Positions 1 through 64,000 of a stretch of 64,000 nucleotides of DNA are shown here, piece after piece. The stretch's first letter is position 1. Every line of letters starts with the position of its first letter. Origin of the DNA: Parafrankia elaeagni (lineage in GTDB: Bacteria > Actinomycetota > Actinomycetes > Frankiales > Frankiaceae); contig NZ_KB893724.1 of assembly GCF_000374165.1 (NCBI RefSeq), positions 1 to 64,000 on the forward strand, in the 5' to 3' direction. The notes below the pieces were generated by a model. The model made no database searches. It saw only the letters and a list, made by a program, of their open reading frames with translations, and was not told the DNA's origin. The position numbers and the translations under genes were made by a program.

Positions 1-512
1 AAAAAGAACGTCGCGATCGTGGCGAGGATGCCCATCAGCCAGTTCCTCGCGTTGTCCAACACCGCCTTCAGATCCGGAGCGGTCGAGACCGGCGCCGGGG
101 CCGGCGGCGCCTCCTGTCCCGTCACGACCGCCGCGGCCCCGGCCGCATCGGACAGCACGACCAGCAGGGCCAGCACGGCCGCCGCGCCGACCGCGAGCCG
201 CAGCAGGTCCGCACGCCGCGGTGACGGGCGCGCCGCCACGCCACCGGCCTGCACCAGCAGGATCACCAGCGCGCTGGCCAACGCCGCACCCACCAGCCGC
301 AGCACGCCCTCGACCGACCCCGGCACCAGCGCCACCACCCCGCTCGGCGCACCGCCGGGCTGCGCGAGCAGCCACCCGGCTGCGGCCAGCCCCGCAGCCA
401 CCCCCACCCACACCGCGCAGGAGACCCGCCCGAGCACACGCCGCAGCGGGGCCACCGCGGCCCGCGCGGCCGTGTCTGCCCGGCGCCGCAGGGCCTGGCC
501 TCGGCCCGTCAT
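1..512 (-). CDS. Pilin-like conjugation membrane protein (TrbC/VirB2-type), 3' end outside window
   Basis: About 170 codons are visible before the window edge. The ATG at 512 overlaps the stop of the upstream gene (ATGA). The product has a basic N-terminus, a hydrophobic segment near residues 34-50, a second long one near 75-90, a third near 110-125, then a Pro/Ala-rich linker and the segment DLKAVLDNARNWLMGILATI leading into a further hydrophobic stretch at the edge. That last segment (amphipathic helix followed by a membrane segment) is what I know from VirB2/TrbC-like pilin subunits in actinobacterial integrative conjugative elements. Role inferred: component of a type IV-like conjugation channel. 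Co-directional and translationally coupled with the sigma-like gene. The coding frame is strong; the family call is from memory and moderate. Confidence 0.6.
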   Translation of the reverse strand, partial: MTGRGQALRRRADTAARAAVAPLRRVLGRVSCAVWVGVAAGLAAAGWLLAQPGGAPSGVVALVPGSVEGVLRLVGAALASALVILLVQAGGVAARPSPRRADLLRLAVGAAAVLALLVVLSDAAGAAAVVTGQEAPPAPAPVSTAPDLKAVLDNARNWLMGILATIATFF

Positions 513-1303
513 CGGCCACCCGTGCCAGGGCCCAGGTCGCTGACCGCGATCGCCGCGGCCAGGCACCGCTCCGCGCGGCGGCGGCGCACCGCGAGCTCCT
601 CACCCGGCCACTGCCGCGACGACAACTCCGCCAGCGCCACCCCCCGCAGCCGGGTCGCCACCAGCAGCCGCGCGTCCTCCGGGCTGATCACCTCCCGCTC
701 GGTCGCCTGCGCCAGCAACCACCGCGCGTCCAGCCACGGCCACGGCGGCACCGCGCCCAACACCGGCAGATCCGTCCCAGGCCTGCCGTAGGAGTCCACC
801 TCCGCCAGCCCCGCCCGGTACCCCCCGAACACCACCCGGGCCGCAATTCCCCGCGCCCCGGCCGGCAGCCCGGCGAACACCTCAACGAAACCGGTCAACA
901 CCTCGGCGTCGAGATCCGCGATATCCCCGCGGTACGCCGGGGCCAGCGTGGCGGCGATATGCCGCAGCGCCGGCATCGCCATCCCCACCGCCGCGACCTT
1001 CCACGCGTCCACCTCCCGCGAACGCAGGAGAAACGCCCACACCGCCTGCCGGGTCACCACAGCTGTCTGCGGCCGGTCCACCTCCACCCGCAACTCCCGC
1101 AGACCGAACCACCGGTCCGCCAGCCCCGGGAAATCGGCACCGTTCACCCCCAGGCCGCCCGGGGACTCCGTCAGGGTCAGGAACGACCTCTCGACCAGGT
1201 CCAACGAGGATTCCGCGGTGTTCTCAGACTCGTACAACACGATGGTTGGACTCCCGTCCGTAAGGGCCTGTGTTTCGCCGGCCCCAAGGACGCCACACCC
1301 CAT
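509..1303 (-). CDS. Integrative-element protein with sigma-region-4-like C-terminus
   Basis: 264 aa from the ATG at 1303. No good ribosome site precedes this ATG, and one copy of the 17-bp repeat touches it directly. A GTG at 1242 with GGGAG about 11 bases upstream is an alternative start. The product is soluble. Its C-terminus (LATRLRGVALAELSS followed by an Arg-rich helix ending AERCLAAAI) resembles the helix-turn-helix of sigma region 4, and such proteins occur in actinobacterial mobile elements beside conjugation genes. The middle (WPWLDARWLLAQATEREVIS) has no motif I recognise. The gene overlaps the pilin-like gene by 4 bases, so the two are probably co-translated. Function unproven; it may be an element-encoded regulator. 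Confidence 0.6.
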   Translation of the reverse strand: MGCGVLGAGETQALTDGSPTIVLYESENTAESSLDLVERSFLTLTESPGGLGVNGADFPGLADRWFGLRELRVEVDRPQTAVVTRQAVWAFLLRSREVDAWKVAAVGMAMPALRHIAATLAPAYRGDIADLDAEVLTGFVEVFAGLPAGARGIAARVVFGGYRAGLAEVDSYGRPGTDLPVLGAVPPWPWLDARWLLAQATEREVISPEDARLLVATRLRGVALAELSSRQWPGEELAVRRRRAERCLAAAIAVSDLGPGTGGR

Positions 1304-1320
1304 CTGACGGTGATCTGACA
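1304..1320 (-). repeat. 17-bp repeat, copy 1, abutting a start codon
   Basis: Reads TGTCAGATCACCGTCAG on the minus strand and is followed at once by the ATG of the sigma-like gene. Identical to the copies at 1368-1384 and 1425-1441 (the last in opposite orientation). Could be an operator that also covers the ribosome-binding region. Confidence 0.85.
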
Positions 1321-1367
1321 CTCGTCCACGCCCGGGTAGACGGCGTGAAGAGGTGTCCGGACGCGAC

Positions 1368-1441
1368 CTGACGGTGATCTGACACATCACCATGAATCAT
1401 GCAGATGATCAGGTGTCAGATCTGTGTCAGATCACCGTCAG
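1368..1441. repeat. Inverted pair of the 17-bp repeat (copies 2 and 3)
   Basis: Copy 2 is at 1368-1384 (minus orientation) and copy 3 at 1425-1441 (plus), pointing away from each other with 40 bases between. An extra half copy (TGTCAGATCTG, 1414-1424) lies 11 bases ahead of copy 3. The pair fills the gap between the divergent sigma-like and methyltransferase-like genes, so a divergent operator is the simple reading. Confidence 0.8.
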
Positions 1442-1537
1442 ACGCCCTGGTCTTCACTCGGACCCGAACAGCCCACGGCCACCAGCCGCCCTTTTCGCAA
1501 GCGGTGAACTGGCGGCATCCTGTTGCGGAGGAACCGA

Positions 1538-2143
1538 GTGCCTCAGCCCCGTCCCACCCGAACCGATCAGCCGCGGATCATCCCACTCACCGTCTGGCCC
1601 ACCACCACCCCGGAAATCCCCGGGGCTCTCCCCGCCGATGCCGCGGCCCGCGCCATCGCCACCTTCAGCCACACCAGCGATCTTGTTATCGGGATCGACG
1701 ACAGCGGAATCCTCATCGGTGCCGCTGACTACCTCCAGCGCCGATACCACGCGCTCCACCGCACCCAGCGGAGCGCCGCCACCCCGATTCTTCCGCACTG
1801 CCGGGAACGCAACGCCGGCCTCATCATCGACCATCCGCCGGTCACCACCCCGGATACGCTTCTCTCCGACCTGAGCGGGCTCGTGGGAATACTCCGACCA
1901 GGGGGGTATCTCCTCACCGTGCACACCCCGATCGGTGGGGAACACGACCCGCTCGCGGACACCATCACCGCCGCCCGTGCCGCTGGGCTGCGTTACCTCC
2001 AGCACATCATCATCCTCACCAGCCCCATCCAGGGCGACGAGATCCACCCGCCCGCCGAGAACCCCATCAGAATCGGGCTGGTGGAACCCGTCCACACCGA
2101 CCTGGCCGTCTTCGCCCGGCCCGGCGGTGGTGCGCGTGGCTGA
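1538..2143 (+). CDS. Degenerate methyltransferase-like protein, partner of the DNA methylase
   Basis: 201 aa from the GTG at 1538, chosen because GGAGGA lies 6 bases upstream (a TTG at 1523 also opens the frame). It begins with PLTVWPTTT, similar to the start PLTVWAVSQT of the next gene, and contains ILRPGGYLL, the usual strand after the SAM-binding core. It lacks both the DPxxGxGTT SAM loop and the SPPY catalytic motif found in its neighbour. Pairs of this kind, one active and one degenerate, are known to me from actinobacterial mobile elements, but the role of the degenerate member is unclear; it may be a specificity or structural subunit. It overlaps the next gene by 8 bases. Confidence 0.7.
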   Translation: MPQPRPTRTDQPRIIPLTVWPTTTPEIPGALPADAAARAIATFSHTSDLVIGIDDSGILIGAADYLQRRYHALHRTQRSAATPILPHCRERNAGLIIDHPPVTTPDTLLSDLSGLVGILRPGGYLLTVHTPIGGEHDPLADTITAARAAGLRYLQHIIILTSPIQGDEIHPPAENPIRIGLVEPVHTDLAVFARPGGGARG

Positions 2144-2984
2144 CCGGCACACACCTGTTCCGCTCACCGTCTGGGCGGTGTCGCAGACCCACCCCCGATT
2201 CCAGCGGCTGCACCGCTACACCCCCGAATCCATGGCGCACCCCGCCCGCATGCTGCCCGCTCTCGCCCGCCACATCATCACCACGTTCACCGAGTCCGGG
2301 GATCTCGTCGTTGACCCCATGTGCGGTATCGGCACCACCCTGGTGGAGGCGGCCCATCTGGGCCGGCACGGCCTCGGGATCGAATACGAACCCCGCTGGG
2401 CCGCGATAGGCCGTACCAACGCCACCCTCGCCCGCACCCACGGCGCCAGCGGAACCATCCAGCTCATCACCGGTGACTCCCGTCGCCTGCCCCACCTCGC
2501 CCCCGAGGCTGCCCGCGGAAAAGCCGCGCTGGTTCTCACCTCACCGCCGTACGGGAAAGCGACCCACGGCGCGGTCGACGCCGACCAGGTACACGGGGTC
2601 CGTAAACGCGACTACACCTACAGCAATCGGCGAGGAAACCTCGCCGCCGCCGACCTGGACGAACTCCTCACTGGATTCACCGACATTCTCACCGGCGCCG
2701 CGGCCCTTCTCCGCCCCGGTGGACTGGTCGCGATCGCGGTCCGCCCCTACCGCCAGGACGGTGAGCTCATCGACCTCCCCGGCGCCATCCTGCACAGCGC
2801 CAGCGGGGTCGGCCTAGTCCGCGCGGGGCGCGCCGCGGCCCTCCTCGCCGGCCTCCGCGAGGACCGCCTCGTGCCCCGCACGACCTTCTTCGCGCTCCAC
2901 AACGCTCGCACCGCCCACGCCACCGGCACCCCCCTCCACGTCACCGCCCACGAGGACATTCTTCTGCTCAGATCCGCCCAGTAA
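2136..2984 (+). CDS. DNA methyltransferase, N4/N6 amino type
   Basis: 282 aa from GTG 2136 (GTG 2127 and 2130 are equally in frame). Residues 60-68 read DPMCGIGTT, the SAM-binding loop; residues 135-140 read TSPPYG, the catalytic SPPY motif of amino-methyltransferases that act on N4 of cytosine or N6 of adenine. LLRPGGLVAIAV follows the core. The N-terminal stretch RLHRYTPESMAHPARMLP is typical of DNA-methylase relatives found in mobile elements. No restriction endonuclease gene is adjacent, so it looks like an orphan modification enzyme, perhaps protecting the element or marking its own regulatory sites. The target sequence cannot be read from the protein. Confidence 0.85.
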   Translation: MADRHTPVPLTVWAVSQTHPRFQRLHRYTPESMAHPARMLPALARHIITTFTESGDLVVDPMCGIGTTLVEAAHLGRHGLGIEYEPRWAAIGRTNATLARTHGASGTIQLITGDSRRLPHLAPEAARGKAALVLTSPPYGKATHGAVDADQVHGVRKRDYTYSNRRGNLAAADLDELLTGFTDILTGAAALLRPGGLVAIAVRPYRQDGELIDLPGAILHSASGVGLVRAGRAAALLAGLREDRLVPRTTFFALHNARTAHATGTPLHVTAHEDILLLRSAQ

Positions 2985-3018
2985 GACACGATAGGGCGCT
3001 GACCTGCGCACACGTGAT

Positions 3019-3072
3019 CTGACGGTGATCTGACACAAGTTGCACACGCAACATCGGTCAGATCACCGTCAG
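3019..3072. repeat. Inverted pair of the 17-bp repeat forming a 16-bp stem (copies 4 and 5)
   Basis: Copy 4 is at 3019-3035 (minus orientation), copy 5 at 3056-3072 (plus, first base differs). They pair over 16 bases. The loop holds a second small palindrome, GTTGCACACGCAAC (3039-3052). It lies after the methylase stop and before the excisionase-like gene. It may be an operator or a cassette boundary; the lack of a T-tract argues against a plain terminator. Confidence 0.8.
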
Positions 3073-3270
3073 ATCGCTGTCGGGTCCCGCGCCGCCCCGG
3101 GCCGCCCGCTCGTCGCCCGATCGGTGCGAGCGAGCCCACTCGGGGCGCCTGGGACGGCGCAGCACCCCCCGCTCGATCACCGGGCGTCCTCGGGATCCTT
3201 CCGCGCCCGCCGCGGAGCCTCCCGAGGCCCGCGGCCAGAGGAGAACCCACGCATCCTCGCGAGGAGCCGA

Positions 3271-3492
3271 GTGAAAACGTGGACCGCACAGGACATAGAA
3301 CAAATCGGCGCGACGGTCGGCATCGTCGTCGCCGGTGAAATCCTGGGAATAGGCCGGACGAAAGCCTACGAACTCGCCGCCCGCGACGAATTCCCCGTCC
3401 CCGTCCTTCGTGTCAAGGGCAGATATCAGGTCCCGACCGCACCCCTGAAACATCTTCTCGGAATCCGTAAAGAAAATGGTGGATCGGCTTGA
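3271..3492 (+). CDS. Excisionase-like helix-turn-helix protein (Xis)
   Basis: 73 aa from GTG 3271, preceded by GAGGAG six bases upstream. The product has the MerR/Xis-type helix-turn-helix pattern: a helix around GEILGIGRTKAYELA, then a wing (EFPVPVLRVKGRYQVPTAPL). Small proteins like this lie directly before integrase genes in actinobacterial integrative elements and direct excision by bending att DNA. The integrase gene starts 99 bases downstream in the same direction, which supports the role. The 17-bp repeat hairpin lies about 200 bases upstream. Confidence 0.8.
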   Translation: MKTWTAQDIEQIGATVGIVVAGEILGIGRTKAYELAARDEFPVPVLRVKGRYQVPTAPLKHLLGIRKENGGSA

Positions 3493-3591
3493 CAGGAACC
3501 GAAACGGCGAGCCTGAATCGGATGCGGCGCCGGACGGCGTATCCGATTATCCGGACGGCCGGCACCCTACCCTTCATATTCTTCTGCTGGA

Positions 3592-5091
3592 GTGCCCGTG
3601 ACGAGCCCCATGGCTAACCCGAACGGAACTATTTACAAACGGTGTAGCTGCCGAGACCCCCAGACCGGTCGGCAGCTGGTGAACAGGTGTCCGAAGCTGC
3701 GGAGGAAGAACGGGGCCTGGCATTCTAGCCACGGCACCTGGGCCTACCGCATTGACCTTCCGACCGCCGGCGGTCGGCGCCAGGAGGCCCGCCGGTCCGG
3801 CTTGGCCACGCGCGACCAGGCTAACGCCGAGATCAGGCGCATCCAGGATCTCCTGGCCATTCCTGGCACCGACACTCACGGTATCGACCAGATCCGTACG
3901 CTCATCCTCGACGCGCTCAAGGCCGGGGATCCGTTGCCGGACCCCGCGGTCGTGAAGGAGCGGTACCGGCGCCGCGCGGACCTCAACCCACAGATCACTG
4001 TCGCGGACTGGTTGAACACCTGGCTGACGGGACGGCGCACCATCCGGCGGTCCACCCGCGAAGGCTACGAGATAACGATCCGCATGCACCTGGTGCCCTT
4101 CGTCGGAGATATCCGTCTCGATCAGCTGACCATCGGCCATCTCGATGACATGTTCGACCGGATCGACATCCGTAACGAAACGATCCGCCGGATCCGCGCC
4201 GGGAAAGACCCCGAACTCCGCGCAAGGTTCAAAGGCCAGAAAGTCACCAGCGACGCCTACAAACAGCGGATCCGCGCCACACTCCGCGCCGCGCTCAACC
4301 ACGCCATCCGCATCGGGCTGATCACATTCAACCCGGCGGCTTGGGTGGAACTACCCTCCGGGAAACGCCCCAAAGCACTGCTGTGGACGAAGGAACGCGT
4401 CGCCCGCTGGCACGCCACCGGCGAGATCCCCTCACCCGTGATGGTGTGGACCCCGGCCCAGACCGGGGCTTTCCTCGACCACGCGGAAACCCGGAACGAC
4501 CGCTACTACGAGCTGTATCACCTCATCGCCCACCGTGGTCTTCGCCGCGGAGAGGCCTGCGGTGTCCACTGGACCGACCTCAACCTCGACGTCGACGAGG
4601 GCAGTCTCACCGTCCGCTGGCAAATCACCCAGCACGGCGCGGACACCGTGATGGGCGCCCCGAAATCCGACGCCGGGGACCGGCAGATCTCCCTCGACGC
4701 CGACACCGTCACCGTTCTCCGCCACCGCCGTTCCCGCCAGAACGCCCACCGGCTCTCCCACGGCAGGAACTGGACCGACAGCGGCCTGGTCTTCACCGAA
4801 CCGAACGGTGCGCCGCTCATCCCCGACGACGTCACCTCACACTTCAAGGAACTCGTCACCGCCGCCGGTCTGCCTCCGATCCGGCTGCACGACCTCCGCC
4901 ACGGCGCCGCCACCCTCGCCCTCGCGGCCGGCGCCGATATCAAAACCGTCCAGGAACTCCTCGGACACGCCAGCATCGCGATCACCGCCGACACCTACGC
5001 CCATATCCTTCCCGAACTCGCCCGCGAAGTAGCCGAGAACGTCGCCCGCCTCATCCCCCGACAGAAAACCGCACCCACCATCAAGGCATAG
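3592..5091 (+). CDS. int: Tyrosine recombinase / phage-type integrase
   Basis: 499 aa from GTG 3592; GTG 3598 with GGAG five bases upstream is an equally good start. The N-terminus (C18, C20, C33 around NGTIYKRCSC) is the arm-site binding region common in actinobacterial integrases. Residues 135-250 form the SAM-like core-binding domain (TVADWLNTWLTG). The catalytic domain shows Arg near 319 (RGLRRGEA), HDLRHG at 433-438, GHAS at 458-461 and the nucleophile Tyr near 469 (DTYAHI), so the R-H-x-x-R-H-Y set is complete. It should integrate and excise the element. No tRNA or obvious att core lies directly downstream, which is unusual for this family. Confidence 0.95.
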   Translation: MPVTSPMANPNGTIYKRCSCRDPQTGRQLVNRCPKLRRKNGAWHSSHGTWAYRIDLPTAGGRRQEARRSGLATRDQANAEIRRIQDLLAIPGTDTHGIDQIRTLILDALKAGDPLPDPAVVKERYRRRADLNPQITVADWLNTWLTGRRTIRRSTREGYEITIRMHLVPFVGDIRLDQLTIGHLDDMFDRIDIRNETIRRIRAGKDPELRARFKGQKVTSDAYKQRIRATLRAALNHAIRIGLITFNPAAWVELPSGKRPKALLWTKERVARWHATGEIPSPVMVWTPAQTGAFLDHAETRNDRYYELYHLIAHRGLRRGEACGVHWTDLNLDVDEGSLTVRWQITQHGADTVMGAPKSDAGDRQISLDADTVTVLRHRRSRQNAHRLSHGRNWTDSGLVFTEPNGAPLIPDDVTSHFKELVTAAGLPPIRLHDLRHGAATLALAAGADIKTVQELLGHASIAITADTYAHILPELAREVAENVARLIPRQKTAPTIKA

Positions 5092-5100
5092 CCGCACAGT

Positions 5101-5139
5101 GCTGATGGCCGGGCAACGTCACGTTGTCCGGCCATCAGC
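5101..5139 (+). terminator. Long hairpin after the integrase gene
   Basis: GCTGATGGCCGGGCAACGT pairs with its near-perfect complement (one mismatch) around a single-base loop, nine bases after the integrase stop. No T-tract follows. A terminator is most likely; part of an attachment site is the alternative. Confidence 0.6.
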
Positions 5140-5258
5140 GCGTCGGAGGACACCCGGCAGCCCGCGTCGCCGAGGCGTGAGGGCTACTCGACCACCTGGC
5201 CAGGCTGCGCCGGCCGGACCGCGGTCCACGCCCTGCGGCTGGCCATCCGCGTTGCCGG

Positions 5259-5615
5259 TTAGGGTCCTTCGAGGCCGATGACGGTTCCGAACGGGTCGAT
5301 GATCTGGCAGATCCTTCGCCCTTCGGACACGGTGAGCGGGCCCCGATGGTGGACGCAGCCCGCAGCGAGGAGACGCCCGCGGGCGGCGTCGAGGTCTGCG
5401 ACGGCCCAGTAGACGACGGGGGAGCCGCCGCGGGGGTTGCGGTCGTCGTCGGCCTGGTGGAAGCCGATCTCGACGCCTGCGGTGGTGAGCCAGGCGTAGA
5501 CCGATTCCCCGTCGATGTCGAGATGGACCTCTGCGCCGAGTTGGTCGGCCCACCAGCGCGCGGATTTCTCGGGGTCGTCGGCGAACGTCATGACGGTGGT
5601 GACGGGACCGAACAT
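5259..5615 (-). CDS. VOC-family (glyoxalase/dioxygenase fold) protein
   Basis: 118 aa from ATG 5615. It is a single VOC domain: an opening strand and helix (VMTFADDPEKSARWWADQLG), a central strand EIGFHQADD, then YWAVADLDAARGRLLAAG and the end motif DPFGTVIGLEGP. VOC proteins bind metal and act as glyoxalases, extradiol dioxygenases or drug-binding resistance proteins; the substrate cannot be told here. It is the last gene of the minus-strand group that includes the kinase-like and MBL-fold genes, 71 bases after the kinase-like stop, so it may belong to the same transcript. Confidence 0.85.
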   Translation of the reverse strand: MFGPVTTVMTFADDPEKSARWWADQLGAEVHLDIDGESVYAWLTTAGVEIGFHQADDDRNPRGGSPVVYWAVADLDAARGRLLAAGCVHHRGPLTVSEGRRICQIIDPFGTVIGLEGP

Positions 5616-5686
5616 GGGGTGGGGCCTCTCCGCGGGCGGGCGATGATCTGGAGAGGCTACCCAGCCGTCTCGGGCCTGTGATCGGT

Positions 5687-6556
5687 TCAGAGGTCGAGTC
5701 CGTGCAGCGAGGTCAGTCCGGTGGCCGCCGCGAAGCCGCCGAGTGCTGCGAGCAGGTTTCGGTCGGTCCAGGTCACTCCGACGCGGGCCAAGTGGTGGAG
5801 GTAACGGGCGCGTACCCACGGTCCCGGCCGAGGGTGGTGTGCGCGGGTGGCCAGGTAGGCGAGTGTCACGACGTCCGGGAGGCCGGTGACGTCTGGACGT
5901 AGGGTCTCGACGTCGACGAGCGCGAGCCGTCCGCTGGACTGGCGGCGGACATGGTCGGCTGCCAGGTCGAGGTTGCCCACCGGGACATGCGCGGGTCCGT
6001 GCGCGGTGGCGACGAGGTGCAGCATCCGCCGCCACGAGGGCGCGTCCTCGACCCAGGGCGGATCCTGGGTCAGCAGGGTGTCCACCCGCCACTGCACCAT
6101 CGCCTCGCGCACGGCCGGTTCCCATCGTGCGGATGCGGTGTGCACGCGTGCCACCAGGTTGATCAGGTCGTCGAAGACGTCGAGGTCGGTGAGGTCGGCT
6201 GTGTCGGGCAGGTAGTCGACGAGCAGGGTGCGGGCCTCGTCGCAGCTTCCTCGCAGGCACGGGAGGAGCCGCTCGGCAGCCAGCAGGTCGTAGGCGAGGC
6301 GTTCCCCGAGGTAGGCGGCTTCGTCCGCATGCCATTTGACGATCACGTGGGGAGGATCGCCCACGGTGAACGTCGCGGACCGGTCCCGGGTGGTGAGGCA
6401 GCATACCGGCCCGGTCGTGTCGGGATGGTGGGTGGCGAGGAGTTGGCGGGCTTGTGCGGTGACGGTGTCGCGGTCCGTGGTGAGGGGACGGGCGAGCCAC
6501 CGCTGCGGGCGGGGGTGGGCTGCGCCGGCGAGGGGTCCGGCGGCGACGGCGGTCAC
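5687..6556 (-). CDS. Aminoglycoside-phosphotransferase-like protein
   Basis: 289 aa from GTG 6556, which overlaps the stop of the MBL gene (GTGA), showing translational coupling. The fold is recognisable: a nucleotide-binding N-lobe strand with the ATP lysine in HVIVKWHADEAAYLGERLAYDLL, then a C-lobe with the catalytic-loop region VGNLDLAADHV and the metal-binding LALVDVETLRPD. The usual catalytic loop is HGDxxxxN; here His-Gly is replaced by Gly-Asn (GNLD), though the Asp is kept, so activity is likely altered or aimed at an unusual substrate. Kinase-like proteins of this superfamily occur in peptide (RiPP) clusters as well as in antibiotic resistance. The link to the 42-aa peptide is inference from gene order. 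Confidence 0.75.
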   Translation of the reverse strand: MTAVAAGPLAGAAHPRPQRWLARPLTTDRDTVTAQARQLLATHHPDTTGPVCCLTTRDRSATFTVGDPPHVIVKWHADEAAYLGERLAYDLLAAERLLPCLRGSCDEARTLLVDYLPDTADLTDLDVFDDLINLVARVHTASARWEPAVREAMVQWRVDTLLTQDPPWVEDAPSWRRMLHLVATAHGPAHVPVGNLDLAADHVRRQSSGRLALVDVETLRPDVTGLPDVVTLAYLATRAHHPRPGPWVRARYLHHLARVGVTWTDRNLLAALGGFAAATGLTSLHGLDL

Positions 6557-8058
6557 GGCGCGCTCGGGGCCGGCGCCAGGCCGGTGAGCCGGGCGAGGCT
6601 TTCGGTGTAGCAGCGGGCGGCGAGGTCGGGGCGCTGGTGTTCGCCGTAGACGGCGAACAGGGCGTAGACCGGGGAGTCGAGCCGTTCGCCGACGTACCAG
6701 CCCTGGTAGGAGCCGCCGACGATGTCCCAGACCTGCAGGCGGCCGGCGAGCAGGGCGACGAGATCCTGGTAGAAGATCTCGATCCCGAACGGGTAGGTGG
6801 CCATGGCCTCGTCCCGCAGGGTTGTCGGGACGGGCGCGAACGCCGGGCCGGTGATGTCCCAGGCGTAGGAGGCGATCTGGTCGAGACGGCCGGGTGGGGC
6901 GAGCAGTCGCAGCAGCAGGCGGCGGCCGTCGAGGGGGCCGTACAGGTAGTCGTGCAGCGAGGTGGCGAGCGCGCCGGTGCGGGTAGCGATCAGATGCCGG
7001 GCCAGCCGCGGGAGTTCGGCGGCGACGAGCCGCTGTACGGCGGCGCTGTCCTCGGGGGGGATCGCAGGGCCGACCGGGGTCGGTTCGACCGGCCGCGGGT
7101 CGGCGAGGAAGGCGTCGAGCCTGTCGAGACCCGCCTGCTCGGCGGCGGCGTCGATGCTGACCCAGGCGGCCGAGCCGGTGGTGAGGGGCCCGTCGGGTGG
7201 GACGGTGAGCTGGTCGCCGGGCCGCGGGCCGTGGACCCGGAACAGATGCTGGAGCAGGTTCGCGGCCTGGGCGAGGGCCCGGTGGTCGGCGTAGAGGAAC
7301 GGTCCGTGGGGGCTGCGGGGGGCGGTGAACCCGTTCCCGCACAGCGCCACCTCGCGGACCCCGTCCAGCGGTTCCAGATAGTCGATCAGCAGCGTGTGCA
7401 GCGCCTGGATACCGGTGGTGCGATGACGCGGCCCGTCGAGACCGGGCAGCAGGTTGACGTCCGCGCCGAGCGCGCCGTACGGCACGGACTGGGTGTTGTT
7501 CGACACGACCGCCAGCCATGGCACCGGCATTCGCCCGGCGCGGATCTGTTCCACATACAGGTCGGAGATGTCGGCATCGACACCGATGAACACATCCCGC
7601 GCCGATCCGGCGCGGCGGACGACGGGCTGCACGACCCGGCTTTCCCAGAACAGGGTGCGCGCTCCCGCCGGGTACAACCACACCTCAAGATCACCGATGG
7701 TGATGGGCTGGTGGTGGCTGTGGCGGTGGACGGTGAACCCGAGTGTGGTCAGCGCCTCGACGACGGCGGCGGGCAGCGTCTGCCCGGTGTGGATCGGGGT
7801 CGTGCGGTCCAGCAGAGCCAGTGACGCGAAGTGCAGATGGTCAAGGTGCTCGTGGGTGAGGAGGACCGCGTCCGGGGCGGGCATCGCCCCGTGATCGACG
7901 CGCCGCGGCGGCCAGACGGGAAACTCGACGGCGCCCGCGCCGAACGCGGGGGTGAGGATCGGATCGACCAGCACGACCGTGTCACCGGCGCGCAGGTGCC
8001 AGCTCTGGTGGCCGAGGAACGTCAGCTCGACGGATCCGGCAGAAGCAGCGGATGACAT
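6553..8058 (-). CDS. Long metallo-beta-lactamase-fold hydrolase with an unknown C-terminal domain
   Basis: 501 aa from ATG 8058, with AAGGGAG about 8 bases upstream. Residues 10-260 are an MBL-fold domain: ELTFLGHQSWHL, DTVVLVDPIL, the metal motif THEHLDHLH (His69, His71, Asp73, His74), and later ALCGNGF. This resembles the UlaG/lactamase_B_2 group rather than true beta-lactamases. The C-terminal 230 residues (with SLHDYLYGPLDGRRLLLRLL, and FGIEIFYQDLVALLAGRLQVWDIVGGSY) match nothing I know. Typical MBL hydrolases are 200-350 aa, so the extension is a distinctive feature. It lies 85 bases downstream of the 42-aa peptide gene and is coupled to the phosphotransferase-like gene. Confidence 0.85.
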   Translation of the reverse strand: MSSAASAGSVELTFLGHQSWHLRAGDTVVLVDPILTPAFGAGAVEFPVWPPRRVDHGAMPAPDAVLLTHEHLDHLHFASLALLDRTTPIHTGQTLPAAVVEALTTLGFTVHRHSHHQPITIGDLEVWLYPAGARTLFWESRVVQPVVRRAGSARDVFIGVDADISDLYVEQIRAGRMPVPWLAVVSNNTQSVPYGALGADVNLLPGLDGPRHRTTGIQALHTLLIDYLEPLDGVREVALCGNGFTAPRSPHGPFLYADHRALAQAANLLQHLFRVHGPRPGDQLTVPPDGPLTTGSAAWVSIDAAAEQAGLDRLDAFLADPRPVEPTPVGPAIPPEDSAAVQRLVAAELPRLARHLIATRTGALATSLHDYLYGPLDGRRLLLRLLAPPGRLDQIASYAWDITGPAFAPVPTTLRDEAMATYPFGIEIFYQDLVALLAGRLQVWDIVGGSYQGWYVGERLDSPVYALFAVYGEHQRPDLAARCYTESLARLTGLAPAPSAP

Positions 8059-8143
8059 GCGGGGCTCCCTTCGACAACAGCGGCGACCGAGGCCGGGGCG
8101 CGGGTCTCACCGGACGGTGTCCCCGCACCCCGGCCACGGGGCT

Positions 8144-8272
8144 CTACCGGTGGTAGGCGACCAGGGCGGTCGAGGTGACACCGGTCCCGGCGAACGCGGC
8201 GACCCGGCGCTGGAACGCCGCGACCGCCTCCGCCGTCGGCGCGGCCGGCGGGGTACTGGTGCTGGTGGTCAT
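8144..8272 (-). CDS. 42-residue peptide gene heading the MBL/kinase-like cluster
   Basis: 42 codons from ATG 8272 to TAG. CAGGAGAG lies 7 bases before the ATG, a strong ribosome site, which argues that this tiny frame is translated. The peptide starts MTTSTSTPPAAPTAEAVAAF, continues with an amphipathic Arg-containing stretch (QRRVAAFAG) and ends TGVTSTALVAYHR. It has no Cys and no signal peptide. The Thr/Ser-rich end after a helical leader-like half recalls ribosomal peptide (RiPP) precursors, but it could also be a small structural or regulatory protein. The next genes are MBL-fold, phosphotransferase-like and VOC; a TPR regulator diverges from it. The coding call is good; the function is unknown. 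Confidence 0.6.
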   Translation of the reverse strand: MTTSTSTPPAAPTAEAVAAFQRRVAAFAGTGVTSTALVAYHR

Positions 8273-8330
8273 GTGCACTCTCCTGTGGGTGAACCCGAAG
8301 CGGCCTGTACCGCCCCGGTGCACCTATCAG

Positions 8331-8402
8331 GGAAGCGCTTCCTGCCATGCAGGAACAGCTCCTGGGGTTTCTCTTGGTTTCTCTCGTATTGCGCTGTTTC
8401 TC
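8331..8402. promoter_or_regulatory. Divergent control region with a 12-bp palindrome and three phased GTTTCTC repeats
   Basis: Between the peptide gene and the regulator lie the palindrome GGAAGCGCTTCC (8331-8342) and three direct GTTTCTC repeats at 8367, 8377 and 8396, spaced 10 and 19 bases, about one and two helical turns. Same-face spacing suggests binding sites for the adjacent regulator. Confidence 0.5.
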
Positions 8403-8452
8403 GCGGTCCGTCATCCTTGAAACGCCCGTCTCCAACGACAGGAGAAGAGCGG

Positions 8453-9823
8453 ATGCCTCGACCCCGCGCCACACCTATCCAGAACATGCGGTTAGCGTGT
8501 CTGATTGAGGAAACGGGACGCACCTACACCGCTATCGCCGCTATGATCCGCCGCGTCAGCGGCGAAAACGGCACCGAGACGCGGTGCACCGCCGCGTCAC
8601 TGGCACGTTGGCTCAACGGCGCCGCCCCCCAGCCGGCGATCGTTCCTGCTGCGGTAGAAGCATTCGCTCGCCTTCTTGACCGGCCCGTACTCACCCCGGC
8701 TGACCTAGGCTGGTCGTCGGGCTCCACAACCCGCGATGCGCAATCCGAGGACCCCTGGCGCGGTGACCCCGTCGCCTGGGTCATCCGCCTGGGACGGACT
8801 GACATGCTCAACAGACGTGCGGCGGTCACGGCCGGCCTCTACTCCCTGGCCGCCGCCGCTACCCCACTTCCACCTGCGGCCCGACCAGCCACCCGGCCTG
8901 GCACGTCGATCCGCGTCGGTCCGGCCGACGTGACCCGGGTCCACGCGATGGCCGCGTACTTCGGTGAGATCGACGATCTGTTCGGTGGCGGCCACGCCCG
9001 CTCGGCGGTCGCCGCCTACCTCGTCAACGACGTCGCCCCCCTACTCCAGGGCGCGTCCGGCCCGATCCGCGCGGACCTGTTCACCGCCGCCGCCGAGGTC
9101 ACCTACCTCGCCGGGTGGATGGCCGCCGACGACCTTCAACCCGGTCTCGCGCAGCGCTACTACATCCAGGTCGTCCGGCTCGCCGCCGAAGCCGACGCCC
9201 CCCTGATGCGGGCCACCGCGCTACGTTCCCTGGCCTCACAAGCAGTGGAACTGGGACACCCCGCCCAGGGCCTCGCGCTGGCGGACGCCGCCGCCGACGC
9301 CCTCCACAACACCGCACCCGCCCGTACCCGGGCGTGGGTGAACGGCATGCGCGCCGAGGCCCTCGCCGCCACCGGCCACAACCCACGCCGGGTGATCAGG
9401 CTGCTGGCCAGCACCGAAACAGACCTCGAACGCGCCGACAGCCCACCAGCGTCCGACCTGACCGGTAACTACCGCCGCGAAGGCTTCGAACACCAAGTCG
9501 GACTGACGCTGCTGAACATGGGCGACCTGCCCGGCGCGGAGGAACACCTCTCCGCGTCCACCGCCGCGCGCAGACCCGACGAACGCCGGACCCGCGCGCT
9601 CATCGGAACCCGCCTCGCCACCGTACAGATCCGCCAGCACCGACCCGAAGCAGCCGCGGCCACGCTTCTCGGACTGGCCGACGACCTCACAGCGGTGAAA
9701 TCCGCGCGCCTACGCCGGACACTCGGTCAGATCCGCAGCTCCTGGCAGACGAGCCGCGGCGACCCGACAGTGGCTCAGGCGGATCGGTTGCTGCTCTCGG
9801 CGCGAGCCACGGGCGGGACGTAG
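8453..9823 (+). CDS. Helix-turn-helix regulator with TPR-like sensor region (module 1)
   Basis: 456 aa from ATG 8453, with AGGAGAAG about 7 bases upstream. Residues 8-75 look like an XRE-type DNA-binding region (MRLACLIEETGRTYTAIAAM, then CTAASLARWLNG). A short hydrophobic Ala stretch after LNRRAAVTAGLYSLAAAAT follows, then an alpha-helical repeat region (about 170-450) of TPR type with AxxxxxxGxxxxALxxAxxA patterns such as LRSLASQAVELGHPAQGLAL. Regulators of this build are common in actinomycetes next to small peptide or secondary-metabolite genes. The gene diverges from the 42-aa peptide gene, so control of that cluster is the natural inference. Its ligand is unknown. Confidence 0.85.
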   Translation: MPRPRATPIQNMRLACLIEETGRTYTAIAAMIRRVSGENGTETRCTAASLARWLNGAAPQPAIVPAAVEAFARLLDRPVLTPADLGWSSGSTTRDAQSEDPWRGDPVAWVIRLGRTDMLNRRAAVTAGLYSLAAAATPLPPAARPATRPGTSIRVGPADVTRVHAMAAYFGEIDDLFGGGHARSAVAAYLVNDVAPLLQGASGPIRADLFTAAAEVTYLAGWMAADDLQPGLAQRYYIQVVRLAAEADAPLMRATALRSLASQAVELGHPAQGLALADAAADALHNTAPARTRAWVNGMRAEALAATGHNPRRVIRLLASTETDLERADSPPASDLTGNYRREGFEHQVGLTLLNMGDLPGAEEHLSASTAARRPDERRTRALIGTRLATVQIRQHRPEAAAATLLGLADDLTAVKSARLRRTLGQIRSSWQTSRGDPTVAQADRLLLSARATGGT

Positions 9824-10139
9824 GCGTCAGATCCGTCCGTAGAGGCGAGCCGCGCAGACGAACGTGAATGATGTTGGAGACCGCCTACTCGACTTCCCCA
9901 ACTCGGTTACTCGGCGGGGCGGTACGCCTCGGTCTGCGAGCGATGGCCGGTGGAGATGCCCGCCGGAGCGGCCCCAGGCCCGATCCCCGACCAGCCGGAG
10001 GGACTCGCCGCATAAAGAGCGGCGATCGTCCGGCACACGGACCTGGGGCGGATGGACCGCGCCCTCGCTGACGCTCCACACACCACGGCGGTACTCATCC
10101 CGGCCGGGGTCGTCCTGCGAACGCCCCGGCCGCAGCCGG
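9824..10139. other. Convergent gap between module 1 regulator and module 2 gene
   Basis: 316 bases. Apart from the terminator at 10101-10132 I see nothing. A 63-codon minus-strand frame (9907-10098) lacks a ribosome site and family resemblance. Confidence 0.5.
10101..10132 (-). terminator. GC-rich hairpin after the 206-aa gene
   Basis: CGGCCGGGG pairs with CCCCGGCCG, with a further CGT/ACG pairing inside; it lies 8 bases beyond the stop of the 206-aa gene on the minus strand. Confidence 0.65.
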
Positions 10140-10760
10140 TTAGCCCGCGTTGTAGCGGAACGTGAAGTGGTGCCGACGGCCGCCTTCCTGCACGCCGATC
10201 GACTCGTAGTGCTCGAACAGCACAGCGAGCCGGCGGTGGGTCTCGTCCTGGCCGATCCAGTACCGGCGGGGTATGACGCCCCAGTTCGCCGCCGCGTAGA
10301 CCTGGTCGGTGTAGTCGTCCTCGTCGTAGGTGGCCCGCTTGTTTCCCGTGCTGTGGATGAACACGAGGCCCAGTTCGGTCTGGATCCGGGACAGGGTCGT
10401 GAACTGTGCGGTGAGCGCGCGGACCATCTCCTCGACCGGGGCGGACACGTCGAGGTCGGCGAGGCGCTCGTCCGCGGTCAGTTCGTAGACGGCTGCCTTC
10501 ATGGCCAGGACCTTCACCGCTTCGGTGACCAGGTGTGGCGCGTCGTCGTCGAGGTCCCATTCGGCGATGAGAGGAAGGCCGGTGAAGGTCGCCCAGCTGT
10601 CCGGGTACGTCAAGGTGCTGGTGCGCAGCCGGTCGAACTCGCGGTGGTTGCGGATCTCGTCGAAGATCTTCCCGGCGCGGCGCGCGACCTCGAACGAGTT
10701 CGGGAGAGCCTCCCGCCCGTCCGCGTCGGACAGCACGGCGGCGATGGTGCTGGTGGTCAT
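10140..10760 (-). CDS. 206-aa protein of unknown function (module 2)
   Basis: From ATG 10760, with AGGAGG 7 bases upstream, a near-ideal ribosome site. It begins MTTSTIAAVLSDADG, sharing MTTST with the 42-aa peptide of module 1, then continues as a soluble, mixed helical protein (KIFDEIRNHREFDRLRTSTL, AVKVLAMKAAVYELTADERL) with a C-terminal half rich in aromatic and His residues (YWIGQDETHRRLAVLFEHYE, RRHHFTFRYNAG). I do not recognise a family or a catalytic motif. It diverges from a TPR regulator exactly as the peptide gene does, so the two modules may be built on one plan. No membrane segment or signal peptide is seen. Confidence 0.75.
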   Translation of the reverse strand: MTTSTIAAVLSDADGREALPNSFEVARRAGKIFDEIRNHREFDRLRTSTLTYPDSWATFTGLPLIAEWDLDDDAPHLVTEAVKVLAMKAAVYELTADERLADLDVSAPVEEMVRALTAQFTTLSRIQTELGLVFIHSTGNKRATYDEDDYTDQVYAAANWGVIPRRYWIGQDETHRRLAVLFEHYESIGVQEGGRRHHFTFRYNAG

Positions 10761-10944
10761 GAGAGCCTCCTGGCTCACTCGTGAGGATGGGACCGGTACC
10801 CCGACGGGCTGGACGCCGACGCTGTCAGGGCAGGTGCCAGACCGGCCCCGCCCGCGGATTGGCCCAGGTCCGGGACAGTGGCCGACGTGTGTCCCGCCGT
10901 GCACGATCCATGACACACTGCGCACCAGATGCGAGACAGATTGC

Positions 10945-10997
10945 GTGCCGCACACGCGATATGTGCTGCCAGCACCCGCCGTGCGTGCGTGCGGCAC
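10945..10997. promoter_or_regulatory. Inverted repeat in the module 2 divergent promoter
   Basis: GTGCCGCAC (10945-10953) and GTGCGGCAC (10989-10997) are exact reverse complements 35 bases apart, between the 206-aa gene and its divergent regulator. A plausible operator; not proven. Confidence 0.4.
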
Positions 10998-11032
10998 ACA
11001 TCCCAGTACCGCGGTTCGGGAGGGGGCGTCCC

Positions 11033-12445
11033 GTGCAGAATGGCCACCGCCAGCCACGACCAGCTCGTGCGCGCTACATCGAGCACGCCGAGGCTTTGAT
11101 GCGGCAGAAGCACCTCAGCTACACCAGGCTGGCCGAGGAGATGACCACGGTCGCCGGCTGGCGCCGGATCGACCGGGCCACCGCGACCGCCGCGGTTCGG
11201 GGCCACCAATCAGGAAAACCGCATCTCCTACCCACACGGGAGACCGTGGAGCACCTCGATCAAGCCCTGGGCGCCGCCGGGGAACTCGTCGCCCTGTGGT
11301 GGGACGCCTCCATGGAGGACCACGCCATTCAGATCGGGGACAGATCACCGGGCACATCCGCGGGTATAGGTGGACGTGCCGGCGCCGGTCCGGCGACAGT
11401 GGAGCGAGGCGAGGAGGTGAGTCCCACGAATCGACGCGACGCCCTACGCGGCGGGCTGGTGCTCGGTTCAACGGCGGCGGCAGCCGCACTCTCTGAACGC
11501 ATCGCGGCAGCCGACCCACGCCCCGCCAAACTGGACCAGTACGAAGCCGACATCCACCACATCGCCAGGGTGTACCGCACCACCCCACATCATGATCTCG
11601 CGGAGCGCCTCGAACCGGCCTGGGCGCACACCGAAGGCTTCCTCGACACCCGTGTGTCAGCCAGGACCCGTCACCGGCTCACGTGGATCGCGGGCTGGCA
11701 GGCGTTCTACCTCGGAACGCTCGGCTTCGACACCGGCGATGACGACGCGGCACGCGAGTTCCTCTCCCTCGCAGGCCAGCACGCCACCGACATCGGCGAT
11801 CGGCTCCTCGCCGGTTCGGCCGCCGCCATGCGCTCCACGGTCGCCTACTTCACCGGCGCCTACGACACAGCCGCGGACATCGCCCACCAGGCCAGGCAGA
11901 ACGCCCACAGCTACACCCGGCCGGTCCTCGCCGGCTGCGAGGCACGCGCGGCGGCCCTCGCGGGCCGACCCGAGGACGCCCACACCGCACTCGCGGACAT
12001 GCAGGACCACGTCTGGACCGGAGGAGTCATGCCCGGACCGAACCCAGGCGACGAAGCGTTCACCCACGCGTTCCTCGCGGTCACCTACTCCCACCTCGGA
12101 AAGGGAAAACGAGCCGAGCAGCACGCACAGACCGGCCTCGACCTCGAACTCGCCCACGGCCCCGGCCCCGGCCCCGGCCCCGGCCACTATGTCCAGGTCT
12201 CCGGGAAGTACACGGCGCTCGCGTTGACCCTCCTCCACCGAGAAGATCCCGACCCCGAACAGGCCGCCACGGCCACACGGCAGGCACTCACCGTCCTCGG
12301 CAACACACCCACCCGCAGCACGATCCAACGCGCCGGAGAGGTATGGCGCGACATGAACGGACGCTGGCACGAGCTCCCAGCCGTCCGAGACCTCGGCGAG
12401 ATGATCACCCAACAGCGGCGCGCTCTCCCAGCCGCGACGGCCTGA
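11033..12445 (+). CDS. Helix-turn-helix regulator with TPR-like sensor region (module 2)
   Basis: 470 aa from GTG 11033, chosen because GGGAGGGGG lies 6 bases upstream; earlier in-frame starts would add a Cys/Arg-rich stretch unlike a protein N-terminus. Residues 10-80 form an XRE-like region (HAEALMRQKHLSYTRLAEEM, ETVEHLDQALGAAGELVALW). As in module 1, a TNRRDALRGGLVLGSTAAAA segment precedes the helical repeat region (EADIHHIARVYRTTP, DIAHQARQNAHSYTRPVLAG). A GPGPGPGPG run, encoded by a CCCCGG repeat near 12160-12184, lies in one repeat and could vary in length. It probably controls the divergent 206-aa gene. Confidence 0.85.
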   Translation: MQNGHRQPRPARARYIEHAEALMRQKHLSYTRLAEEMTTVAGWRRIDRATATAAVRGHQSGKPHLLPTRETVEHLDQALGAAGELVALWWDASMEDHAIQIGDRSPGTSAGIGGRAGAGPATVERGEEVSPTNRRDALRGGLVLGSTAAAAALSERIAAADPRPAKLDQYEADIHHIARVYRTTPHHDLAERLEPAWAHTEGFLDTRVSARTRHRLTWIAGWQAFYLGTLGFDTGDDDAAREFLSLAGQHATDIGDRLLAGSAAAMRSTVAYFTGAYDTAADIAHQARQNAHSYTRPVLAGCEARAAALAGRPEDAHTALADMQDHVWTGGVMPGPNPGDEAFTHAFLAVTYSHLGKGKRAEQHAQTGLDLELAHGPGPGPGPGHYVQVSGKYTALALTLLHREDPDPEQAATATRQALTVLGNTPTRSTIQRAGEVWRDMNGRWHELPAVRDLGEMITQQRRALPAATA

Positions 12446-12653
12446 TCCCGAACGTCTGATCGCCCATGTCGCGCACATGGCCGTCCCACCGTTGAACGAT
12501 CGGCCCTGGCCGACGCGGGCCGCGGCGCCTCCAGCAAGGCGATCGCGGCGCCGTCGCCAGCATGAGCCGCAGCCGCGCAGGGCCCGCACCCACCCGCGGT
12601 CAGACTCCCCGAGCTTGAGACGGACAGAACCAGCCGAGGGCTGACCGTCCGCG

Positions 12654-13142
12654 CTAGGACAGCACCGTTGACGGCAGACCAGCGAGCAACGCCGCGCGGT
12701 TCTCGACAATGAAATCTTTGATCGTCACGGGTCTGAGATCACACCCCGCGAGTTGATCCAGCGGAATCCGCTCCACCTCATAGCCGCCCCGAGCGACATC
12801 AATGTGCTCATCACCGCACCGCACCGCCGCGTCGAGCCCGACCAGGCGAGCCACGAAGAAGTACTGCACGGACTGACCGCCATCCACTGGTGTCGCCACC
12901 AGCGCCACCTGCCGACCCACGGCAGCCGTCGCGCCGAGTTCCTCCAGCAACTCACGTTCCAGCGCCGCCTCCCTGCTCACATCCTCCGGCTCGATCCCCC
13001 CACCCGGCGTCGTCCAGTACGGCGCCACCCCGGGCCTGGTCCGCTTGATCATCACCAGACGGGCCTCGTCATCGATCAGCACCGCCCGAACCGACCGGCG
13101 TACAACCGGCGACACCGCCATCAGCACCGGCTCGGCAGCCAT
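12654..13142 (-). CDS. Nudix hydrolase
   Basis: 162 aa from ATG 13142 (an ATG at 13121 is an alternative). The Nudix box reads GGGIEPEDVSREAALERELLEELGA, fitting GX5EX7REUXEEXGU, near residues 60-82; the RELLEE glutamates bind metal. The fold starts SVRAVLIDDEARLVMIKRTRPGVAPYWTTP. Nudix enzymes cleave nucleoside diphosphates linked to another group; the substrate cannot be named. It is convergent with the module 2 regulator and stands alone. The ribosome site at the chosen ATG is weak (GGTGAG only three bases away), so the start is uncertain. Confidence 0.9.
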   Translation of the reverse strand: MAAEPVLMAVSPVVRRSVRAVLIDDEARLVMIKRTRPGVAPYWTTPGGGIEPEDVSREAALERELLEELGATAAVGRQVALVATPVDGGQSVQYFFVARLVGLDAAVRCGDEHIDVARGGYEVERIPLDQLAGCDLRPVTIKDFIVENRAALLAGLPSTVLS

Positions 13143-13929
13143 CGCCTCACCGGGCAACACCGAACAGATCCCGCCGCTGCGCACCCCGACCCTCCGAGAC
13201 CCGTCACAAGACCTCATCGTGCCCACCCCACCCCTTCCCACCAGGGGCAACCCAGACCACAGGTATCCGCGCGACGAGGACGCTCCCATCAACCGGGATC
13301 GAGCGACCCACCGTTCCGCCCCAGTCTCTCCGAGGCGACGGTGCGGGTTCACACCGCCGACGATCCCGACGGGTCCAGACGGTGGCACGACGAAAGACCG
13401 AACTGATGCCGAGCCGGGATGCCAGGCAAACACGCCAGGACAGCGTGCTGGCGACCTGCCGGAGGGCGCCGTCAGCAACCCGCCCGACATGGGCCACGCC
13501 GGCGAGCAAGGGAAGACAGCGACAGAGAACCCGCATCCACTATCACGACATGGACACCAGGAAGCATCGCACCGATGCCGCCATGTCCGCGTTTCGAGCC
13601 CGCCATCGGCCCTGGCGGCGCCAGGAACGTCCGATCCCACCCCGCGGTGGCCATGGGGGTGGAACGGCGGACCGGCCACCGTCAACCGGCGCGCGCCGTT
13701 CTTGCCACAGTCCAGCAACCCGGGACCGCCGATAGTAACGGAACGTAACCGCTTTAAGGGTGGCGTCGCGACCGCAGATCCCGGCCCAGCCACCCAAAGA
13801 GGACGCCCCACCGATGATCGTTCTGAGCACAAACCCGCCAAATGCGCACACAATGCGCACACAAACCCGGTTTGATCTTGTCAAAATGATCTTTAACTCT
13901 GCAAAACCGCAGGTCAAGGGCCATTCTCC
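13143..13929. other. Gap between the Nudix gene and tRNA-Thr
   Basis: 787 bases. No convincing gene. The last 170 bases are more AT-rich than the surroundings and hold two copies of AATGCGCACAC in tandem (13841-13862). Next to a tRNA 3' end this is where an attachment site of an island would lie. Confidence 0.5.
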
Positions 13930-14005
13930 TGGAGCCGGCGAGGGGACTCGAACCCCTAGCCGCTCGATTACAAGTCGAGTGCGCTACCAATTGCGCCACG
14001 CCGGC
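13930..14005 (-). tRNA. tRNA-Thr, anticodon TGT
   Basis: Read on the minus strand: acceptor GCCGGCG pairs with CGCCGGC, D-arm with TGGTAGCGCA, anticodon loop CTTGTAA giving TGT, T-loop GGTTCGAGTCC, then T73 and an encoded CCA (13930-13932). The cloverleaf is complete. The 3' end faces the accessory region, as expected of an integration target. Confidence 0.97.
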
Positions 14006-14500
14006 CAGTGCCACCAGCGTACCGGACGGTGTCGGTCGCCCGGGCCGACCGCCAGCCCTCACCGCACCCCCGGCCACCGCCCGCCGGGTCGACTCGAGTG
14101 TGGCCGGTTCGAGCCTGCCGGACCGGCCTGAGGAGGGCGGGGGCGCCCGCGGCCGCGAAGGCCGTCTCGCTGGCGGTTCCGGGGATCGCGAGGCACAGGG
14201 GCAACGGGCACGGAAGCCGACACGGCCCCGGTCGGCTTCCCAGCGGGTGGTGCCGGGCCGCAGGCCACTGGTCGTTCCTGCTTCCACCCCGGCTCCGAAA
14301 CGCCGCCGCGGGCGGCCGTACGACACCCGGCGAAGGGTGTCGGGTACTGGACATTGAATATTCTGGACCAGGTCGGATGATCTGATCGTACATCTCTTTA
14401 GTTCCGGAGGTCTTCCCTCAAATCAGGCTGGCTGGTCCGGATTCGCGGTTATGATTCTGCCGGGCCCGCCGCGTAAGCGGGTCGAAGGACGGGGACGACG
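14006..14500. other. Gap between tRNA-Thr and the cyclase-like gene
   Basis: 495 bases holding the tRNA promoter side and a drop to AT-rich sequence at 14340-14460, likely the promoter of the cyclase-like gene. No gene seen. Confidence 0.5.
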
Positions 14501-15616
14501 ATGGTGGGAATGGAAACGACAACGGTGTTGGTCGTGGATCTCGTGGGTTCGACACGGGCCATCGCCTCCGTTCCACAGGTTCGCATGGACGAAATGATGA
14601 CCGAGGCCATGCTGCCGGTTCGCCGGGTCATCGAGGAGCTCGACGGTGAGATCATCAAGTTTACGGGTGATGGCTATCTGACCGCGTTCCGGTCGGCGAC
14701 GGGCGCGCTGCACGCGGCCGCACAGATCGTCAACCTGTTCATCTCCGGGCGGCGGTTGCCGATCGGCGAGTGGGTGGAGGGGTGCCGGGTCGCGATCCAC
14801 ACCTGCGACACGATCAGATTCGAGAACGATCTGCTCGGCGAGGGTGTTGTCGTCCCGGCCCGGATGGAGAAGCAGGTGCCTACGAACGAGGTGTACGTGA
14901 CGTCGACGACGGTGGAAGCCGCGAAGTCGGCGGAGTTCACCTTCGACCTGATCGGCGATCTCTCGTTCGGCGGGATTCCGCGGCCGGTGCGCGTCCATCG
15001 GCTGCTCGCGGAACGCTACCGGGGAATCGAGCGCGAAACTTTCCTGACGGTGACCGATCTGATCGGCCTGAACGCGCTGGCCGCCCGGGTCTCGCTGACC
15101 GCGCTGAACGAACGGCTGCACAGCTGGGTCGGCATGCACCACGAGGCGCTGGGCGCAACGCGGGGTCGGCTTCGCTCCGTCGCCGGCGACAACATTCTGT
15201 CGACGCACGACAGCGCGGACGACGCAGTGGACTTTCTGGTCATGTTGGATCGTCTGGCCCGCGACCAGGTTGGCACGCCAGTCCCCGAGCAGGCCGCTGC
15301 CACGGACCCGGCAGCGGCAGGTGTGACGGTCGTTCCGGGGCCGGGCGAGAGGCTCCAGGCGCCGTTCGCCTTCAGCGCCGTCATCATCTACGGGGACCTG
15401 TTCGTCCCGGATTTCGGACTGGCCGGACCGGCCGTCAGCACTGCCTGCCGAACACTGCAGGCCCTCACACCGGGGACGAAGATCGCGGCAGCGGAGGTGC
15501 TGCGCCAGCTCACCGCGCCACGCGAGGATTTCGGCGGCGCACCACCCCCGCTGCCGGACGGTTACCACCTGTTCGGGCCCCCCGACGGCGGCGAGGCCGC
15601 CTTCTCCGGAGCCTGA
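14501..15616 (+). CDS. Class III nucleotide-cyclase-like protein with two cyclase homology domains
   Basis: 371 aa from ATG 14501 (ATG 14510 also possible). Domain 1 (residues 5-170) has VLVVDLVGSTRA with the first metal Asp and IIKFTGDGYLTAF with the substrate Lys and second metal Asp; in the later GEGVVVPARM motif the usual Asn is replaced by Val while the Arg is kept. Domain 2 (180-360) repeats the plan in a worn form: LTVTDLIGLNALAA, GRLRSVAGDNILSTH, LAGPAVSTACRTL. Class III cyclases make cAMP or cGMP from two domains, normally as a homodimer; two domains in one short soluble chain could form the dimer internally with one active site. No membrane or sensor domain is seen. Confidence 0.85.
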   Translation: MVGMETTTVLVVDLVGSTRAIASVPQVRMDEMMTEAMLPVRRVIEELDGEIIKFTGDGYLTAFRSATGALHAAAQIVNLFISGRRLPIGEWVEGCRVAIHTCDTIRFENDLLGEGVVVPARMEKQVPTNEVYVTSTTVEAAKSAEFTFDLIGDLSFGGIPRPVRVHRLLAERYRGIERETFLTVTDLIGLNALAARVSLTALNERLHSWVGMHHEALGATRGRLRSVAGDNILSTHDSADDAVDFLVMLDRLARDQVGTPVPEQAAATDPAAAGVTVVPGPGERLQAPFAFSAVIIYGDLFVPDFGLAGPAVSTACRTLQALTPGTKIAAAEVLRQLTAPREDFGGAPPPLPDGYHLFGPPDGGEAAFSGA

Positions 15617-15632
15617 CCGAAGCGGCCGCAGG

Positions 15633-16064
15633 TCAGCTCAGGGCAGCCGCCAGCAGCGCGCCGACGAACAGGCAGCCGATGTGCAGGGACTGGTCCGCCA
15701 GGTAGATCCCGTTGAGGCCGCCGCTGTCGATCTCGGCGAAGCGGGGGGAACGCCCCCGTTGCAGGATGCGGCGGACCGGCCATCGACGATCGATGAAGGC
15801 GTGGGTGACGAACGACCAGGCCAATGCTGCCGCAACACCGGCAGGTCTCAGCGGGACATCGATCAGCACGAGCCCCAGCAGCGCCGCGCCGATACACAGG
15901 TGGTAGTTGAGCAGATGACTGGTCATCGCCCGGGCCGCCGCCCAGCCCGGACCGTGCTTGCGGGTGGCCTGCCAGTCGGTCTGCGCGACGTGATCACCAA
16001 GATGATGCCCGACAAATAGCGCGATGAACACAGCAGAGAATAGTGCGGGCTGATTCACGGACAT
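15633..16064 (-). CDS. DUF3307-type membrane protein
   Basis: 143 aa from ATG 16064, with AGGAGGGGG upstream. Four hydrophobic segments and the pattern HHLGDHVAQTDWQATRKHGP, SHLLNYHLCIG, VTHAFIDRRWPVRRIL and YLADQSLHIG fit the DUF3307 family: conserved His and Asp residues near membrane faces. The function is unknown; the polar residues could bind a metal. The stop lies 16 bases from that of the convergent cyclase-like gene. Confidence 0.8.
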   Translation of the reverse strand: MSVNQPALFSAVFIALFVGHHLGDHVAQTDWQATRKHGPGWAAARAMTSHLLNYHLCIGAALLGLVLIDVPLRPAGVAAALAWSFVTHAFIDRRWPVRRILQRGRSPRFAEIDSGGLNGIYLADQSLHIGCLFVGALLAAALS

Positions 16065-16450
16065 TTCCCCCTCCTGCCGAAATCACAGTAGGACAAGAAC
16101 GCGGGAGATATCCGCGGGTTCGGTGGAGAGAGGGCTCGGAACGCGCCATCTGACTGGCATCGCCGCCTCCAGTCGTCGCGCAGCCGGGCGGAACGACGAA
16201 AATCAGCGGTGTTCGTCCCGATACGTGACGACCAGCCAAGACAGAATACGCATATCTGTTTTATATGGACAGAAGCGGCAACCGGGGCCCTGCTGAGCCT
16301 GGTTCCGGCGACCAGGCGCGGCGTGCGGGCTGCCCCGCAGCGCCTCGGCTCGGAACCGTGGCCCGGTCAGGGCTACCGGCCGAAACGGAAGGCCCGACCG
16401 GTCGAACCGACCGGTCGGGCCTGACGGTGCTGCGAGGCGGTGCGGCGGTG
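16065..16450. other. Gap with terminator of the secreted-protein gene
   Basis: 386 bases. The half near 16065-16200 should carry the promoter of the DUF3307 gene; 16390-16422 is a terminator. No gene seen. Confidence 0.5.
16390..16422 (-). terminator. 15-bp perfect hairpin after the secreted-protein gene
   Basis: AGGCCCGACCGGTCG, loop AAC, then its exact complement; 28 bases beyond the stop of the minus-strand secreted-protein gene. Confidence 0.8.
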
Positions 16451-16942
16451 CTACAGGGTGCGGGTGCGGGTGCCGGTGGAGCTGACCGGGCCGGAGAACA
16501 GGACGTTGCCGTTCAGGTCGTAGGCGGTGGCCGTGCCCGTGGAGGTGTACGTGTTCCACGCCGTGAAGGTCGCCGAGTGGCGGATGTCGATGGTGCCGAT
16601 CACCGAGCCGTTCGGGCCGGGCAGGCTCCGGACGAACTTGTAGGTGAAGGTGCGCGGCCCGGTCGACTTCCAGCTGCCGGTGAAGGAGCCGGTCGGGGTG
16701 GCGACCTGGAGGGTGCCGTTCAGCAGGAACTTCGTCTCAACGGCCTCGGTCTGGCCGGTGGAGGTCGTCGCCGTGCCCGACCAGCAGCCGACCGGCAGGT
16801 AGTAGACCGACAGGGCCGAGGTGTCCGCGGTGGCGGGAGCCGCGGTGGCGGCCGGGGCACCGGCCAGGACGAGTGCCCCGGCCAGTGCGGTCAGGATCAG
16901 TGTCACGCGCGTGGCGGCGGCCCGGACGCGAGATCTCAACAT
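16451..16942 (-). CDS. Small secreted protein, unknown function
   Basis: 163 aa. The N-terminus is a Sec signal peptide: basic LRSRVRAAATR, hydrophobic LILTALAGALVLAGAP, cleavage probably after ATAA near residue 35. The mature part is Thr/Ser/Gly-rich and beta-strand-like (YYLPVGCWSGTAT, TKFLLNGTLQVATPTGSFTG, HSATFTAWNTYTSTGTATAY), like a small beta-barrel. I see no catalytic motif and only one Cys. A strong terminator follows. I do not recognise the family. Confidence 0.8.
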   Translation of the reverse strand: MLRSRVRAAATRVTLILTALAGALVLAGAPAATAAPATADTSALSVYYLPVGCWSGTATTSTGQTEAVETKFLLNGTLQVATPTGSFTGSWKSTGPRTFTYKFVRSLPGPNGSVIGTIDIRHSATFTAWNTYTSTGTATAYDLNGNVLFSGPVSSTGTRTRTL

Positions 16943-17032
16943 TCATGTGCTCCTTTGTTGCCGTCATCATCGAGGCGCCTGAACACCCGGACCGACATGC
17001 GGATGCCTGGGGGATCACGTCGGTATGCGCAC

Positions 17033-17540
17033 TCAGGCGGCGTCGCGCACACATGCCCGCCCCGCGACAGATCTGGGACTCCACGCCCCCCGTCCGTGGT
17101 GTTGGGGGTTCGTGTCGGCATTCACGGCACGAACCCCCGACCTCACGGCTGGCGGACCCCGTTCTGTCAGCATGCGGGCGACGGCGACGACGAGCGTGCA
17201 GAAAAAAGGGGGGAAGCGGGACGTGTCAACGTCCACACCGAGTGCTTCTGACCAGTCCCCCGCCGCTGGGACGACGACCTTCCAGTCGTCATCGACCCAG
17301 CCCACCCCGACCCGCATCGCCGCCGTGACGACTCCACCGCCGCCCCCGGACCGGGTGAGAACATACCGTACAACCGCGTTCCCGGATGAATAACGCTCCA
17401 TCTGCCATCCGCTGGTCTCAGTCAGATCAGGAACGAAGTAGGTATGCTCCCGGATTTCTTCGGCCTCCCGGCGGATCATCGGGGTGGCCGGCGACGGGCC
17501 TGACCGTTGCCGCCTCGGCCGTCAGCAGCAGCATCGTCAT
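17033..17540 (-). pseudogene. Probable frameshifted gene of a mobile-element type protein
   Basis: An ATG at 17540 overlaps the stop of the upstream gene (ATGA) and opens a frame that ends after 37 codons at 17427. A second frame from ATG 17479 overlaps it and runs 148 codons to 17033. Its middle, GNAVVRYVLTRSGG then GWVDDDWKVVVPAAGDWSEAL, recalls a family of actinobacterial plasmid and element proteins with a GDWKV-type motif. The coupled start and the conserved part lie in different frames, so a frameshift is the best explanation. Alternatives: a real 148-aa protein, or a sequencing error. The C-terminal 40 residues look like read-through into non-coding DNA. Confidence 0.45.
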
Positions 17541-17890
17541 GCGACGTCTCCGGGGGTGATCCGGGGGCGCGAGCTGGCCGGCGGCAGGTCGGCCAGCTCA
17601 GGGTGGTGGTCAGTGCCGGCGGCCATCCGGGCGGCCGCGAGCAGCGCGCGGGCGACCTGGGCCCATTCGCTGCAGTCGCCGCCTATTGCGCCGCGGATCG
17701 TTTCCAGGCTGTGCAGTTCATGGGAGAGGCCCCCGGCGACGTAGGCGGGCATGCGGACCATGACCGCCGGCCGCCGGCTGTTCGGCGGGTCCTCGACCTC
17801 GATCGGGTCCTCCCAGTCGACATAGATCTCCATCTCCACTCCGGGCACCCGGCCGTGCGGCCGGGGCAGGTCGAGGTCGTGGCTGGGCAT
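17537..17890 (-). CDS. 117-aa hypothetical protein
   Basis: Starts at ATG 17890 with a perfect AGGAGG 6 bases upstream; the longer frame upstream is not needed. The first half is acidic and Pro-rich (VEMEIYVDWEDPIEVEDPPN), the second a helical region (HSLETIRGAIGGDCSEWAQVARALLAAARMAAG). The centre RRPAVMVRMPAYVAGGLSHELHS resembles small proteins that accompany mobile-element genes in actinomycetes, but I cannot name a family. It is coupled to the frameshifted frame downstream and lies just beyond the terminator of the conservon. Confidence 0.65.
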   Translation of the reverse strand: MPSHDLDLPRPHGRVPGVEMEIYVDWEDPIEVEDPPNSRRPAVMVRMPAYVAGGLSHELHSLETIRGAIGGDCSEWAQVARALLAAARMAAGTDHHPELADLPPASSRPRITPGDVA

Positions 17891-17968
17891 GGCGGCCTCC
17901 TGCTGTCCCCCCGGACTGATCACGTCTGTCCTGGCGTTACGGGCCGGAACCGGGCCGGACCCGCATCG

Positions 17969-17992
17969 AAACGGTCCGATCACGGACCGTTT
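17969..17992. terminator. Hairpin spanning the cvnD stop codon
   Basis: AAACGGTCCG, loop ATCA, then its exact complement CGGACCGTTT; the loop holds the TGA stop of cvnD. T runs follow on both strands, so it may work in both directions. Confidence 0.7.
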
Positions 17993-18588
17993 TGCCATGG
18001 ACCATCCGCAGGCTCACCGGAAAGTGCCAGCTCCAGCGCATGGCGCACCAGGTGGACGAGCGTTGTCTGGGCACTGTCCGCACGCCGGGCGTCGCAGTAC
18101 ATCAGTGGTCGGTGCGGTGCGAGGTCAGCCGCATCGCGGACCATCGGGAGGGGGTACTCGCGATTGTTCGCGTCGAACCGGTTCACCGCCACCAGGAACG
18201 GCACCTGACGGTTCTCGAAGAAATCGATGGCGGGGAACGAGTCGGCCATGCGGCGGGTGTCGACCAGCACCACCGCGCCGATCGCGCCGCGGACCAGCTC
18301 GTCCCACATGAACCAGAACCGGTCCTGACCCGGCGTGCCGAACAGATAGAGAATGATGTTGTTGCTGAGCGTGAGGCGGCCGAAGTCCATGGCAACGGTC
18401 GTGGTGGTCTTGCGGTTCACGGCGGAGGTGTCGTCCACGCCGACGCTCGCGCTCGTCATGGCAGCCTCGGTGGTGAGTGGCTCGATCTCGCTCACCGCCC
18501 CCACGAAGGTCGTCTTGCCTACGCCGAAGCCGCCGGCGACGAGCACTTTCACCGCGGTGGGCGCGCGCCTAGAGAGTGGTGAGACCAT
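17980..18588 (-). CDS. cvnD: Conservon small GTPase (CvnD, MglA/Rab-like)
   Basis: 202 aa. The P-loop is GGFGVGKTT (residues 19-27); MDFGRLTL and LFGTPGQDRFWFMWDELVRGA give the switch II region with the DxxG-type motif altered to FGTPGQ; VAVNRFD replaces NKxD as the base-recognition motif. This is the standard CvnD sequence pattern of actinomycete conservons, in which the GTPase is released or recruited by CvnA-C at the membrane. The start overlaps the end of cvnC by 20 bases. Gene order cvnA-B-C-D is complete here. The exact signal is not known for this copy. Confidence 0.93.
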   Translation of the reverse strand: MVSPLSRRAPTAVKVLVAGGFGVGKTTFVGAVSEIEPLTTEAAMTSASVGVDDTSAVNRKTTTTVAMDFGRLTLSNNIILYLFGTPGQDRFWFMWDELVRGAIGAVVLVDTRRMADSFPAIDFFENRQVPFLVAVNRFDANNREYPLPMVRDAADLAPHRPLMYCDARRADSAQTTLVHLVRHALELALSGEPADGPWQNGP

Positions 18589-18961
18589 GCAGAACCCTCC
18601 GTAGGAGTTCCGGGCTGGGCCGATCGGGATGTTCGGGGCGGTGGACGGAGACCATTCCGTCCCGCGCCATGTCGTCGATGAGGACCCGCACGACCATCAG
18701 CGGCAGTTTCAGCCGGGCGGAGATCTCGGCGATCGAATGGATGCGCATGCAGAGGATCGCGATGTCGTGTTCCTCGGGGGCGAGCCGGCCACGGCGCCGG
18801 ATCGCGGCCATGCCACCGTCCGTCGTCGCCACCAGGGCGACGAGTTCGAGCGGCACGGCCGGAGTGGTGCGTCCCCGGGTCACCGCGTAGGGGCGGACCA
18901 GCGGTTCGGCGTCATCCCAGCTCTCGCCCGGTGCCGGTGACCCGGACCAGTCCTGCGCCAC
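18569..18961 (-). CDS. cvnC: Conservon DUF742 protein (CvnC)
   Basis: 130 aa from GTG 18961 with AGGAGG 6 bases upstream. The opening LVRPYAVTRGRTTP and the winged-helix-like region HDIAILCMRIHSIAEISARLKLPLMVVRVLIDDMARDG are the DUF742 signature. DUF742 proteins sit between roadblock proteins and the GTPase in conservons and are thought to be adaptor or DNA-binding components. The gene lies 43 bases after cvnB. Confidence 0.92.
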   Translation of the reverse strand: MAQDWSGSPAPGESWDDAEPLVRPYAVTRGRTTPAVPLELVALVATTDGGMAAIRRRGRLAPEEHDIAILCMRIHSIAEISARLKLPLMVVRVLIDDMARDGMVSVHRPEHPDRPSPELLRRVLHGLTTL

Positions 18962-19004
18962 CGTGTTCCTCCTCCCTGGTCGGGCCGGTCCCCGCGGTCC
19001 GTCG

Positions 19005-19415
19005 TCAGGACGGCAGGGCCGCCCGCATCTGGTTGCGCAGTTCGGGGGTCAGGAAACGGCCGGCTCGGCTGACCAGGTGGGCCATCTCGTAGGCGATCTG
19101 GCCGACGTCGGCGTCGGCGGTGCTGGAGACGGCGAGGCAGGCGCTGTGCCCGACGGCCGTGATGAACAGGTAGCCGTTCTCCATGTCGACCATGGTCTTG
19201 TTGACCTGGCCCCAGCCGTGCTGCCGCGCCGCGCCGCGGGCGAGCGCGTCGAAGCCGGAGGCGACGGCGGCGAGCTGGTCGGCCGCGGCCCGGTCGATGC
19301 CGCTGGAGGTGGCCAGCAGCAGTCCGTCGGCGGACAGGACGACCGCGCAGAGGATGTCCGGCACGGTTTCGCGGAGCCTGTCGAGCAGAAAGGACAGGTC
19401 GGGCTGTCGGGGCAT
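19005..19415 (-). CDS. cvnB: Conservon roadblock/LC7 protein (CvnB)
   Basis: 136 aa. A single roadblock/LC7 domain: LSFLLDRLRETVPDILCAVVLSADGLLLATSSGIDR, then an Ala-rich helix, VDMENGYLFITAVGHSACLAV and the final helix. Such proteins bind small GTPases and act as their regulators, here presumably CvnD. It starts three bases after the end of cvnA, so translation is coupled. Confidence 0.94.
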   Translation of the reverse strand: MPRQPDLSFLLDRLRETVPDILCAVVLSADGLLLATSSGIDRAAADQLAAVASGFDALARGAARQHGWGQVNKTMVDMENGYLFITAVGHSACLAVSSTADADVGQIAYEMAHLVSRAGRFLTPELRNQMRAALPS

Positions 19416-19418
19416 CGC

Positions 19419-22361
19419 TTATCTCCCGTCGAGGTCGTCGGCGTCACGCATGCCGCGTTCGAAAGCACTGGTGAAGCCCTGCGCGAGTGCGCGGGCGGCC
19501 TCGGGGTCGGGCGTGCGGGCCATCCGCCGGGCAGCCGGCTCGCCGGGTGCCCCACCGGGGTCCTCGCGCAGGCTTTCGGCGAGGTGTGAGCCGCGGCGAC
19601 GCCGTGGGAGATCTTCCAGTCGCGGGTGACCGCCGGCGCCGGTCGACGCGGTCGACGCGGCCCCGTCGGTGCCTCGTAGTGGTCCGAACAGGGGGTCGAA
19701 CATGCCGTTGTCAGCCAGCTCCGTGGCGCCGTGGGCGGCCGGCCCGGGCACCCGGCCGTCGGTACGGCGCGGCGGGGCGGCGTCGAGATCCCGGTTGAGG
19801 CGGATGTGCCGCGAGTCGTCCGCGAACCGGTCACCGACGCCGCCGGCATCCCCGTACCCGCCTGTCCGGGCCGTCTCGCCGTACCCACCGGCAACCCGCG
19901 CTCCGTCCCCACCCCGCTGGGCCGCGGGGCCGGCCTGTGCCTCCGCGGCGGCGCCGTCGAACCGCCCCGCATAGCCGTCCCGCCCGCCATAGCCGTCCCA
20001 CCCCGGGTAGCCGTCTCCACCCGCGTGACCCTCCCCGCCTCCGTGGCCTTCCCCACCCGCATAGCCGTTCCCGCCCTGCCTCGCGTAGCCGTCGTGACCG
20101 GGCTGCCTCGCGTGGCCGTCGTGGCCGGGCTGACCGTCCCGGCCGGCGGAACCGTCGGGCTGTCCGCCGTAACCGTCGGGACGTCCGTTGATGTCGTCGG
20201 GACGTCCGTTGAGGCCGTCGGGACGTCCGTTGGGGCCGTCGGGACGTCCGCCGTAGGGGTCCTCCGCACGCGGGCCCAGGTGGTGCGGTGCCGTCCCGGC
20301 CGCGCCGGTCAGCGCGAGCTCCTCGGTGGGGGCGTGCATCCCGCGCATCCCGGCCCGGCCGCCGGCGCCGGCGCCGGCGCCGCTCCCCTCGCCGCCCGAG
20401 CCGAGCTCGGCCATCCGGTGGCCGGAGGCGGCCGGGCCGCCGGGCGTCGCGGCCCGGCCGGCGGGGAGCAGGGCGTTCTGGCGCGGAACCTCGGTGTGGA
20501 TCAGTGCCGCGGGAATGATCGTGACCACGTGGACGCCGCCGTACACGCTCGGCTTGAAGCGCACCGCGATCCGGTGCCGGGCCGCGAGCCGGGCGACCAC
20601 GAACAGGCCGATCTGGCTGCCGTGGGTGGAGGCCTCGAAGGGCGGCGGGTTGGCCATGCGCTCGTTCGTCGCGGCGTAGGTCTCGTCGTCAAGGCCGACC
20701 CCGCGATCCTCGATCTCCACCGTCCAGCCCTGGCCGACCCGGCTGGCCTGGACGGTCACCGGGGTGTCCGGCGGCGAGAACGCGCAGGCGTTCTCGATCA
20801 GCTCGGCGAGCATGTGGGTCAGGTCGCCGACGGCGGTGGCGACGATCTCGACATCCGACGTCGGCAGGTGCACGTGGACCCGGGTGTAGTCCTCGACCTC
20901 GCTGACCGCCGCGCGCAGCACCTGGACCAGGCGCACCGGCCCGCGGAACGTGCGCCCGGGCTGGCCGCCGGACAGCACGATCAGGCTTTCCGCCAGCCGC
21001 CGCATACGGGTCGCCTGGTGGTCGACACCGAACAGTCTGGTCAGGATCTCCCCGTCCTGCTGGTCGCGTTCCAGCTCGTCGATCAGCCGCAGCTGGCGCT
21101 GGATGAGCCCCTGGGTGCGCCGCGCGAGCGTCTGCAGGATCGCGCCGACACTGCGGCCCTCAGCGACCTCGTAGGCGGCGGTGATGGCCGACGAGTAGGT
21201 GACGTTGAAGGCACGCGCCACGTCACCGATCTCGTCGCCGGCCGCGGTGGCGAACGCCGGTGGTTCGGCGGCGAGATCCACGGGGTGTCCCTGCCGCAGC
21301 CTCGAGGTGATGGCCGGCAGCCTGCTCTGGGCCACGTCGAGCGCACCGGCCCGCAGCATCCGCAGCGCGCCGACCAGCCGGGAGGCGACACCGACGGACA
21401 CCGCGATGGACAGCGCGAGGACGCCGGCGGCGAGCAGACCGGAGAGGATGGCCTGGCGCAGCGCCGCCTCGGCGAGGGTGCCGCTGCGGTTCTCCAGATC
21501 CTCCACGACCCGTCGCTGCACCGCGCGGGTCTGCTCGGACTTCGCTCCGCTCGCGGACGCCCAGGCGGTGAAGTCGATGCGCTCGCCGCGCAGCACCCGG
21601 TCACGCAGGTCGGTGACCGGAGCCTGGGTCGGGCCGACCAGCCGGTCGTACAGTGCGGCCTGGTCAGCCGTCGCGGACAGGCGGAACTGGGTCAGCCACG
21701 CGGTCTCGGACCCGGTCGCGGCCTGGACCCGGGTGACGCTGTCCGGCACCGCGGTGCCGAGCACCGCCGCCGAGGCGACGTACCCGTACTGCTGGCTGAT
21801 CGCCTCGCCGACCCGGGAGATCGCGGACAGCGCGGTCGCGACCCGGACGAGCTCGGTGTCCTCGCTGCCGATGCCGACCATGGCGGCGCCGACGTCCAGC
21901 CAGCCGGAGATCATCTGGTTGTAGGTGACGGTGCCCGGGCCCGGCCGCAGGGTCTGCGCGTCGACACCGGCCCGGACCGTCGCCAGCCCGCCCATCTGGC
22001 CGCGCGCGGCGGTGACCGCGTCCCGGACCTGGTTACGGGGGCCGGCCGGAAGCTCGCCGGCGGCCTCCGTGACGGTCGCGAACGCTCCGTCGACCGGGCC
22101 CCGCGCGTTCATCGAGCGGACCGCGAAGTCCCGTTCCCGGTACCCGGAGCCGACCAGGCTGGAGACGGCGTACCGCTCGGTCTGCAGGGCATACACAAGA
22201 TCGTTGACGTGGATGAGGAAGCGGGCCGCGGTGCGGGTCTGCTCACTCGCCTGCTGGGCCGCGAGCTGGCCGGACACGACCCAGCTCCCGAAACCGACCA
22301 GGGCCAGCAGCGGCAGGAGCAGGACCAGCGTGATCTTGTAGCGAATGGGCCAGTTCCGCAC
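19419..22361 (-). CDS. cvnA: Conservon sensor kinase (CvnA) with nitrate/nitrite-sensing-type domain
   Basis: 980 aa from GTG 22361. A membrane segment at about 9-28 (ITLVLLLPLLALVGFGSWVV) is followed by an outside helical NIT-type domain (about 35-295), a second membrane segment near 305-325, HAMP, a coiled region (RLIDELERDQQDGEILTRLF) and an ATPase domain with the N box ELIENACAFSPP and G1 box EIEDRGVGLDD. The last 350 residues are disordered and repetitive: GRPDG-type 7-residue repeats encoded by a 21-bp DNA repeat (20175-20254) and Gly-Tyr-Asp-rich repeats. Phosphotransfer by CvnA proteins is debated; they probably gate the B-C-D complex. The repeat tail is unusually long. Confidence 0.93.
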   Translation of the reverse strand: MRNWPIRYKITLVLLLPLLALVGFGSWVVSGQLAAQQASEQTRTAARFLIHVNDLVYALQTERYAVSSLVGSGYRERDFAVRSMNARGPVDGAFATVTEAAGELPAGPRNQVRDAVTAARGQMGGLATVRAGVDAQTLRPGPGTVTYNQMISGWLDVGAAMVGIGSEDTELVRVATALSAISRVGEAISQQYGYVASAAVLGTAVPDSVTRVQAATGSETAWLTQFRLSATADQAALYDRLVGPTQAPVTDLRDRVLRGERIDFTAWASASGAKSEQTRAVQRRVVEDLENRSGTLAEAALRQAILSGLLAAGVLALSIAVSVGVASRLVGALRMLRAGALDVAQSRLPAITSRLRQGHPVDLAAEPPAFATAAGDEIGDVARAFNVTYSSAITAAYEVAEGRSVGAILQTLARRTQGLIQRQLRLIDELERDQQDGEILTRLFGVDHQATRMRRLAESLIVLSGGQPGRTFRGPVRLVQVLRAAVSEVEDYTRVHVHLPTSDVEIVATAVGDLTHMLAELIENACAFSPPDTPVTVQASRVGQGWTVEIEDRGVGLDDETYAATNERMANPPPFEASTHGSQIGLFVVARLAARHRIAVRFKPSVYGGVHVVTIIPAALIHTEVPRQNALLPAGRAATPGGPAASGHRMAELGSGGEGSGAGAGAGGRAGMRGMHAPTEELALTGAAGTAPHHLGPRAEDPYGGRPDGPNGRPDGLNGRPDDINGRPDGYGGQPDGSAGRDGQPGHDGHARQPGHDGYARQGGNGYAGGEGHGGGEGHAGGDGYPGWDGYGGRDGYAGRFDGAAAEAQAGPAAQRGGDGARVAGGYGETARTGGYGDAGGVGDRFADDSRHIRLNRDLDAAPPRRTDGRVPGPAAHGATELADNGMFDPLFGPLRGTDGAASTASTGAGGHPRLEDLPRRRRGSHLAESLREDPGGAPGEPAARRMARTPDPEAARALAQGFTSAFERGMRDADDLDGR

Positions 22362-22588
22362 TCCGCCACCTCTCGTCGGGGACGTGGCCGTCCTCTGGAC
22401 GTCAAGTCGGCCGACGGGACCGGACTGTGGCAGGGAGGGGACTCACCACGCCCAGCCGCACGCGCGCTGGGTGTCGTGGCGACTGCACGCCGATTTCAGT
22501 CGCCACACAGAGCCACGCTGAGCAGCTGCACCGATCCCGTCGGCGATTCCCGACGGTAACCGCGGCAGACGGTTGGCCGGAAGAGTAA

Positions 22589-24037
22589 TCATGTGACGCT
22601 TAAGGGACGCCGTGTCCTGTTCATGCCATTCCGGCCGTGGATAGGCCGAACTGTTGACAGATCGGTCACCCTCGCGCGCGCTTCGCCGGTGCGCCCTGCG
22701 GCGGACGTCCCGCGCGGCCCCGGGCCCCCGCCCTCGACATCCGGCCCGGACCCCGGTCGGGCGTCCGGTGCCGCTCGGCCATCCGTCGCCGCTCGGACGT
22801 CCGGCGATAACGACGGCGACGGCGACACCGCCGGGCGCGACGGGCTCGGCGGGCTCGGCACGGCGCTCGCGCGGGTGGGCAGCCGCGCGCTGCCGGGGAT
22901 CGCCAGCACCCCGCCGGTCCGGATCACCGCGGCCGGACCTGCGCCGTCCACCGCGCGGCCCGCCCCACCGGCGCCGACCCCGCCAGAGGCATCGGCCGTC
23001 CCGGCTGTCCCGGTGAGATCGGCGATCTCGGTTTCCTGGGGGGCCTGGACCAGGAAGCCGGCACGCGCGGCGGCGGCACCCAGCTGGAACCGGGTCAGCA
23101 CCCCGAAGCGTTGGCACAGTTCCGCCACGTCCCGTTTCACCGTCCGGTCGGAGACGCCGAGCTCGCGGGCCGCCCGGCTGTCGTCGAACCCGATGGCCAG
23201 CAGCCGCAGCAGCGCACGCTGGCGGCGCAGCGCGGCGGGCTCGTCGACGGTCCCCGCCGGGGTTCCCCGGCGTTCGGCCGCCTGCTGCGTCCGGGTCACC
23301 ATGTCCGCCACCGCCAGGACCAGCGTCGGCGCCACAACGACGAAGGCGCCCTCGTCGAGATCGTCGTCACGGACGGGGACGAGCGCCGCGGCGCCGTCCC
23401 ACACGATCGCGCGCATCGGCAACGCCTGGGCCACGTGGATCTGGCCGATGGGTGGCAGCCGCCGGCCCTGGTTGCGCCGCCGGGCCGCCGAGATCGCGCT
23501 TTCGGTCCACGCGCTGGAGATCCGCACGCCGCGACCGACAGCTGGCACGAGCAGGTCTGTGACCTCGCCACCGAGCCCAGGGGGCTGCGGTCCGTTCAGC
23601 AGGAAGCGGATCGACTGGTTCGACTTCCTGGTGAACTCGGCCATCCGGGGAAAGATCTCGTCGCGGGCGAGCACCTGCACTCCGGAGCTCGTCCCGGCCC
23701 GGCGGCGGCCGGCGACGTAGTCGCCGAACAGGCCGGAGCGGTAGAGCTGGGCGCGCTCGTCGGCCATGCGGGCCCGCTCGGCCACCAGCGCCGCCTCGCG
23801 TGCCGCGTGCCGGGCCTGCAGCACACGGGCCGGGTCCTGTGGCTCCCACTGGTGCCCGACCTGGCGGACGAGGCCGGCCTCGACCAGGCGTTCCAGCTCT
23901 TCCTGGACGATCGACTCGGGTCGACGCAGCCATTCGGCAAGCAGATCGACGCCGCAGGAGGGGTGCCGCGCCACTGTGCGCCACACCTCGTCGGAGAATT
24001 CGTCCAGCCCGTCGAACCCGAGTTCGGACAGACGCAT
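22589..24037 (-). CDS. TrmB/LuxR-like transcription regulator with disordered tail
   Basis: 482 aa from ATG 24037 with GGAAGGGG 6 bases upstream. Residues 12-60 are a winged helix (EVWRTVARHPSCGVDLLAEWLRR), about 130-265 a TrmB/PLD-like middle domain (SIRFLLNGPQPPGLGGEVTDL, PMRAIVWDGAAALVPVRDDD), about 280-345 a LuxR-type helix-turn-helix (LLAIGFDDSRAARELGVSDRTVKRDVAELC). The last 130 residues are Pro/Ser/Ala-rich and disordered. Two DNA-binding heads around a ligand-type domain is a known streptomycete regulator plan. No target is evident; a histidine kinase gene lies upstream on the same strand, 689 bases away. Confidence 0.85.
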   Translation of the reverse strand: MRLSELGFDGLDEFSDEVWRTVARHPSCGVDLLAEWLRRPESIVQEELERLVEAGLVRQVGHQWEPQDPARVLQARHAAREAALVAERARMADERAQLYRSGLFGDYVAGRRRAGTSSGVQVLARDEIFPRMAEFTRKSNQSIRFLLNGPQPPGLGGEVTDLLVPAVGRGVRISSAWTESAISAARRRNQGRRLPPIGQIHVAQALPMRAIVWDGAAALVPVRDDDLDEGAFVVVAPTLVLAVADMVTRTQQAAERRGTPAGTVDEPAALRRQRALLRLLAIGFDDSRAARELGVSDRTVKRDVAELCQRFGVLTRFQLGAAAARAGFLVQAPQETEIADLTGTAGTADASGGVGAGGAGRAVDGAGPAAVIRTGGVLAIPGSARLPTRASAVPSPPSPSRPAVSPSPSLSPDVRAATDGRAAPDARPGSGPDVEGGGPGPRGTSAAGRTGEARARVTDLSTVRPIHGRNGMNRTRRPLSVT

Positions 24038-24726
24038 GCGCACCCCTTCCCGCGTGACCTGCCGCCACGAGCAACGAACATTCCAGATACGCCCCGGAAA
24101 CACTTCGCTGGATTCACGGGAAATCGCGGTGTGCGACAGACCACACGTTGCGCTGACACACCGATTACAACTGGTTACAGCAAGCTATACCAGCCCAGCC
24201 GGTTCTTCAACGGCTTTGCACGAAATCGCAGAGAGATCCCCGCAACACCACAACGCCATCCCAAAGATGATCGATCATTTGCGTTGCCATGTTCTTGCAT
24301 GGTGTGTCCGAACGCGGATATGGCCGGAATCCGGCTACCGCGATCAGCACACCAATACACGCCAACGGAGGCACATCGAAACGCCGTGCACGGCCATCCG
24401 CCCACGTCAAAAGGCCGTCGCCGACACCGAGACGCCTGGGCGGTCCGCCATGCGCCGGGCACCGAGCGGTAACTCGTCTGTTACCCGGAAGTCGCCCGGT
24501 GCCTGGGCGGGAATCACTGCTCGCCACTCGGAGAACTATTTACCGAACGGACATCACCGACCCGGAGACATCGGGTTCAGAATAGCCATCCGACGGAAAT
24601 GCGGTCCTACCCGGCTCTCCTACCCACCGTGTCGCCCGTACCCACCGGTCGCCCGTACCCACCGGTCGCCCGCGCCCGGCGGCGCAGGCGCCCGGCGGCG
24701 CAGGCGCCGGGCGCGCGAAAACGTGA
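24038..24726. other. Gap upstream of the TrmB/LuxR-like regulator
   Basis: 689 bases, fairly AT-rich at 24100-24340, probably the regulator promoter. Short frames here lack ribosome sites. Tandem repeats lie at 24631-24715. No gene seen. Confidence 0.5.
24631..24715. repeat. Two adjacent short tandem repeats with terminal hairpin
   Basis: GTCGCCCGTACCCACCG occurs 2.5 times (17-bp unit, from 24631), then CGCCCGGCGGCGCAGG twice (24673-24704). CGCGCCCGGCG (24671) and CGCCGGGCGCG (24705) can pair around the second repeat. It lies just beyond the kinase stop and may end its transcript. Confidence 0.7.
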
Positions 24727-25965
24727 CTACCGAGGGGACTCCCGGTCGCGCCACGGCACCGTCGCGACAACCTCGGTCGGGCCGCCGGCCGGACTCTCCA
24801 GCCGCAGTGATCCGTCCAATGCCCCCAGGCGTTCGGTGAGACCGGCGAGACCGCTCCCGATGCCGGGCCGCGCACCGCCCTTCCCGTCGTCGGTGATCCG
24901 CAGCAGGAGCCGGTCACCGGCACGGCGGACGTCGACGGTCGCCGCCGCCGCACCGCTGTGCTTGCTGATGTTGGTGAGCAGCTCGGCCGCGGTGAAGTAG
25001 ACGATGCCCTCGATGGCCGCGGCCGGCCGCTCCTCGAGGTCCACCGCGACCTGCACCGGCACGGTGCACCGCGCCCCGAGCGAGGGGATCGCTCCGGGCA
25101 GACCGCGGTCGGTGAGGATCGCCGGGTGGATCCCGCGGGCCAGGTCACGCAGCTCGCGCAGCGCGAGCTTGACCTCCCCGTGTGCCTCTTCGACCATCCT
25201 CGCCGCGGCGTCCGGGTCGTCCTGGAGCTTGTCGCGGGCCATCCCGAGACCCATCGCCAGCGCGACGAGGCGCGCCTGGGCGCCGTCGTGCAGGTCCCGC
25301 TCGATGCGGCGCAGATCGGCCGCGGCGGTGTCGACTACAGTGCCGCGGTCGGCCTCGAGCTCACGGATCCGCCGTTCCATCCGGTCGGACGGTGCCAGCA
25401 ACGTGCTGATCATGGCGGCGTCGGCGGCGGCCAGGGCACGTGCCACGACCGGCAGCACCGGCCAGCCGACGAGGAGCACGACGAGCACCACCACGAAGGT
25501 GAAGATCACCCAGGGGAGCCGGACGAGGAAGTACAGCGCGTGCCGCCACCCGACCGGGTCCGCCACACCGGCCCACAGACGGGCGACGATGCCGGCCGAG
25601 GACGAGCGGGGCTTCGACGCCGACGGGACGCGCACACCCAGCATCGCCCCGGCCCGCGCCCGCTCGACCGTGCCGAGAGCACGCACCCCGACCAGCCCCA
25701 GGGCCAGCAGCGGCAGCCCGACGACGGTGACGGCCAGGCCGACGCCGACCGAGAACCAGGCTGCGACGAAGACGAACCCGACCAGCCCCAGCGGGAAGTC
25801 CAGCAGCAGGAAGAGCACCCGCCGCCAGGAGCGGACATCCAACGCGAAGACGGGCTCCTCCGCGGTACCCGTCTCGCCGGAGCCGACGGGACCGCCGAGA
25901 CCGATGGGACCGGTGGGACCGGCGGGACCGGCGGTGCCCGGGCTCACGTCGACGGGACCGGCCAC
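24727..25965 (-). CDS. Membrane sensor histidine kinase (HisKA_3 type), orphan
   Basis: 412 aa from GTG 25965, chosen because AGAGGAG lies 7 bases upstream. A Gly/Pro/Thr-rich N-terminus is followed by paired hydrophobic segments (VLFLLLDFPLGLVGFVFVAAWF, then a sensor-like region, then WVIFTFVVVLVVLLVGW). The dimerisation/phospho-acceptor motif is LRRIERDLHDGAQARLVAL with the His in ERDLHDG; the ATPase domain has ELLTNISKHSGA (N box) and GDRLLLRITDDGKGG (G1). This is the NarL/DesK-type kinase family, whose partner is normally a LuxR response regulator. No response regulator is adjacent. Confidence 0.92.
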   Translation of the reverse strand: MAGPVDVSPGTAGPAGPTGPIGLGGPVGSGETGTAEEPVFALDVRSWRRVLFLLLDFPLGLVGFVFVAAWFSVGVGLAVTVVGLPLLALGLVGVRALGTVERARAGAMLGVRVPSASKPRSSSAGIVARLWAGVADPVGWRHALYFLVRLPWVIFTFVVVLVVLLVGWPVLPVVARALAAADAAMISTLLAPSDRMERRIRELEADRGTVVDTAAADLRRIERDLHDGAQARLVALAMGLGMARDKLQDDPDAAARMVEEAHGEVKLALRELRDLARGIHPAILTDRGLPGAIPSLGARCTVPVQVAVDLEERPAAAIEGIVYFTAAELLTNISKHSGAAAATVDVRRAGDRLLLRITDDGKGGARPGIGSGLAGLTERLGALDGSLRLESPAGGPTEVVATVPWRDRESPR

Positions 25966-27099
25966 CAGACGCTCCTCTCCGCGGTACAGCGCCGAGGGCA
26001 GGGAAGCGCGGTTTCCCGGGTTCGTCAAGCCGCTGATCCACCGGCCTTGCGGCGGCGTGGCGCCCGGCGGCGCTACGAGAACTGCCAGCCACCCAGCAAA
26101 ACAGAGCATACAGATTATTTAAATTTGCTTCACGCACCTTGTCGGGACCACATTGTGAGACGGCGGGCCCGCATCGAAGAAAAGTCGGCCTTCCGTACCA
26201 CCACGGTCGCACTCCGTGTAAGAATGAAGCCGAACACGCACGTCACGGGGCGCCCTCCCGCCCTGGTCCACTGAGGATTCAGCGAGATCGCCGGGATTCA
26301 GCGAGATCGCAGGCGTCGCCTCCAGCTGGCCGTCCAGCGGTTCCGGGAGGCATGCTCCATTGGGGGGAAGATCTGAATCAGCAGCAGCCGACGGGCGGCG
26401 AATCGCGCCGATGCCAGGGCGCATCGGCCACGGCCATGCCCGCAGAATCCACCTGCGCCGGCCCCATGCCGGGCAGACGGTCCGTATCGTGTTCCGAGCT
26501 CGCCGCAGCCACTGCCGAGCACTGGCCCACATGGGCAACCACTGTCCCGGAAGGCATCCGGGGAATGCGCTCGCGGCGGCGTGCGGCAACCGGCCGCCGT
26601 CCCCGTCACCACGGCCGGAACCGCAGCGGCAGCCATAAAACGGCCCAGGCGTTGACCGAATCCAGGCGTCCAGACTGGTTCTGACCGCCTGCCGGTCGGG
26701 TGTCACCGCCGAGCTTCCGTTCCCGTGAGGACGGCGGCCGGCGCCGTCACCGCGTGATTCTGCCCGCGCTTCCACAAAGACGTCGACGTTCGAGCGACAC
26801 CACTCCCGCATAACATCGCGCCTTCGAATCTCCCGCCGATTCAAAGGTGTCGTCCCGGCATACCTTTCCGGGCACGGAACAGGCCGCGCCGCGCCGTTCG
26901 ACACACGAGCACAGACCTGTGTTCCGCATCCGTCGTTCCGCCGCGGTGTCGTTCCGTCGTTCCCGACGCCACATCACCCGGCTCCGGCCGACGAACCACC
27001 GGTGCGCTGGCGCGCCGACGCCGCCCCCGCCAGCTCCGCGAGCCGGCGGGGGCCCCGCGTGCGCTCGGTCCCTCGCACCTGATCTCGCACGGAGGACTC
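25966..27099. other. Divergent gap between the kinase and the polysaccharide operon
   Basis: 1134 bases without a convincing gene. It has an AT-rich stretch near 26105-26135, a 17-bp direct repeat (26275-26310) and should carry promoters for both sides. I looked for a riboswitch before 27100 and saw none. Confidence 0.5.
26275..26310. repeat. 17-bp direct repeat, period 19
   Basis: GGATTCAGCGAGATCGC occurs at 26275-26291 and 26294-26310. Near two helical turns apart; a possible regulator site. Confidence 0.6.
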
Positions 27100-27381
27100 A
27101 TGTACGTCCCGCTGCCCGCTGCCGAAACGTTCACCCCTGCGGGGCTCGGCCCGACCGAACCGCTCCACGCTCCCGGGGCCCAGGCGGTCGCCCCAGCCAC
27201 TCGCGAGGCATCGCCCGACCACGCGACCGTCCTGCTCGACCTGGTCTCCGGCCTGCTGACCGACGTGGTGGGTGTCGCGTTCCTGCTGTACCTGTCGACC
27301 GGGCTGCTCGGCATCCTGGTCGCCCTCGTGCTGCGGGCCGGCCGCCGGCCGTCCCGGCCCGGTCCCGGCCCGGCCGCGTGA
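27100..27381 (+). CDS. Small membrane protein of the polysaccharide operon
   Basis: 93 aa from ATG 27100 with GGAGG six bases upstream. The first 45 residues are soluble and Pro/Ala-rich, followed by a hydrophobic stretch (LLDLVSGLLTDVVGVAFLLYLSTGLLGILVALVLRAG) long enough for one or two membrane passes, and a Pro/Arg tail. No family is recognised. Its stop overlaps the GTG of the glycosyltransferase gene (GTGA), so the two are co-translated; a small partner of the synthase, as in other processive GT2 systems, is a reasonable inference. Confidence 0.8.
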   Translation: MYVPLPAAETFTPAGLGPTEPLHAPGAQAVAPATREASPDHATVLLDLVSGLLTDVVGVAFLLYLSTGLLGILVALVLRAGRRPSRPGPGPAA

Positions 27382-28703
27382 ACCTGCTCGACGCCGACGG
27401 CGGTGACGCCCGGCTCCTCGCCGCGATCATGATCGCTTTCGGAATGCTCTACCTGCTCATGATGCTGGTGCTCTCCCGCGTCCACCGGGCCCGGACCGGG
27501 CCTCCTCCGACTGGCATCTTCTTCGTCTTCGTGATGCCCTGCCTCAACGAGGAGGCGGTCATCGAGGCGAGCCTGCGCCGTCTCCTGCTCTCCCCCGACC
27601 CGAACCGCCGGGTGCTTGTCGTGGACGACGGCTCCGACGACCGGACGTCCCAGCTGGTGCTCGACGTGGCCGACGATCGGGTGTGGCTGCTGCGCCGCGA
27701 CCTGCCGGACGCCCGGAAGGGCAAGGGCGCCGCGCTCAACGCCGCGATCGCCCACCTGGCGACCCGCGACGAGGTCGCCTTCCGCGACCCGGACAACGTG
27801 ATCATCGCTGTGGTCGACGCGGACGGACGGCTTGACCCGCACACGGTGGACGCCGTCGCGCCCTACTTCGCCGACTCCCGCACCGCGGGGGTGCAGACCG
27901 GCGTGCGCATCAACAACCGCGGCGGCAGTCTGCTCGCCCGGCTCCAGGACATGGAGTTCGTGATCTACACGGACGTGTTCCAGCGCGGCCGGGGCGAGCT
28001 GGACAACGTCGGCCTCGGCGGCAACGGCCAGTTCGTCCGGCTCTCCGCGCTGCGCTCGCTCGGCAGTGGCGGGCCGTGGTCGCACAGCCTCACGGAGGAC
28101 CTGGACCTCGGCGTCCGCCTGCTCCTCGCCGGCTGGCGCAACCAGTTCTGCCCGCAGGCGGACGTCCACCAGCAGGGAGTCGTCCGCCTCGGTCGGCTGC
28201 TGCGGCAACGGTCCCGCTGGTTCCAGGGCCACCTGCAGTCGTGGACGCTGCTGCCCCGGGTGCTGCGGCAGGCGCGGGCCCGGGCGCTGCCGGACATGCT
28301 GTTCCACCTGTCGAGCCCGCTGCTGATCCTGCTGGCCTCGATGCTGACAGCGGCGTTCGCGCTGAGCACCGTGGCCGTGCTGACGCGCTGGCTGGCGGGT
28401 GGGGTGGCGCCGGATCCGCGCTACTTCCTCGGTGCCTACGTGATGGCCGCCTGCCCGGCGCTGATCTGCGGGCTGATCTACCGCTCGCGGGAGCCGCTCG
28501 TCGGCCTCGGCATGCTGCGACTCGCCGGCTACGCCCATCTCTATCTGCTCTACTCGCTGGTCTGGTTCGTGGCCGGCTGGTGGGCGCTGGCCCGGGTGGT
28601 GGGACGCCGGACAAGCTGGCACAAGACCGCCCGCACCCCGGAACCGGCACGCTCCGAGCCCAGGGCGCCGGTACCCGCCATCCACGACAGCTCCGGCCGA
28701 TGA
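27378..28703 (+). CDS. Processive family 2 glycosyltransferase (cellulose/hyaluronan-synthase-like)
   Basis: 441 aa from GTG 27378. An N-terminal membrane segment (LLAAIMIAFGMLYLLMMLVL) is followed by the GT-A domain: DDGSDD at 83-88, DADG at 147-150, TEDLDLG at 239-245 and QRSRW at 277-281, which is the D, DxD, TED, QxxRW set of processive beta-glycan synthases. Three or four membrane segments follow (LLILLASMLTAAFALSTVAVL, YVMAACPALICGLIY, YLLYSLVWFVAGWWAL). It should polymerise a sugar from a nucleotide donor and pass it through the membrane. The 2-epimerase and deacetylase-like genes in the operon point to an amino-sugar polymer (inference). Confidence 0.93.
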   Translation: MNLLDADGGDARLLAAIMIAFGMLYLLMMLVLSRVHRARTGPPPTGIFFVFVMPCLNEEAVIEASLRRLLLSPDPNRRVLVVDDGSDDRTSQLVLDVADDRVWLLRRDLPDARKGKGAALNAAIAHLATRDEVAFRDPDNVIIAVVDADGRLDPHTVDAVAPYFADSRTAGVQTGVRINNRGGSLLARLQDMEFVIYTDVFQRGRGELDNVGLGGNGQFVRLSALRSLGSGGPWSHSLTEDLDLGVRLLLAGWRNQFCPQADVHQQGVVRLGRLLRQRSRWFQGHLQSWTLLPRVLRQARARALPDMLFHLSSPLLILLASMLTAAFALSTVAVLTRWLAGGVAPDPRYFLGAYVMAACPALICGLIYRSREPLVGLGMLRLAGYAHLYLLYSLVWFVAGWWALARVVGRRTSWHKTARTPEPARSEPRAPVPAIHDSSGR

Positions 28704-29557
28704 GGGCCGCGACGCGGGCCGCCGCCGGACGCCAGAACGACGGGCCCCAGGCTGCCGGACGACGGGCCGCCCGACACCAGACCGCCCGACACCAGACCGC
28801 CCGACACCAGGCCGCCGGTCGAAGGCCGCCGCGACGACAGCCGAACGGGCGACCCCGCCGCGGCGCCCATCCGGTGCCGGTGGTGGTCCTGCTTCTGCTG
28901 GGCGCCGTCGCGGCGCTGACCGCGGTGTGGGCGGTGGTCCAGCTGGGCTCCGACGGCCGTCCCACCCGCTGGCGCGACGGGACCGCCCACGGCCCCTGGC
29001 AGGCGATCTTCGACGGCTACGGGCGCACCACCGGGCACACCGTCGGCGGCGATCTCGTCATCACGCTGGCCCCGCAGGTCGCCGAGGGACCCGAACACAC
29101 CCACGCCGGCCTCGTCATCAGCTCCGAGGAGTACCGCGACGTGCGCTTCACGGCGCAGGTCCGCACCGTCCGCCAGCTCCGCCCGGGTTCTCCGTCCCCC
29201 TGGGAGGTCGGGTGGGTCCTGTGGAACTACACCGACTCGGCGCACTTCTACGCCTTCGCGCTGAAGCCCAACGGGTGGGAGCTCAGCAAGCAGGACCCGG
29301 CCTATCCCGGCGGCCAGCGGTTCCTGGCGAGTGGGCCCACACCGCGGGCCCAGCTCGGCAGCTGGCACACCGTCGACGTGGTCCACGCGGGGAATGCGCT
29401 GGCGGTCTCGGTGGACGGCGTCCCGACGGTGCGGACCCAGGACGCCGAGCGCCCCTACCACTCCGGAGCGGTCGGCCTGTACTGCGAGGACGCGGTCGTG
29501 GAGTTCCGCCGGGCCGGGGCCCGCAGCCTGCGACCGACCGACCGGCCGGCCTCCTGA
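28700..29557 (+). CDS. Membrane-anchored lectin-like (jelly-roll) protein
   Basis: 285 aa; the ATG overlaps the GT2 stop (ATGA). The N-terminus is Arg/Gln-rich with an ARHQT repeat encoded by three copies of a 15-bp unit (28767-28811), then one membrane segment (VPVVVLLLLGAVAALTAVWAVVQL). The outside part is a concanavalin/LamG-like beta-sandwich: WQAIFDGYGRTTGHTVGGDL, HAGLVISSEEYRDVRFTAQV, WVLWNYTDSAHFYAFALKPNGWELSK, WHTVDVVHAGNALAVSVDG, SGAVGLYCEDAVVEF. Related domains bind or cleave sugars. I see no sure catalytic pair, so binding of the nascent polymer is the likelier role. Confidence 0.8.
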   Translation: MRAATRAAAGRQNDGPQAAGRRAARHQTARHQTARHQAAGRRPPRRQPNGRPRRGAHPVPVVVLLLLGAVAALTAVWAVVQLGSDGRPTRWRDGTAHGPWQAIFDGYGRTTGHTVGGDLVITLAPQVAEGPEHTHAGLVISSEEYRDVRFTAQVRTVRQLRPGSPSPWEVGWVLWNYTDSAHFYAFALKPNGWELSKQDPAYPGGQRFLASGPTPRAQLGSWHTVDVVHAGNALAVSVDGVPTVRTQDAERPYHSGAVGLYCEDAVVEFRRAGARSLRPTDRPAS

Positions 29558-29593
29558 CCCACCTGCCCACCTGCCCACCTGCCTGCCTGCCTG
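29558..29593. repeat. Simple repeat CCCACCTG x3 then CCTG x3
   Basis: Runs directly after the stop of the lectin-like gene, inside the operon, and could vary in copy number by slippage. Confidence 0.85.
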
Positions 29594-29629
29594 CCACATC
29601 CGACACGCGATCAACGATGGGAGGACGAC

Positions 29630-30910
29630 GTGACCAACAGCTTCACCGGTCACACGGTGCTGCTTGTGTACGGCACGAGACCCGAGGCGATCAAGATGGC
29701 GCCGGTGGTCCACGAGCTGCGCCGGGGCCGGTCGCTGCGACCGGTCCTGGCCGTCACGGGCCAGCACCGAAGCATGCTCGACCAGGTCAACAGTCTGTTC
29801 GGGCTGGTGCCTGACTACGACCTGGAAATCCTGCAGCACCGCCAGTCCCTGTCCGGGGTGACCACGCGTGCCCTTGCCGGCCTCGAGGCGGTGATGGCCG
29901 AGGTGCGGCCGGACGCGGTCGTCGTCCAGGGTGACACGACCACGGCGTTCACCGGCGCGCTGGCGGCCTTCTACCAGAACGTGCCCGTCGTCCATCTGGA
30001 AGCCGGGCTGCGCACCGACGACCCGTCCTCACCCTTCCCCGAGGAGATCAACCGCCGGCTCACCGCACAGCTGGCGGACCTGCACCTCGCCCCGACCCCG
30101 TCGGCCCGCGCCAACCTGCTGGCCGAAGGCGTCCGGGCGGACTCGATCCTCGTCACCGGGAACACGGTGATCGATGCCCTGCTGCAGGTGACCGCGGCGC
30201 CACCGCCCGACGACCGGCTGCTCGCCGACGTCCGGCAGCGCATCGGCGACAGCGGGCGGCCGGTCGTCCTGGTCACGGCGCACCGGCGCGAGTCCTGGGG
30301 CGAGCCGCTCGCGCGGGTCGGCGCGGCGCTGGCCCGGCTCGCGACCGAACGGCCCGAACTGTTGATCGTGCTGCCCGTCCACCGCAACCCCGCCGTGCGG
30401 GAGGCCGTGCTGCCACCACTCGCCGGACTGCCCGGCATCATCGTCGCCGACCCGGTCGACTACGCCGCGTTCGCGCACCTCATGGCCATGGCGACGGTCG
30501 TCCTGACCGACAGCGGAGGAGTCCAGGAGGAGGCGCCGAGCCTCGGCAAGCCCGTGCTGGTGCTGCGGGACAACACCGAGCGCCCCGAAGGCGTGCGGGC
30601 CGGCACCGCCCGGCTCGTCGGCACCGACCCGGGCCAGATCGTGTCGGCGGTGGGGAACCTGGTGGACGACCCGGCGGCATACGCGGCGATGGCCGGGGCC
30701 GTCAATCCCTACGGGGACGGGCAGGCTGCCCGCCGTGCGGTGGCGGCGATCGAGCACCGGCTGCTCGGCGCTCCCGTTCCGGACCCCTTCGTCCCGCATC
30801 TCCCGCTCCCGCCCGCGCGCCCGATCACCATCCCGCGCCAGCCGGCGGTTCCGGACCGCGAGCGCACCAGCACCGTGGTCGCGGCAGACCGAGAGGAAAC
30901 CGGCGGATGA
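29630..30910 (+). CDS. wecB: UDP-N-acetylglucosamine 2-epimerase
   Basis: 426 aa from GTG 29630 with GGGAGGAC upstream. Family hallmarks are present: VLLVYGTRPEAIKMAPVVHEL at the start, TGQHRSMLDQV, VVQGDTTTAF, VVHLEAGLRTDD, PFPEEINRRLTAQLADLHLAP, VTAHRRESWGEPL, LPVHRNPAVREAV, LTDSGGVQEEAPSLGKPVLVLRDNTERPEG. The enzyme converts UDP-GlcNAc to UDP-ManNAc in the cytoplasm, a donor for polymers with N-acetylmannosamine. The C-terminal 45 residues are a non-conserved extension. The stop overlaps the ATG of the deacetylase-like gene. Confidence 0.96.
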   Translation: MTNSFTGHTVLLVYGTRPEAIKMAPVVHELRRGRSLRPVLAVTGQHRSMLDQVNSLFGLVPDYDLEILQHRQSLSGVTTRALAGLEAVMAEVRPDAVVVQGDTTTAFTGALAAFYQNVPVVHLEAGLRTDDPSSPFPEEINRRLTAQLADLHLAPTPSARANLLAEGVRADSILVTGNTVIDALLQVTAAPPPDDRLLADVRQRIGDSGRPVVLVTAHRRESWGEPLARVGAALARLATERPELLIVLPVHRNPAVREAVLPPLAGLPGIIVADPVDYAAFAHLMAMATVVLTDSGGVQEEAPSLGKPVLVLRDNTERPEGVRAGTARLVGTDPGQIVSAVGNLVDDPAAYAAMAGAVNPYGDGQAARRAVAAIEHRLLGAPVPDPFVPHLPLPPARPITIPRQPAVPDRERTSTVVAADREETGG

Positions 30911-32793
30911 CCTACCCCGGGAGACCCCGACACCATCTCCTCGGCCGCGCCCGAAGCGTCGGCAGCCGCCGGGTTGCCGCAGGCCGTCAGACCGTCGGCC
31001 GGAGCCGGAGCCGGAGCCGGAGCTCGAGCCGGCGGCCGGTGACGCTCGCGGCGGCCGGGCTGCTCGCGGTCGCCATGAGCGCCGGCGCCACCACCGCCTC
31101 TGCCACGGCCACCGCTCCCGGGGCCGCTCCCGGGGCCGGGGCCGGGACGGCGCGGTCATCGGTGCAGACTCCGCTTCACGCCCGGGCGGCTACCCCCCAG
31201 GTCCATCACGCTGACGCCCGGACCGACCTGCTTCCGGCACCGCCGGCGCCGCCGCGGACACCGCCGCCGCGGCGCGCGCCACGGCCGGCACCGCCCGGTA
31301 GGGGGACGGACCCGCCGCCCGCCGCGGCAGCGGCCGGTGTGGGGACGCTGATCCTCTACGACACGACCGGCGCGTGGGGCTGGCTCGGCGAGCAGTACGC
31401 CATGCAGGCGGCGAACCTCGCGTCGCGGTTCGGCACCTGGCAGGCCCGGCCCGTCAGCACCTACACCGCCGGCCAGCTGGCCGGCTACGCGGCTGTGATC
31501 TACATCGGGTCCACCTATGACGAACAGGTGCCGACAGCCTTCCTGACGGACGTCCTGGCGGGCACCCGCCCGGTGGTCTGGATGTACAACAACATCTGGC
31601 AGCTCACGGCCCAGTCGCCGACGTTCCCGGCGACCTATGGCTGGAACTGGTCGGGCTTCGACACCTCCGCCGTCGGCGCCGTTCGCTACAGGGGGACGGA
31701 CCTCACCCGGTACACCGGCAACGCCGCAGGGATCATGAACTACGCGGCGGTGGACACCACCCGGGCGACCGTGCTGGCGGAGGCTGTCCGCGGCGACGGG
31801 ACGAGATTCCCCTGGGCGCTGCGGGCAGGGAACCTGACCTACGTCGGTGAGATCCCGTTCGCCTACGCCGACATGACCGACCGCTACCTCGCCGTGGCGG
31901 ACGTTCTCTTCGACGTGCTGGCGCCGCAGACACCGACCAGGCACCGGGCCCTGGTACGCCTCGAGGACGTCGGGCCGGATGCCGACCCGGCCGAGCTGCG
32001 CGCCATCGCCGACTACCTCTCCTCGGCGCGGGTCCCGTTCTCGGTCGCGGTCTACCCGCGGTACGTCGACGCGAACGGCACCTACAACAACGGCGTCGCA
32101 CAGGACTACAGTCTCGCCGCACGGCCGGACGTCGTCTCCGCACTGCGCTACATGACCCAGCGCGGCGGAACGCTGATCATGCACGGTTGGACGCACCAGT
32201 TCTCGAACGCGGCCAATCCCTACTCCGGGGCGAGCGCGGACGACTTCGAGTTCTTCCGGGCCCATGTCGACGCGCAGGACAACGTCGTGTACGACGGGCC
32301 GGTCCCCGGTGACAGCCAGGCCTGGGCCACCAGCCGGATGAACGGCGCCGCGGCCGCTTTCACCGCGGCCGGGCTGGCTGTGCCGACCGTTTTCGAGTTC
32401 CCGCACTACGCCGCTTCCGCACCCGACTACGCGGCGGCCCGGGCGAAGTTCCCGCGCCGGTATGACCGTGGGCTGTACTTCCGCAACCAGCTGGCCGGCG
32501 GGACCGTCGACCACACGAAGTACGGAGGTCAGTTCTTCCCCTACCCGGTCACCGACGTCCACGGGTCGTTCGTGATTCCGGAGAACATCGGGAATGTGGA
32601 GCCGGCGGCGTTTAACAACCACCCGGCGCGGCTGCCCGCGGATCTGATCGACGCGGCACGGCGCAATCTCGTCGTCCGGGACGGGTACGCCAGCATGTTC
32701 TACCACCCGTATCTTGGCGTCGACTACCTGCGGCAGACCGTCGAGGGTGTCAGGGCGCTCGGGTACTCCTTCATCGCCGCCTCGGCGGTCTGA
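30907..32793 (+). CDS. Secreted DUF2334-type polysaccharide deacetylase-like protein
   Basis: 628 aa; ATG overlaps the wecB stop. A long Arg/Ser repeat-rich N-region is followed by a signal-peptide-like stretch (VTLAAAGLLAVAMSAGATTASA, about 46-67) and a Pro-rich linker to about 140. The first folded part (TLILYDTTGAWGWLGEQYAM, YAAVIYIGSTYDEQVP) resembles a flavodoxin-like domain; the second (HRALVRLEDVGPDADPAELRAIADYLSSARVPFSVAVYPRY, GGTLIMHGWTHQ, FEFPHYAAS) is a DUF2334/NodB-like barrel with Asp and His metal ligands (EDVGPDAD, HGWTHQ). It should act on the exported polymer outside the cell, probably removing acetyl groups; that activity is inferred. Confidence 0.88.
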   Translation: MTYPGRPRHHLLGRARSVGSRRVAAGRQTVGRSRSRSRSSSRRPVTLAAAGLLAVAMSAGATTASATATAPGAAPGAGAGTARSSVQTPLHARAATPQVHHADARTDLLPAPPAPPRTPPPRRAPRPAPPGRGTDPPPAAAAAGVGTLILYDTTGAWGWLGEQYAMQAANLASRFGTWQARPVSTYTAGQLAGYAAVIYIGSTYDEQVPTAFLTDVLAGTRPVVWMYNNIWQLTAQSPTFPATYGWNWSGFDTSAVGAVRYRGTDLTRYTGNAAGIMNYAAVDTTRATVLAEAVRGDGTRFPWALRAGNLTYVGEIPFAYADMTDRYLAVADVLFDVLAPQTPTRHRALVRLEDVGPDADPAELRAIADYLSSARVPFSVAVYPRYVDANGTYNNGVAQDYSLAARPDVVSALRYMTQRGGTLIMHGWTHQFSNAANPYSGASADDFEFFRAHVDAQDNVVYDGPVPGDSQAWATSRMNGAAAAFTAAGLAVPTVFEFPHYAASAPDYAAARAKFPRRYDRGLYFRNQLAGGTVDHTKYGGQFFPYPVTDVHGSFVIPENIGNVEPAAFNNHPARLPADLIDAARRNLVVRDGYASMFYHPYLGVDYLRQTVEGVRALGYSFIAASAV

Positions 32794-32808
32794 GCGCAGG
32801 GACCCGCC

Positions 32809-32852
32809 GGCGGGGAGGGCGTGGGAACCGGAGTTCCCGTGCCCTCCCCGCC
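32809..32852 (+). terminator. Terminator hairpin closing the polysaccharide operon
   Basis: A 20-bp stem with two mismatches and loop CGGA, 16 bases after the deacetylase-like stop. Confidence 0.75.
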
Positions 32853-32882
32853 CGCCCCCGCCCTCACACCGGCCGATGCGAG

Positions 32883-33632
32883 TCAGGCCGGGGGCTGCCG
32901 GTCAGCGCCCGCCCGCCCGGTGGCCGTGACCGTGACGCGCGCGTCGACACCGGTCAGGTAGAGCGGACTGGTCTCGGTGAAACCGGGGCCGTCCTCCTCC
33001 CCGATGTAGAGATCGAGCCGACGCTCGCCCCCGAACCCCGGGGTGAACTCGTCGCGCACCTCCCAGGTCGTGCGCCGCAGCGCCTCGCAGGCGGCCGGGT
33101 CGATCGCGGACCCGTCCTCCTCATGGCCGCAGTCGTCGATCACGAAGGCCGTCCCGGCGGGAAGGGTCGACGGATCCGCCGCGGCGCTGCGGAAGGGAAC
33201 CAGGGCCCGGCCGGCGGTGTCGCTGGGAATGTGGTCGAGCCAGAAACCGGTGTCGAAGGACCAGTTGAGCATCGACCCCGATCGCGGCCCACTGGTGATA
33301 CGCCCCGTCCCCTCATCGCGTACCGCGTCGACGAAACCGGCGGGAAAGGCCCCGAGAAGCTCGTCACCGAAGGCGCAGTCACGCTGCGGGCAGCCGCGCA
33401 CCGTCGTCAACGGCGTATTCGTGTGAAAACCTTCCACCGCGGTGTAGTAGACGGTGAGATGCCAGCCTTCACCCGTTCCGCCCGTAACCTGGCCGCCAGC
33501 AGGCTCCGTGCAGGAGACGGTGCCCACAGCCGATGTCAGCAGCACCGCCCCGGCCAGGATCCGCCGGCGCAATCCCCGCGGGAATCTCACAGACGACGCC
33601 CGGATGTTTTCCGCAGTTTTCACAGCCACCAC
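32883..33632 (-). CDS. Lipoprotein with 3D/double-psi-barrel-like domain
   Basis: 249 aa. The signal peptide is lipid-type: basic RFPRGLRRRI, hydrophobic LAGAVLLTSAVG, lipobox TVSC with Cys near residue 41. The mature part has YYTAVEGFHT, FPAGFVDAVRDEGTGRI, FDTGFWLDHIPSDTAGRALVPF and AGTAFVIDDCG, a pattern like the 3D domain of MltA/RpfB-type proteins, where conserved Asp residues act on peptidoglycan. The Cys residues (CPQRDC, DDCG, AACEAL) suggest disulfides. Function inferred only. It is convergent with the polysaccharide operon. Confidence 0.75.
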   Translation of the reverse strand: MVAVKTAENIRASSVRFPRGLRRRILAGAVLLTSAVGTVSCTEPAGGQVTGGTGEGWHLTVYYTAVEGFHTNTPLTTVRGCPQRDCAFGDELLGAFPAGFVDAVRDEGTGRITSGPRSGSMLNWSFDTGFWLDHIPSDTAGRALVPFRSAAADPSTLPAGTAFVIDDCGHEEDGSAIDPAACEALRRTTWEVRDEFTPGFGGERRLDLYIGEEDGPGFTETSPLYLTGVDARVTVTATGRAGADRQPPA

Positions 33633-33807
33633 TCTGCGGGCACCCCCCGGACGCCGGCAATGCTCCGGTTCAACCGGGTCACCACAACGCCAGGAAGGCC
33701 ACAGCCGCCGACTTCGGCCCCATCATCCCGCGATGGGACGGGAATCAGATACCAGAAGCGACGAAGTGCCGGGATGAAACGCGGCCGATCCTGCCGGTGC
33801 GGGCCGA

Positions 33808-35250
33808 TCAGACCATTGCGGCAGATTTCGGCGGGCCCTGTGCCAGCGGGAGGCACCGGCAGTGCGCGGGCAGCGGCAGCGGGCCCGGCGGACCCAGGAA
33901 GTCGCCCTGGCCCTGGTCCACACCGGCCGTGGTCAGCACCCGCATCGCGCCGGTCGTCTCGATACCGGCAGCGACCAGGGTCGCCCCGATCTGCCGGGAG
34001 AAGTGCACCAGTGCCTCGACCAGCGCACGGCGGGCCGTGTCCGCGCCGACCTCGGCGGAGAGCCAGCGGTCCATCTTCACGACGTCCGGCAGGATCTGCA
34101 CGAGCCGGCGCAGGCTGGCATAGGCCACGCCCACATTGTCGACCGCGACGCGGACGCCCAGATCCCGCAGCTCCTGCAGCCGGCCGAGCGTGCCGGGCAG
34201 GTCGTGGATGCCCTCCCGCTCGGTGATCTCGACGACCACCTGGTCGGCGGCCGGCCCGCTGAGCAGCTCGGTGAGACGTCCGGAGGCGATGGTCGCCGGT
34301 GCGGCGTTGACCGCGACGGACAGGCCACGCGGGAACCGGGGCAGCACCGCGAGCGCCGCCCGGATCGCCGCGAGCTCGAGATCGATGCCCATGCCGACCG
34401 ACGTCGCGTAGGCGAACCACCGCTGGGGGGCCAGGCCGCCGTACTCCGGCCGGCGAGCCCCGTTCCCGGTCCCGATCTCGGCCCCGGCCCCGCTCCCGGC
34501 CCCGATCTCGGCCCCGGCCCCGGCCCCACCACCGTCACCCTCCTGGCCGCCCGGCGGCGGGAAGGAGGGGAAGCGCGCCAGTGCCTCCGCCCCGACGATC
34601 CCGTGGGTCGGCAGATCGAACACCGGTTGGAAGACCATCTCCGGACCACCGCGGTCGATGATCCTCCCGATCACCGACCGGAGGTGGTCGTCGTCCGCGC
34701 CGCTTCGGTGCAGTGCCGACACCGTCTCGGTCAGGGCCTCGGCCAGCAGCCGCAGGAAGTGACCGTCCCTGTCGCTCAGCTCCGGGTCCGGGTCGGTGCC
34801 CAGCGCGCACAGCATGCCGTAGAGGTCACCGGAGTCCAGATAGACCGGCGCTCCGACGTAGGAGCCGATCCCCAGCTCCCGGGTGACTGCCAGGCCGGCG
34901 GTGCGGCTGTCGGCCCGCGCGTCGGGAATCACCGCCGGCAGCCGCCCGTCCAGCACCCGGGCACAGTACGTGTGCTCCTGGTCGACCTGACGCCCGACCA
35001 GGCTCTCGACCAGGGCGCCGTCGCCGGCGACCAGGTCGATGACCTGGTTCTGCCCGCTGAAGCGGGACAGCCAGGCGACGTCGGTGCGCAGGTGGCGGCG
35101 GGCCAGATCGAGCACCCGCGCCATCTCGTCGGTGTGCTCCCGCGCCGCCCGGCCCCGGTCGCGCCCGCCGTGCCGGTCGCTGTCCGCACCGCCAGGATTC
35201 GCCTGCCCGCGCACGGCCTCCCGTCTGCCGTTGGCCACACGCTCACTCAC
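33808..35250 (-). CDS. GAF-EAL domain protein, EAL active site altered
   Basis: 480 aa from GTG 35250, chosen for GGGAGG 7 bases upstream; an ATG at 35352 lacks a ribosome site. A GAF domain (residues 50-190, with LVESLVGRQVDQEHTYCARVLDGRLPAVIPDA) is followed by an EAL domain: VFQPVFDLPTHGIVGAEALARF, then a Gly/Ala repeat insert (AGAGAEIGAGSGAGAEIG), VNAAPAT, VVEITERE, VDNVGVAYASL, VKMDRWL, AAGIET, QGDFLGPPGPL. The usual DDFGTGYSSL is VDNVGVAYASL, so the second metal-binding Asp is Asn. Loss of c-di-GMP hydrolysis is likely and a c-di-GMP or light/redox sensor role possible. Confidence 0.9.
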   Translation of the reverse strand: MSERVANGRREAVRGQANPGGADSDRHGGRDRGRAAREHTDEMARVLDLARRHLRTDVAWLSRFSGQNQVIDLVAGDGALVESLVGRQVDQEHTYCARVLDGRLPAVIPDARADSRTAGLAVTRELGIGSYVGAPVYLDSGDLYGMLCALGTDPDPELSDRDGHFLRLLAEALTETVSALHRSGADDDHLRSVIGRIIDRGGPEMVFQPVFDLPTHGIVGAEALARFPSFPPPGGQEGDGGGAGAGAEIGAGSGAGAEIGTGNGARRPEYGGLAPQRWFAYATSVGMGIDLELAAIRAALAVLPRFPRGLSVAVNAAPATIASGRLTELLSGPAADQVVVEITEREGIHDLPGTLGRLQELRDLGVRVAVDNVGVAYASLRRLVQILPDVVKMDRWLSAEVGADTARRALVEALVHFSRQIGATLVAAGIETTGAMRVLTTAGVDQGQGDFLGPPGPLPLPAHCRCLPLAQGPPKSAAMV

Positions 35251-35430
35251 GGGTGCACCTCCCGCTCCCCGGCCGCCGGCGCCGACCGGCGGTCCTGCCC
35301 CGTCGGTGGCGCTTCGTGCCGTCGCTGCTCCCCTGGCCGCTCCTCTGTTCATGGTGCGCCGGCCCGCGTGCCTGCGCAGCTCCGCCGGCCCGCAGGCCTC
35401 CGCGGCTCCGCGGAGCCCGGCCGGGGGAGC

Positions 35431-36516
35431 TCAGCCGGCCGTGAGGGCCTGCCGGCGACGGCGGGCGATCTCCGCCAGTGCGACGCCGGCCGCGACACCG
35501 GCGTTCAGCGACTCCGTGGCTCCCGCCATCGGAATCCGGACCCTGAGGTCACAGCATTCACCGACCAGCCGGGAGAGCCCGCGGCCCTCCGACCCGACAA
35601 CGACGACCAGCGGGTCGGTGGCGACCTCCAGGTCGTCGAGGCTGACCTCGCCGTCCGCCGCCAGACCCGCGACGAACAGGCCCGCTTCGGCGTACGACCG
35701 CAGCGTGCGGGTCAGATTCACGGCGCGCGCGACCGGCAGCCGCGCCGCCGCGCCCGCGGACGTCTTCCAGGCCGCCGCGGTCATGCCGGCGGCGCGCCGC
35801 TCCGGCACCACCACCCCGGTCGCGCCGAAGGCGGCTGCCGAGCGGACGACCGCCCCGAGGTTGCGCGGGTCGGTGACGCCGTCGAGTGCGACGACGAGGC
35901 CGGGCTGCGCGCCGCGGGTGGCCGCGGCCAACAGGTCGTCCGGGTGGGCATAGCTGTACGGCGGGACCGTCAGCGCCAGCCCCTGGTGCGGGGCGTTCGG
36001 GCAGAGCCGGTCGAGCTCGATCCGCCCGATGTCGACGACGCTCAGCCCGGCCCGGCCGGCGAGACGGCGGGCGTCGGCGACCCGCTCGTCGAAGTCGAGA
36101 CCGCCGGCGATCAGCAGCGTGGTCGCCGGCACGCCGGCACGCAGCGCCTCGACCACAGCGTTGCGGCCGACCACGTACTCGTCGGACTCGCCGCCGCGCC
36201 GTGCGGCGTACGCCGCCGAGCCGCCAGCCGGGCCCGCCGCCCCCGCGCCGGCGCCGCCGCCGGCGGCACGCTCCGCCCCGGGACGCCCACGCGCCCCCCG
36301 GGTGGCCGCGTTCGCCGCCGCGGCTGCCCGGCGCTGGGCCGGATGGCCCGGCCGCATCTGCGCCGGCGGTGTCGCGCCCTTGCCCTCCAGCGCCTTGCGG
36401 CGCTGCCCGCCGCTGCCGAGCGCCGCGCCCTTACGGTGGGAGCCCGCCTTCCCGGCCCGGCCCCCCTGCCCACCGCGGGCGATGCCGCCACCGCCCCGGC
36501 CCTGGCCACCGGCCAT
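35431..36516 (-). CDS. rlmB: 23S rRNA 2'-O-methyltransferase RlmB/TrmH family
   Basis: 361 aa from ATG 36516 (GAGGTGG upstream). The first 130 residues are a Gly/Ala/Arg-rich extension typical of actinobacterial members. Then the substrate-binding domain ([26 protein letters not shown]) and the SPOUT domain with its knot motifs: [50 protein letters not shown] and [25 protein letters not shown]. It methylates a ribose in 23S rRNA (G2251 in E. coli). In Mycobacterium it is the direct neighbour of cysS; here three signalling genes lie between. Confidence 0.95.
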
Positions 36517-36869
36517 CACAGACCACCTCGTCACTCACGCGTCGGGCCGTCGACCCGTCTGCGAGCCAACGATCATCAGACCGCACCCGGGTGCCGGCGC
36601 AGGCCGGCGGGGTGTTGTCGTCCATCAACGGTATCCGCCGACATCACGCCACGCGGCGGACACCGTCACCGGCGCCCCTCGGCACCTCCACGCCCCGCCG
36701 GGCGCCGGAACCACGGCCCCGATCGGCCCAGACGGGCCCAGGCCGGCCCGCGGCCGCGCCGACCGGCCGCGCCGACCGGCCGCGCCGACCGGCCGCGACT
36801 GACCCGGTCGGGGCACCAGTTGGCCAGGACGTACGCCGGAGCGGCGCCTTGCTACCTATCCTCAGGGTG
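36517..36869. other. Divergent gap between rlmB and the PknG-like kinase gene
   Basis: 353 bases that should carry both promoters; holds the 13-bp tandem repeat at 36751-36797. No gene seen. Confidence 0.5.
36751..36797. repeat. 13-bp tandem repeat, 3.6 copies
   Basis: CGGCCGCGCCGAC repeats head to tail three times and then in part, about 75 bases before the kinase gene. Confidence 0.85.
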
Positions 36870-38144
36870 ATGCGCGGACCGACATCTGGAGGGCAGGTGG
36901 CAGGCTTCTCCGGAGCGGGAGCGACGGATTCCGACCCGTCCGGCGCTCGCCCTCCCACCCGGTCCCACACCCATGCCCGCGCCACCGCTGCCGGCGCCTG
37001 GCGACGGGCACACCCCGCCGTCTCCTGCCCGGTCTGCGCCAGCCCACTGGGCCGCGCCGCCGGCCGCGGCGCCGGCCGGGCCGGCGCCGGTGGGCACCTG
37101 CGGGAGAGCGGCTTCTGCCCGCGCTGCCGGACGCCCTACTCCTTCGCACCGCCGCTGCGCGCCGGGGACGTCGCCGGCGGCTACGAGATCGTCGACTGCC
37201 TGGGCGCCGGAGGCCCGGGGCCAGGCGGCTGGGTCTTCCTCGCCGTCGCGCCCGGCGGCCCGGTGGGCGCCGGGCGGCGGGTGGTACTCAAGAGCCTGCG
37301 GCGAGCGGGGGCACGCCCGGCCCCGCTGAGCACGCGGTTCTCCCGACGCCCGCTGCCGGATCCCCCACTGCGGCATCCGGCGATCGTGGAGACCCTCGGC
37401 GAGGTGCGGCACGGCAACATCGTCTACACGGTGATGGACTTCGTGCCCGGCCCGTCGCTGGCGGAGCTGCTGCGGTCCAGGCGGCTCACCCGCGGCGCGG
37501 CGGGCGCACCGCTGCCTGTCCCGGACGGGATCGCCGGCGCCCTGCGGCTGCTCTCCGCCCTGCGGTACGTGCACGAACGCGGCTACGTCCACGGCGACCT
37601 CGCGCCGGGCAACGTGGTCTGGAACGGCGACCAGGTGACGCTGATCGATCTCCAGTCGGTGCGCCAGCTCGGCCGGCGCTGCGGGGCCTTCCACGTCACG
37701 GCTGGATTCGACGCCCCCGAGCTCGCCATGAGGCCCCCGTCGGTGGGTTCTGACCTCTACGCTCTCGGCAGGCTCTTGGCAACCGCGGTGCTCGATTTTC
37801 CACACCGTGCGTCAACATATCGCTACGCTCTTCCGGCGGAGGAGGTCCACCAGGTGCTGGCCCGGAACGAATCCCTGCACCGGTTCCTCCTTCGTGCCAC
37901 CGCGACCGATCCCGCGCGGAGGTTCGGCACCGCCGGTGACATGACCGCGGCGCTCGCCGCGGTGGCGGCGAACGCTGCGCCGCAGCGCCCCGCCGACGCC
38001 GAGCCTCGCCCGGCCGGAGCCCAGCAGAGGCCGCTGACCAGGCAAAAGGCCTGGGGGGCAGCGGAGGTTCCGGAGCACGCGCGGGCGGCGGGCGTACTGC
38101 AGGGGAGAACTTCCGGCATTCCACGCAGGACGGGCGGACGTTGA
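36870..38144 (+). CDS. PknG-like serine/threonine protein kinase with zinc ribbon
   Basis: 424 aa from ATG 36870 (GTG 36867 possible). Residues 50-90 hold two CxxC pairs (CPVC, CPRC), a rubredoxin/zinc-ribbon head as in PknG. The kinase domain follows: AGGYEIVDCLGAGGPGPGGWVFLA in place of the usual Gly loop, RRVVLKSL with the ATP Lys, YVHGDLAPGNVVW as catalytic loop and LIDLQSVRQL instead of DFG, all close to PknG. The C-terminal TPR domain of PknG is missing; a short disordered tail ends the protein. It is the first of three co-directional genes (kinase, PP2C, FHA), suggesting one phospho-signalling unit. Confidence 0.88.
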   Translation: MRGPTSGGQVAGFSGAGATDSDPSGARPPTRSHTHARATAAGAWRRAHPAVSCPVCASPLGRAAGRGAGRAGAGGHLRESGFCPRCRTPYSFAPPLRAGDVAGGYEIVDCLGAGGPGPGGWVFLAVAPGGPVGAGRRVVLKSLRRAGARPAPLSTRFSRRPLPDPPLRHPAIVETLGEVRHGNIVYTVMDFVPGPSLAELLRSRRLTRGAAGAPLPVPDGIAGALRLLSALRYVHERGYVHGDLAPGNVVWNGDQVTLIDLQSVRQLGRRCGAFHVTAGFDAPELAMRPPSVGSDLYALGRLLATAVLDFPHRASTYRYALPAEEVHQVLARNESLHRFLLRATATDPARRFGTAGDMTAALAAVAANAAPQRPADAEPRPAGAQQRPLTRQKAWGAAEVPEHARAAGVLQGRTSGIPRRTGGR

Positions 38145-38364
38145 CACCGAGGCAGACACCGAGATCACCGGCGTCGACGCACCTGGCGGACCATGCCACT
38201 ATTCATCTCGGCGTCCTTGGATCTGAGCAGGTCGACGTGATATATCCGGTCCCCACAGGACGGGCAGGAGGCACTTACCACATGGCTCCGCGCCAGACGG
38301 CTCCGCGCATACCGCCCAGACTCGCTGTCACTGGCGGGCCGCTGCCGCGGCCGGTGGCCTGACT

Positions 38365-39933
38365 GTGGACCTCAACCCCCGCCCGGGGCAGAGCTATCCC
38401 GGGCACGGCTACCCGCCGGAGAGCCCGGGTGCCCCCCGCCCCGGTGACGGCTACCCCGACGAGTCGGGCCAGCAGGGCCGGTACCAGGGTGGCGATCTGC
38501 CGCCGGAGGGCTACCCGACGGAGGAGTTCCGTCCGGAGCACCGCGGGGAGGCCTACGCCGCGGGCCACTTCCAGGACGCGCCCTATTCCGGGAACGGCTA
38601 CCCCGAGAACAGCTACGGCGAGGGCGGCTACCCGGAGAACGCCGGCTACCCGGAGAGCGGCTATCCGGGCGGCGCGGCCTATCCCGGTGCCGGCTACCAG
38701 GCAGAATCGGGCACCTATCGGGACAGCGAGTACCGGGATGGTTACACGGAGCGCGGTTACGAGGCTGGGACCTACCCGCCCGGCGGTTATTCGGACGGTG
38801 ACTACTCCGGCGGCGGATTCACCGACGACGGGTACAGCCCCGACTCCGATCCCGCCACGATGCTCCTGGGCCACCGCGCCTCGCCGGTGAGCGAGTCCGC
38901 TGCCGGTGAGGAGGTCGTCCGCTGCCCGGTGTGCGCGGCGCCCAACTACAGCGACGCGCGGTACTGCGAGGCGTGCGGCTTCGCCTTCACCGGCGCGCCG
39001 GTGGGTGGCGGCGACGCGGACCACCGCGAGATCGACCTGGGCCCGCTGGCCGGGGTGTGCGACCGCGGGGTCCGGCACACGACGAACGAGGACTCGATGG
39101 GCGTGGCGATCGTCCACGGAACGCTCATCGCCGTGGTCTGTGACGGCGTCTCGACGACCCCGGGTTCCGGCGAGGCGTCCGCGGCAGCCACCTCGACCGC
39201 GACGGCGATCCTCGCGGACGCGGTGCGCGCCCACGGGCCCGGCGAGACCGTCCCGTACGAGGAGCGCACCGAAAGCTCCGCGAACGATGTTCTGGACGTC
39301 CTGGAGGAGTACACCGAGTACGACGAGCCGCGTACCGCGCCGCGCCGGATCTCCGGAGGTTTCGGCCCGGACGAGGCCGACGCCGCCCTGCACGCCGCGG
39401 TCGAGGCTGCCCAGGCCACCATCGCCCAGCTCAGCGCGGCCGAGGGCCGGATGGCTCCGTCCTGCACCATCGCCGCGGCGATCATCACCCCACCCTCGGT
39501 GGACGGCCCGGGCATGGTCACCGTCGGCTGGGTCGGCGACAGCCGGGTCTACCTGCTCGGTCCGCGCTGGTGCGAGCGGCTGACCGCGGACGACACCTGG
39601 GCGGCCGAGGCGGCCCGCGCCGGGCTGATCCCCGCCTCGGAGGCCGAGACGCACCGGCGTGCCCACACCCTGACCCGCTGGCTGGGTGGCGACGCCGAGG
39701 ACGTCACCCCGCATACGGCCGCCTTCCCGATCGAGACGCCGGCCACGGTGCTCGTCTGCAGCGACGGGCTGTGGAACTACTCCTCCCGGCCGGACGTGCT
39801 CGCCGCGCTGGTGAACCAGCTCGACCCCGGCGCCGCCGCGCTGGACGTCGCCCGCCACCTCACCGACTTCGCGATCGACCAGGGCGGCCATGACAACATC
39901 ACCGTGGTCGCGGCCAGGGTGACCAGTCAGTGA
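38365..39933 (+). CDS. PP2C-family protein phosphatase with Gly/Tyr/Pro-repeat and zinc-ribbon N-terminus
   Basis: 522 aa from GTG 38365. Residues 1-170 are a low-complexity region of GYPE/GYPxN-type repeats; then a zinc ribbon (CPVCAAPNYSDARYCEACG); then PP2C from about 220: VCDRGVRHTTNEDSMGVAI, AVVCDGVSTTPGSG, VTVGWVGDSRVYLL, LVCSDGLWNYSS and GGHDNITVV, which contain all four metal-binding Asp motifs. It should remove phosphate from Ser/Thr, most likely undoing the neighbouring kinase. The repeat head is like those found in scaffold proteins. The gap to the kinase is 220 bases. Confidence 0.93.
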   Translation: MDLNPRPGQSYPGHGYPPESPGAPRPGDGYPDESGQQGRYQGGDLPPEGYPTEEFRPEHRGEAYAAGHFQDAPYSGNGYPENSYGEGGYPENAGYPESGYPGGAAYPGAGYQAESGTYRDSEYRDGYTERGYEAGTYPPGGYSDGDYSGGGFTDDGYSPDSDPATMLLGHRASPVSESAAGEEVVRCPVCAAPNYSDARYCEACGFAFTGAPVGGGDADHREIDLGPLAGVCDRGVRHTTNEDSMGVAIVHGTLIAVVCDGVSTTPGSGEASAAATSTATAILADAVRAHGPGETVPYEERTESSANDVLDVLEEYTEYDEPRTAPRRISGGFGPDEADAALHAAVEAAQATIAQLSAAEGRMAPSCTIAAAIITPPSVDGPGMVTVGWVGDSRVYLLGPRWCERLTADDTWAAEAARAGLIPASEAETHRRAHTLTRWLGGDAEDVTPHTAAFPIETPATVLVCSDGLWNYSSRPDVLAALVNQLDPGAAALDVARHLTDFAIDQGGHDNITVVAARVTSQ

Positions 39934-40203
39934 CCTTCCACGGCCGGCCGGAAACGGCCCGGGGCGGGGATGCCCGGCCGTCGACCGCGGCGACACGGCT
40001 GCCAGACCGGTGATCCGGCCAGGCGATTCGGGAGGCCCTCACCTGGGGCAACGACGCAACCCACCGCCTCCTACAGGAGGCGGTTCACATCGACATTCCA
40101 ACAACGGGTACGGTTCGTCTGAAGAAATACGTCGAGAAGATGGACGAGATGGTCCGCGACTCGTCGATGTCGGCCAGGACCGTTCGGGTGAACAGGTGAT
40201 CAG

Positions 40204-41793
40204 GTGAGCGCACGCTGCCCGGAGGGGCACCTGTCCCACGATCCTGACTACTGCGATCAGTGCGGGCTACGGATCGTGGGCGGTCAGGATCGTTATGGTT
40301 TCCGCCAGGACGATGGCGGCCGTGATCCCGCGTACCCGGCGGGCGCACCCGCCGGCCGGGCGGCGGACCCGTACGCGCGACGGGCACCGGAGCGGGACCC
40401 GTCGGTTCCGCCGGGTCCCGACGGCGCCCAGGGCGGCTACGACCCGCTCGGGATCCGGCGCGCGCCGGCCGACGCCCCCGGGGTGGCGGACCCGCCCCGC
40501 GGCGCGGGCCGCGGCGGTGACCCGTACGGCGGCTACGGCCGCGAGGGCTACGCCGAGGAACCGCGCTCCGCTCGCGGTGGCTACCCGGCGGACCCGTACG
40601 CCCGCGAGGGCTACGGGCGGCCGGAGGAGCGCGGGCGTCCCGACGCCCGCGGTGAGCGGCACGACCCGTACGGGCGTGAGCCCGACGAGCGCGGCGCCGG
40701 CTTCGGCGGCCGTGACGACCGGACACCACCCGGGTACGGCCGCGAGAGCCGGGACGGGCGGGACGGGCGGGGCGGCTACCCCGTCGGGCGCGCCGAGCCC
40801 GACGGCGGGTTTCCCCGCGGCCGTGACGACCGCGGCGGCTACGGCGGGCCTGAGGGCCGGCCCGACGGCCGCGGCGGGTACGGCGCGGGCGAGCCGGCCC
40901 GGGTTGCCCCGGACGCCGACCCCCGGCGCGGCTACCGCGACGGCGGGTCGTTCGGTGCACCGCCCGGCGGCGGCTACGGCGCCGACCCACTGGGCGCGGC
41001 GGGCGCCGGCTCCACGCCGGTGCCGGCGGGGCCTGCCGGGCCGGGTGTCCGGGACCGTGCTGCCGACCGCTACGCGCCCTGCCCCAACTGCCGGTCGCTG
41101 AACGACCCGTCCGCACGCTTCTGCGAGAACTGCGGGCTCGACTTCAGCACCGGCCAGCTGCCCGCCCCGGCGGGCGCCGCCGGGCTCGACGACGCGGGTG
41201 TCACCTCGCGGCAGCCCGGGCCGCGGCGCGGCCAGGAGGCCCGCCACGCCACCGATCCGAGGATGGCCGACCCACGCCTCGGTGACCCCCGGCTGGCCGA
41301 CCCGCGACTGGCCGACCCGCGGATCGGCGAGCAGCGCCGCGACGACCCCAGGATGGGCGACCCGCGCGCGGGGAGCCGGGGCCACGACTGGGACGCGCCG
41401 CAGGCCGGCACCTGGGAGGCTGTCGTCGAGGCCGAGCGGGAGTACTACGACAGCGGCGACGACCACCGCGTCCCGTTCCCGGCCTTCTACCCGCGCCGAG
41501 TCTTCGCGCTGACCGAGTCGCAGATGCTCATCGGGCGGCGCAGCGAGTCCCGGGGCATCAACCCGGAGATCGACCTGTCGGGCGCGCCGGAGGACCCGGG
41601 GATCTCCCGGGCCCACGCGACGCTGGAGCGGATGCCCGACGGAACGTACGCCGTCCGGGACCCGGGGTCGACCAACGGAACCCGGCTGAACGACGAGCCC
41701 GACCCGATCGAGCCCGGCCGCCCGATCCCGCTGCGCGACGGCGATCGCGTCTATGTCGGCGCCTGGACGAGGATCACCGTCCGCGCGCAGTGA
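40204..41793 (+). CDS. FHA-domain protein with two zinc ribbons
   Basis: 529 aa from GTG 40204. A short N-terminal zinc-ribbon-like motif (CPEGHLSHDPDYCDQCG), a 270-residue Arg/Gly/Asp/Tyr-rich low-complexity part, a second zinc ribbon (CPNCRSLNDPSARFCENCG), a DPRLA/DPRMG repeat run near 355-395, then an FHA domain at about 430-527: LIGRRSESRGINPEIDLSG, DPGISRAHATLERM, VRDPGSTNGTRLND, DGDRVYVGAWTRITVR. The conserved GRR, S-x-x-H and STNGT residues that bind phosphothreonine are present. It probably reads marks set by the upstream kinase. Confidence 0.92.
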   Translation: MSARCPEGHLSHDPDYCDQCGLRIVGGQDRYGFRQDDGGRDPAYPAGAPAGRAADPYARRAPERDPSVPPGPDGAQGGYDPLGIRRAPADAPGVADPPRGAGRGGDPYGGYGREGYAEEPRSARGGYPADPYAREGYGRPEERGRPDARGERHDPYGREPDERGAGFGGRDDRTPPGYGRESRDGRDGRGGYPVGRAEPDGGFPRGRDDRGGYGGPEGRPDGRGGYGAGEPARVAPDADPRRGYRDGGSFGAPPGGGYGADPLGAAGAGSTPVPAGPAGPGVRDRAADRYAPCPNCRSLNDPSARFCENCGLDFSTGQLPAPAGAAGLDDAGVTSRQPGPRRGQEARHATDPRMADPRLGDPRLADPRLADPRIGEQRRDDPRMGDPRAGSRGHDWDAPQAGTWEAVVEAEREYYDSGDDHRVPFPAFYPRRVFALTESQMLIGRRSESRGINPEIDLSGAPEDPGISRAHATLERMPDGTYAVRDPGSTNGTRLNDEPDPIEPGRPIPLRDGDRVYVGAWTRITVRAQ

Positions 41794-41828
41794 GAACCGC
41801 CGTCCAGGCTGTGGCCTGAAGCCTCGGC

Positions 41829-41880
41829 ACGGCCCCGGCCCGCGCCGCTGTCACCAGCGGGCGCGGGCCGGGGCCGTTTC
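41829..41880. terminator. 18-bp perfect hairpin between the FHA gene and cysS
   Basis: ACGGCCCCGGCCCGCGCC and its exact complement around a 13-base loop, followed by TTTC; lies between two convergent genes and probably serves the plus-strand gene, perhaps both. Confidence 0.85.
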
Positions 41881-41920
41881 CGGGCGGGGGCCGTGTTTCC
41901 GGGCCGGGGCCGGGGCCGTT

Positions 41921-43444
41921 TCAGGCGAGGTGCCAGCGCTGGCCTTCGGGCGCGTCCTCGATGACGACGCCGGCGGCGGCGAGCCGCGAGCGGATCGAGT
42001 CCGCCTCGGAGTAGTCCCGCCGGGCCCTCGCCGCCGAACGCAGATCGAGCAGGACGTCCATGACGCCGTCGAGCGCCGGGCGCAGCTCGGCGCCGGCTGT
42101 CGGCCACTGCTCCACCGGGTCGAGCCCGAGCACGGTGAGCATCCGGCGGGTGACGTCGACCCAGCCGGCCAGTTCCCGGCTGTGCGTCTTGGAAAGCACC
42201 TGGTTGCCGCGGCCGACCACGCCGAACAGCGCCGCCAGCGCACGGCCGACCGAGAGATCGTCGTCCAGCGCCGCCGCGAACTCGGCCCAGGCCTGACGGG
42301 GCGTCAGGTCATCGCCTGCGGGCGCGGCCGCAGCCGCCAGCCTCCCGGGCGGCAGGCCCCGCTGCGCCGGCCCCGCGGGACCGCCTCCCGGATCCGTGCC
42401 GTCGCGGTCGGTCTCCGCGGCGAGCGCGGCGGCCTCGTCCGGCCCGCCCAGGATGTCGAGGGCGTTGCGGACGAACGTCTCCACCCGGTCGTGCGCCGCG
42501 CCGGACTCGTCGAGCGTCTGCGCGCTGTACTCCAGCGAGGAGCGGTAGTGCGCCGAGAGAAGGTGGTAGCGCAGCACCTGCGGGCGGACCGCGGCGAGCG
42601 CGTCCGTCACGAAGAACGAGTTGCCCAGCGACTTGGACATCTTGGTGCCGCCGGTGGTCAGCAGACCCACGTGCAGCCAGTAGTTGGCCATCTCGGCGGT
42701 GTCTGGACCACCAGCCGAGCAGACGGTCTGGGCACGCTCGTTCTCGTGGTGTGGGAAGACCAGATCGAGCCCACCGCCGTGGATGTCGAAGACGTCACCG
42801 AGGTACTTGCCCGCCATCGCCGAGCACTCCAGGTGCCAGCCGGGACGGCCAGGCCCCCAGGGCGACGACCAGGAGGGCTCACCGGGCCGCGCCGCCTTCC
42901 ACAGGGCGAAGTCCCGGGGATCGGACTTGCCCGGCTCGGCCTCCGGAGACGGGTGCATCGACGCGGGCCGCTGGTGGGACAGGGCACCGTAGTCCGCGTA
43001 GGAGCCGACCCGGAACCACACCGAGCCCGCGCCCGGGTAGGCCAGCCCCCGCTCCACCAGGACCGAGACCATCTCCAGCATCTCCGGGATGTGCCCGGTG
43101 GCACGCGGGGAGATCGTCGGTGGCAGGACGCCGACAGCCCGGTAGGCCTCGTCGAACGCCCTGGTCTGCCGGGTGGCGAGCTCCCAGACGGTGGTGCCCG
43201 CGAGGTCCGCGTTGACGATGATCTTGTCGTCGATGTCGGTGACGTTCTGCACGAAGGTCACCGCGAGCCCGCCCTGCGTCATCCACCGCCGCAGCAGGTC
43301 GAACGCCAGCGCGGTGCGGATATGGCCCACATGCGGCGGTGACTGGACGGTGGGCCCACACACGTACACGCCCACATGACCGGGGCGCAGCGGCACGAAC
43401 GGCCGCACGCGCCGGGTGCGCGTGTCATAGAGGCGAAGACCCAT
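41921..43444 (-). CDS. cysS: Cysteinyl-tRNA synthetase
   Basis: 507 aa from ATG 43444. Class I signatures: [25 protein letters not shown] (HIGH-type PHVGH), [40 protein letters not shown] and TKMSKSLGN. The zinc ligands Cys29, Cys (WHLECS), and His pair (PHHENE) are present. The usual length is about 460-470; the extra residues are an Ala/Gly/Pro-rich insert near 375-405 before the anticodon-binding domain. It charges tRNA-Cys. Neighbouring gene order matches other actinobacteria except for the inserted signalling trio. Confidence 0.97.
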
Positions 43445-43587
43445 CTGTCAAGGGTACGGCCCCCGGCGGTCACCACGCCGAAGGGAGGTACTGGAATGGG
43501 GTCGCGCCGGGGTGACAGGGCGCCGCATCGCGGAACCGACCCCCCTACGACGGGAGCCGCGGGCGGTGCCAGCCCGTGGTGAGAAGG

Positions 43588-43980
43588 TCAGCCCGTGGTG
43601 AGGACGCGCTCCGCGATGACGCGGATCACCAGCCTGACCTCGTCCGGCCCGTCCCAGCCGTACGGAGAGCCGGTGTACTTCGTGGACAGCAGGTCGATGA
43701 GCTCCTTGCCGCCCTCCTCGGAGAGCGAGGCCACACCGCGGATCTCGACGTAGGCGTACGGGTCGCGCTGGTCGAGAAACATCAGGCCGACCCGAGGGTC
43801 CCGGGCGATGTCCCGCTCCTTGGCCCGGCCGCGCACCGTCGACAACAACAGGTCGTCACCGTCCCGCGCGATCCAGAGCACGGTGAGGCGCGGCGCGCCG
43901 TCCGGACGGATCGTCGCCAGCGTCACGTAGGTCGGAGCATCCGCGAGTGCCCTGACCGCCTCCGGGAGCCGCGCCGCCAT
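43588..43980 (-). CDS. Pyridoxamine-phosphate-oxidase-like (PPOX) flavin/F420-binding protein
   Basis: 130 aa from ATG 43980 with GGAGGA 6 bases upstream. The split-barrel pattern is clear: TYVTLATIRPDGAPRLTVLWIARDGDDLLLSTVRGRAKERDIARDPRVGLMFLDQRDPYAYVEIRGVASL. This type (TIGR03618-like) in actinobacteria mostly binds F420 or FMN and reduces small molecules; the substrate is unknown. It stands alone between cysS and ispF. Confidence 0.9.
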   Translation of the reverse strand: MAARLPEAVRALADAPTYVTLATIRPDGAPRLTVLWIARDGDDLLLSTVRGRAKERDIARDPRVGLMFLDQRDPYAYVEIRGVASLSEEGGKELIDLLSTKYTGSPYGWDGPDEVRLVIRVIAERVLTTG

Positions 43981-44132
43981 CACACTCCTCCGAGACTCGC
44001 TCACCGGGCACACCTTCTCACTCCCCCAGCATCAAACTACGTCCGATGCCAGTCAGGCATGCCAACAATCCGGCAACCGCGCCTGCCACCCGGGAGCGCG
44101 AACGCCGCCGGCCGAGGCCGGCGGGAGTGGAC

Positions 44133-44615
44133 TCAGAGGCGAGCGACCAGGGCCGTCGCCACCGCGGCCAGCCCCTCACCCCGCCCGGTCAGGCCGAGGC
44201 CGTCCGTGGTCGTCGCGGACAGGTTGACCGGGGCGCCCAGAGCCGACGACATCGCCTCCTGCGCCTCGAGCCGCCTGGCGGCCATCCGGGGGCGGTTGCC
44301 CACCACCTGGACAGCGACGTTGCCGATCAGCCAGCCGCCCTCCGCGAGCAGCCGGGCCGTCTCGCCCAGCAGTGCGGCGCCGGAGGCACCGGACCACTCC
44401 GGGCGGCCCGTGCCGAACACCGCGCCGAGGTCGCCGATGCCGGCGGCGGTGAGCAGCGCGTCGCAGGCCGCGTGTGCGGCCACGTCACCGTCGGAGTGCC
44501 CGGCCAGGCCGGTCTCGCCCGGCCACTGCAGGCAGGCGACCCAGCAGTCGCGCCCTGTCTCGAAGGGGTGGACGTCCACCCCTGTGCCCACACGGGGCAG
44601 CCGCGGCGCGGTCAT
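44133..44615 (-). CDS. ispF: 2-C-methyl-D-erythritol 2,4-cyclodiphosphate synthase
   Basis: 160 aa. Motifs: [15 protein letters not shown] with the zinc Asp and His, [32 protein letters not shown] with the second zinc His, and the C-terminal [21 protein letters not shown]. It makes MEcPP in the non-mevalonate isoprenoid route, using the product made by IspD and IspE. The ATG overlaps the ispD stop by 4 bases (ATGA), so the two are co-translated. Confidence 0.97.
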
Positions 44616-45304
44616 CGCTGGCCGTCCCGGGCCAGCGAGTCGGCCAGCAGCGCCTCCGCGAGGACCAGATCGACCGGCCGGGTCACCTTGAACGCCTCCT
44701 CCGCGCCGGGAATCGTCGTCACCGGCACCCCGAGCGCCTCGACGAGGCCCGCGTCGTCGGTGACGGGCAGGTCGCGGTTCGCGTAGGCGGTGCGCAGAAT
44801 GTCCCGCCGGAAGCCCTGCGGGGTCTGCACCGCGCGCAGCATGTCCCGGCGCGGGGTCCGCACCACCCGGCCGTCCGCGTCGATCTCCTTGACGGTGTCG
44901 GTCACGGGCAACACGGGGATCACCGCCGGATGACCGGCGAGCACCGCCGTCGCGACCGCGTCCACCAGCGTGGCCGGCGTGAGCGGCCGGGCCGCGTCAT
45001 GTACGAGGACGACCCCGATGTCATCGTCCAGGGCGTCCAGCGCGGTACGCACCGAATCCACCCGCTCCCCGCCGCCCGGCACCACGCACACGCCGGGGCC
45101 GAGGATCTGCCCGACGACATCCACCAGCGTGGGTGGCGCCGCGACAACGACCTGGGTGACGTGCGTGGACGCCAGAAGGGTCTCCACCGCCCGCAGCAGC
45201 ATCGGACGGCCGGCGAGCGGCCGCAGTGCCTTGGGCGTGCCGCCACCGAGGCGCTCGCCCCGGCCGGCTGCCGGCACGACCGCCCCCACTCGGGTGCTCA
45301 CCAC
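44612..45304 (-). CDS. ispD: 2-C-methyl-D-erythritol 4-phosphate cytidylyltransferase
   Basis: 230 aa from GTG 45304 (GTG 45301 also possible). [31 protein letters not shown] is the nucleotide-binding start; [17 protein letters not shown] and [27 protein letters not shown] are the family motifs. It couples CTP to MEP in the cytoplasm. It lies downstream of carD on the same strand, as in Mycobacterium. Confidence 0.97.
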
Positions 45305-45507
45305 CTACGGCCTCCGCGGCGTCCGCCTGTCGCGACCCGGTTGATCCGGGCAGGCGAGAGGCCCCCTTTCGGGGGCGCTCCCACAGGTACGGAAATCTGC
45401 CGCAACCACGATTCGGTCGGGAACATCAAGCCTTCCGCTGACGTCGAGCGGCGTGTGCAAAGCCGCCCTGGTGTTGCCGACCGTGCAGGTCCGAGGTGGC
45501 GCCGGTA

Positions 45508-45990
45508 TCAGCCGGCGAGGACCTCGTCGAGCATCGCTTCGGCCTTGTCCTCATTGGTTCCCTCAGCGAGCGCGAGTTCACTGACAAGAATCTGCCGCGC
45601 CTTGCTGAGCATGCGCTTCTCACCTGCGGAAAGACCGCGCTCGCGATCACGCCGCCAGAGATCGCGAACCACCTCGGCGACCTTGTTCACGTCGCCGGAG
45701 GCGAGCTTCTCCAGGTTGGCCTTGTAACGCCGTGACCAGTTGGTCGGCTCCTCCGTGTGCGGGGCGCGCAGCACCTCGAACACACGCTCCAGGCCGTCCT
45801 GGCCGACAACGTCACGCACGCCCACCATGCCGACGTTGTCGGCTGGAACACGGACAGTGAGATCGCCCTGAGCGACCTTCAGCACGAGATAAAGTTTCTC
45901 TTCACCCTTGATGACGCGCGTTTCAATCGCATCAATCAGAGCAGCACCATGATGCGGGTAAACAACGGTCTCGCCGACTTGGAACGCCAT
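45508..45990 (-). CDS. carD: CarD-family RNA-polymerase-binding transcription regulator
   Basis: 160 aa from ATG 45990. The N-terminal Tudor-like RNA polymerase interaction domain reads [37 protein letters not shown]; the helical C-terminal DNA-binding domain contains the conserved Trp in [16 protein letters not shown] and [22 protein letters not shown]. CarD stabilises the open promoter complex and controls rRNA genes in actinobacteria; it is normally essential. Confidence 0.97.
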
Positions 45991-47157
45991 GTGTCACGTG
46001 CCCCTTCCGCCTCTACCAGCGTAACACGCACGCATCGCCGCAGGTCAGACGCGCACTCCCGGCCGGCGGGGGAAGAGCGCCGCCGTCGTGTTCCGGCCAC
46101 CCTCCGGGACGGACGGCTGCTGCATGCGACCGGGTCGGTGCGCAGGCCGACCGGATCCGTGCAGGTCGGGGCCTATCAAGAGGCGGATCGACCCGGCTGG
46201 CGAAACAGATGGCGATGCGGCGGAAGTTGTCCGGTTGTTGGTATCAAGGGCGTCGCGACACTACCGCTCCGGCCACGCGTCCCCCCGCCGACCCGCCGGA
46301 TGTCCCCCCGGCACCGGCCGCGCCGGCCGGGCGTGTCGCACCGCCGCCCCCAAAGGTCTGGCACCCCACCCGTTGGTTCCGGGCACGGTCCGGCCCCGTC
46401 CGACAGGTGCACCGGCGCCCCGCGCGGACGCCGGCGGACCGCCCGGCCGCCCGCCGATGATCATCGGCCCGAGGTGGCCAACGGCCCGCGATCCCCGTGT
46501 ACTGCGGCCTTTTCCGGCCGGACCGGCGGGGACCAGGCGGCCTCCCCCGCGCGTGCCAGGCCCGGGCGGGCCCCCCTTTCCGCGGCTCCACCTTGGCCGG
46601 AGCGGACGGGTCCCGAGCGGCGGCGCACACCGTGGACATCCGCGTCCTGTTGCGCGAGCCAGGGCCGAAACGCCATGCTCTCGATCGCTCGCCCCCGACC
46701 CCCGCCGGCACCCTTCCGCCCGCTCCACCTGCCGGCCGGCTCCAGGGGGGCCTGGTCAGACCGGCACCGGCGGCCGCCACCGGCCCGGGCCCGGCCCGGC
46801 CGGACGGCGGCGTTCCTGCCGCGGCGCCCCGCCCGGGCCCGCGGACGGTTTCGTCTGGGCCGTTCGGGCGGCGCCGAGCCGTCCGAACGGTCCAGATGTC
46901 GAGCCCGACACGTACCAGACGCACATTGAGGGCCGGGATGGCTAGTGTTAGCCCCGCACCCGCGGCCCGACCTGGGTCTCGCGGGTGACCGGGTGCGCTC
47001 CCGGTGTGCCATGGACGATCCACCGGCTGGACTCTCCACGGCCCGCGGGGGAGCACGCCGGCCGCTGCGGATTCCCGCAACGGCCACCTGACCGGTCACG
47101 ACCGTTCGGCACCGGCGCCAGCCGCGCCGGTCCCTGCGCAGGAGGAGCCACCGAGCC
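45991..47157. other. Divergent gap between carD and the lpqE-like gene
   Basis: 1167 bases, extremely GC-rich. I see no gene; long frames here have no ribosome sites or family resemblance. Promoters of both genes should lie at its ends. The length is large for this neighbourhood. Confidence 0.5.
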
Positions 47158-47943
47158 GTGAGCCGCCGTCTGGGTGCTCGTTCCGCGACGTCCACCACCA
47201 TGGGGACGCCGCCCGTCGACGCCACCGATACCGATGGCCCCAGCCACGCACCGCGAGCCGGGGTCGGCGCACCCGCCGCCCGCCGCAGCGGCACGCGCAG
47301 GCGGGCCGCCATCGCCGCGTCGTCCGTCGCCGCGGCCATTGTCACCGCCACTCTCAGCGGCTGCGCGTCCGGGACGGACGCGGTCACCAACTCCGCCCGC
47401 ACGACAACCAACTCGGTGAGCGGATCCGTCGGCTCCGTCACCCTGCGGAACGTCTACGTCGCCGGGCCCGCGGACGAGGGCGGCACCGCCCAGATCATCT
47501 CCGCGGTGTTCAACGGGGGCGCCGAGGAGGACAGTCTCATCACCGTGTCCTCGCCGGCCGCGAGTGGCGGGCAGGCACCGTCACCGTCGATCATTCGTCC
47601 CGGCGGCGGCAACATCTACATCGCCAACGGCTCGGCCCCGACACTGACCGGCCTCACCGAGGACCTGATGGTCGGCGCCGAGATCCCGGTGACGTTCACC
47701 TTCGCCAAGTCCGGCAGCGTCACGCTCGACGTACCGATCGAGCCGCCCGCTCCCGGCGCCTCGGCGGCCGCGACAGCGAGCACGACCCTGCCCGCCACGG
47801 AGCCGGCGACGACGTCACCGGCCACCGCCGGCGCCCCGCCCGAGGCCGGCGCCGGGACACCTGGAGCCGGTGGGACCGCACCCGCGCCCACGGCACCCGC
47901 GGAGACCGCACCCGCGGCCACGGCGCCCGTGCCCACCTCCTGA
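47158..47943 (+). CDS. LpqE-like lipoprotein
   Basis: 261 aa from GTG 47158 with AGGAGGAG upstream. A long basic N-region leads to a lipid-type signal peptide (AAIAASSVAAAIVTATLSGC, lipobox LSGC). The mature part VTLRNVYVAGPADEGGTAQIISAVFNGGAEEDSLITVSSPAA, then VGAEIPVTFTFAKSGSVTLDVPI, is a PCuAC/LpqE-like beta-sandwich. The tail of 65 residues is Ala/Pro/Thr-rich. In Mycobacterium lpqE lies between carD and radA, exactly as here. Copper binding is known for some relatives, but Met/His ligands are not evident. Confidence 0.85.
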   Translation: MSRRLGARSATSTTMGTPPVDATDTDGPSHAPRAGVGAPAARRSGTRRRAAIAASSVAAAIVTATLSGCASGTDAVTNSARTTTNSVSGSVGSVTLRNVYVAGPADEGGTAQIISAVFNGGAEEDSLITVSSPAASGGQAPSPSIIRPGGGNIYIANGSAPTLTGLTEDLMVGAEIPVTFTFAKSGSVTLDVPIEPPAPGASAAATASTTLPATEPATTSPATAGAPPEAGAGTPGAGGTAPAPTAPAETAPAATAPVPTS

Positions 47944-48072
47944 CCGGGGGCTTCCTGACCCCGCGGCGCCGAGGGCGCAGGCCCGCCTCGCCCGAGCAGG
48001 CCGCGGGCCCTGACTGGACGGCGCGCAGCCGCCGGGCCCGAACTGTCGGACCCGGCGGCTACCGTGGCCGTC

Positions 48073-49557
48073 ATGTCCTCTGTTGGCCCTGCGGGGCGGT
48101 CGGCCGGTGGCCTGGGGCGGGCTCCGTCCCGCGGCGCGAGCTCCCGCAACCCCGCCGGAGGCTTCCGCTGCTCCGCCTGTGAGACGGAGACCGTCCGCTG
48201 GGCCGGGCGGTGCCCACGCTGCCAGGCCTGGGGCACGCTCGAGGCACAGGCGCCGTCCACCCGCCGCCCCGGCGCTCTGAGCGGTGGGCTGGGCGGCGGC
48301 GGGCTGGGCGGCGGAGCGCGGCTCGGGGCCGCCGCGCCGGTGACCGCGCCGGCGACTCCCGTCACCGCGGTCGACACCACGGCCACCCGCATGCGTCCCA
48401 CCGGCATCGGTGAGCTCGACCGGGTCCTCGGCGGCGGGCTGGTGCCGGGCGCGGTGATCCTGCTGGCCGGCGAGCCGGGGGTCGGCAAGTCCACACTCCT
48501 CCTGGAGGTGGCCGCGCGCAGCGCCTCCGGCGGCTCCCGGGCCCTCGTCGTGACCGGCGAGGAGTCCGCGGCCCAGGTGCGCCTGCGCGCCGGTCGCATC
48601 GGGGCGTTGCACCCCGACCTCTGGCTGGCCGCCGAGACCGACCTCGGCGCCGTGCTCACGCACGTCGAGGAGGTCCGTCCGGAGCTTCTCGTCGTCGACT
48701 CGGTGCAGACGATCTCCTCGTCGGGCTCCGAGGGCTCCGCCGGCGGCGTCACGCAGGTGCGCGAGGTGACCGGGGCACTGATCCGCACGGCCAAGGCGCT
48801 GGGCCTGGCGACCGTGCTGGTCGGCCATGTCACCAAGGAGGGCACGGTGGCCGGCCCGCGGCTGCTCGAGCACCTCGTGGACGTCGTCCTGCACTTCGAG
48901 GGTGAGCGGCACTCCACGCTGCGGCTGGTGCGCGCGGGCAAGAACCGGTATGGCCCGGCCGACGAGGTGGGCTGCTTCGAGATGCACGACTCGGGCATCC
49001 GCGAGGTCGCCGACCCCAGCGGGCTGTTCCTCTCCCGGTCCGGCGGTGCGGGCCCGGCGACCGTGGCCGGCACCTGTGTGACGGTGACGGTCGAGGGCCG
49101 CCGGCCCCTGGTCGCCGAGGTCCAGGCCCTGGTCGCCGAAGCGTCCGCGCAGGTCCCCCGCCGGGCCGTCTCCGGGCTCGACGCGGCCCGGGTCGCGATG
49201 ATCCTCGCTGTCGTGGAGCGGCGGGCCCGGGTCCGCTTCGGCCGGGCCGATGTCTACACCGCGACCGTGGGCGGGGTTCGGCTCGCCGAGCCCGCCGCCG
49301 ATCTGGCCGTGGCGCTGGCCACGGTGAGCGCCGCGCGGGACCATCCCCTCCCCGGCGACCTGGTCGCGATCGGCGAGGTCGGCCTGGCCGGCGAGGTGCG
49401 GTCGGTGGGGGCGGTGCGGCAGCGCCTCGCCGCGGCGGCCCGGCTGGGCTTCCGGCGCGCGCTCGTCCCCACCGGCTCCGGTGAGGCTCCGGAGGGCCTT
49501 GTGGTCCAGGAAGTGCCCGATCTTATCGCGGCCATTGCGCACATGTACGACGAATGA
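48073..49557 (+). CDS. radA: DNA repair protein RadA
   Basis: 494 aa from ATG 48073 (GTG 48064 also in frame). The zinc finger is CSACETETVRWAGRCPRCQAWG; Walker A is GEPGVGKST; the RadA motif is KNRYGPADEVG; Walker B is LLVVDSVQTI; and the C-terminal Lon-like domain has DLAVALATVSAARDHPLPGDLVAIGEVGLAGEVRSV. RadA is a hexameric helicase that drives branch migration in recombination. The next gene disA is a common neighbour. Confidence 0.97.
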   Translation: MSSVGPAGRSAGGLGRAPSRGASSRNPAGGFRCSACETETVRWAGRCPRCQAWGTLEAQAPSTRRPGALSGGLGGGGLGGGARLGAAAPVTAPATPVTAVDTTATRMRPTGIGELDRVLGGGLVPGAVILLAGEPGVGKSTLLLEVAARSASGGSRALVVTGEESAAQVRLRAGRIGALHPDLWLAAETDLGAVLTHVEEVRPELLVVDSVQTISSSGSEGSAGGVTQVREVTGALIRTAKALGLATVLVGHVTKEGTVAGPRLLEHLVDVVLHFEGERHSTLRLVRAGKNRYGPADEVGCFEMHDSGIREVADPSGLFLSRSGGAGPATVAGTCVTVTVEGRRPLVAEVQALVAEASAQVPRRAVSGLDAARVAMILAVVERRARVRFGRADVYTATVGGVRLAEPAADLAVALATVSAARDHPLPGDLVAIGEVGLAGEVRSVGAVRQRLAAAARLGFRRALVPTGSGEAPEGLVVQEVPDLIAAIAHMYDE

Positions 49558-49703
49558 ACATGCTTTGGCGATTGCCGGATATGGTGAGATGGCGCTGAGC
49601 CTGCGCTCATCCGCACGGGGCCTACCGATACCATCAGGGCGACAGGCACGACACGACGGGGGCGTTCGACGCACAGGACGTCGGAGAACAACGAGGGAGC
49701 CTG

Positions 49704-50783
49704 ATGGCAGGACCACCCGGGGATGACATCTTCCGGGCGACACTCGCCGCGGTCGCGCCCGGAACTCCGTTCCGTGATGGTCTCGAGCGCATCCTGCGTG
49801 GTCACACCGGAGCCCTGATCGTGCTGGGCCACGACAAGGTCGTGGAAGGTCTGTGCACCGGCGGGTTCGAGTTCGACGTCGAGTTCTCCGCCACCCGCCT
49901 GCGCGAGCTGGCGAAGATGGACGGCGCGATCGTGCTCTCCTCCGACCTCACCCGCATCGTCCGGGCAGCGGTGCATCTGGTCCCCGATCCGACCGTCCCG
50001 ACCGAGGAGTCCGGCACCCGGCACCGCACCGCGGAGCGGGTCGCCAAGCAGACCGGCTTCCCGGTGATCTCCGTCAGCCAGTCGATGCACATCATCGCCC
50101 TGTACGTCGCCGGGCGGCGCTACGTCCTCGACGGGGCGGCGGCCATCCTGTCCCGCGCCAACCAGGCGCTGGCGACGCTCGAACGGTACAAGCTGCGGCT
50201 CGACGAGGTCGCCGGCACGCTGTCCGCGCTGGAGATCGAGGATCTCGTCACCGTCCGCGACGCCATCTCGGTCAGTCAGCGCCTCGAGATGGTCCGGCGG
50301 ATCGCGGACGAGATCGAGAGCTACGTGGTCGAGCTGGGCACCGACGGCCGCCTGCTGTCCCTGCAGCTCGAGGAGCTGATGGCCGGGGTCGAGACGGAGC
50401 GGGAGCTCACCGTCCGCGACTACCTGCCGGTCGGAGCCCGGGCCGGGAACGCCACGCAGGTCCTCACGGAGCTCTCCGCGATGTCCCCGACCGACCTGCT
50501 CGACCTCACCGTGATCGCCCGGGTGATCGGCTTCTCCGGCGGGGCGGACATCCTCGACCGCCAGATCAGCCCGCGGGGCTACCGGATGCTGGCCAAGGTG
50601 CCGCGCCTGCCCCGGATGGTCGTCGACCGCCTCGTCGACCACTTCGGAACGCTGCAGAAGCTGCTCGCGGCCGGTGTCGACGACCTGCAGGCCGTCGAGG
50701 GCGTCGGGGAGGGCCGGGCACGGGCCGTCCGCGAAGGCCTCTCCCGGCTCGCCGAGTCCAGCATCCTCGAGCGCTACGTCTAG
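49704..50783 (+). CDS. disA: Diadenylate cyclase DisA (DNA integrity scanning)
   Basis: 359 aa from ATG 49704. The DAC domain (1-150) has DGA at 73-75 and RHR at 106-108, the two ATP-binding motifs; a helical linker follows, then the C-terminal helix-hairpin-helix DNA-binding domain ([30 protein letters not shown]). It makes c-di-AMP from two ATP and slows on branched DNA; RadA is known to restrain it. No known c-di-AMP riboswitch is seen in this window. Confidence 0.97.
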
Positions 50784-51052
50784 CGTCTGGCGGCGGTCAC
50801 CGCGCCAGTGCCGTACGGCAGGTTTCGGGTTCGCCCGGCGCCGATACCGGGCGCGCCGGGAAAGATATCAGCACCAATAACGGCACCATTGTTCTTCGAA
50901 CGGGAGAATGCCTTTCTGCTCCGCGGCATTTCCGGTCCGCCGGGAATACGTCCTCGCCGCGATGCCGAACCGGGCTGCCGAACCCGGGCTGCCGAACCGG
51001 GTACCGAACGACAAACGGACCAGCGACCTGATCCGGGCACCCGGATGGCACG

Positions 51053-51982
51053 ATGGAGCCGATGACATCGACGACGACATCCGGGATCGAACCGGCCGGA
51101 ACGGCCGACCCGACGCCGGCACTCGCGGAGCGCGTACTGGGCTGGTTCGGGGCCCACGCCCGGGAGCTGCCGTGGCGGCGGCCGGAGACCGGCCCGTGGG
51201 GCGTTCTCGTCAGCGAGTTCATGCTCCAGCAGACCCCGGTGAACCGGGTCCTGCCGGTCTGGGAGCTCTGGCTGCGCCGCTGGCCCACCCCTGCGGATCT
51301 CGCCGCCGAGCCGTCCGGTGAGGCGGTACGGCAGTGGGGGCGGCTCGGCTACCCACGCCGGGCGCTGCGCCTGCACCAGGCCGCCGTCGCCATCGTGGAA
51401 CGGCACCGCGGGGCCGTTCCGGACGACCTGGACGACCTGCTGGCACTGCCCGGGGTCGGCAGCTACACCGCCCGGGCCGTCGCCGCGTTCGCCTTCCGCC
51501 AGCGCCACCCCGTGATCGACGTCAACGTCCGGCGTTTCGTCGCGCGGGCCGTCGAAGGCGTGGCCGAAGGGCCGGCCGCGGTGTCGCGGCGGGATCTGGA
51601 GCTCGTCGCCGGCCTGCTGCCGGCGGACGCGGAGACGGCGGCCCGGGCGAGCGCGGCGTTCATGGAGCTGGGCGCACTGGTCTGTGTGGCGCGCACGCCA
51701 CGCTGCCCGGCCTGCCCGGTCAGCGATCTCTGCGGGTGGGCGGCGGCCGGTAGCCCGCCTTCGAACGTCCCGGCCCGGCGCCCGCAGGCGTACGCCGGAA
51801 CCGACCGTCAGGTCCGCGGGCGGCTGCTCGGCGTGCTCCGCGACGCCACCGGCCCCGTCGAGCAGGCCGTTCTCGACCAGGTGTGGGACGAACCTGTCCA
51901 GCGGGCCCGCGCGCTCGCCGGGCTCGTCACGGACGGGCTGGTCACCCAGCTGGCACCCGGCGTCTACGCCCTCCCGGGCTGA
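51053..51982 (+). CDS. mutY: A/G-specific adenine glycosylase
   Basis: 309 aa from ATG 51053. HhH-GPD fold: SEFMLQQTPVNRVLPVWELWL, with catalytic Glu (SEFMLQQT), the hairpin LPGVGSYTARAVAAFAF with VIDVNVRRF and catalytic Asp, and the [4Fe-4S] cluster CVARTPRCPACPVSDLC. It removes adenine paired with 8-oxoguanine. The C-terminal Nudix-like domain of E. coli MutY is reduced to a short winged region, so this is a short form. The gap upstream has repeats of GCCGAACCGGGCT. Confidence 0.95.
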   Translation: MEPMTSTTTSGIEPAGTADPTPALAERVLGWFGAHARELPWRRPETGPWGVLVSEFMLQQTPVNRVLPVWELWLRRWPTPADLAAEPSGEAVRQWGRLGYPRRALRLHQAAVAIVERHRGAVPDDLDDLLALPGVGSYTARAVAAFAFRQRHPVIDVNVRRFVARAVEGVAEGPAAVSRRDLELVAGLLPADAETAARASAAFMELGALVCVARTPRCPACPVSDLCGWAAAGSPPSNVPARRPQAYAGTDRQVRGRLLGVLRDATGPVEQAVLDQVWDEPVQRARALAGLVTDGLVTQLAPGVYALPG

Positions 51983-52078
51983 GTGGTTCCTCCACCGGAC
52001 GGGGCGGCTCCCGCGGGCCGGCCCACCCTCACACCAGAGGCCAGAGGCCGGGCTTCCAGGTCAGGCCGGGCCTCCAGG

Positions 52079-53062
52079 TCAGGCCGGGTGCGGTGAGGGC
52101 GGTCGGAAGCGGTATCCGACGCCCCTGATGCTCTCGATGAAAGGCGGGCGGGTGGGAAGGAGTACCCGTGCCGTCACGATCGCCTTCGAAGAGCCAGGAG
52201 CCTGGGGCACCAGGGCGGCGGCTGCGCCGCCCGTGGGCGGGGCGGTCCCGGGCTCCTCCCCCATGGTGGTGGAGATCGAGTCGCCGAGGCGGCGCCGGAG
52301 GCGACGCACGTGTACCGCCAGCGTGTTCGGGTCGGTGTCCGGAGATCCCCAGACCTCGGTGAGCAGGGTCTCCCGGGTGACGACCCGGCCGGCGTTGCCG
52401 AGCAGCAGGTGGAGCAGCCGGAACTCCCGCGGCGGCATGTGCACGGCCCGACCGGAGACTGTGACCTCGTGCGCGTCGACGTCGAGCACGACCGGACCCA
52501 CCCGCAGCACCGCCGGCCCGGGTCTGGGTCTGACCAGTCCGGGCCCGGTGACTCCGGCCGGTTCGCCCTGCCCGCCCGGGGCACCGGCCATGGTCGCGCT
52601 CGCCCCGCCGGCGGCACCTGCGGCGCCGACCATGGCCAGCACCTCGTGCACGCGGTAGGGCTTGCCGACGCAGGCGCTGGCCCCCGCCTCCAGGGCGGCC
52701 GAGGCCTGCTCCCGGTCGTCCGCGCCGACCGCGAACAGGATCGGGGTACCGGTCCGCTCCGCCACCGAGCGGACGGTGCGGATCAGGGTGACCCCGTCCA
52801 CGATCGGCAGCCGTGCGCTGATCAGGATCACCGACGGATCGAGACGCCCGATCTCCAGGAGCGCCAGCGCCCCGTCCGTGACGACGCTGACCTCCATTCC
52901 CTGGTCCCGCAGCGCGGGCAGCAGCTCGTCGTCCGCCTCGTCGTCCGCGATGAGCAGCGGCCGCTGCCGACGGCCGCCACCCGCCGACGCGACCAGGTCG
53001 TCGCCCTGGTCACCGTCTGCTTCCCACCTCTCGGAACCGATCAACCGAACCGCCTTAGACAT
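52079..53062 (-). CDS. Atypical OmpR-type response regulator near pst genes
   Basis: 327 aa from ATG 53062 (ribosome site weak). The receiver domain (36-150) keeps the acidic pair ADDEAD and the Lys (VGKPYRV), but the phosphorylation site is Ser82 (ILISARLP instead of the usual LLDxxLP), so it cannot be phosphorylated in the usual way. The winged-helix domain has HMPPREFRLLHLLLGNAGRVVTRETLLTEVWG and VHVRRLRRRLGD, then an insertion of about 40 Gly/Pro/Ala-rich residues before IRGVGYRFR. This gene neighbours pstB with stops and starts in the same direction. It may regulate phosphate genes by another signal (inference). Confidence 0.88.
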   Translation of the reverse strand: MSKAVRLIGSERWEADGDQGDDLVASAGGGRRQRPLLIADDEADDELLPALRDQGMEVSVVTDGALALLEIGRLDPSVILISARLPIVDGVTLIRTVRSVAERTGTPILFAVGADDREQASAALEAGASACVGKPYRVHEVLAMVGAAGAAGGASATMAGAPGGQGEPAGVTGPGLVRPRPGPAVLRVGPVVLDVDAHEVTVSGRAVHMPPREFRLLHLLLGNAGRVVTRETLLTEVWGSPDTDPNTLAVHVRRLRRRLGDSISTTMGEEPGTAPPTGGAAAALVPQAPGSSKAIVTARVLLPTRPPFIESIRGVGYRFRPPSPHPA

Positions 53063-53275
53063 AGTCCGACCGACCAGGTGGAAAGCCTGGCCTCTCGGGC
53101 TGCTCAACGGCACAGCGTCCCCGATCCGCTGAACCCTGCTGCTGACAGCACGCTGGAAGGCAGACGCGCCGCAGGTAGAACGCGCCGGCCGATCCGACCT
53201 TCTCCGCACCGGCGGCCGGCGCAGGACATCCGGCACAGGACTTCCATCCGGCACAGGCCCTCCGGGCAGGTCCGC

Positions 53276-54055
53276 TCAGCCGAAACGGCCGGTGACGTAG
53301 TCGTTGGTGGCCGGCACCTTCGGGTTACTGAAGATGATGCTGGTCTCGTCGATTTCGATCAGCTTTCCGGGCTTTCCGGTGCCGGCGATGTTGAAGAAAC
53401 CGGTGCGGTCGCTGACCCGGGACGCCTGCTGCATGTTGTGGGTGACGATGACGATGGTGAACTCGGCCTTGAGCTTCTGCATCAGATCCTCGATGGCGAG
53501 GGTGGAGATCGGGTCCAGCGCCGAGCAGGGCTCGTCCATCAGCAGCACGGCGGGCTTGACCGCGATCGCCCGGGCGATACAGAGCCGCTGCTGCTGACCA
53601 CCGGAGAGGCTGGAGCCGGGCCGGTTGAGCCGGTCCTTGACCTCCTCCCACAGGTTGGCACCCCGCAGCGTCTCCTCGACCAGGCTGTCGAGGGCCGCCT
53701 TGCGCATGCGGCCACCGTTGAGCTTCACCCCGGCCACCACGTTGTCGTAGATGGACATGGTGGGGAACGGGTTGGGACGCTGGAACACCATGCCGACCTG
53801 CCGGCGCACGGCGACCGGGTCGACCCCGGTGCCGTAGAGGTCCTCCCCGTCGATGAGGACCTTGCCTGACACCCGCCCGCCGGGCACGACCTCGTGCATC
53901 CGGTTGAGCGAGCGGAGGAAGGTCGACTTGCCGCAGCCGGACGGGCCGATCAGCGCCGTCACGGTTCGTGGCTCGATTTCCATGTTGACCTGCTCTACGG
54001 CTTTGAAATCGCCGTAGAAGATGTCGAGGTCGGAGACCTGGATGCGCTTTGACAC
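53276..54055 (-). CDS. pstB: Phosphate ABC transporter ATP-binding protein PstB
   Basis: 259 aa from GTG 54055 with AAAGGG upstream. Walker [10 protein letters not shown], signature LSGGQQQRL, Walker B VLLMDEP and the His switch IVTHNMQQA are complete; [14 protein letters not shown] is typical of PstB. It powers high-affinity phosphate uptake with PstA and PstC. Last gene of the pst group in transcription order. Confidence 0.97.
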
Positions 54056-54093
54056 CGCGGCGCCCTTTCCGTGTTCCGTGTGCAGCGGCTGGT

Positions 54094-55158
54094 TCAGCGG
54101 CTGTTCGGCAGCGAGAAGATCCGGGAGATGAAGCGAGCGATCAGGTTCAGCAGCATCACGATGATGAACAGGGTGAGCGCCGCCGCCCACGCGCGATCCA
54201 CGCCGAACTCCGGACGTGCCCCGGGAATGCTGTAGGAGCTGTAGGTGAAGACGGGGAGCGACGCCATTCTGCCGTCGAAGAGGTCGTAGTTCACCCTGGT
54301 CGTGGCGCCGACGATGATGAGCAGCGGCGCCGTCTCACCGATGACCCGGGAGATGGAGAGGGTCACACCGGTCGCGATACCCGCGGCGGCGGTACGCAGG
54401 ACTACCCTGATGATTGTGAGCCACTTTGGCACGCCGAGCGCGTAGGAGGCCTCCCGCAACTCGTTCGGCACCAGCTTGAGCATCTCCTCGACCGAGCGGA
54501 TCACGATCGGCACCATCAGCACCGAGAGCGCGACGGCGCCGCCGATACCGAACCGGACACTCGGCCCGAAGAAGATCGAGAAAAAGGCGAAGGCGAACAG
54601 GCCGGCGACGATCGACGGGATGCCGGTCATCACGTCCACCAGGACGGTGACCGCCCGGGCCAGCCGGCCTTTGCCGTACTCCACGAGGTAGACGGCGCAC
54701 ATGATGCCGACCGGCACGGAGATCACCGCCGCCGCCGCGGTGATCAGGAGGGTGCCGATGATGGCGTGCAGCGCCCCGCCGCCCTCACCGACCACGCCCA
54801 CCATGTCGGAGCTGAGGAAGGTCCCGTCGAACCGCGCGGAACCGTTCTCGACGACGGTGACCAGCAGCGACAGCAGCGGAAGCATGGCCAGCGCGAAGGC
54901 GAGCGTGACCGTGACGGTGGCGAGCCTGTCCCTGGCCCGGCGAGTCCCTTCGACCTGCCAGGAGACGACCGGCAGGATGATCAGGTTCAGCACTCCGGCG
55001 ACCATGAACATCGCCAGCGGGGTGAAGCCGAGCAGGAGACCGAGGAGCAGGGCGACCGCCAGGCACCCGCCCACCACGGCCCAGGGTGCCCAGCGGGGAA
55101 GCGATCCCCGGGTCAGCTGTGACAGGGTGACCGGCCCGGGCGGAACGGCGGTGGTCAT
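54094..55158 (-). CDS. pstA: Phosphate ABC transporter permease PstA
   Basis: 354 aa from ATG 55158, overlapping the pstC stop (ATGA). Six or more membrane segments; EAA loop [28 protein letters not shown] and the PstA feature [11 protein letters not shown]. The N-terminal 100 residues with three extra hydrophobic segments ([53 protein letters not shown]) make it longer than the usual 290. Confidence 0.97.
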
Positions 55159-56189
55159 GCGTTCGCTCCCGAGAATTCGCGCCGGCGGGCGATGACGGCC
55201 CGGGCGGCGAAGTTGACGACGAAGGTCAGCACGAACAGCACCAGACCAGAGGCGATCAACGCGTTCACCGCCAGACCACTGGACTCGGGGAAGTCGAGCG
55301 CGATGTTGGCCGCGATGGTGTTGGAGTTGGTTGTGCCAATCAGGTCGACGGTGACGATGCTGGAGGCGGAGAGGACCATCGCGACCGCGAGGGTCTCGCC
55401 GAGCGCGCGGCCGAGGCCGAGCATGGAACCGCTGATGACCCCGGAACGCCCGAACGGCAGCACCGTCATCCGGATCATCTCCCAGCGGGTGGCGCCGAGC
55501 GCCAGGGACGCCTCCTCCTGCAGCCGCGGTGTCTGCAGGAAGACCTCCCGGTTGACCGCGGTCATGATCGGAAGAACCATCACGGCGAGCACCAGCCCGG
55601 CGGTGAGCGTCGTCCGCCCGGTGGTCGACGCCGGGCCGTCGAAGAACGGGATGAACCCGAGGTTGTCGTCGAGCCAGCGGTACACCGGCACCAGCTCCGG
55701 GGCCAGGAAGAAGATGCCCCACAGCCCGTACACGACGCTGGGCACCGCGGCGAGCAGATCGACCAGGTAGCCGAGGAACGAGGCGACCCGGCGCGGGGCG
55801 AAGTGCGAGATGAACAGCGCGATGCCGATCGACAGCGGCGCGGCGAACACCAGCGCGATCAGGGCGGCGAACACCGTGCCGAACAGCAGGGGGCCGACGA
55901 ACGACAGGAAGCCCTCACCGCCGGGCAGATCCTCGCCGTCCGCGGTGAGGGCGGGGAAGCCCTCCACGATCAGGAAGATGCCGACGGCCGCGAGGGTGAG
56001 CAGGATCAGGATGCCGGCGCCGACCGCGGTGCCGGCGAAGATCCGGTCACCGATCCGACCGCGGGAGCGGTCCAGCCCCAGAGCGGGACCGCCGGAGGTC
56101 TCTTCCGATGACTTGCCGCCCGGCGACGCGCCACCTGAGGGCGGGTCGGCGGAGGGGGTACCGCTTTTCGCGGTGGCGGGTTTCGTCAC
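55155..56189 (-). CDS. pstC: Phosphate ABC transporter permease PstC
   Basis: 344 aa from GTG 56189 with a perfect AGGAGG upstream. A 45-residue hydrophilic N-terminus precedes the membrane core; key parts are LLFGTVFAALIALVFAAPLSIGIALFI, LAAVPSVVYGLWGIFFLAP and the EAA loop EEASLALGATRWEMIRMTVLPFGRSG with GRALGETLAVAMV. It forms the channel with PstA. Confidence 0.97.
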   Translation of the reverse strand: MTKPATAKSGTPSADPPSGGASPGGKSSEETSGGPALGLDRSRGRIGDRIFAGTAVGAGILILLTLAAVGIFLIVEGFPALTADGEDLPGGEGFLSFVGPLLFGTVFAALIALVFAAPLSIGIALFISHFAPRRVASFLGYLVDLLAAVPSVVYGLWGIFFLAPELVPVYRWLDDNLGFIPFFDGPASTTGRTTLTAGLVLAVMVLPIMTAVNREVFLQTPRLQEEASLALGATRWEMIRMTVLPFGRSGVISGSMLGLGRALGETLAVAMVLSASSIVTVDLIGTTNSNTIAANIALDFPESSGLAVNALIASGLVLFVLTFVVNFAARAVIARRREFSGANA

Positions 56190-56329
56190 GGATTATGCCT
56201 CCTCGGGCCGTGGCGTGACGGGTGGTGCGGGAGATGACCGCGGGTCTGGGCGGCCATCTGGTGACCGCCCAGACCCTGGATCAGGAACCTGGGAAAAGGT
56301 TCAGAGCCTGGAAACCGAGTGTGTCGAGC

Positions 56330-57433
56330 TCAGGAGGCGGTGATCGCGTCGATCGCGCCCTGGGCCCTGCCGCGCAGCTCGTCGGAGATCGGGGCGGAGC
56401 CCGCGTTCTCCGCAGCGGCCTGCTGCCCCTCCTCGCTGATCACGTAGCCGAGGAAGGCCTTGACCAGGTCGGCCTGCTCCTGGCTGTCGTAGTTGGCACA
56501 GGCGAGCTGGTAGGAGACCAGCACGACCGGGTAGACGCCGGCCTCGGTGGTGTCCCGGGGCAGATCGACGGCGAAGCTGTACTCCGAACGCCCGGGCACG
56601 ACCTCGGCGGCATCCACGACGGCAGCGGCGGCCTCGGGCGAGTACTCGACGAACTCGTCACCCACCTGGACGGCGGCGACGCCCAGGTCACCGGCCTGCG
56701 ATGCGTCGAGGTAGCCGATGGTGCCCTCGCCGCCGCGCAGCGCGGCGGCCACACCCTGGGTCTGCGCGGCGGCCTCGCCACCCTGCACCGGCCAGTCACC
56801 GGAGACCTCGTGCGGCCAGTCCGCCGGGGCGGCCTTGGAGAGGTAGTCGACGAAGTTCTCGGTGGTGCCGGACTCGTCCGAGCGGTGCACCGGCGTGATG
56901 TTGGTGGACGGCAGGTCGATGCCGTCGTTGAGCTCGACGAGCGCCGGGTCGTTCCACATGGTGATCTTGCCGTCGAAGATCCGGGCCATCACCGACGGGG
57001 TGAGCTTCAGGCCCTCGACACCCGGCAGGTTGTAGGCCACGGCGATCGGGCTGATGTACCCCGGGAACTCGATGAAGCCGTTCGGGCCGCAGGTCTCCTC
57101 GGCGGCGGCGATCTCCTCGTCGTCGAGGTAGGCGTCCGAGCCGGCGAACTGGACACCACCGCTGGTGAACTGCTCGCGGCCGCCACCGGAACCAATCGGG
57201 TCGTAGGTGACCGACGCGTCCGGAGCGACCTCCGCGAACCCTGCGATCCACGCCTCCATCGCCGATCCCTGGGCGGAGGAGCCGGCGCCGGCGAGGTCAC
57301 CGCTGACAGAGGTGGTCTCGGTGCCGTCAGCACTGTCGGTGCTGCTGTCGTCGTCATCACCGCACGCGGCCACGGTGAGGGCGAGCATGACGGCGACCGG
57401 CAGGCCGGCCAGCCGGAGGAGCTTACGGTTCAC
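56330..57433 (-). CDS. pstS: Phosphate-binding lipoprotein PstS
   Basis: 367 aa from GTG 57433 (AGAGG upstream). Lipoprotein signal: KLLRLAGLPVAVMLALTVAAC. The phosphate-binding residues lie in GAGSSAQGSAMEAWI, IGSGGGREQFTSGGVQFAGSDAYL and RSDESGTTENFVDYL. It captures phosphate outside the membrane and delivers it to PstCA. It is the first gene of pstSCAB and has a candidate PHO box upstream. Confidence 0.97.
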   Translation of the reverse strand: MNRKLLRLAGLPVAVMLALTVAACGDDDDSSTDSADGTETTSVSGDLAGAGSSAQGSAMEAWIAGFAEVAPDASVTYDPIGSGGGREQFTSGGVQFAGSDAYLDDEEIAAAEETCGPNGFIEFPGYISPIAVAYNLPGVEGLKLTPSVMARIFDGKITMWNDPALVELNDGIDLPSTNITPVHRSDESGTTENFVDYLSKAAPADWPHEVSGDWPVQGGEAAAQTQGVAAALRGGEGTIGYLDASQAGDLGVAAVQVGDEFVEYSPEAAAAVVDAAEVVPGRSEYSFAVDLPRDTTEAGVYPVVLVSYQLACANYDSQEQADLVKAFLGYVISEEGQQAAAENAGSAPISDELRGRAQGAIDAITAS

Positions 57434-57509
57434 GACGAGTTGCCTCTCTGAGGTCGGGTGGCGGTTCACCGCCCGCAGGTGGGGCGAATTACCGTCTCAA
57501 ACGCCGAGC

Positions 57510-57564
57510 AAGTTATGAGCTGCGCCTGAACTACCAGCCGGAGCACGCGGAACGCAAGATGAAC
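57510..57564 (-). promoter_or_regulatory. Candidate PHO box: 11-bp-phased GTTCA repeats upstream of pstS
   Basis: On the minus strand GTTCA, GTTCC, GTTCA and GCTCA begin at 57564, 57553, 57531 and 57520, that is at steps of 11, 22 and 11 bases. Streptomyces PhoP binds 11-nt direct repeats with a G(G/T)TCA core. The block ends about 80 bases before the pstS start, a fitting place. Confidence 0.6.
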
Positions 57565-58243
57565 GAAACATGTCCTTTGCCCCACCCTGAATCACTTCAT
57601 GGTCACGACCCGAAGGTCAACACCACGCCAGACTCCCACCAGGACCCCGGGCTCCAGAGCCCGGAGCCACCCGGTCTACCCATAGGGCCCCTTAAGTAGT
57701 ATCTTGGAAGTTTTGCCATAGAACTGGCATCGACCTTCAGTCCGCGTGATCCGTCGCGTGGCACGGAATGACCTCACGAACGAGCGATGGGCCGCGCCGG
57801 AGCCGCTGCCGCCCCGCCGTCGCGGGCGAGCGCCCCGAAGGCCCGACCGTCGGCGACGATCGCCCCGTTGCAGCGAGACCACCGTCAGACACGAGAGCGA
57901 CCACGCCGAGCGCGATAACTCGCCAAGGCGTCATATCGGGCGTCTAGTTACCCAGACGGACGAAAGATTCGCTCTGCGTGACGAGACGTCCACTCTGCCC
58001 CGAGATCACCACCCACCTTCCCTCTCGCCACCTCACTTGCTATAAAGCAAATCAGCGGTAGCTGACAGCATTAGCCCGTACCCACAGAGTCAGGAGGCGC
58101 CCGAGGTTCGATCCGCTCGCACGCCACGGCGAAACGACGCCAGTCCAGTCCGCGCCAGGCTCTCCGGGTACCTCACGGACCCCTCGGACGCCCCGTCACG
58201 CCTCCGCACCGGTGCCCAGCGATCACGCCGTCCCACCGTCACC

Positions 58244-58274
58244 GTTCAGTCACCGTTCAGTCGATGATGGTTCA
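58244..58274 (+). promoter_or_regulatory. Second group of GTTCA repeats on the plus strand
   Basis: TCACCGTTCAG occurs twice at an 11-base step (GTTCA at 58244 and 58255), with GGTTCA at 58269. Plus-strand orientation, about 250 bases before the 92-aa protein gene. Possibly a PhoP site; weaker than the pstS one. Confidence 0.35.
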
Positions 58275-58524
58275 CGTCAGGTTTGGTGACGGGCCGCCCG
58301 GCCCCACCAGGCGACGCGAACGCCCTCCCGCCCCACCGAGCCAGGCACGGCTGTTCCAGCCATCCCCGGCGGCACCCCCAGACCCGCCGGTGAGCCCCCT
58401 TCCCCGAGCACGGAGCCAGGCCACGGTGGCGAACCTGCGCGCTGAACGCGTCGGTCTGACGTCTCCGCCCACGCCCATGCCACCGGTCTCGGTGACCGCC
58501 AGCAACAGGAAGGCAGCGCGCACG

Positions 58525-58803
58525 ATGAACACCGTCGACACCGGCGAACTCATGCCGGAGCCCAGACCCGTATCCGGTGGTCCGCCGCCGTCGCTGGCGG
58601 AGGTCGTCACCGTGCGGGCGGGATTACTGGTCGAGCACGAGCTGGTGCTGTCCCCCGGCGCCACCGCCGCCGACCTGACCAGCGCGATGATCCTGGTCCC
58701 GCCGACCGCCGCCCTCGTCAGCCACCATGGCGACGTGGACCTTTCGCTGGTGTTCCGCGAGGTGCCCCGCCCGGCACCGGAGGCTTCCTCCGAGCCTCGC
58801 TGA
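58525..58803 (+). CDS. 92-aa hypothetical protein upstream of proS
   Basis: From ATG 58525, with AGGAAGG about 11 bases upstream. The product is acidic at the start (MNTVDTGELMPEPRPVSGGP) and then a small fold with strands VVTVRAGLLVEHELVLSPGA and SHHGDVDLSLVFREVP. I recognise no family. Co-directional with proS, 71 bases upstream of it. Confidence 0.55.
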   Translation: MNTVDTGELMPEPRPVSGGPPPSLAEVVTVRAGLLVEHELVLSPGATAADLTSAMILVPPTAALVSHHGDVDLSLVFREVPRPAPEASSEPR

Positions 58804-58874
58804 CACCGCGAGCGGAGCGGCCCGTCCACGGGGGGCGGGCCGGCTCCGCCGTACTCCCGCTCCGAACCAATATC

Positions 58875-60290
58875 GTGGACGACGTGGCTGTTATCACCCC
58901 CCGCTCCACCGACTTCCCACGCTGGTACCAGGACGTGCTCGAGAAGGCCGAGCTCGCCGACAACGGGCCGGTCCGCGGCTCGATGGTCATCAGGCCGTAC
59001 GGCTACGCGCTGTGGGAACGGATGCAGGCCGACGTCGACGCCCGGATCAAGGCCGCGGGCGCGGTGAACGCCTACTTCCCCCTGTTCATCCCGGAGAGCT
59101 ACCTGCACCGGGAGGCCGAGCACGTCGAGGGGTTCAGCCCGGAGCTCGCCGTCGTCACCCACGGCGGCGGCAAGGAACTGGCCGAGCCGGTCGTGGTCCG
59201 CCCCACCAGTGAGACGGTCATCGGCGAGTACATGGCCAAGTGGACGCAGAGCTACCGCGACCTGCCGCTGCTGCTGAACCAGTGGGCGAACGTCGTCCGC
59301 TGGGAGCTGCGCCCGCGGCTGTTCCTGCGGACCAGCGAGTTCCTCTGGCAGGAGGGCCACACCGCGCACGCCGATGAGGCCGACGCCGCCGCGTACGCCC
59401 GCCGGATCGCGCTGGAGGTCTACCGGGACTTCCTGACCTCGGTGCTCGCGCTGCCCGTCTTCGTCGGCGCCAAGACCCGCAAGGAGCGCTTCGCCGGCGC
59501 CACCAACACGATGACCTGCGAAGCGATGATGGGGGACGGCAAGGCCCTGCAGATGGCGACCAGCCACGAGCTCGGCCAGAACTTCGCCCGTGCCTTCGAG
59601 ATCGACTTCCTCGGCGCCGACGGCGGCCGCCACCTGGCGTGGACGACGTCCTGGGGCTGCTCGACCCGCATGGTCGGTGGGCTGATCATGGCCCACGGGG
59701 ACGACAACGGCCTGCGGGTCCCGCCGACGCTGGCGCCGACCCAGGTGATCGTGCTGCCCGTCCGCGATGACGAGGCCGTGGTCGCGAAGGCCCGTGAGAT
59801 CACCGAGGCGCTCACCGCGGCCGGCGTCCGGGTGCGTCTCGACGCCCGGCCGGGCCTGTCGTTCGGCCGCCGCGTCACCGACGCCGAGCTCAAGGGCATC
59901 CCCGTCCGGATCGAGATCGGGCCGCGCGACCTCGCCGCCGGAAACGTCACCGTGGCCCGGCGGGACACCGCGGAGAAGTTCCCCGCGCCGCTCGCCGAGG
60001 TCGTCGCGCGGGTGCCGGCGCTGCTCGACGAGGTGCAGGCCGATCTCCACGCCCAGGCGCTGGCCCACCGGGACGCCCGCACGGCGGATGTCACCTCGCT
60101 CGCCGAGGCGGTCGAGGCCGCCGCGACCGGCTTCGCCCGGCTGCCGTGGCGCCTGGTCGGCGAGGACGGCGAGGCGCGACTCGCCGAGGACTCGGTCACC
60201 GTCCGGTGCCTGCAGACGGCCGACGGCGAGCTGCCGGCCGCGGGCACTCCGGAGGACGATCTCGTCTGCCTGGTGGCTCGCTCCTACTGA
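58875..60290 (+). CDS. proS: Prolyl-tRNA synthetase, short (archaeal/eukaryote-like) type
   Basis: 471 aa from GTG 58875 (GTG 58884 possible). Class II motifs: RPYGYALWERMQADVDARIKAAGAVNAYFPLFIPES, VVRPTSETVIGEYMAKWTQSYRDLPLLLNQWANVVRWELRPRLFLRTSEFLWQEGHTAHA, and WTTSWGCSTRMVGGLIMAHGDDNGL. It lacks the 180-residue editing insertion of the bacterial type between motifs 2 and 3, so it belongs to the short type 3 group. It charges tRNA-Pro. Whether it is the only ProRS of the genome cannot be seen. Confidence 0.96.
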   Translation: MDDVAVITPRSTDFPRWYQDVLEKAELADNGPVRGSMVIRPYGYALWERMQADVDARIKAAGAVNAYFPLFIPESYLHREAEHVEGFSPELAVVTHGGGKELAEPVVVRPTSETVIGEYMAKWTQSYRDLPLLLNQWANVVRWELRPRLFLRTSEFLWQEGHTAHADEADAAAYARRIALEVYRDFLTSVLALPVFVGAKTRKERFAGATNTMTCEAMMGDGKALQMATSHELGQNFARAFEIDFLGADGGRHLAWTTSWGCSTRMVGGLIMAHGDDNGLRVPPTLAPTQVIVLPVRDDEAVVAKAREITEALTAAGVRVRLDARPGLSFGRRVTDAELKGIPVRIEIGPRDLAAGNVTVARRDTAEKFPAPLAEVVARVPALLDEVQADLHAQALAHRDARTADVTSLAEAVEAAATGFARLPWRLVGEDGEARLAEDSVTVRCLQTADGELPAAGTPEDDLVCLVARSY

Positions 60291-61046
60291 GCACCGTGGC
60301 GCCGGCCGGCCCGCCCTGCGGCGGAACCCGGCCGGCGCACCACGGCACGAGATGCTATACGCTCGGTCAACAGCATCGACGGCGCGCATCGGTGGTCTTT
60401 TTCGGCAGCCCGTAAAAGTCGGCCGTGCAGATCGTGGTACAGGTCCGCAATAGACCTCCGGTGCGATCTTCGAATGTCGGGTGAGAGCGGTGGCGGCTCA
60501 CCTGCCTCCCCGACTCACCGCCCGGAATTGTGCCGGCCGGGGCCGCGAATCCGCAGCCGGAGAATGCGTGACGGATTCGTGCGCGGCCGGTTTCGGGTGG
60601 TGCGTCGCCGGCGACGGAGGGCGACTCCGGAGTTCGGATGCACCATCCCCGGCACGGACAGGGCACGGTCAGCCCGGGGCCCGCCCACGCTTCCGTGGGC
60701 CGGCTGCCCTGCAGGTGACGAGGTGACTGCCGGCCTCGGGACCCGGTGTCGTGCGCCGTGCCGTCGATCAGGCCGGTTGCTCCGGTCGCCGGCCGGCCTC
60801 TTGGTCCGGTCGCTGAGCAGTCTCTCGATCCGGTTGTTGGACCGGGTTGTCGGGCGGCTTGTTGATCCCAGCCGCGGGCGTGGGCCACCGCCAGAGCAAT
60901 CGGTTGACTCCGAATTCGGCGCAAGTAGAATTACGACACGAATGCGACGTGACGGCGACGTGACGGCACCGTCTCACCGTGGCTCCGGTCGGGTCGTCGA
61001 CTCCGGGCGGGTCATCATGGACTACCGACATCAATGAGGAGCGGCT
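60291..61046. other. Gap between proS and the aldehyde dehydrogenase gene
   Basis: 756 bases with no convincing gene. A CTTTTTCGGC run near 60395 may end the proS transcript; an AT-richer stretch at 60895-60945 may be a promoter. Confidence 0.5.
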
Positions 61047-62489
<1,443 letters not shown>

Positions 62490-62544
62490 TACGGCCCCGT
62501 CCGCCGGGTCCGCCTGGTGACGGCTGGTTCGCCTGGTGCGGCCC

Positions 62545-62594
62545 GCCGGTGGCCGGACGGCTCCCTGACTCCGGGAGCTCGTCCGGCCACCGGC
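62545..62594. terminator. Very strong bidirectional hairpin between convergent genes
   Basis: A stem of 21 bases with one bulged base and a 7-base loop (62566-62572) between the ALDH and SDR genes; it should stop transcripts from both sides. Confidence 0.85.
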
Positions 62595-62620
62595 GGCCGG
62601 TCACGCCGGGCGGATCGCGG

Positions 62621-63451
62621 TCACGCCGGCCCCGCGCCGTCGCGGACGGCCGCGACCACACCGCCGTCGACCAGGACGTCGATCCCGGTGACGAACCGCG
62701 CCTGGGCCGACAGCAGGAACGCGACCACGTCGGCGACGTCCGCCGACTCCCCACGCCGGCCCAGCGGCGTCCGGTCGACCAGCATCTGCATGCTGCCGTG
62801 TTGCTCCGCCTCCTGGCGGCCCTGTGGGGTGTCGATGACCCCCGGGGAGACCGAGCACACCCGGCCGCCGAGCGGGCCGACGCGCACCGCCTCCTGCCGG
62901 GCGAAGCGGTGCACCCCCCGCTTGGCCCAGGAGTAGGCCCAGCCCGGATCCTCCACCTGGGTGCCGAGCACATCGTGGAGCCGGTCGAGGAAGTCGTCCG
63001 CGAGCGGATCGGCCAGGACGGCGTCCGCCTCCGGATGCGGCTCGCTGAAGGCGAGCAGCGGCGCCATCGAGGCGAAGTACACCGACGCCGTGCCGGCGAC
63101 GGTGAGCGGGCGCAGTGCCCGCGCCAGCAGCGCCGTGCCGATCAGGTCAACCTGGAAGATCCGGCGCCAGTCGGCCATCGTCGGGGAGATCCCCGCGGCG
63201 TGCGCGACGGCGCGGAGCTCCCCGAGCTCACCGACCCGCTTCGCCAGCCGGTCGATCCCCTCCGCATCGGTGACGTCGAGGACGAAGCCCTCGACGCGCG
63301 CCGGGGTGCGGCCGCCGAGCTCGTCGGCCACCGCACCGACCGATTCGTCCCGGTCCACCAGCAGCAGGACGTCGACCATCTCCGCCAGCCGTTCGGCGCA
63401 GACGAACCCCATCCCCCGCCCGGCGCCGGTCGCGATGCCCACGGTCGTCAC
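62621..63451 (-). CDS. Short-chain dehydrogenase/reductase
   Basis: 276 aa from ATG 63451. TGAGRGMG is the cofactor loop, LVDRDE the strand-2 end with acidic residue (NAD preference), HAAGISPT the NNAG-type motif, and YSWAKRG the catalytic YxxxK. After PGVIDTP comes the active-site lid. The substrate is not evident. The ATG overlaps the stop of the alcohol dehydrogenase gene, so the two enzymes are coupled; together they may form a two-step oxidation route. Confidence 0.94.
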   Translation of the reverse strand: MTTVGIATGAGRGMGFVCAERLAEMVDVLLLVDRDESVGAVADELGGRTPARVEGFVLDVTDAEGIDRLAKRVGELGELRAVAHAAGISPTMADWRRIFQVDLIGTALLARALRPLTVAGTASVYFASMAPLLAFSEPHPEADAVLADPLADDFLDRLHDVLGTQVEDPGWAYSWAKRGVHRFARQEAVRVGPLGGRVCSVSPGVIDTPQGRQEAEQHGSMQMLVDRTPLGRRGESADVADVVAFLLSAQARFVTGIDVLVDGGVVAAVRDGAGPA

Positions 63452-64000
63452 GGCTCCACCACCACCCGCAGCGCGCCGGCCGCACGGTCGGCCGCGACTC
63501 GGAAGGCCTCCGCGGCGTCCTCAAGGGGAAAGCGGTGCGTGATCAAAGTCCGGGCAATCTCCGGCTCGGCGGCCAGCATCGCGGCGGCACTCTCCATCTC
63601 ACGCCTGTCGTCATGGACTCCGTAGCCCATGGAGGGGATAAGTCGTGCCTCCCGGTGGAACAGCGTCCCCCAGTCGACCTCCACCCGGCCCAGCCGGACA
63701 CCGATGCAGACCACGGTGCCGCCCGGCGCCACCAGGCTGATCGCGCGGTCCAGCCCGCTCTCTGATCCGGCGGCCTCGACCACCACGTCGTACAGCCCCG
63801 TCGGGCCGACGGTGGCGCCCAGCCGCTCGGCGGCTTCGGCCTGGTGGGGATGGCGAGCCTCCACAGCCACCTCCGGCGCGCCCTGGGCACGCGCTCCGGC
63901 CGCCGCCATCAGGCCCAGCGCGCCGGTGCCGACCACGGCGACCCGGGTGGCCGGGCCGGTCCCGGCGATCCGGACGGCGTGCCAGGCGACCGAGGCCGGC
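63448..64000 (-). CDS. Zinc-type alcohol dehydrogenase (MDR family), 5' end outside window
   Basis: C-terminal part of about 184 codons; it runs off the window edge at the N-terminal side. The cofactor domain reads AVVGTGALGLMAAAGARAQG with the GxGxxG motif, VVVEAAGSESGLDRAISLVAPGGTVVCIGV, and the end HRFPLEDAAEAFRVAADRAAGALRVVVEP, which fits threonine/alcohol dehydrogenase relatives. The catalytic zinc site is outside the window. The gene is coupled to the SDR. Confidence 0.92.
   Translation of the reverse strand, partial: PASVAWHAVRIAGTGPATRVAVVGTGALGLMAAAGARAQGAPEVAVEARHPHQAEAAERLGATVGPTGLYDVVVEAAGSESGLDRAISLVAPGGTVVCIGVRLGRVEVDWGTLFHREARLIPSMGYGVHDDRREMESAAAMLAAEPEIARTLITHRFPLEDAAEAFRVAADRAAGALRVVVEP

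Follow-up and report, generated by a model that had tools for sequence, protein, structure and literature searches.

The PQQ protein PqqB has an MBL fold, and the PqqA peptide contains an essential Tyr. PqqB is described as an iron-dependent hydroxylase that acts after leader removal (PMC11002830). Passages of a second paper describe for crocagin a short precursor, CgnA, with a C-terminal core that contains Tyr, together with a homologous protein pair, CgnB and CgnE, which resemble aminopeptidases and one of which has lost metal ligands (PMC10070186). In Streptomyces, a phosphotransferase-like protein is encoded beside the small peptides of thioamitides and class V lanthipeptides; PMC7794033 assigns these phosphotransferases to PF01636, with a HopA1-type partner and cysteine chemistry, and the words 'lactamase' and 'metallo' are absent from its main text. 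Here we describe a cassette in which a 42-codon peptide gene accompanies genes for a long MBL-fold protein and a kinase-like protein, a combination for which no description was found in the open-licence PMC literature, and which may be described elsewhere. The cassette resembles the PQQ system in pairing a small ribosomal peptide that contains Tyr with an MBL-fold protein, but differs from it in that the Tyr stands at the C terminus, a kinase is encoded instead and no radical-SAM gene was recognised among the scanned neighbours.

The cassette lies in a window of 64,000 nucleotides (the whole stretch of DNA analysed; contig C55 of a draft genome of 7.6 Mb), and the nearest named matches of its MBL come from Frankia and Pseudofrankia. 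An earlier note on this DNA had placed the peptide, MBL, kinase-like and VOC genes on the minus strand, and all four were found where it had put them, the VOC assignment included (Table 1). The peptide gene runs from an ATG at 8272 to a stop at 8144–8146 and has an ACAGGAG ribosome site upstream, and the GTG start of the kinase-like gene overlaps the MBL stop by 4 bases (GTGA). The conserved block between the regulator and peptide genes is common to six aligned loci, Actinomadura included.

Table 1. Features of the cassette in the window.
Feature	Coordinates	Strand	Remarks
Peptide gene	8144..8272	-	42 codons, likely precursor, C terminus Tyr-His-Arg
MBL-fold protein, 501 aa	6553..8058	-	PF13483 + PF12706, apparently remodelled metal site, C-terminal region without Pfam match
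Kinase-like protein, 289 aa	5687..6556	-	Lys74/Glu85/Asp197/Asp215, weak APH profile link
VOC protein, 118 aa, accessory	5259..5615	-	PF00903
NsdA-family (TPR-like) regulator, divergent	8453..9823	+	NF053720, 317 bits (cut-off 75)
Intergenic region, shared by regulator and peptide	8273..8452	.	Conserved block GCAATACG

The 42-codon frame is a real gene. The earlier note had made its claim of such a gene, with its ribosome site, depend on a similar small frame standing beside MBL homologues elsewhere, and all 23 non-redundant intact loci of the same kind (type I) do encode a peptide of 40–50 aa immediately upstream of the long MBL gene; they come from kin of Frankia and from Streptomyces, Kitasatospora, Streptantibioticus and Actinomadura. 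These 23 loci remained after removal of repeats of the same contig, recognised by their length and identity, and their closest pair of MBLs is 95% identical. A search of 37 genomes with a peptide profile matched G000, G005 and G019 at E values of 2.4e-19 to 8.7e-17, the next best match being at 0.015; the three peptides found were themselves among the 14 from which the profile was built. A chance reading frame is ruled out by the conservation of the peptide together with the profile search. The annotation of four named plasmids gives the peptide as a hypothetical protein. A codon-position test of the last 27 codons (13 pairs) gave a mixed result: third-position changes were in excess in, for example, window/L001, L001/L002 and L009/L050, L004/L006 and L004/L111 show only first-position, non-synonymous changes, and window/L004 has 12 non-synonymous versus 3 synonymous codons.

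Type-I loci and a second kind of locus (type II) together yielded 26 peptides of 40–50 aa, of which 25 are distinct and 22 are distinct type-I sequences. All 26 have Tyr as the third-last residue, and 21 end in Arg and five in His, counts that are not independent because the sequences are related; type-I peptides end in Tyr-His-Arg or Tyr-His-His, and type-II peptides in Tyr-Thr-Arg or Tyr-Val-Arg. Val(−26) and Gln(−22) are invariant in the 22 distinct type-I peptides, which also have Arg/Lys at −20, Val/Ile at −19 and Thr/Ser at −13, with Gly at −12 in 21. The constant part consists of a Val/Gln/Arg/Val stretch and the Tyr-x-Arg/His end, preceded by an N-terminal part of variable length and composition; the Thr/Ser-rich character that the earlier note had mentioned is not the main feature, whereas the lack of Cys that it had recorded extends to all 26 peptides. 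No signal sequence was seen.

In all 23 type-I loci the peptide gene is followed by the long MBL gene and then by the kinase-like gene. PF13483 and PF12706 were matched in 20 of 20 MBL members, in the window protein within residues 11–131; the remainder is without Pfam coverage, in line with the earlier claim of a C-terminal region of unknown kind. All 23 type-I MBLs have His69, His71, Asp73, His74 and Asp161, so that the HxHxDH motif is kept. A PAGART-like stretch (21 of 23 exact at two positions; a single protein of the 23 carries His134) and an SNNxQ stretch occupy the positions where the further metal His of a canonical dinuclear site would be expected, and by alignment these His appear to be replaced in the type-I protein. 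Among solved structures the MBL profile matched NAPE-PLD (E 4.7e-6), SaxA and CmlA (0.0016), NAPE-PLD being a better match than CmlA, and PqqB was absent from the structures matched. The likeness resides in the HxHxDH region: the matches cover mainly the metal-motif region (CmlA over profile positions 6–125 only), the similarity stops at about residue 130, and the other expected metal His appear replaced in the cassette protein. No PqqB model was listed for the window MBL in NCBIfam, which presumably includes such a model, at E values up to 10. PHROGs gave one marginal match for the MBL, to a metal-dependent hydrolase family, and none for the kinase or the peptide.

The 13 aligned kinase-like members all have Lys74, Glu85, Asp197 and Asp215, and the order of Lys, Glu, catalytic-type Asp and metal-type Asp, with roles assigned by inspection, would fit a broad protein-kinase-like fold. 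The catalytic-type loop, in which the earlier note had read GNLD in place of HGD, does so in the window, but the loop is GHLDLK in eight of the 13 and GNLDL, with N for H, in five, the Asp being invariant throughout. Comparison with APH profiles (usable sequences from 10 of 20 APH loci) gave an HHsuite probability of 9.7% and an E value of 0.0033, with the catalytic loops out of register by 1–2 residues; the MBL profile as a control gave 0.15 and the best of 10 column shuffles 0.094, which suggests a weak link above controls. None of the 13 members had a Pfam match, PF01636 included, at E values up to 5, and at Pfam level the suggested kinship with RiPP phosphotransferases was not borne out: the cassette differs from the thioamitide and class V systems both in this missing match and in its Cys-free peptides. 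One orthologue is labelled by NCBI as a DIPK family protein and three other plasmid orthologues as hypothetical. A search of solved structures with the kinase profile returned unrelated matches only.

Type-II loci, found in three Streptomyces genomes (L054, L055 and L109), comprise the peptide, two tandem MBL genes, an unrelated P-loop kinase of ~205 aa and an MFS gene. The peptide precedes the MBL pair in three of three; these peptides were first spotted as reading frames upstream of the MBL gene, and that of L109 was not retrieved by similarity search. Apart from Tyr-x-Arg, they have little in common with the type-I sequence. The aligned type-II MBLs are 32–34% identical to the window MBL, and in the second MBL of L054 and L055 the motif reads NxHxDH, with Asn replacing the first His. 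The tandem MBLs parallel the CgnB/CgnE pair of crocagin in that one partner has lost ligands, but CgnB and CgnE, in the passages available, are not MBL proteins, and the cassette has in addition a kinase and an NsdA-family regulator. The two type-II genomes searched, G321 and G441, gave no homologue of the type-I kinase, and a regulator-like match is absent at all three loci. The MFS protein is 79–82% identical across the three loci and was the only one shared among nine proteins tried, the others being seven further L054 neighbours and one type-I hydrolase.

The distribution of the cassette is patchy and partly plasmid-borne. An MBL search of genome contigs gave 10 loci at 65–81% identity, with the peptide in place in 10 of 10, as it is in each of the five further Frankiaceae genomes whose MBL matched in full; four of these five seem to repeat the contigs of L001, L002, L003 and L008. 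The cassette occurs in six of 36 genomes of the window's own family, and a 394-genome sample of the class returned only the six Frankiaceae already known, hence its patchiness. Nine of 394 Streptomycetaceae genomes matched (five intact type I, two degraded, two type II), as did eight of 392 Streptomyces genomes searched with a type-II MBL (five type I, three type II) and five of 72,556 plasmid records, one of them degraded. Four truncated or broken copies (L053, L056, L057 and L071) gave no peptide match; of these, L057 belongs to the window's own genome, where it forms a second copy that lacks its N-terminal part. A reading of the locus as an integrative element was set aside, as the tRNA-Thr region has no repeat of at least 14 bases in the window. 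Plasmid carriage and patchiness, together with a Zeta-toxin profile match of the type-II P-loop kinase (6.5e-6), could point to a toxin–antitoxin or defence module on plasmids and mobile regions, a reading that we consider very improbable, since the type-II kinase fits AAA_33 better and shikimate kinase too, such modules do not usually come with VOC, GNAT or MFS partners, and the type-I MBL, kinase, regulator and peptide and the type-II MBLs had no PADLOC match. As a known defence system the cassette was rejected, PADLOC giving nothing beyond weak P-loop matches of the type-II kinase.

All 23 type-I loci have a regulator-like match upstream on the opposite strand, with small genes between regulator and peptide in some Streptomyces loci. 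All 11 regulators scanned (of the 23 loci) exceed the NsdA-family cut-off (NF053720, 75 bits) at 140–328 bits, and the window regulator and the 10 others differ from NsdA and NsdB in lying far below the equivalog cut-offs of both. The window's genome contains 18 matches over the family cut-off, a second one of them in the window at 11090–12400, from which we judge that chance is an unlikely reason for the recurrence of this type of neighbour. This regulator adjoins the peptide in all 11 scanned loci, even though several are merely 24–32% identical to the query that found them, and excerpts on the RRNPP systems of Firmicutes describe pheromone peptides bound by TPR-type proteins; the peptide, modified or not, might therefore be a signal for the divergent HTH/TPR regulator. 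We find this improbable, because RRNPP signals are exported, whereas the peptide has no signal sequence, and because the pairing does not generalize. At 15 other NsdA-family sites of the genome, scanned with the window's two for frames of at least 25 aa with a ribosome site within 900 bases (the match at C85:32888 was left out), no listed frame ends in Tyr-x-Arg/His, so that the window peptide is alone in this among the 17 sites and a general regulator–peptide pairing was rejected. These sites and the three type-II loci without a regulator-like match weigh against a general peptide-receptor reading.

In several actinobacteria the conserved peptide accompanies a kinase-like protein and an MBL whose metal site is unusual, and an undescribed natural product is probably derived from it. 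As in RiPP pathways generally, a short candidate precursor is encoded beside putative modifying enzymes, and of the roles raised in the earlier note (RiPP precursor, toxin or regulator) that of a putative RiPP-like precursor fits best. To the proposal that the cassette is a RiPP-like pathway, in which the MBL modifies the C-terminal Tyr-x-Arg/His and the kinase acts on the peptide or a released intermediate, we give about even weight. As we infer recognition, cleavage, the residue modified, the chemistry, phosphorylation, export and the product, the divergent NsdA-family regulator would control the operon, and the 40–50-aa peptide, with its N terminus of variable length, would serve as precursor, its Val...Gln-x-Arg-Val stretch being a conserved, probably helical recognition part and its fixed end, Tyr-His-Arg/His (Tyr-x-Arg in type II), the likely core. 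The MBL with its remodelled metal site would bind the peptide and modify its C-terminal residues, most likely the invariant third-last Tyr, perhaps by oxidative chemistry as in the iron enzymes PqqB and CmlA. The kinase, kinase-like in type I and of the unrelated P-loop kind in type II, would then phosphorylate the peptide or a released intermediate, the products of VOC, GNAT or alpha/beta-hydrolase genes might tailor or protect, and type-II export would probably be by the MFS protein. The use of unrelated kinases in the two types suggests that phosphorylation matters, without showing its substrate. In favour of the proposal speak the shared location of the peptide, MBL and kinase genes, the variable N terminus set before a fixed end, the correlated distances given below, the accessory genes, the patchy and partly plasmid-borne distribution and the reach of the MBL profile to CmlA; against it speak the better match of NAPE-PLD, the missing Pfam family and weak APH link of the kinase-like protein and the mixed codon-position result. 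More doubtful, and in our judgement less likely than not, is that this is a new class of peptide-derived product, defined by a remodelled MBL that acts on the third-last Tyr and with phosphorylation, by a different and unrelated kinase family in each branch, as a central step. Pfam scans of the peptide, MBL, kinase, VOC protein and regulator gave no RiPP-type enzyme or RRE domain, and no dedicated protease, recognised RRE domain or type-I-wide transporter was seen among the proteins scanned; not all RiPP classes have an RRE domain or a known RiPP-type enzyme. The earlier idea of a new peptide or metabolite system is supported by the co-occurrence of the genes, the C-terminal motif, the patchy and partly plasmid-borne distribution and the type-II MFS gene.

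The fixed end of the peptide could instead have a role in binding. The peptide would then be a subunit, activator or chaperone of the MBL or kinase, its C terminus docking into the MBL, and the substrate would be a metabolite of other than peptide origin. Many RiPP cores vary, whereas these C-terminal residues are conserved, no protease was seen among the scanned neighbours, and the pairwise distances of the peptide follow those of the MBL with a correlation of 0.93. Such correlations range from 0.90 to 0.95 among peptide, MBL and kinase (23 loci) and from 0.72 to 0.82 with VOC (19 loci), none of 500 label permutations being as high in any case, although common descent alone can produce the same. 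Against a docking subunit speak the freedom of the N terminus to vary in length and the preservation in type II of Tyr-x-Arg with little other type-I sequence, and we consider it unlikely.

If the RiPP-like reading is correct, the cassette represents a precursor family that would escape genome searches built on known RiPP enzymes, and its core of two enzymes is small enough for testing in E. coli. The invariant Tyr-x-Arg/His end offers an exact residue for mutation, and the partly changed metal site poses the enzymological question of what an MBL fold does to a peptide. Accessory genes differ among type-I loci: 19 of 23 have VOC, which in three of these 19 is encoded on the other strand, eight of 23 have GNAT and three of 23 an alpha/beta hydrolase. 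In the window, an integrase gene adjoins the VOC gene.

The conserved block GCAATACG, which lies between the regulator and peptide genes, is kept in six loci, Actinomadura included, and may be an operator or promoter element. At the other end, a phage-type integrase gene directly adjoins the VOC end of the cassette; a search for repeats of at least 14 bases found no repeat of the tRNA-Thr sequence (13930-14005) anywhere in the window.

Coordinates of features in the window and at related loci
Feature	Location	Strand
Intergenic region with block GCAATACG	window 8273-8452	
Integrase gene	window 3592-5091	+
Second NsdA-family regulator	window 11090-12400	
GNAT protein	L004:10780-11412 and relatives	
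Kinase-like protein gene	L070:11416-12258 (plasmid NZ_CP129127)	

Further genes accompany the cassette elsewhere. The last gene of Streptomyces cassettes (8 of 23 non-redundant intact type-I loci) encodes a GNAT protein with a Cys-rich tail, CIDCFC in locus L004. At the plasmid-borne locus L070, where no VOC gene was found, a second kinase-like gene follows the cassette kinase, and its product matches Pkinase weakly, under the cut-off.

Another copy of MBL, kinase and VOC genes lies in the genome of the window (locus L057, G000:C14:8119-10504). Its MBL begins at about residue 134 and lacks the N-terminal metal motif, and a search of the locus returned no match to the peptide.

The gene for the window's second NsdA-family regulator (86 bits; cut-off, 75) stands divergent to one whose product, some 206-214 aa long, has no clear Pfam family (together, window 10143-12400). 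A counterpart resembling the latter gene, in G000:C90 (L140), is likewise divergent from another NsdA-family regulator.
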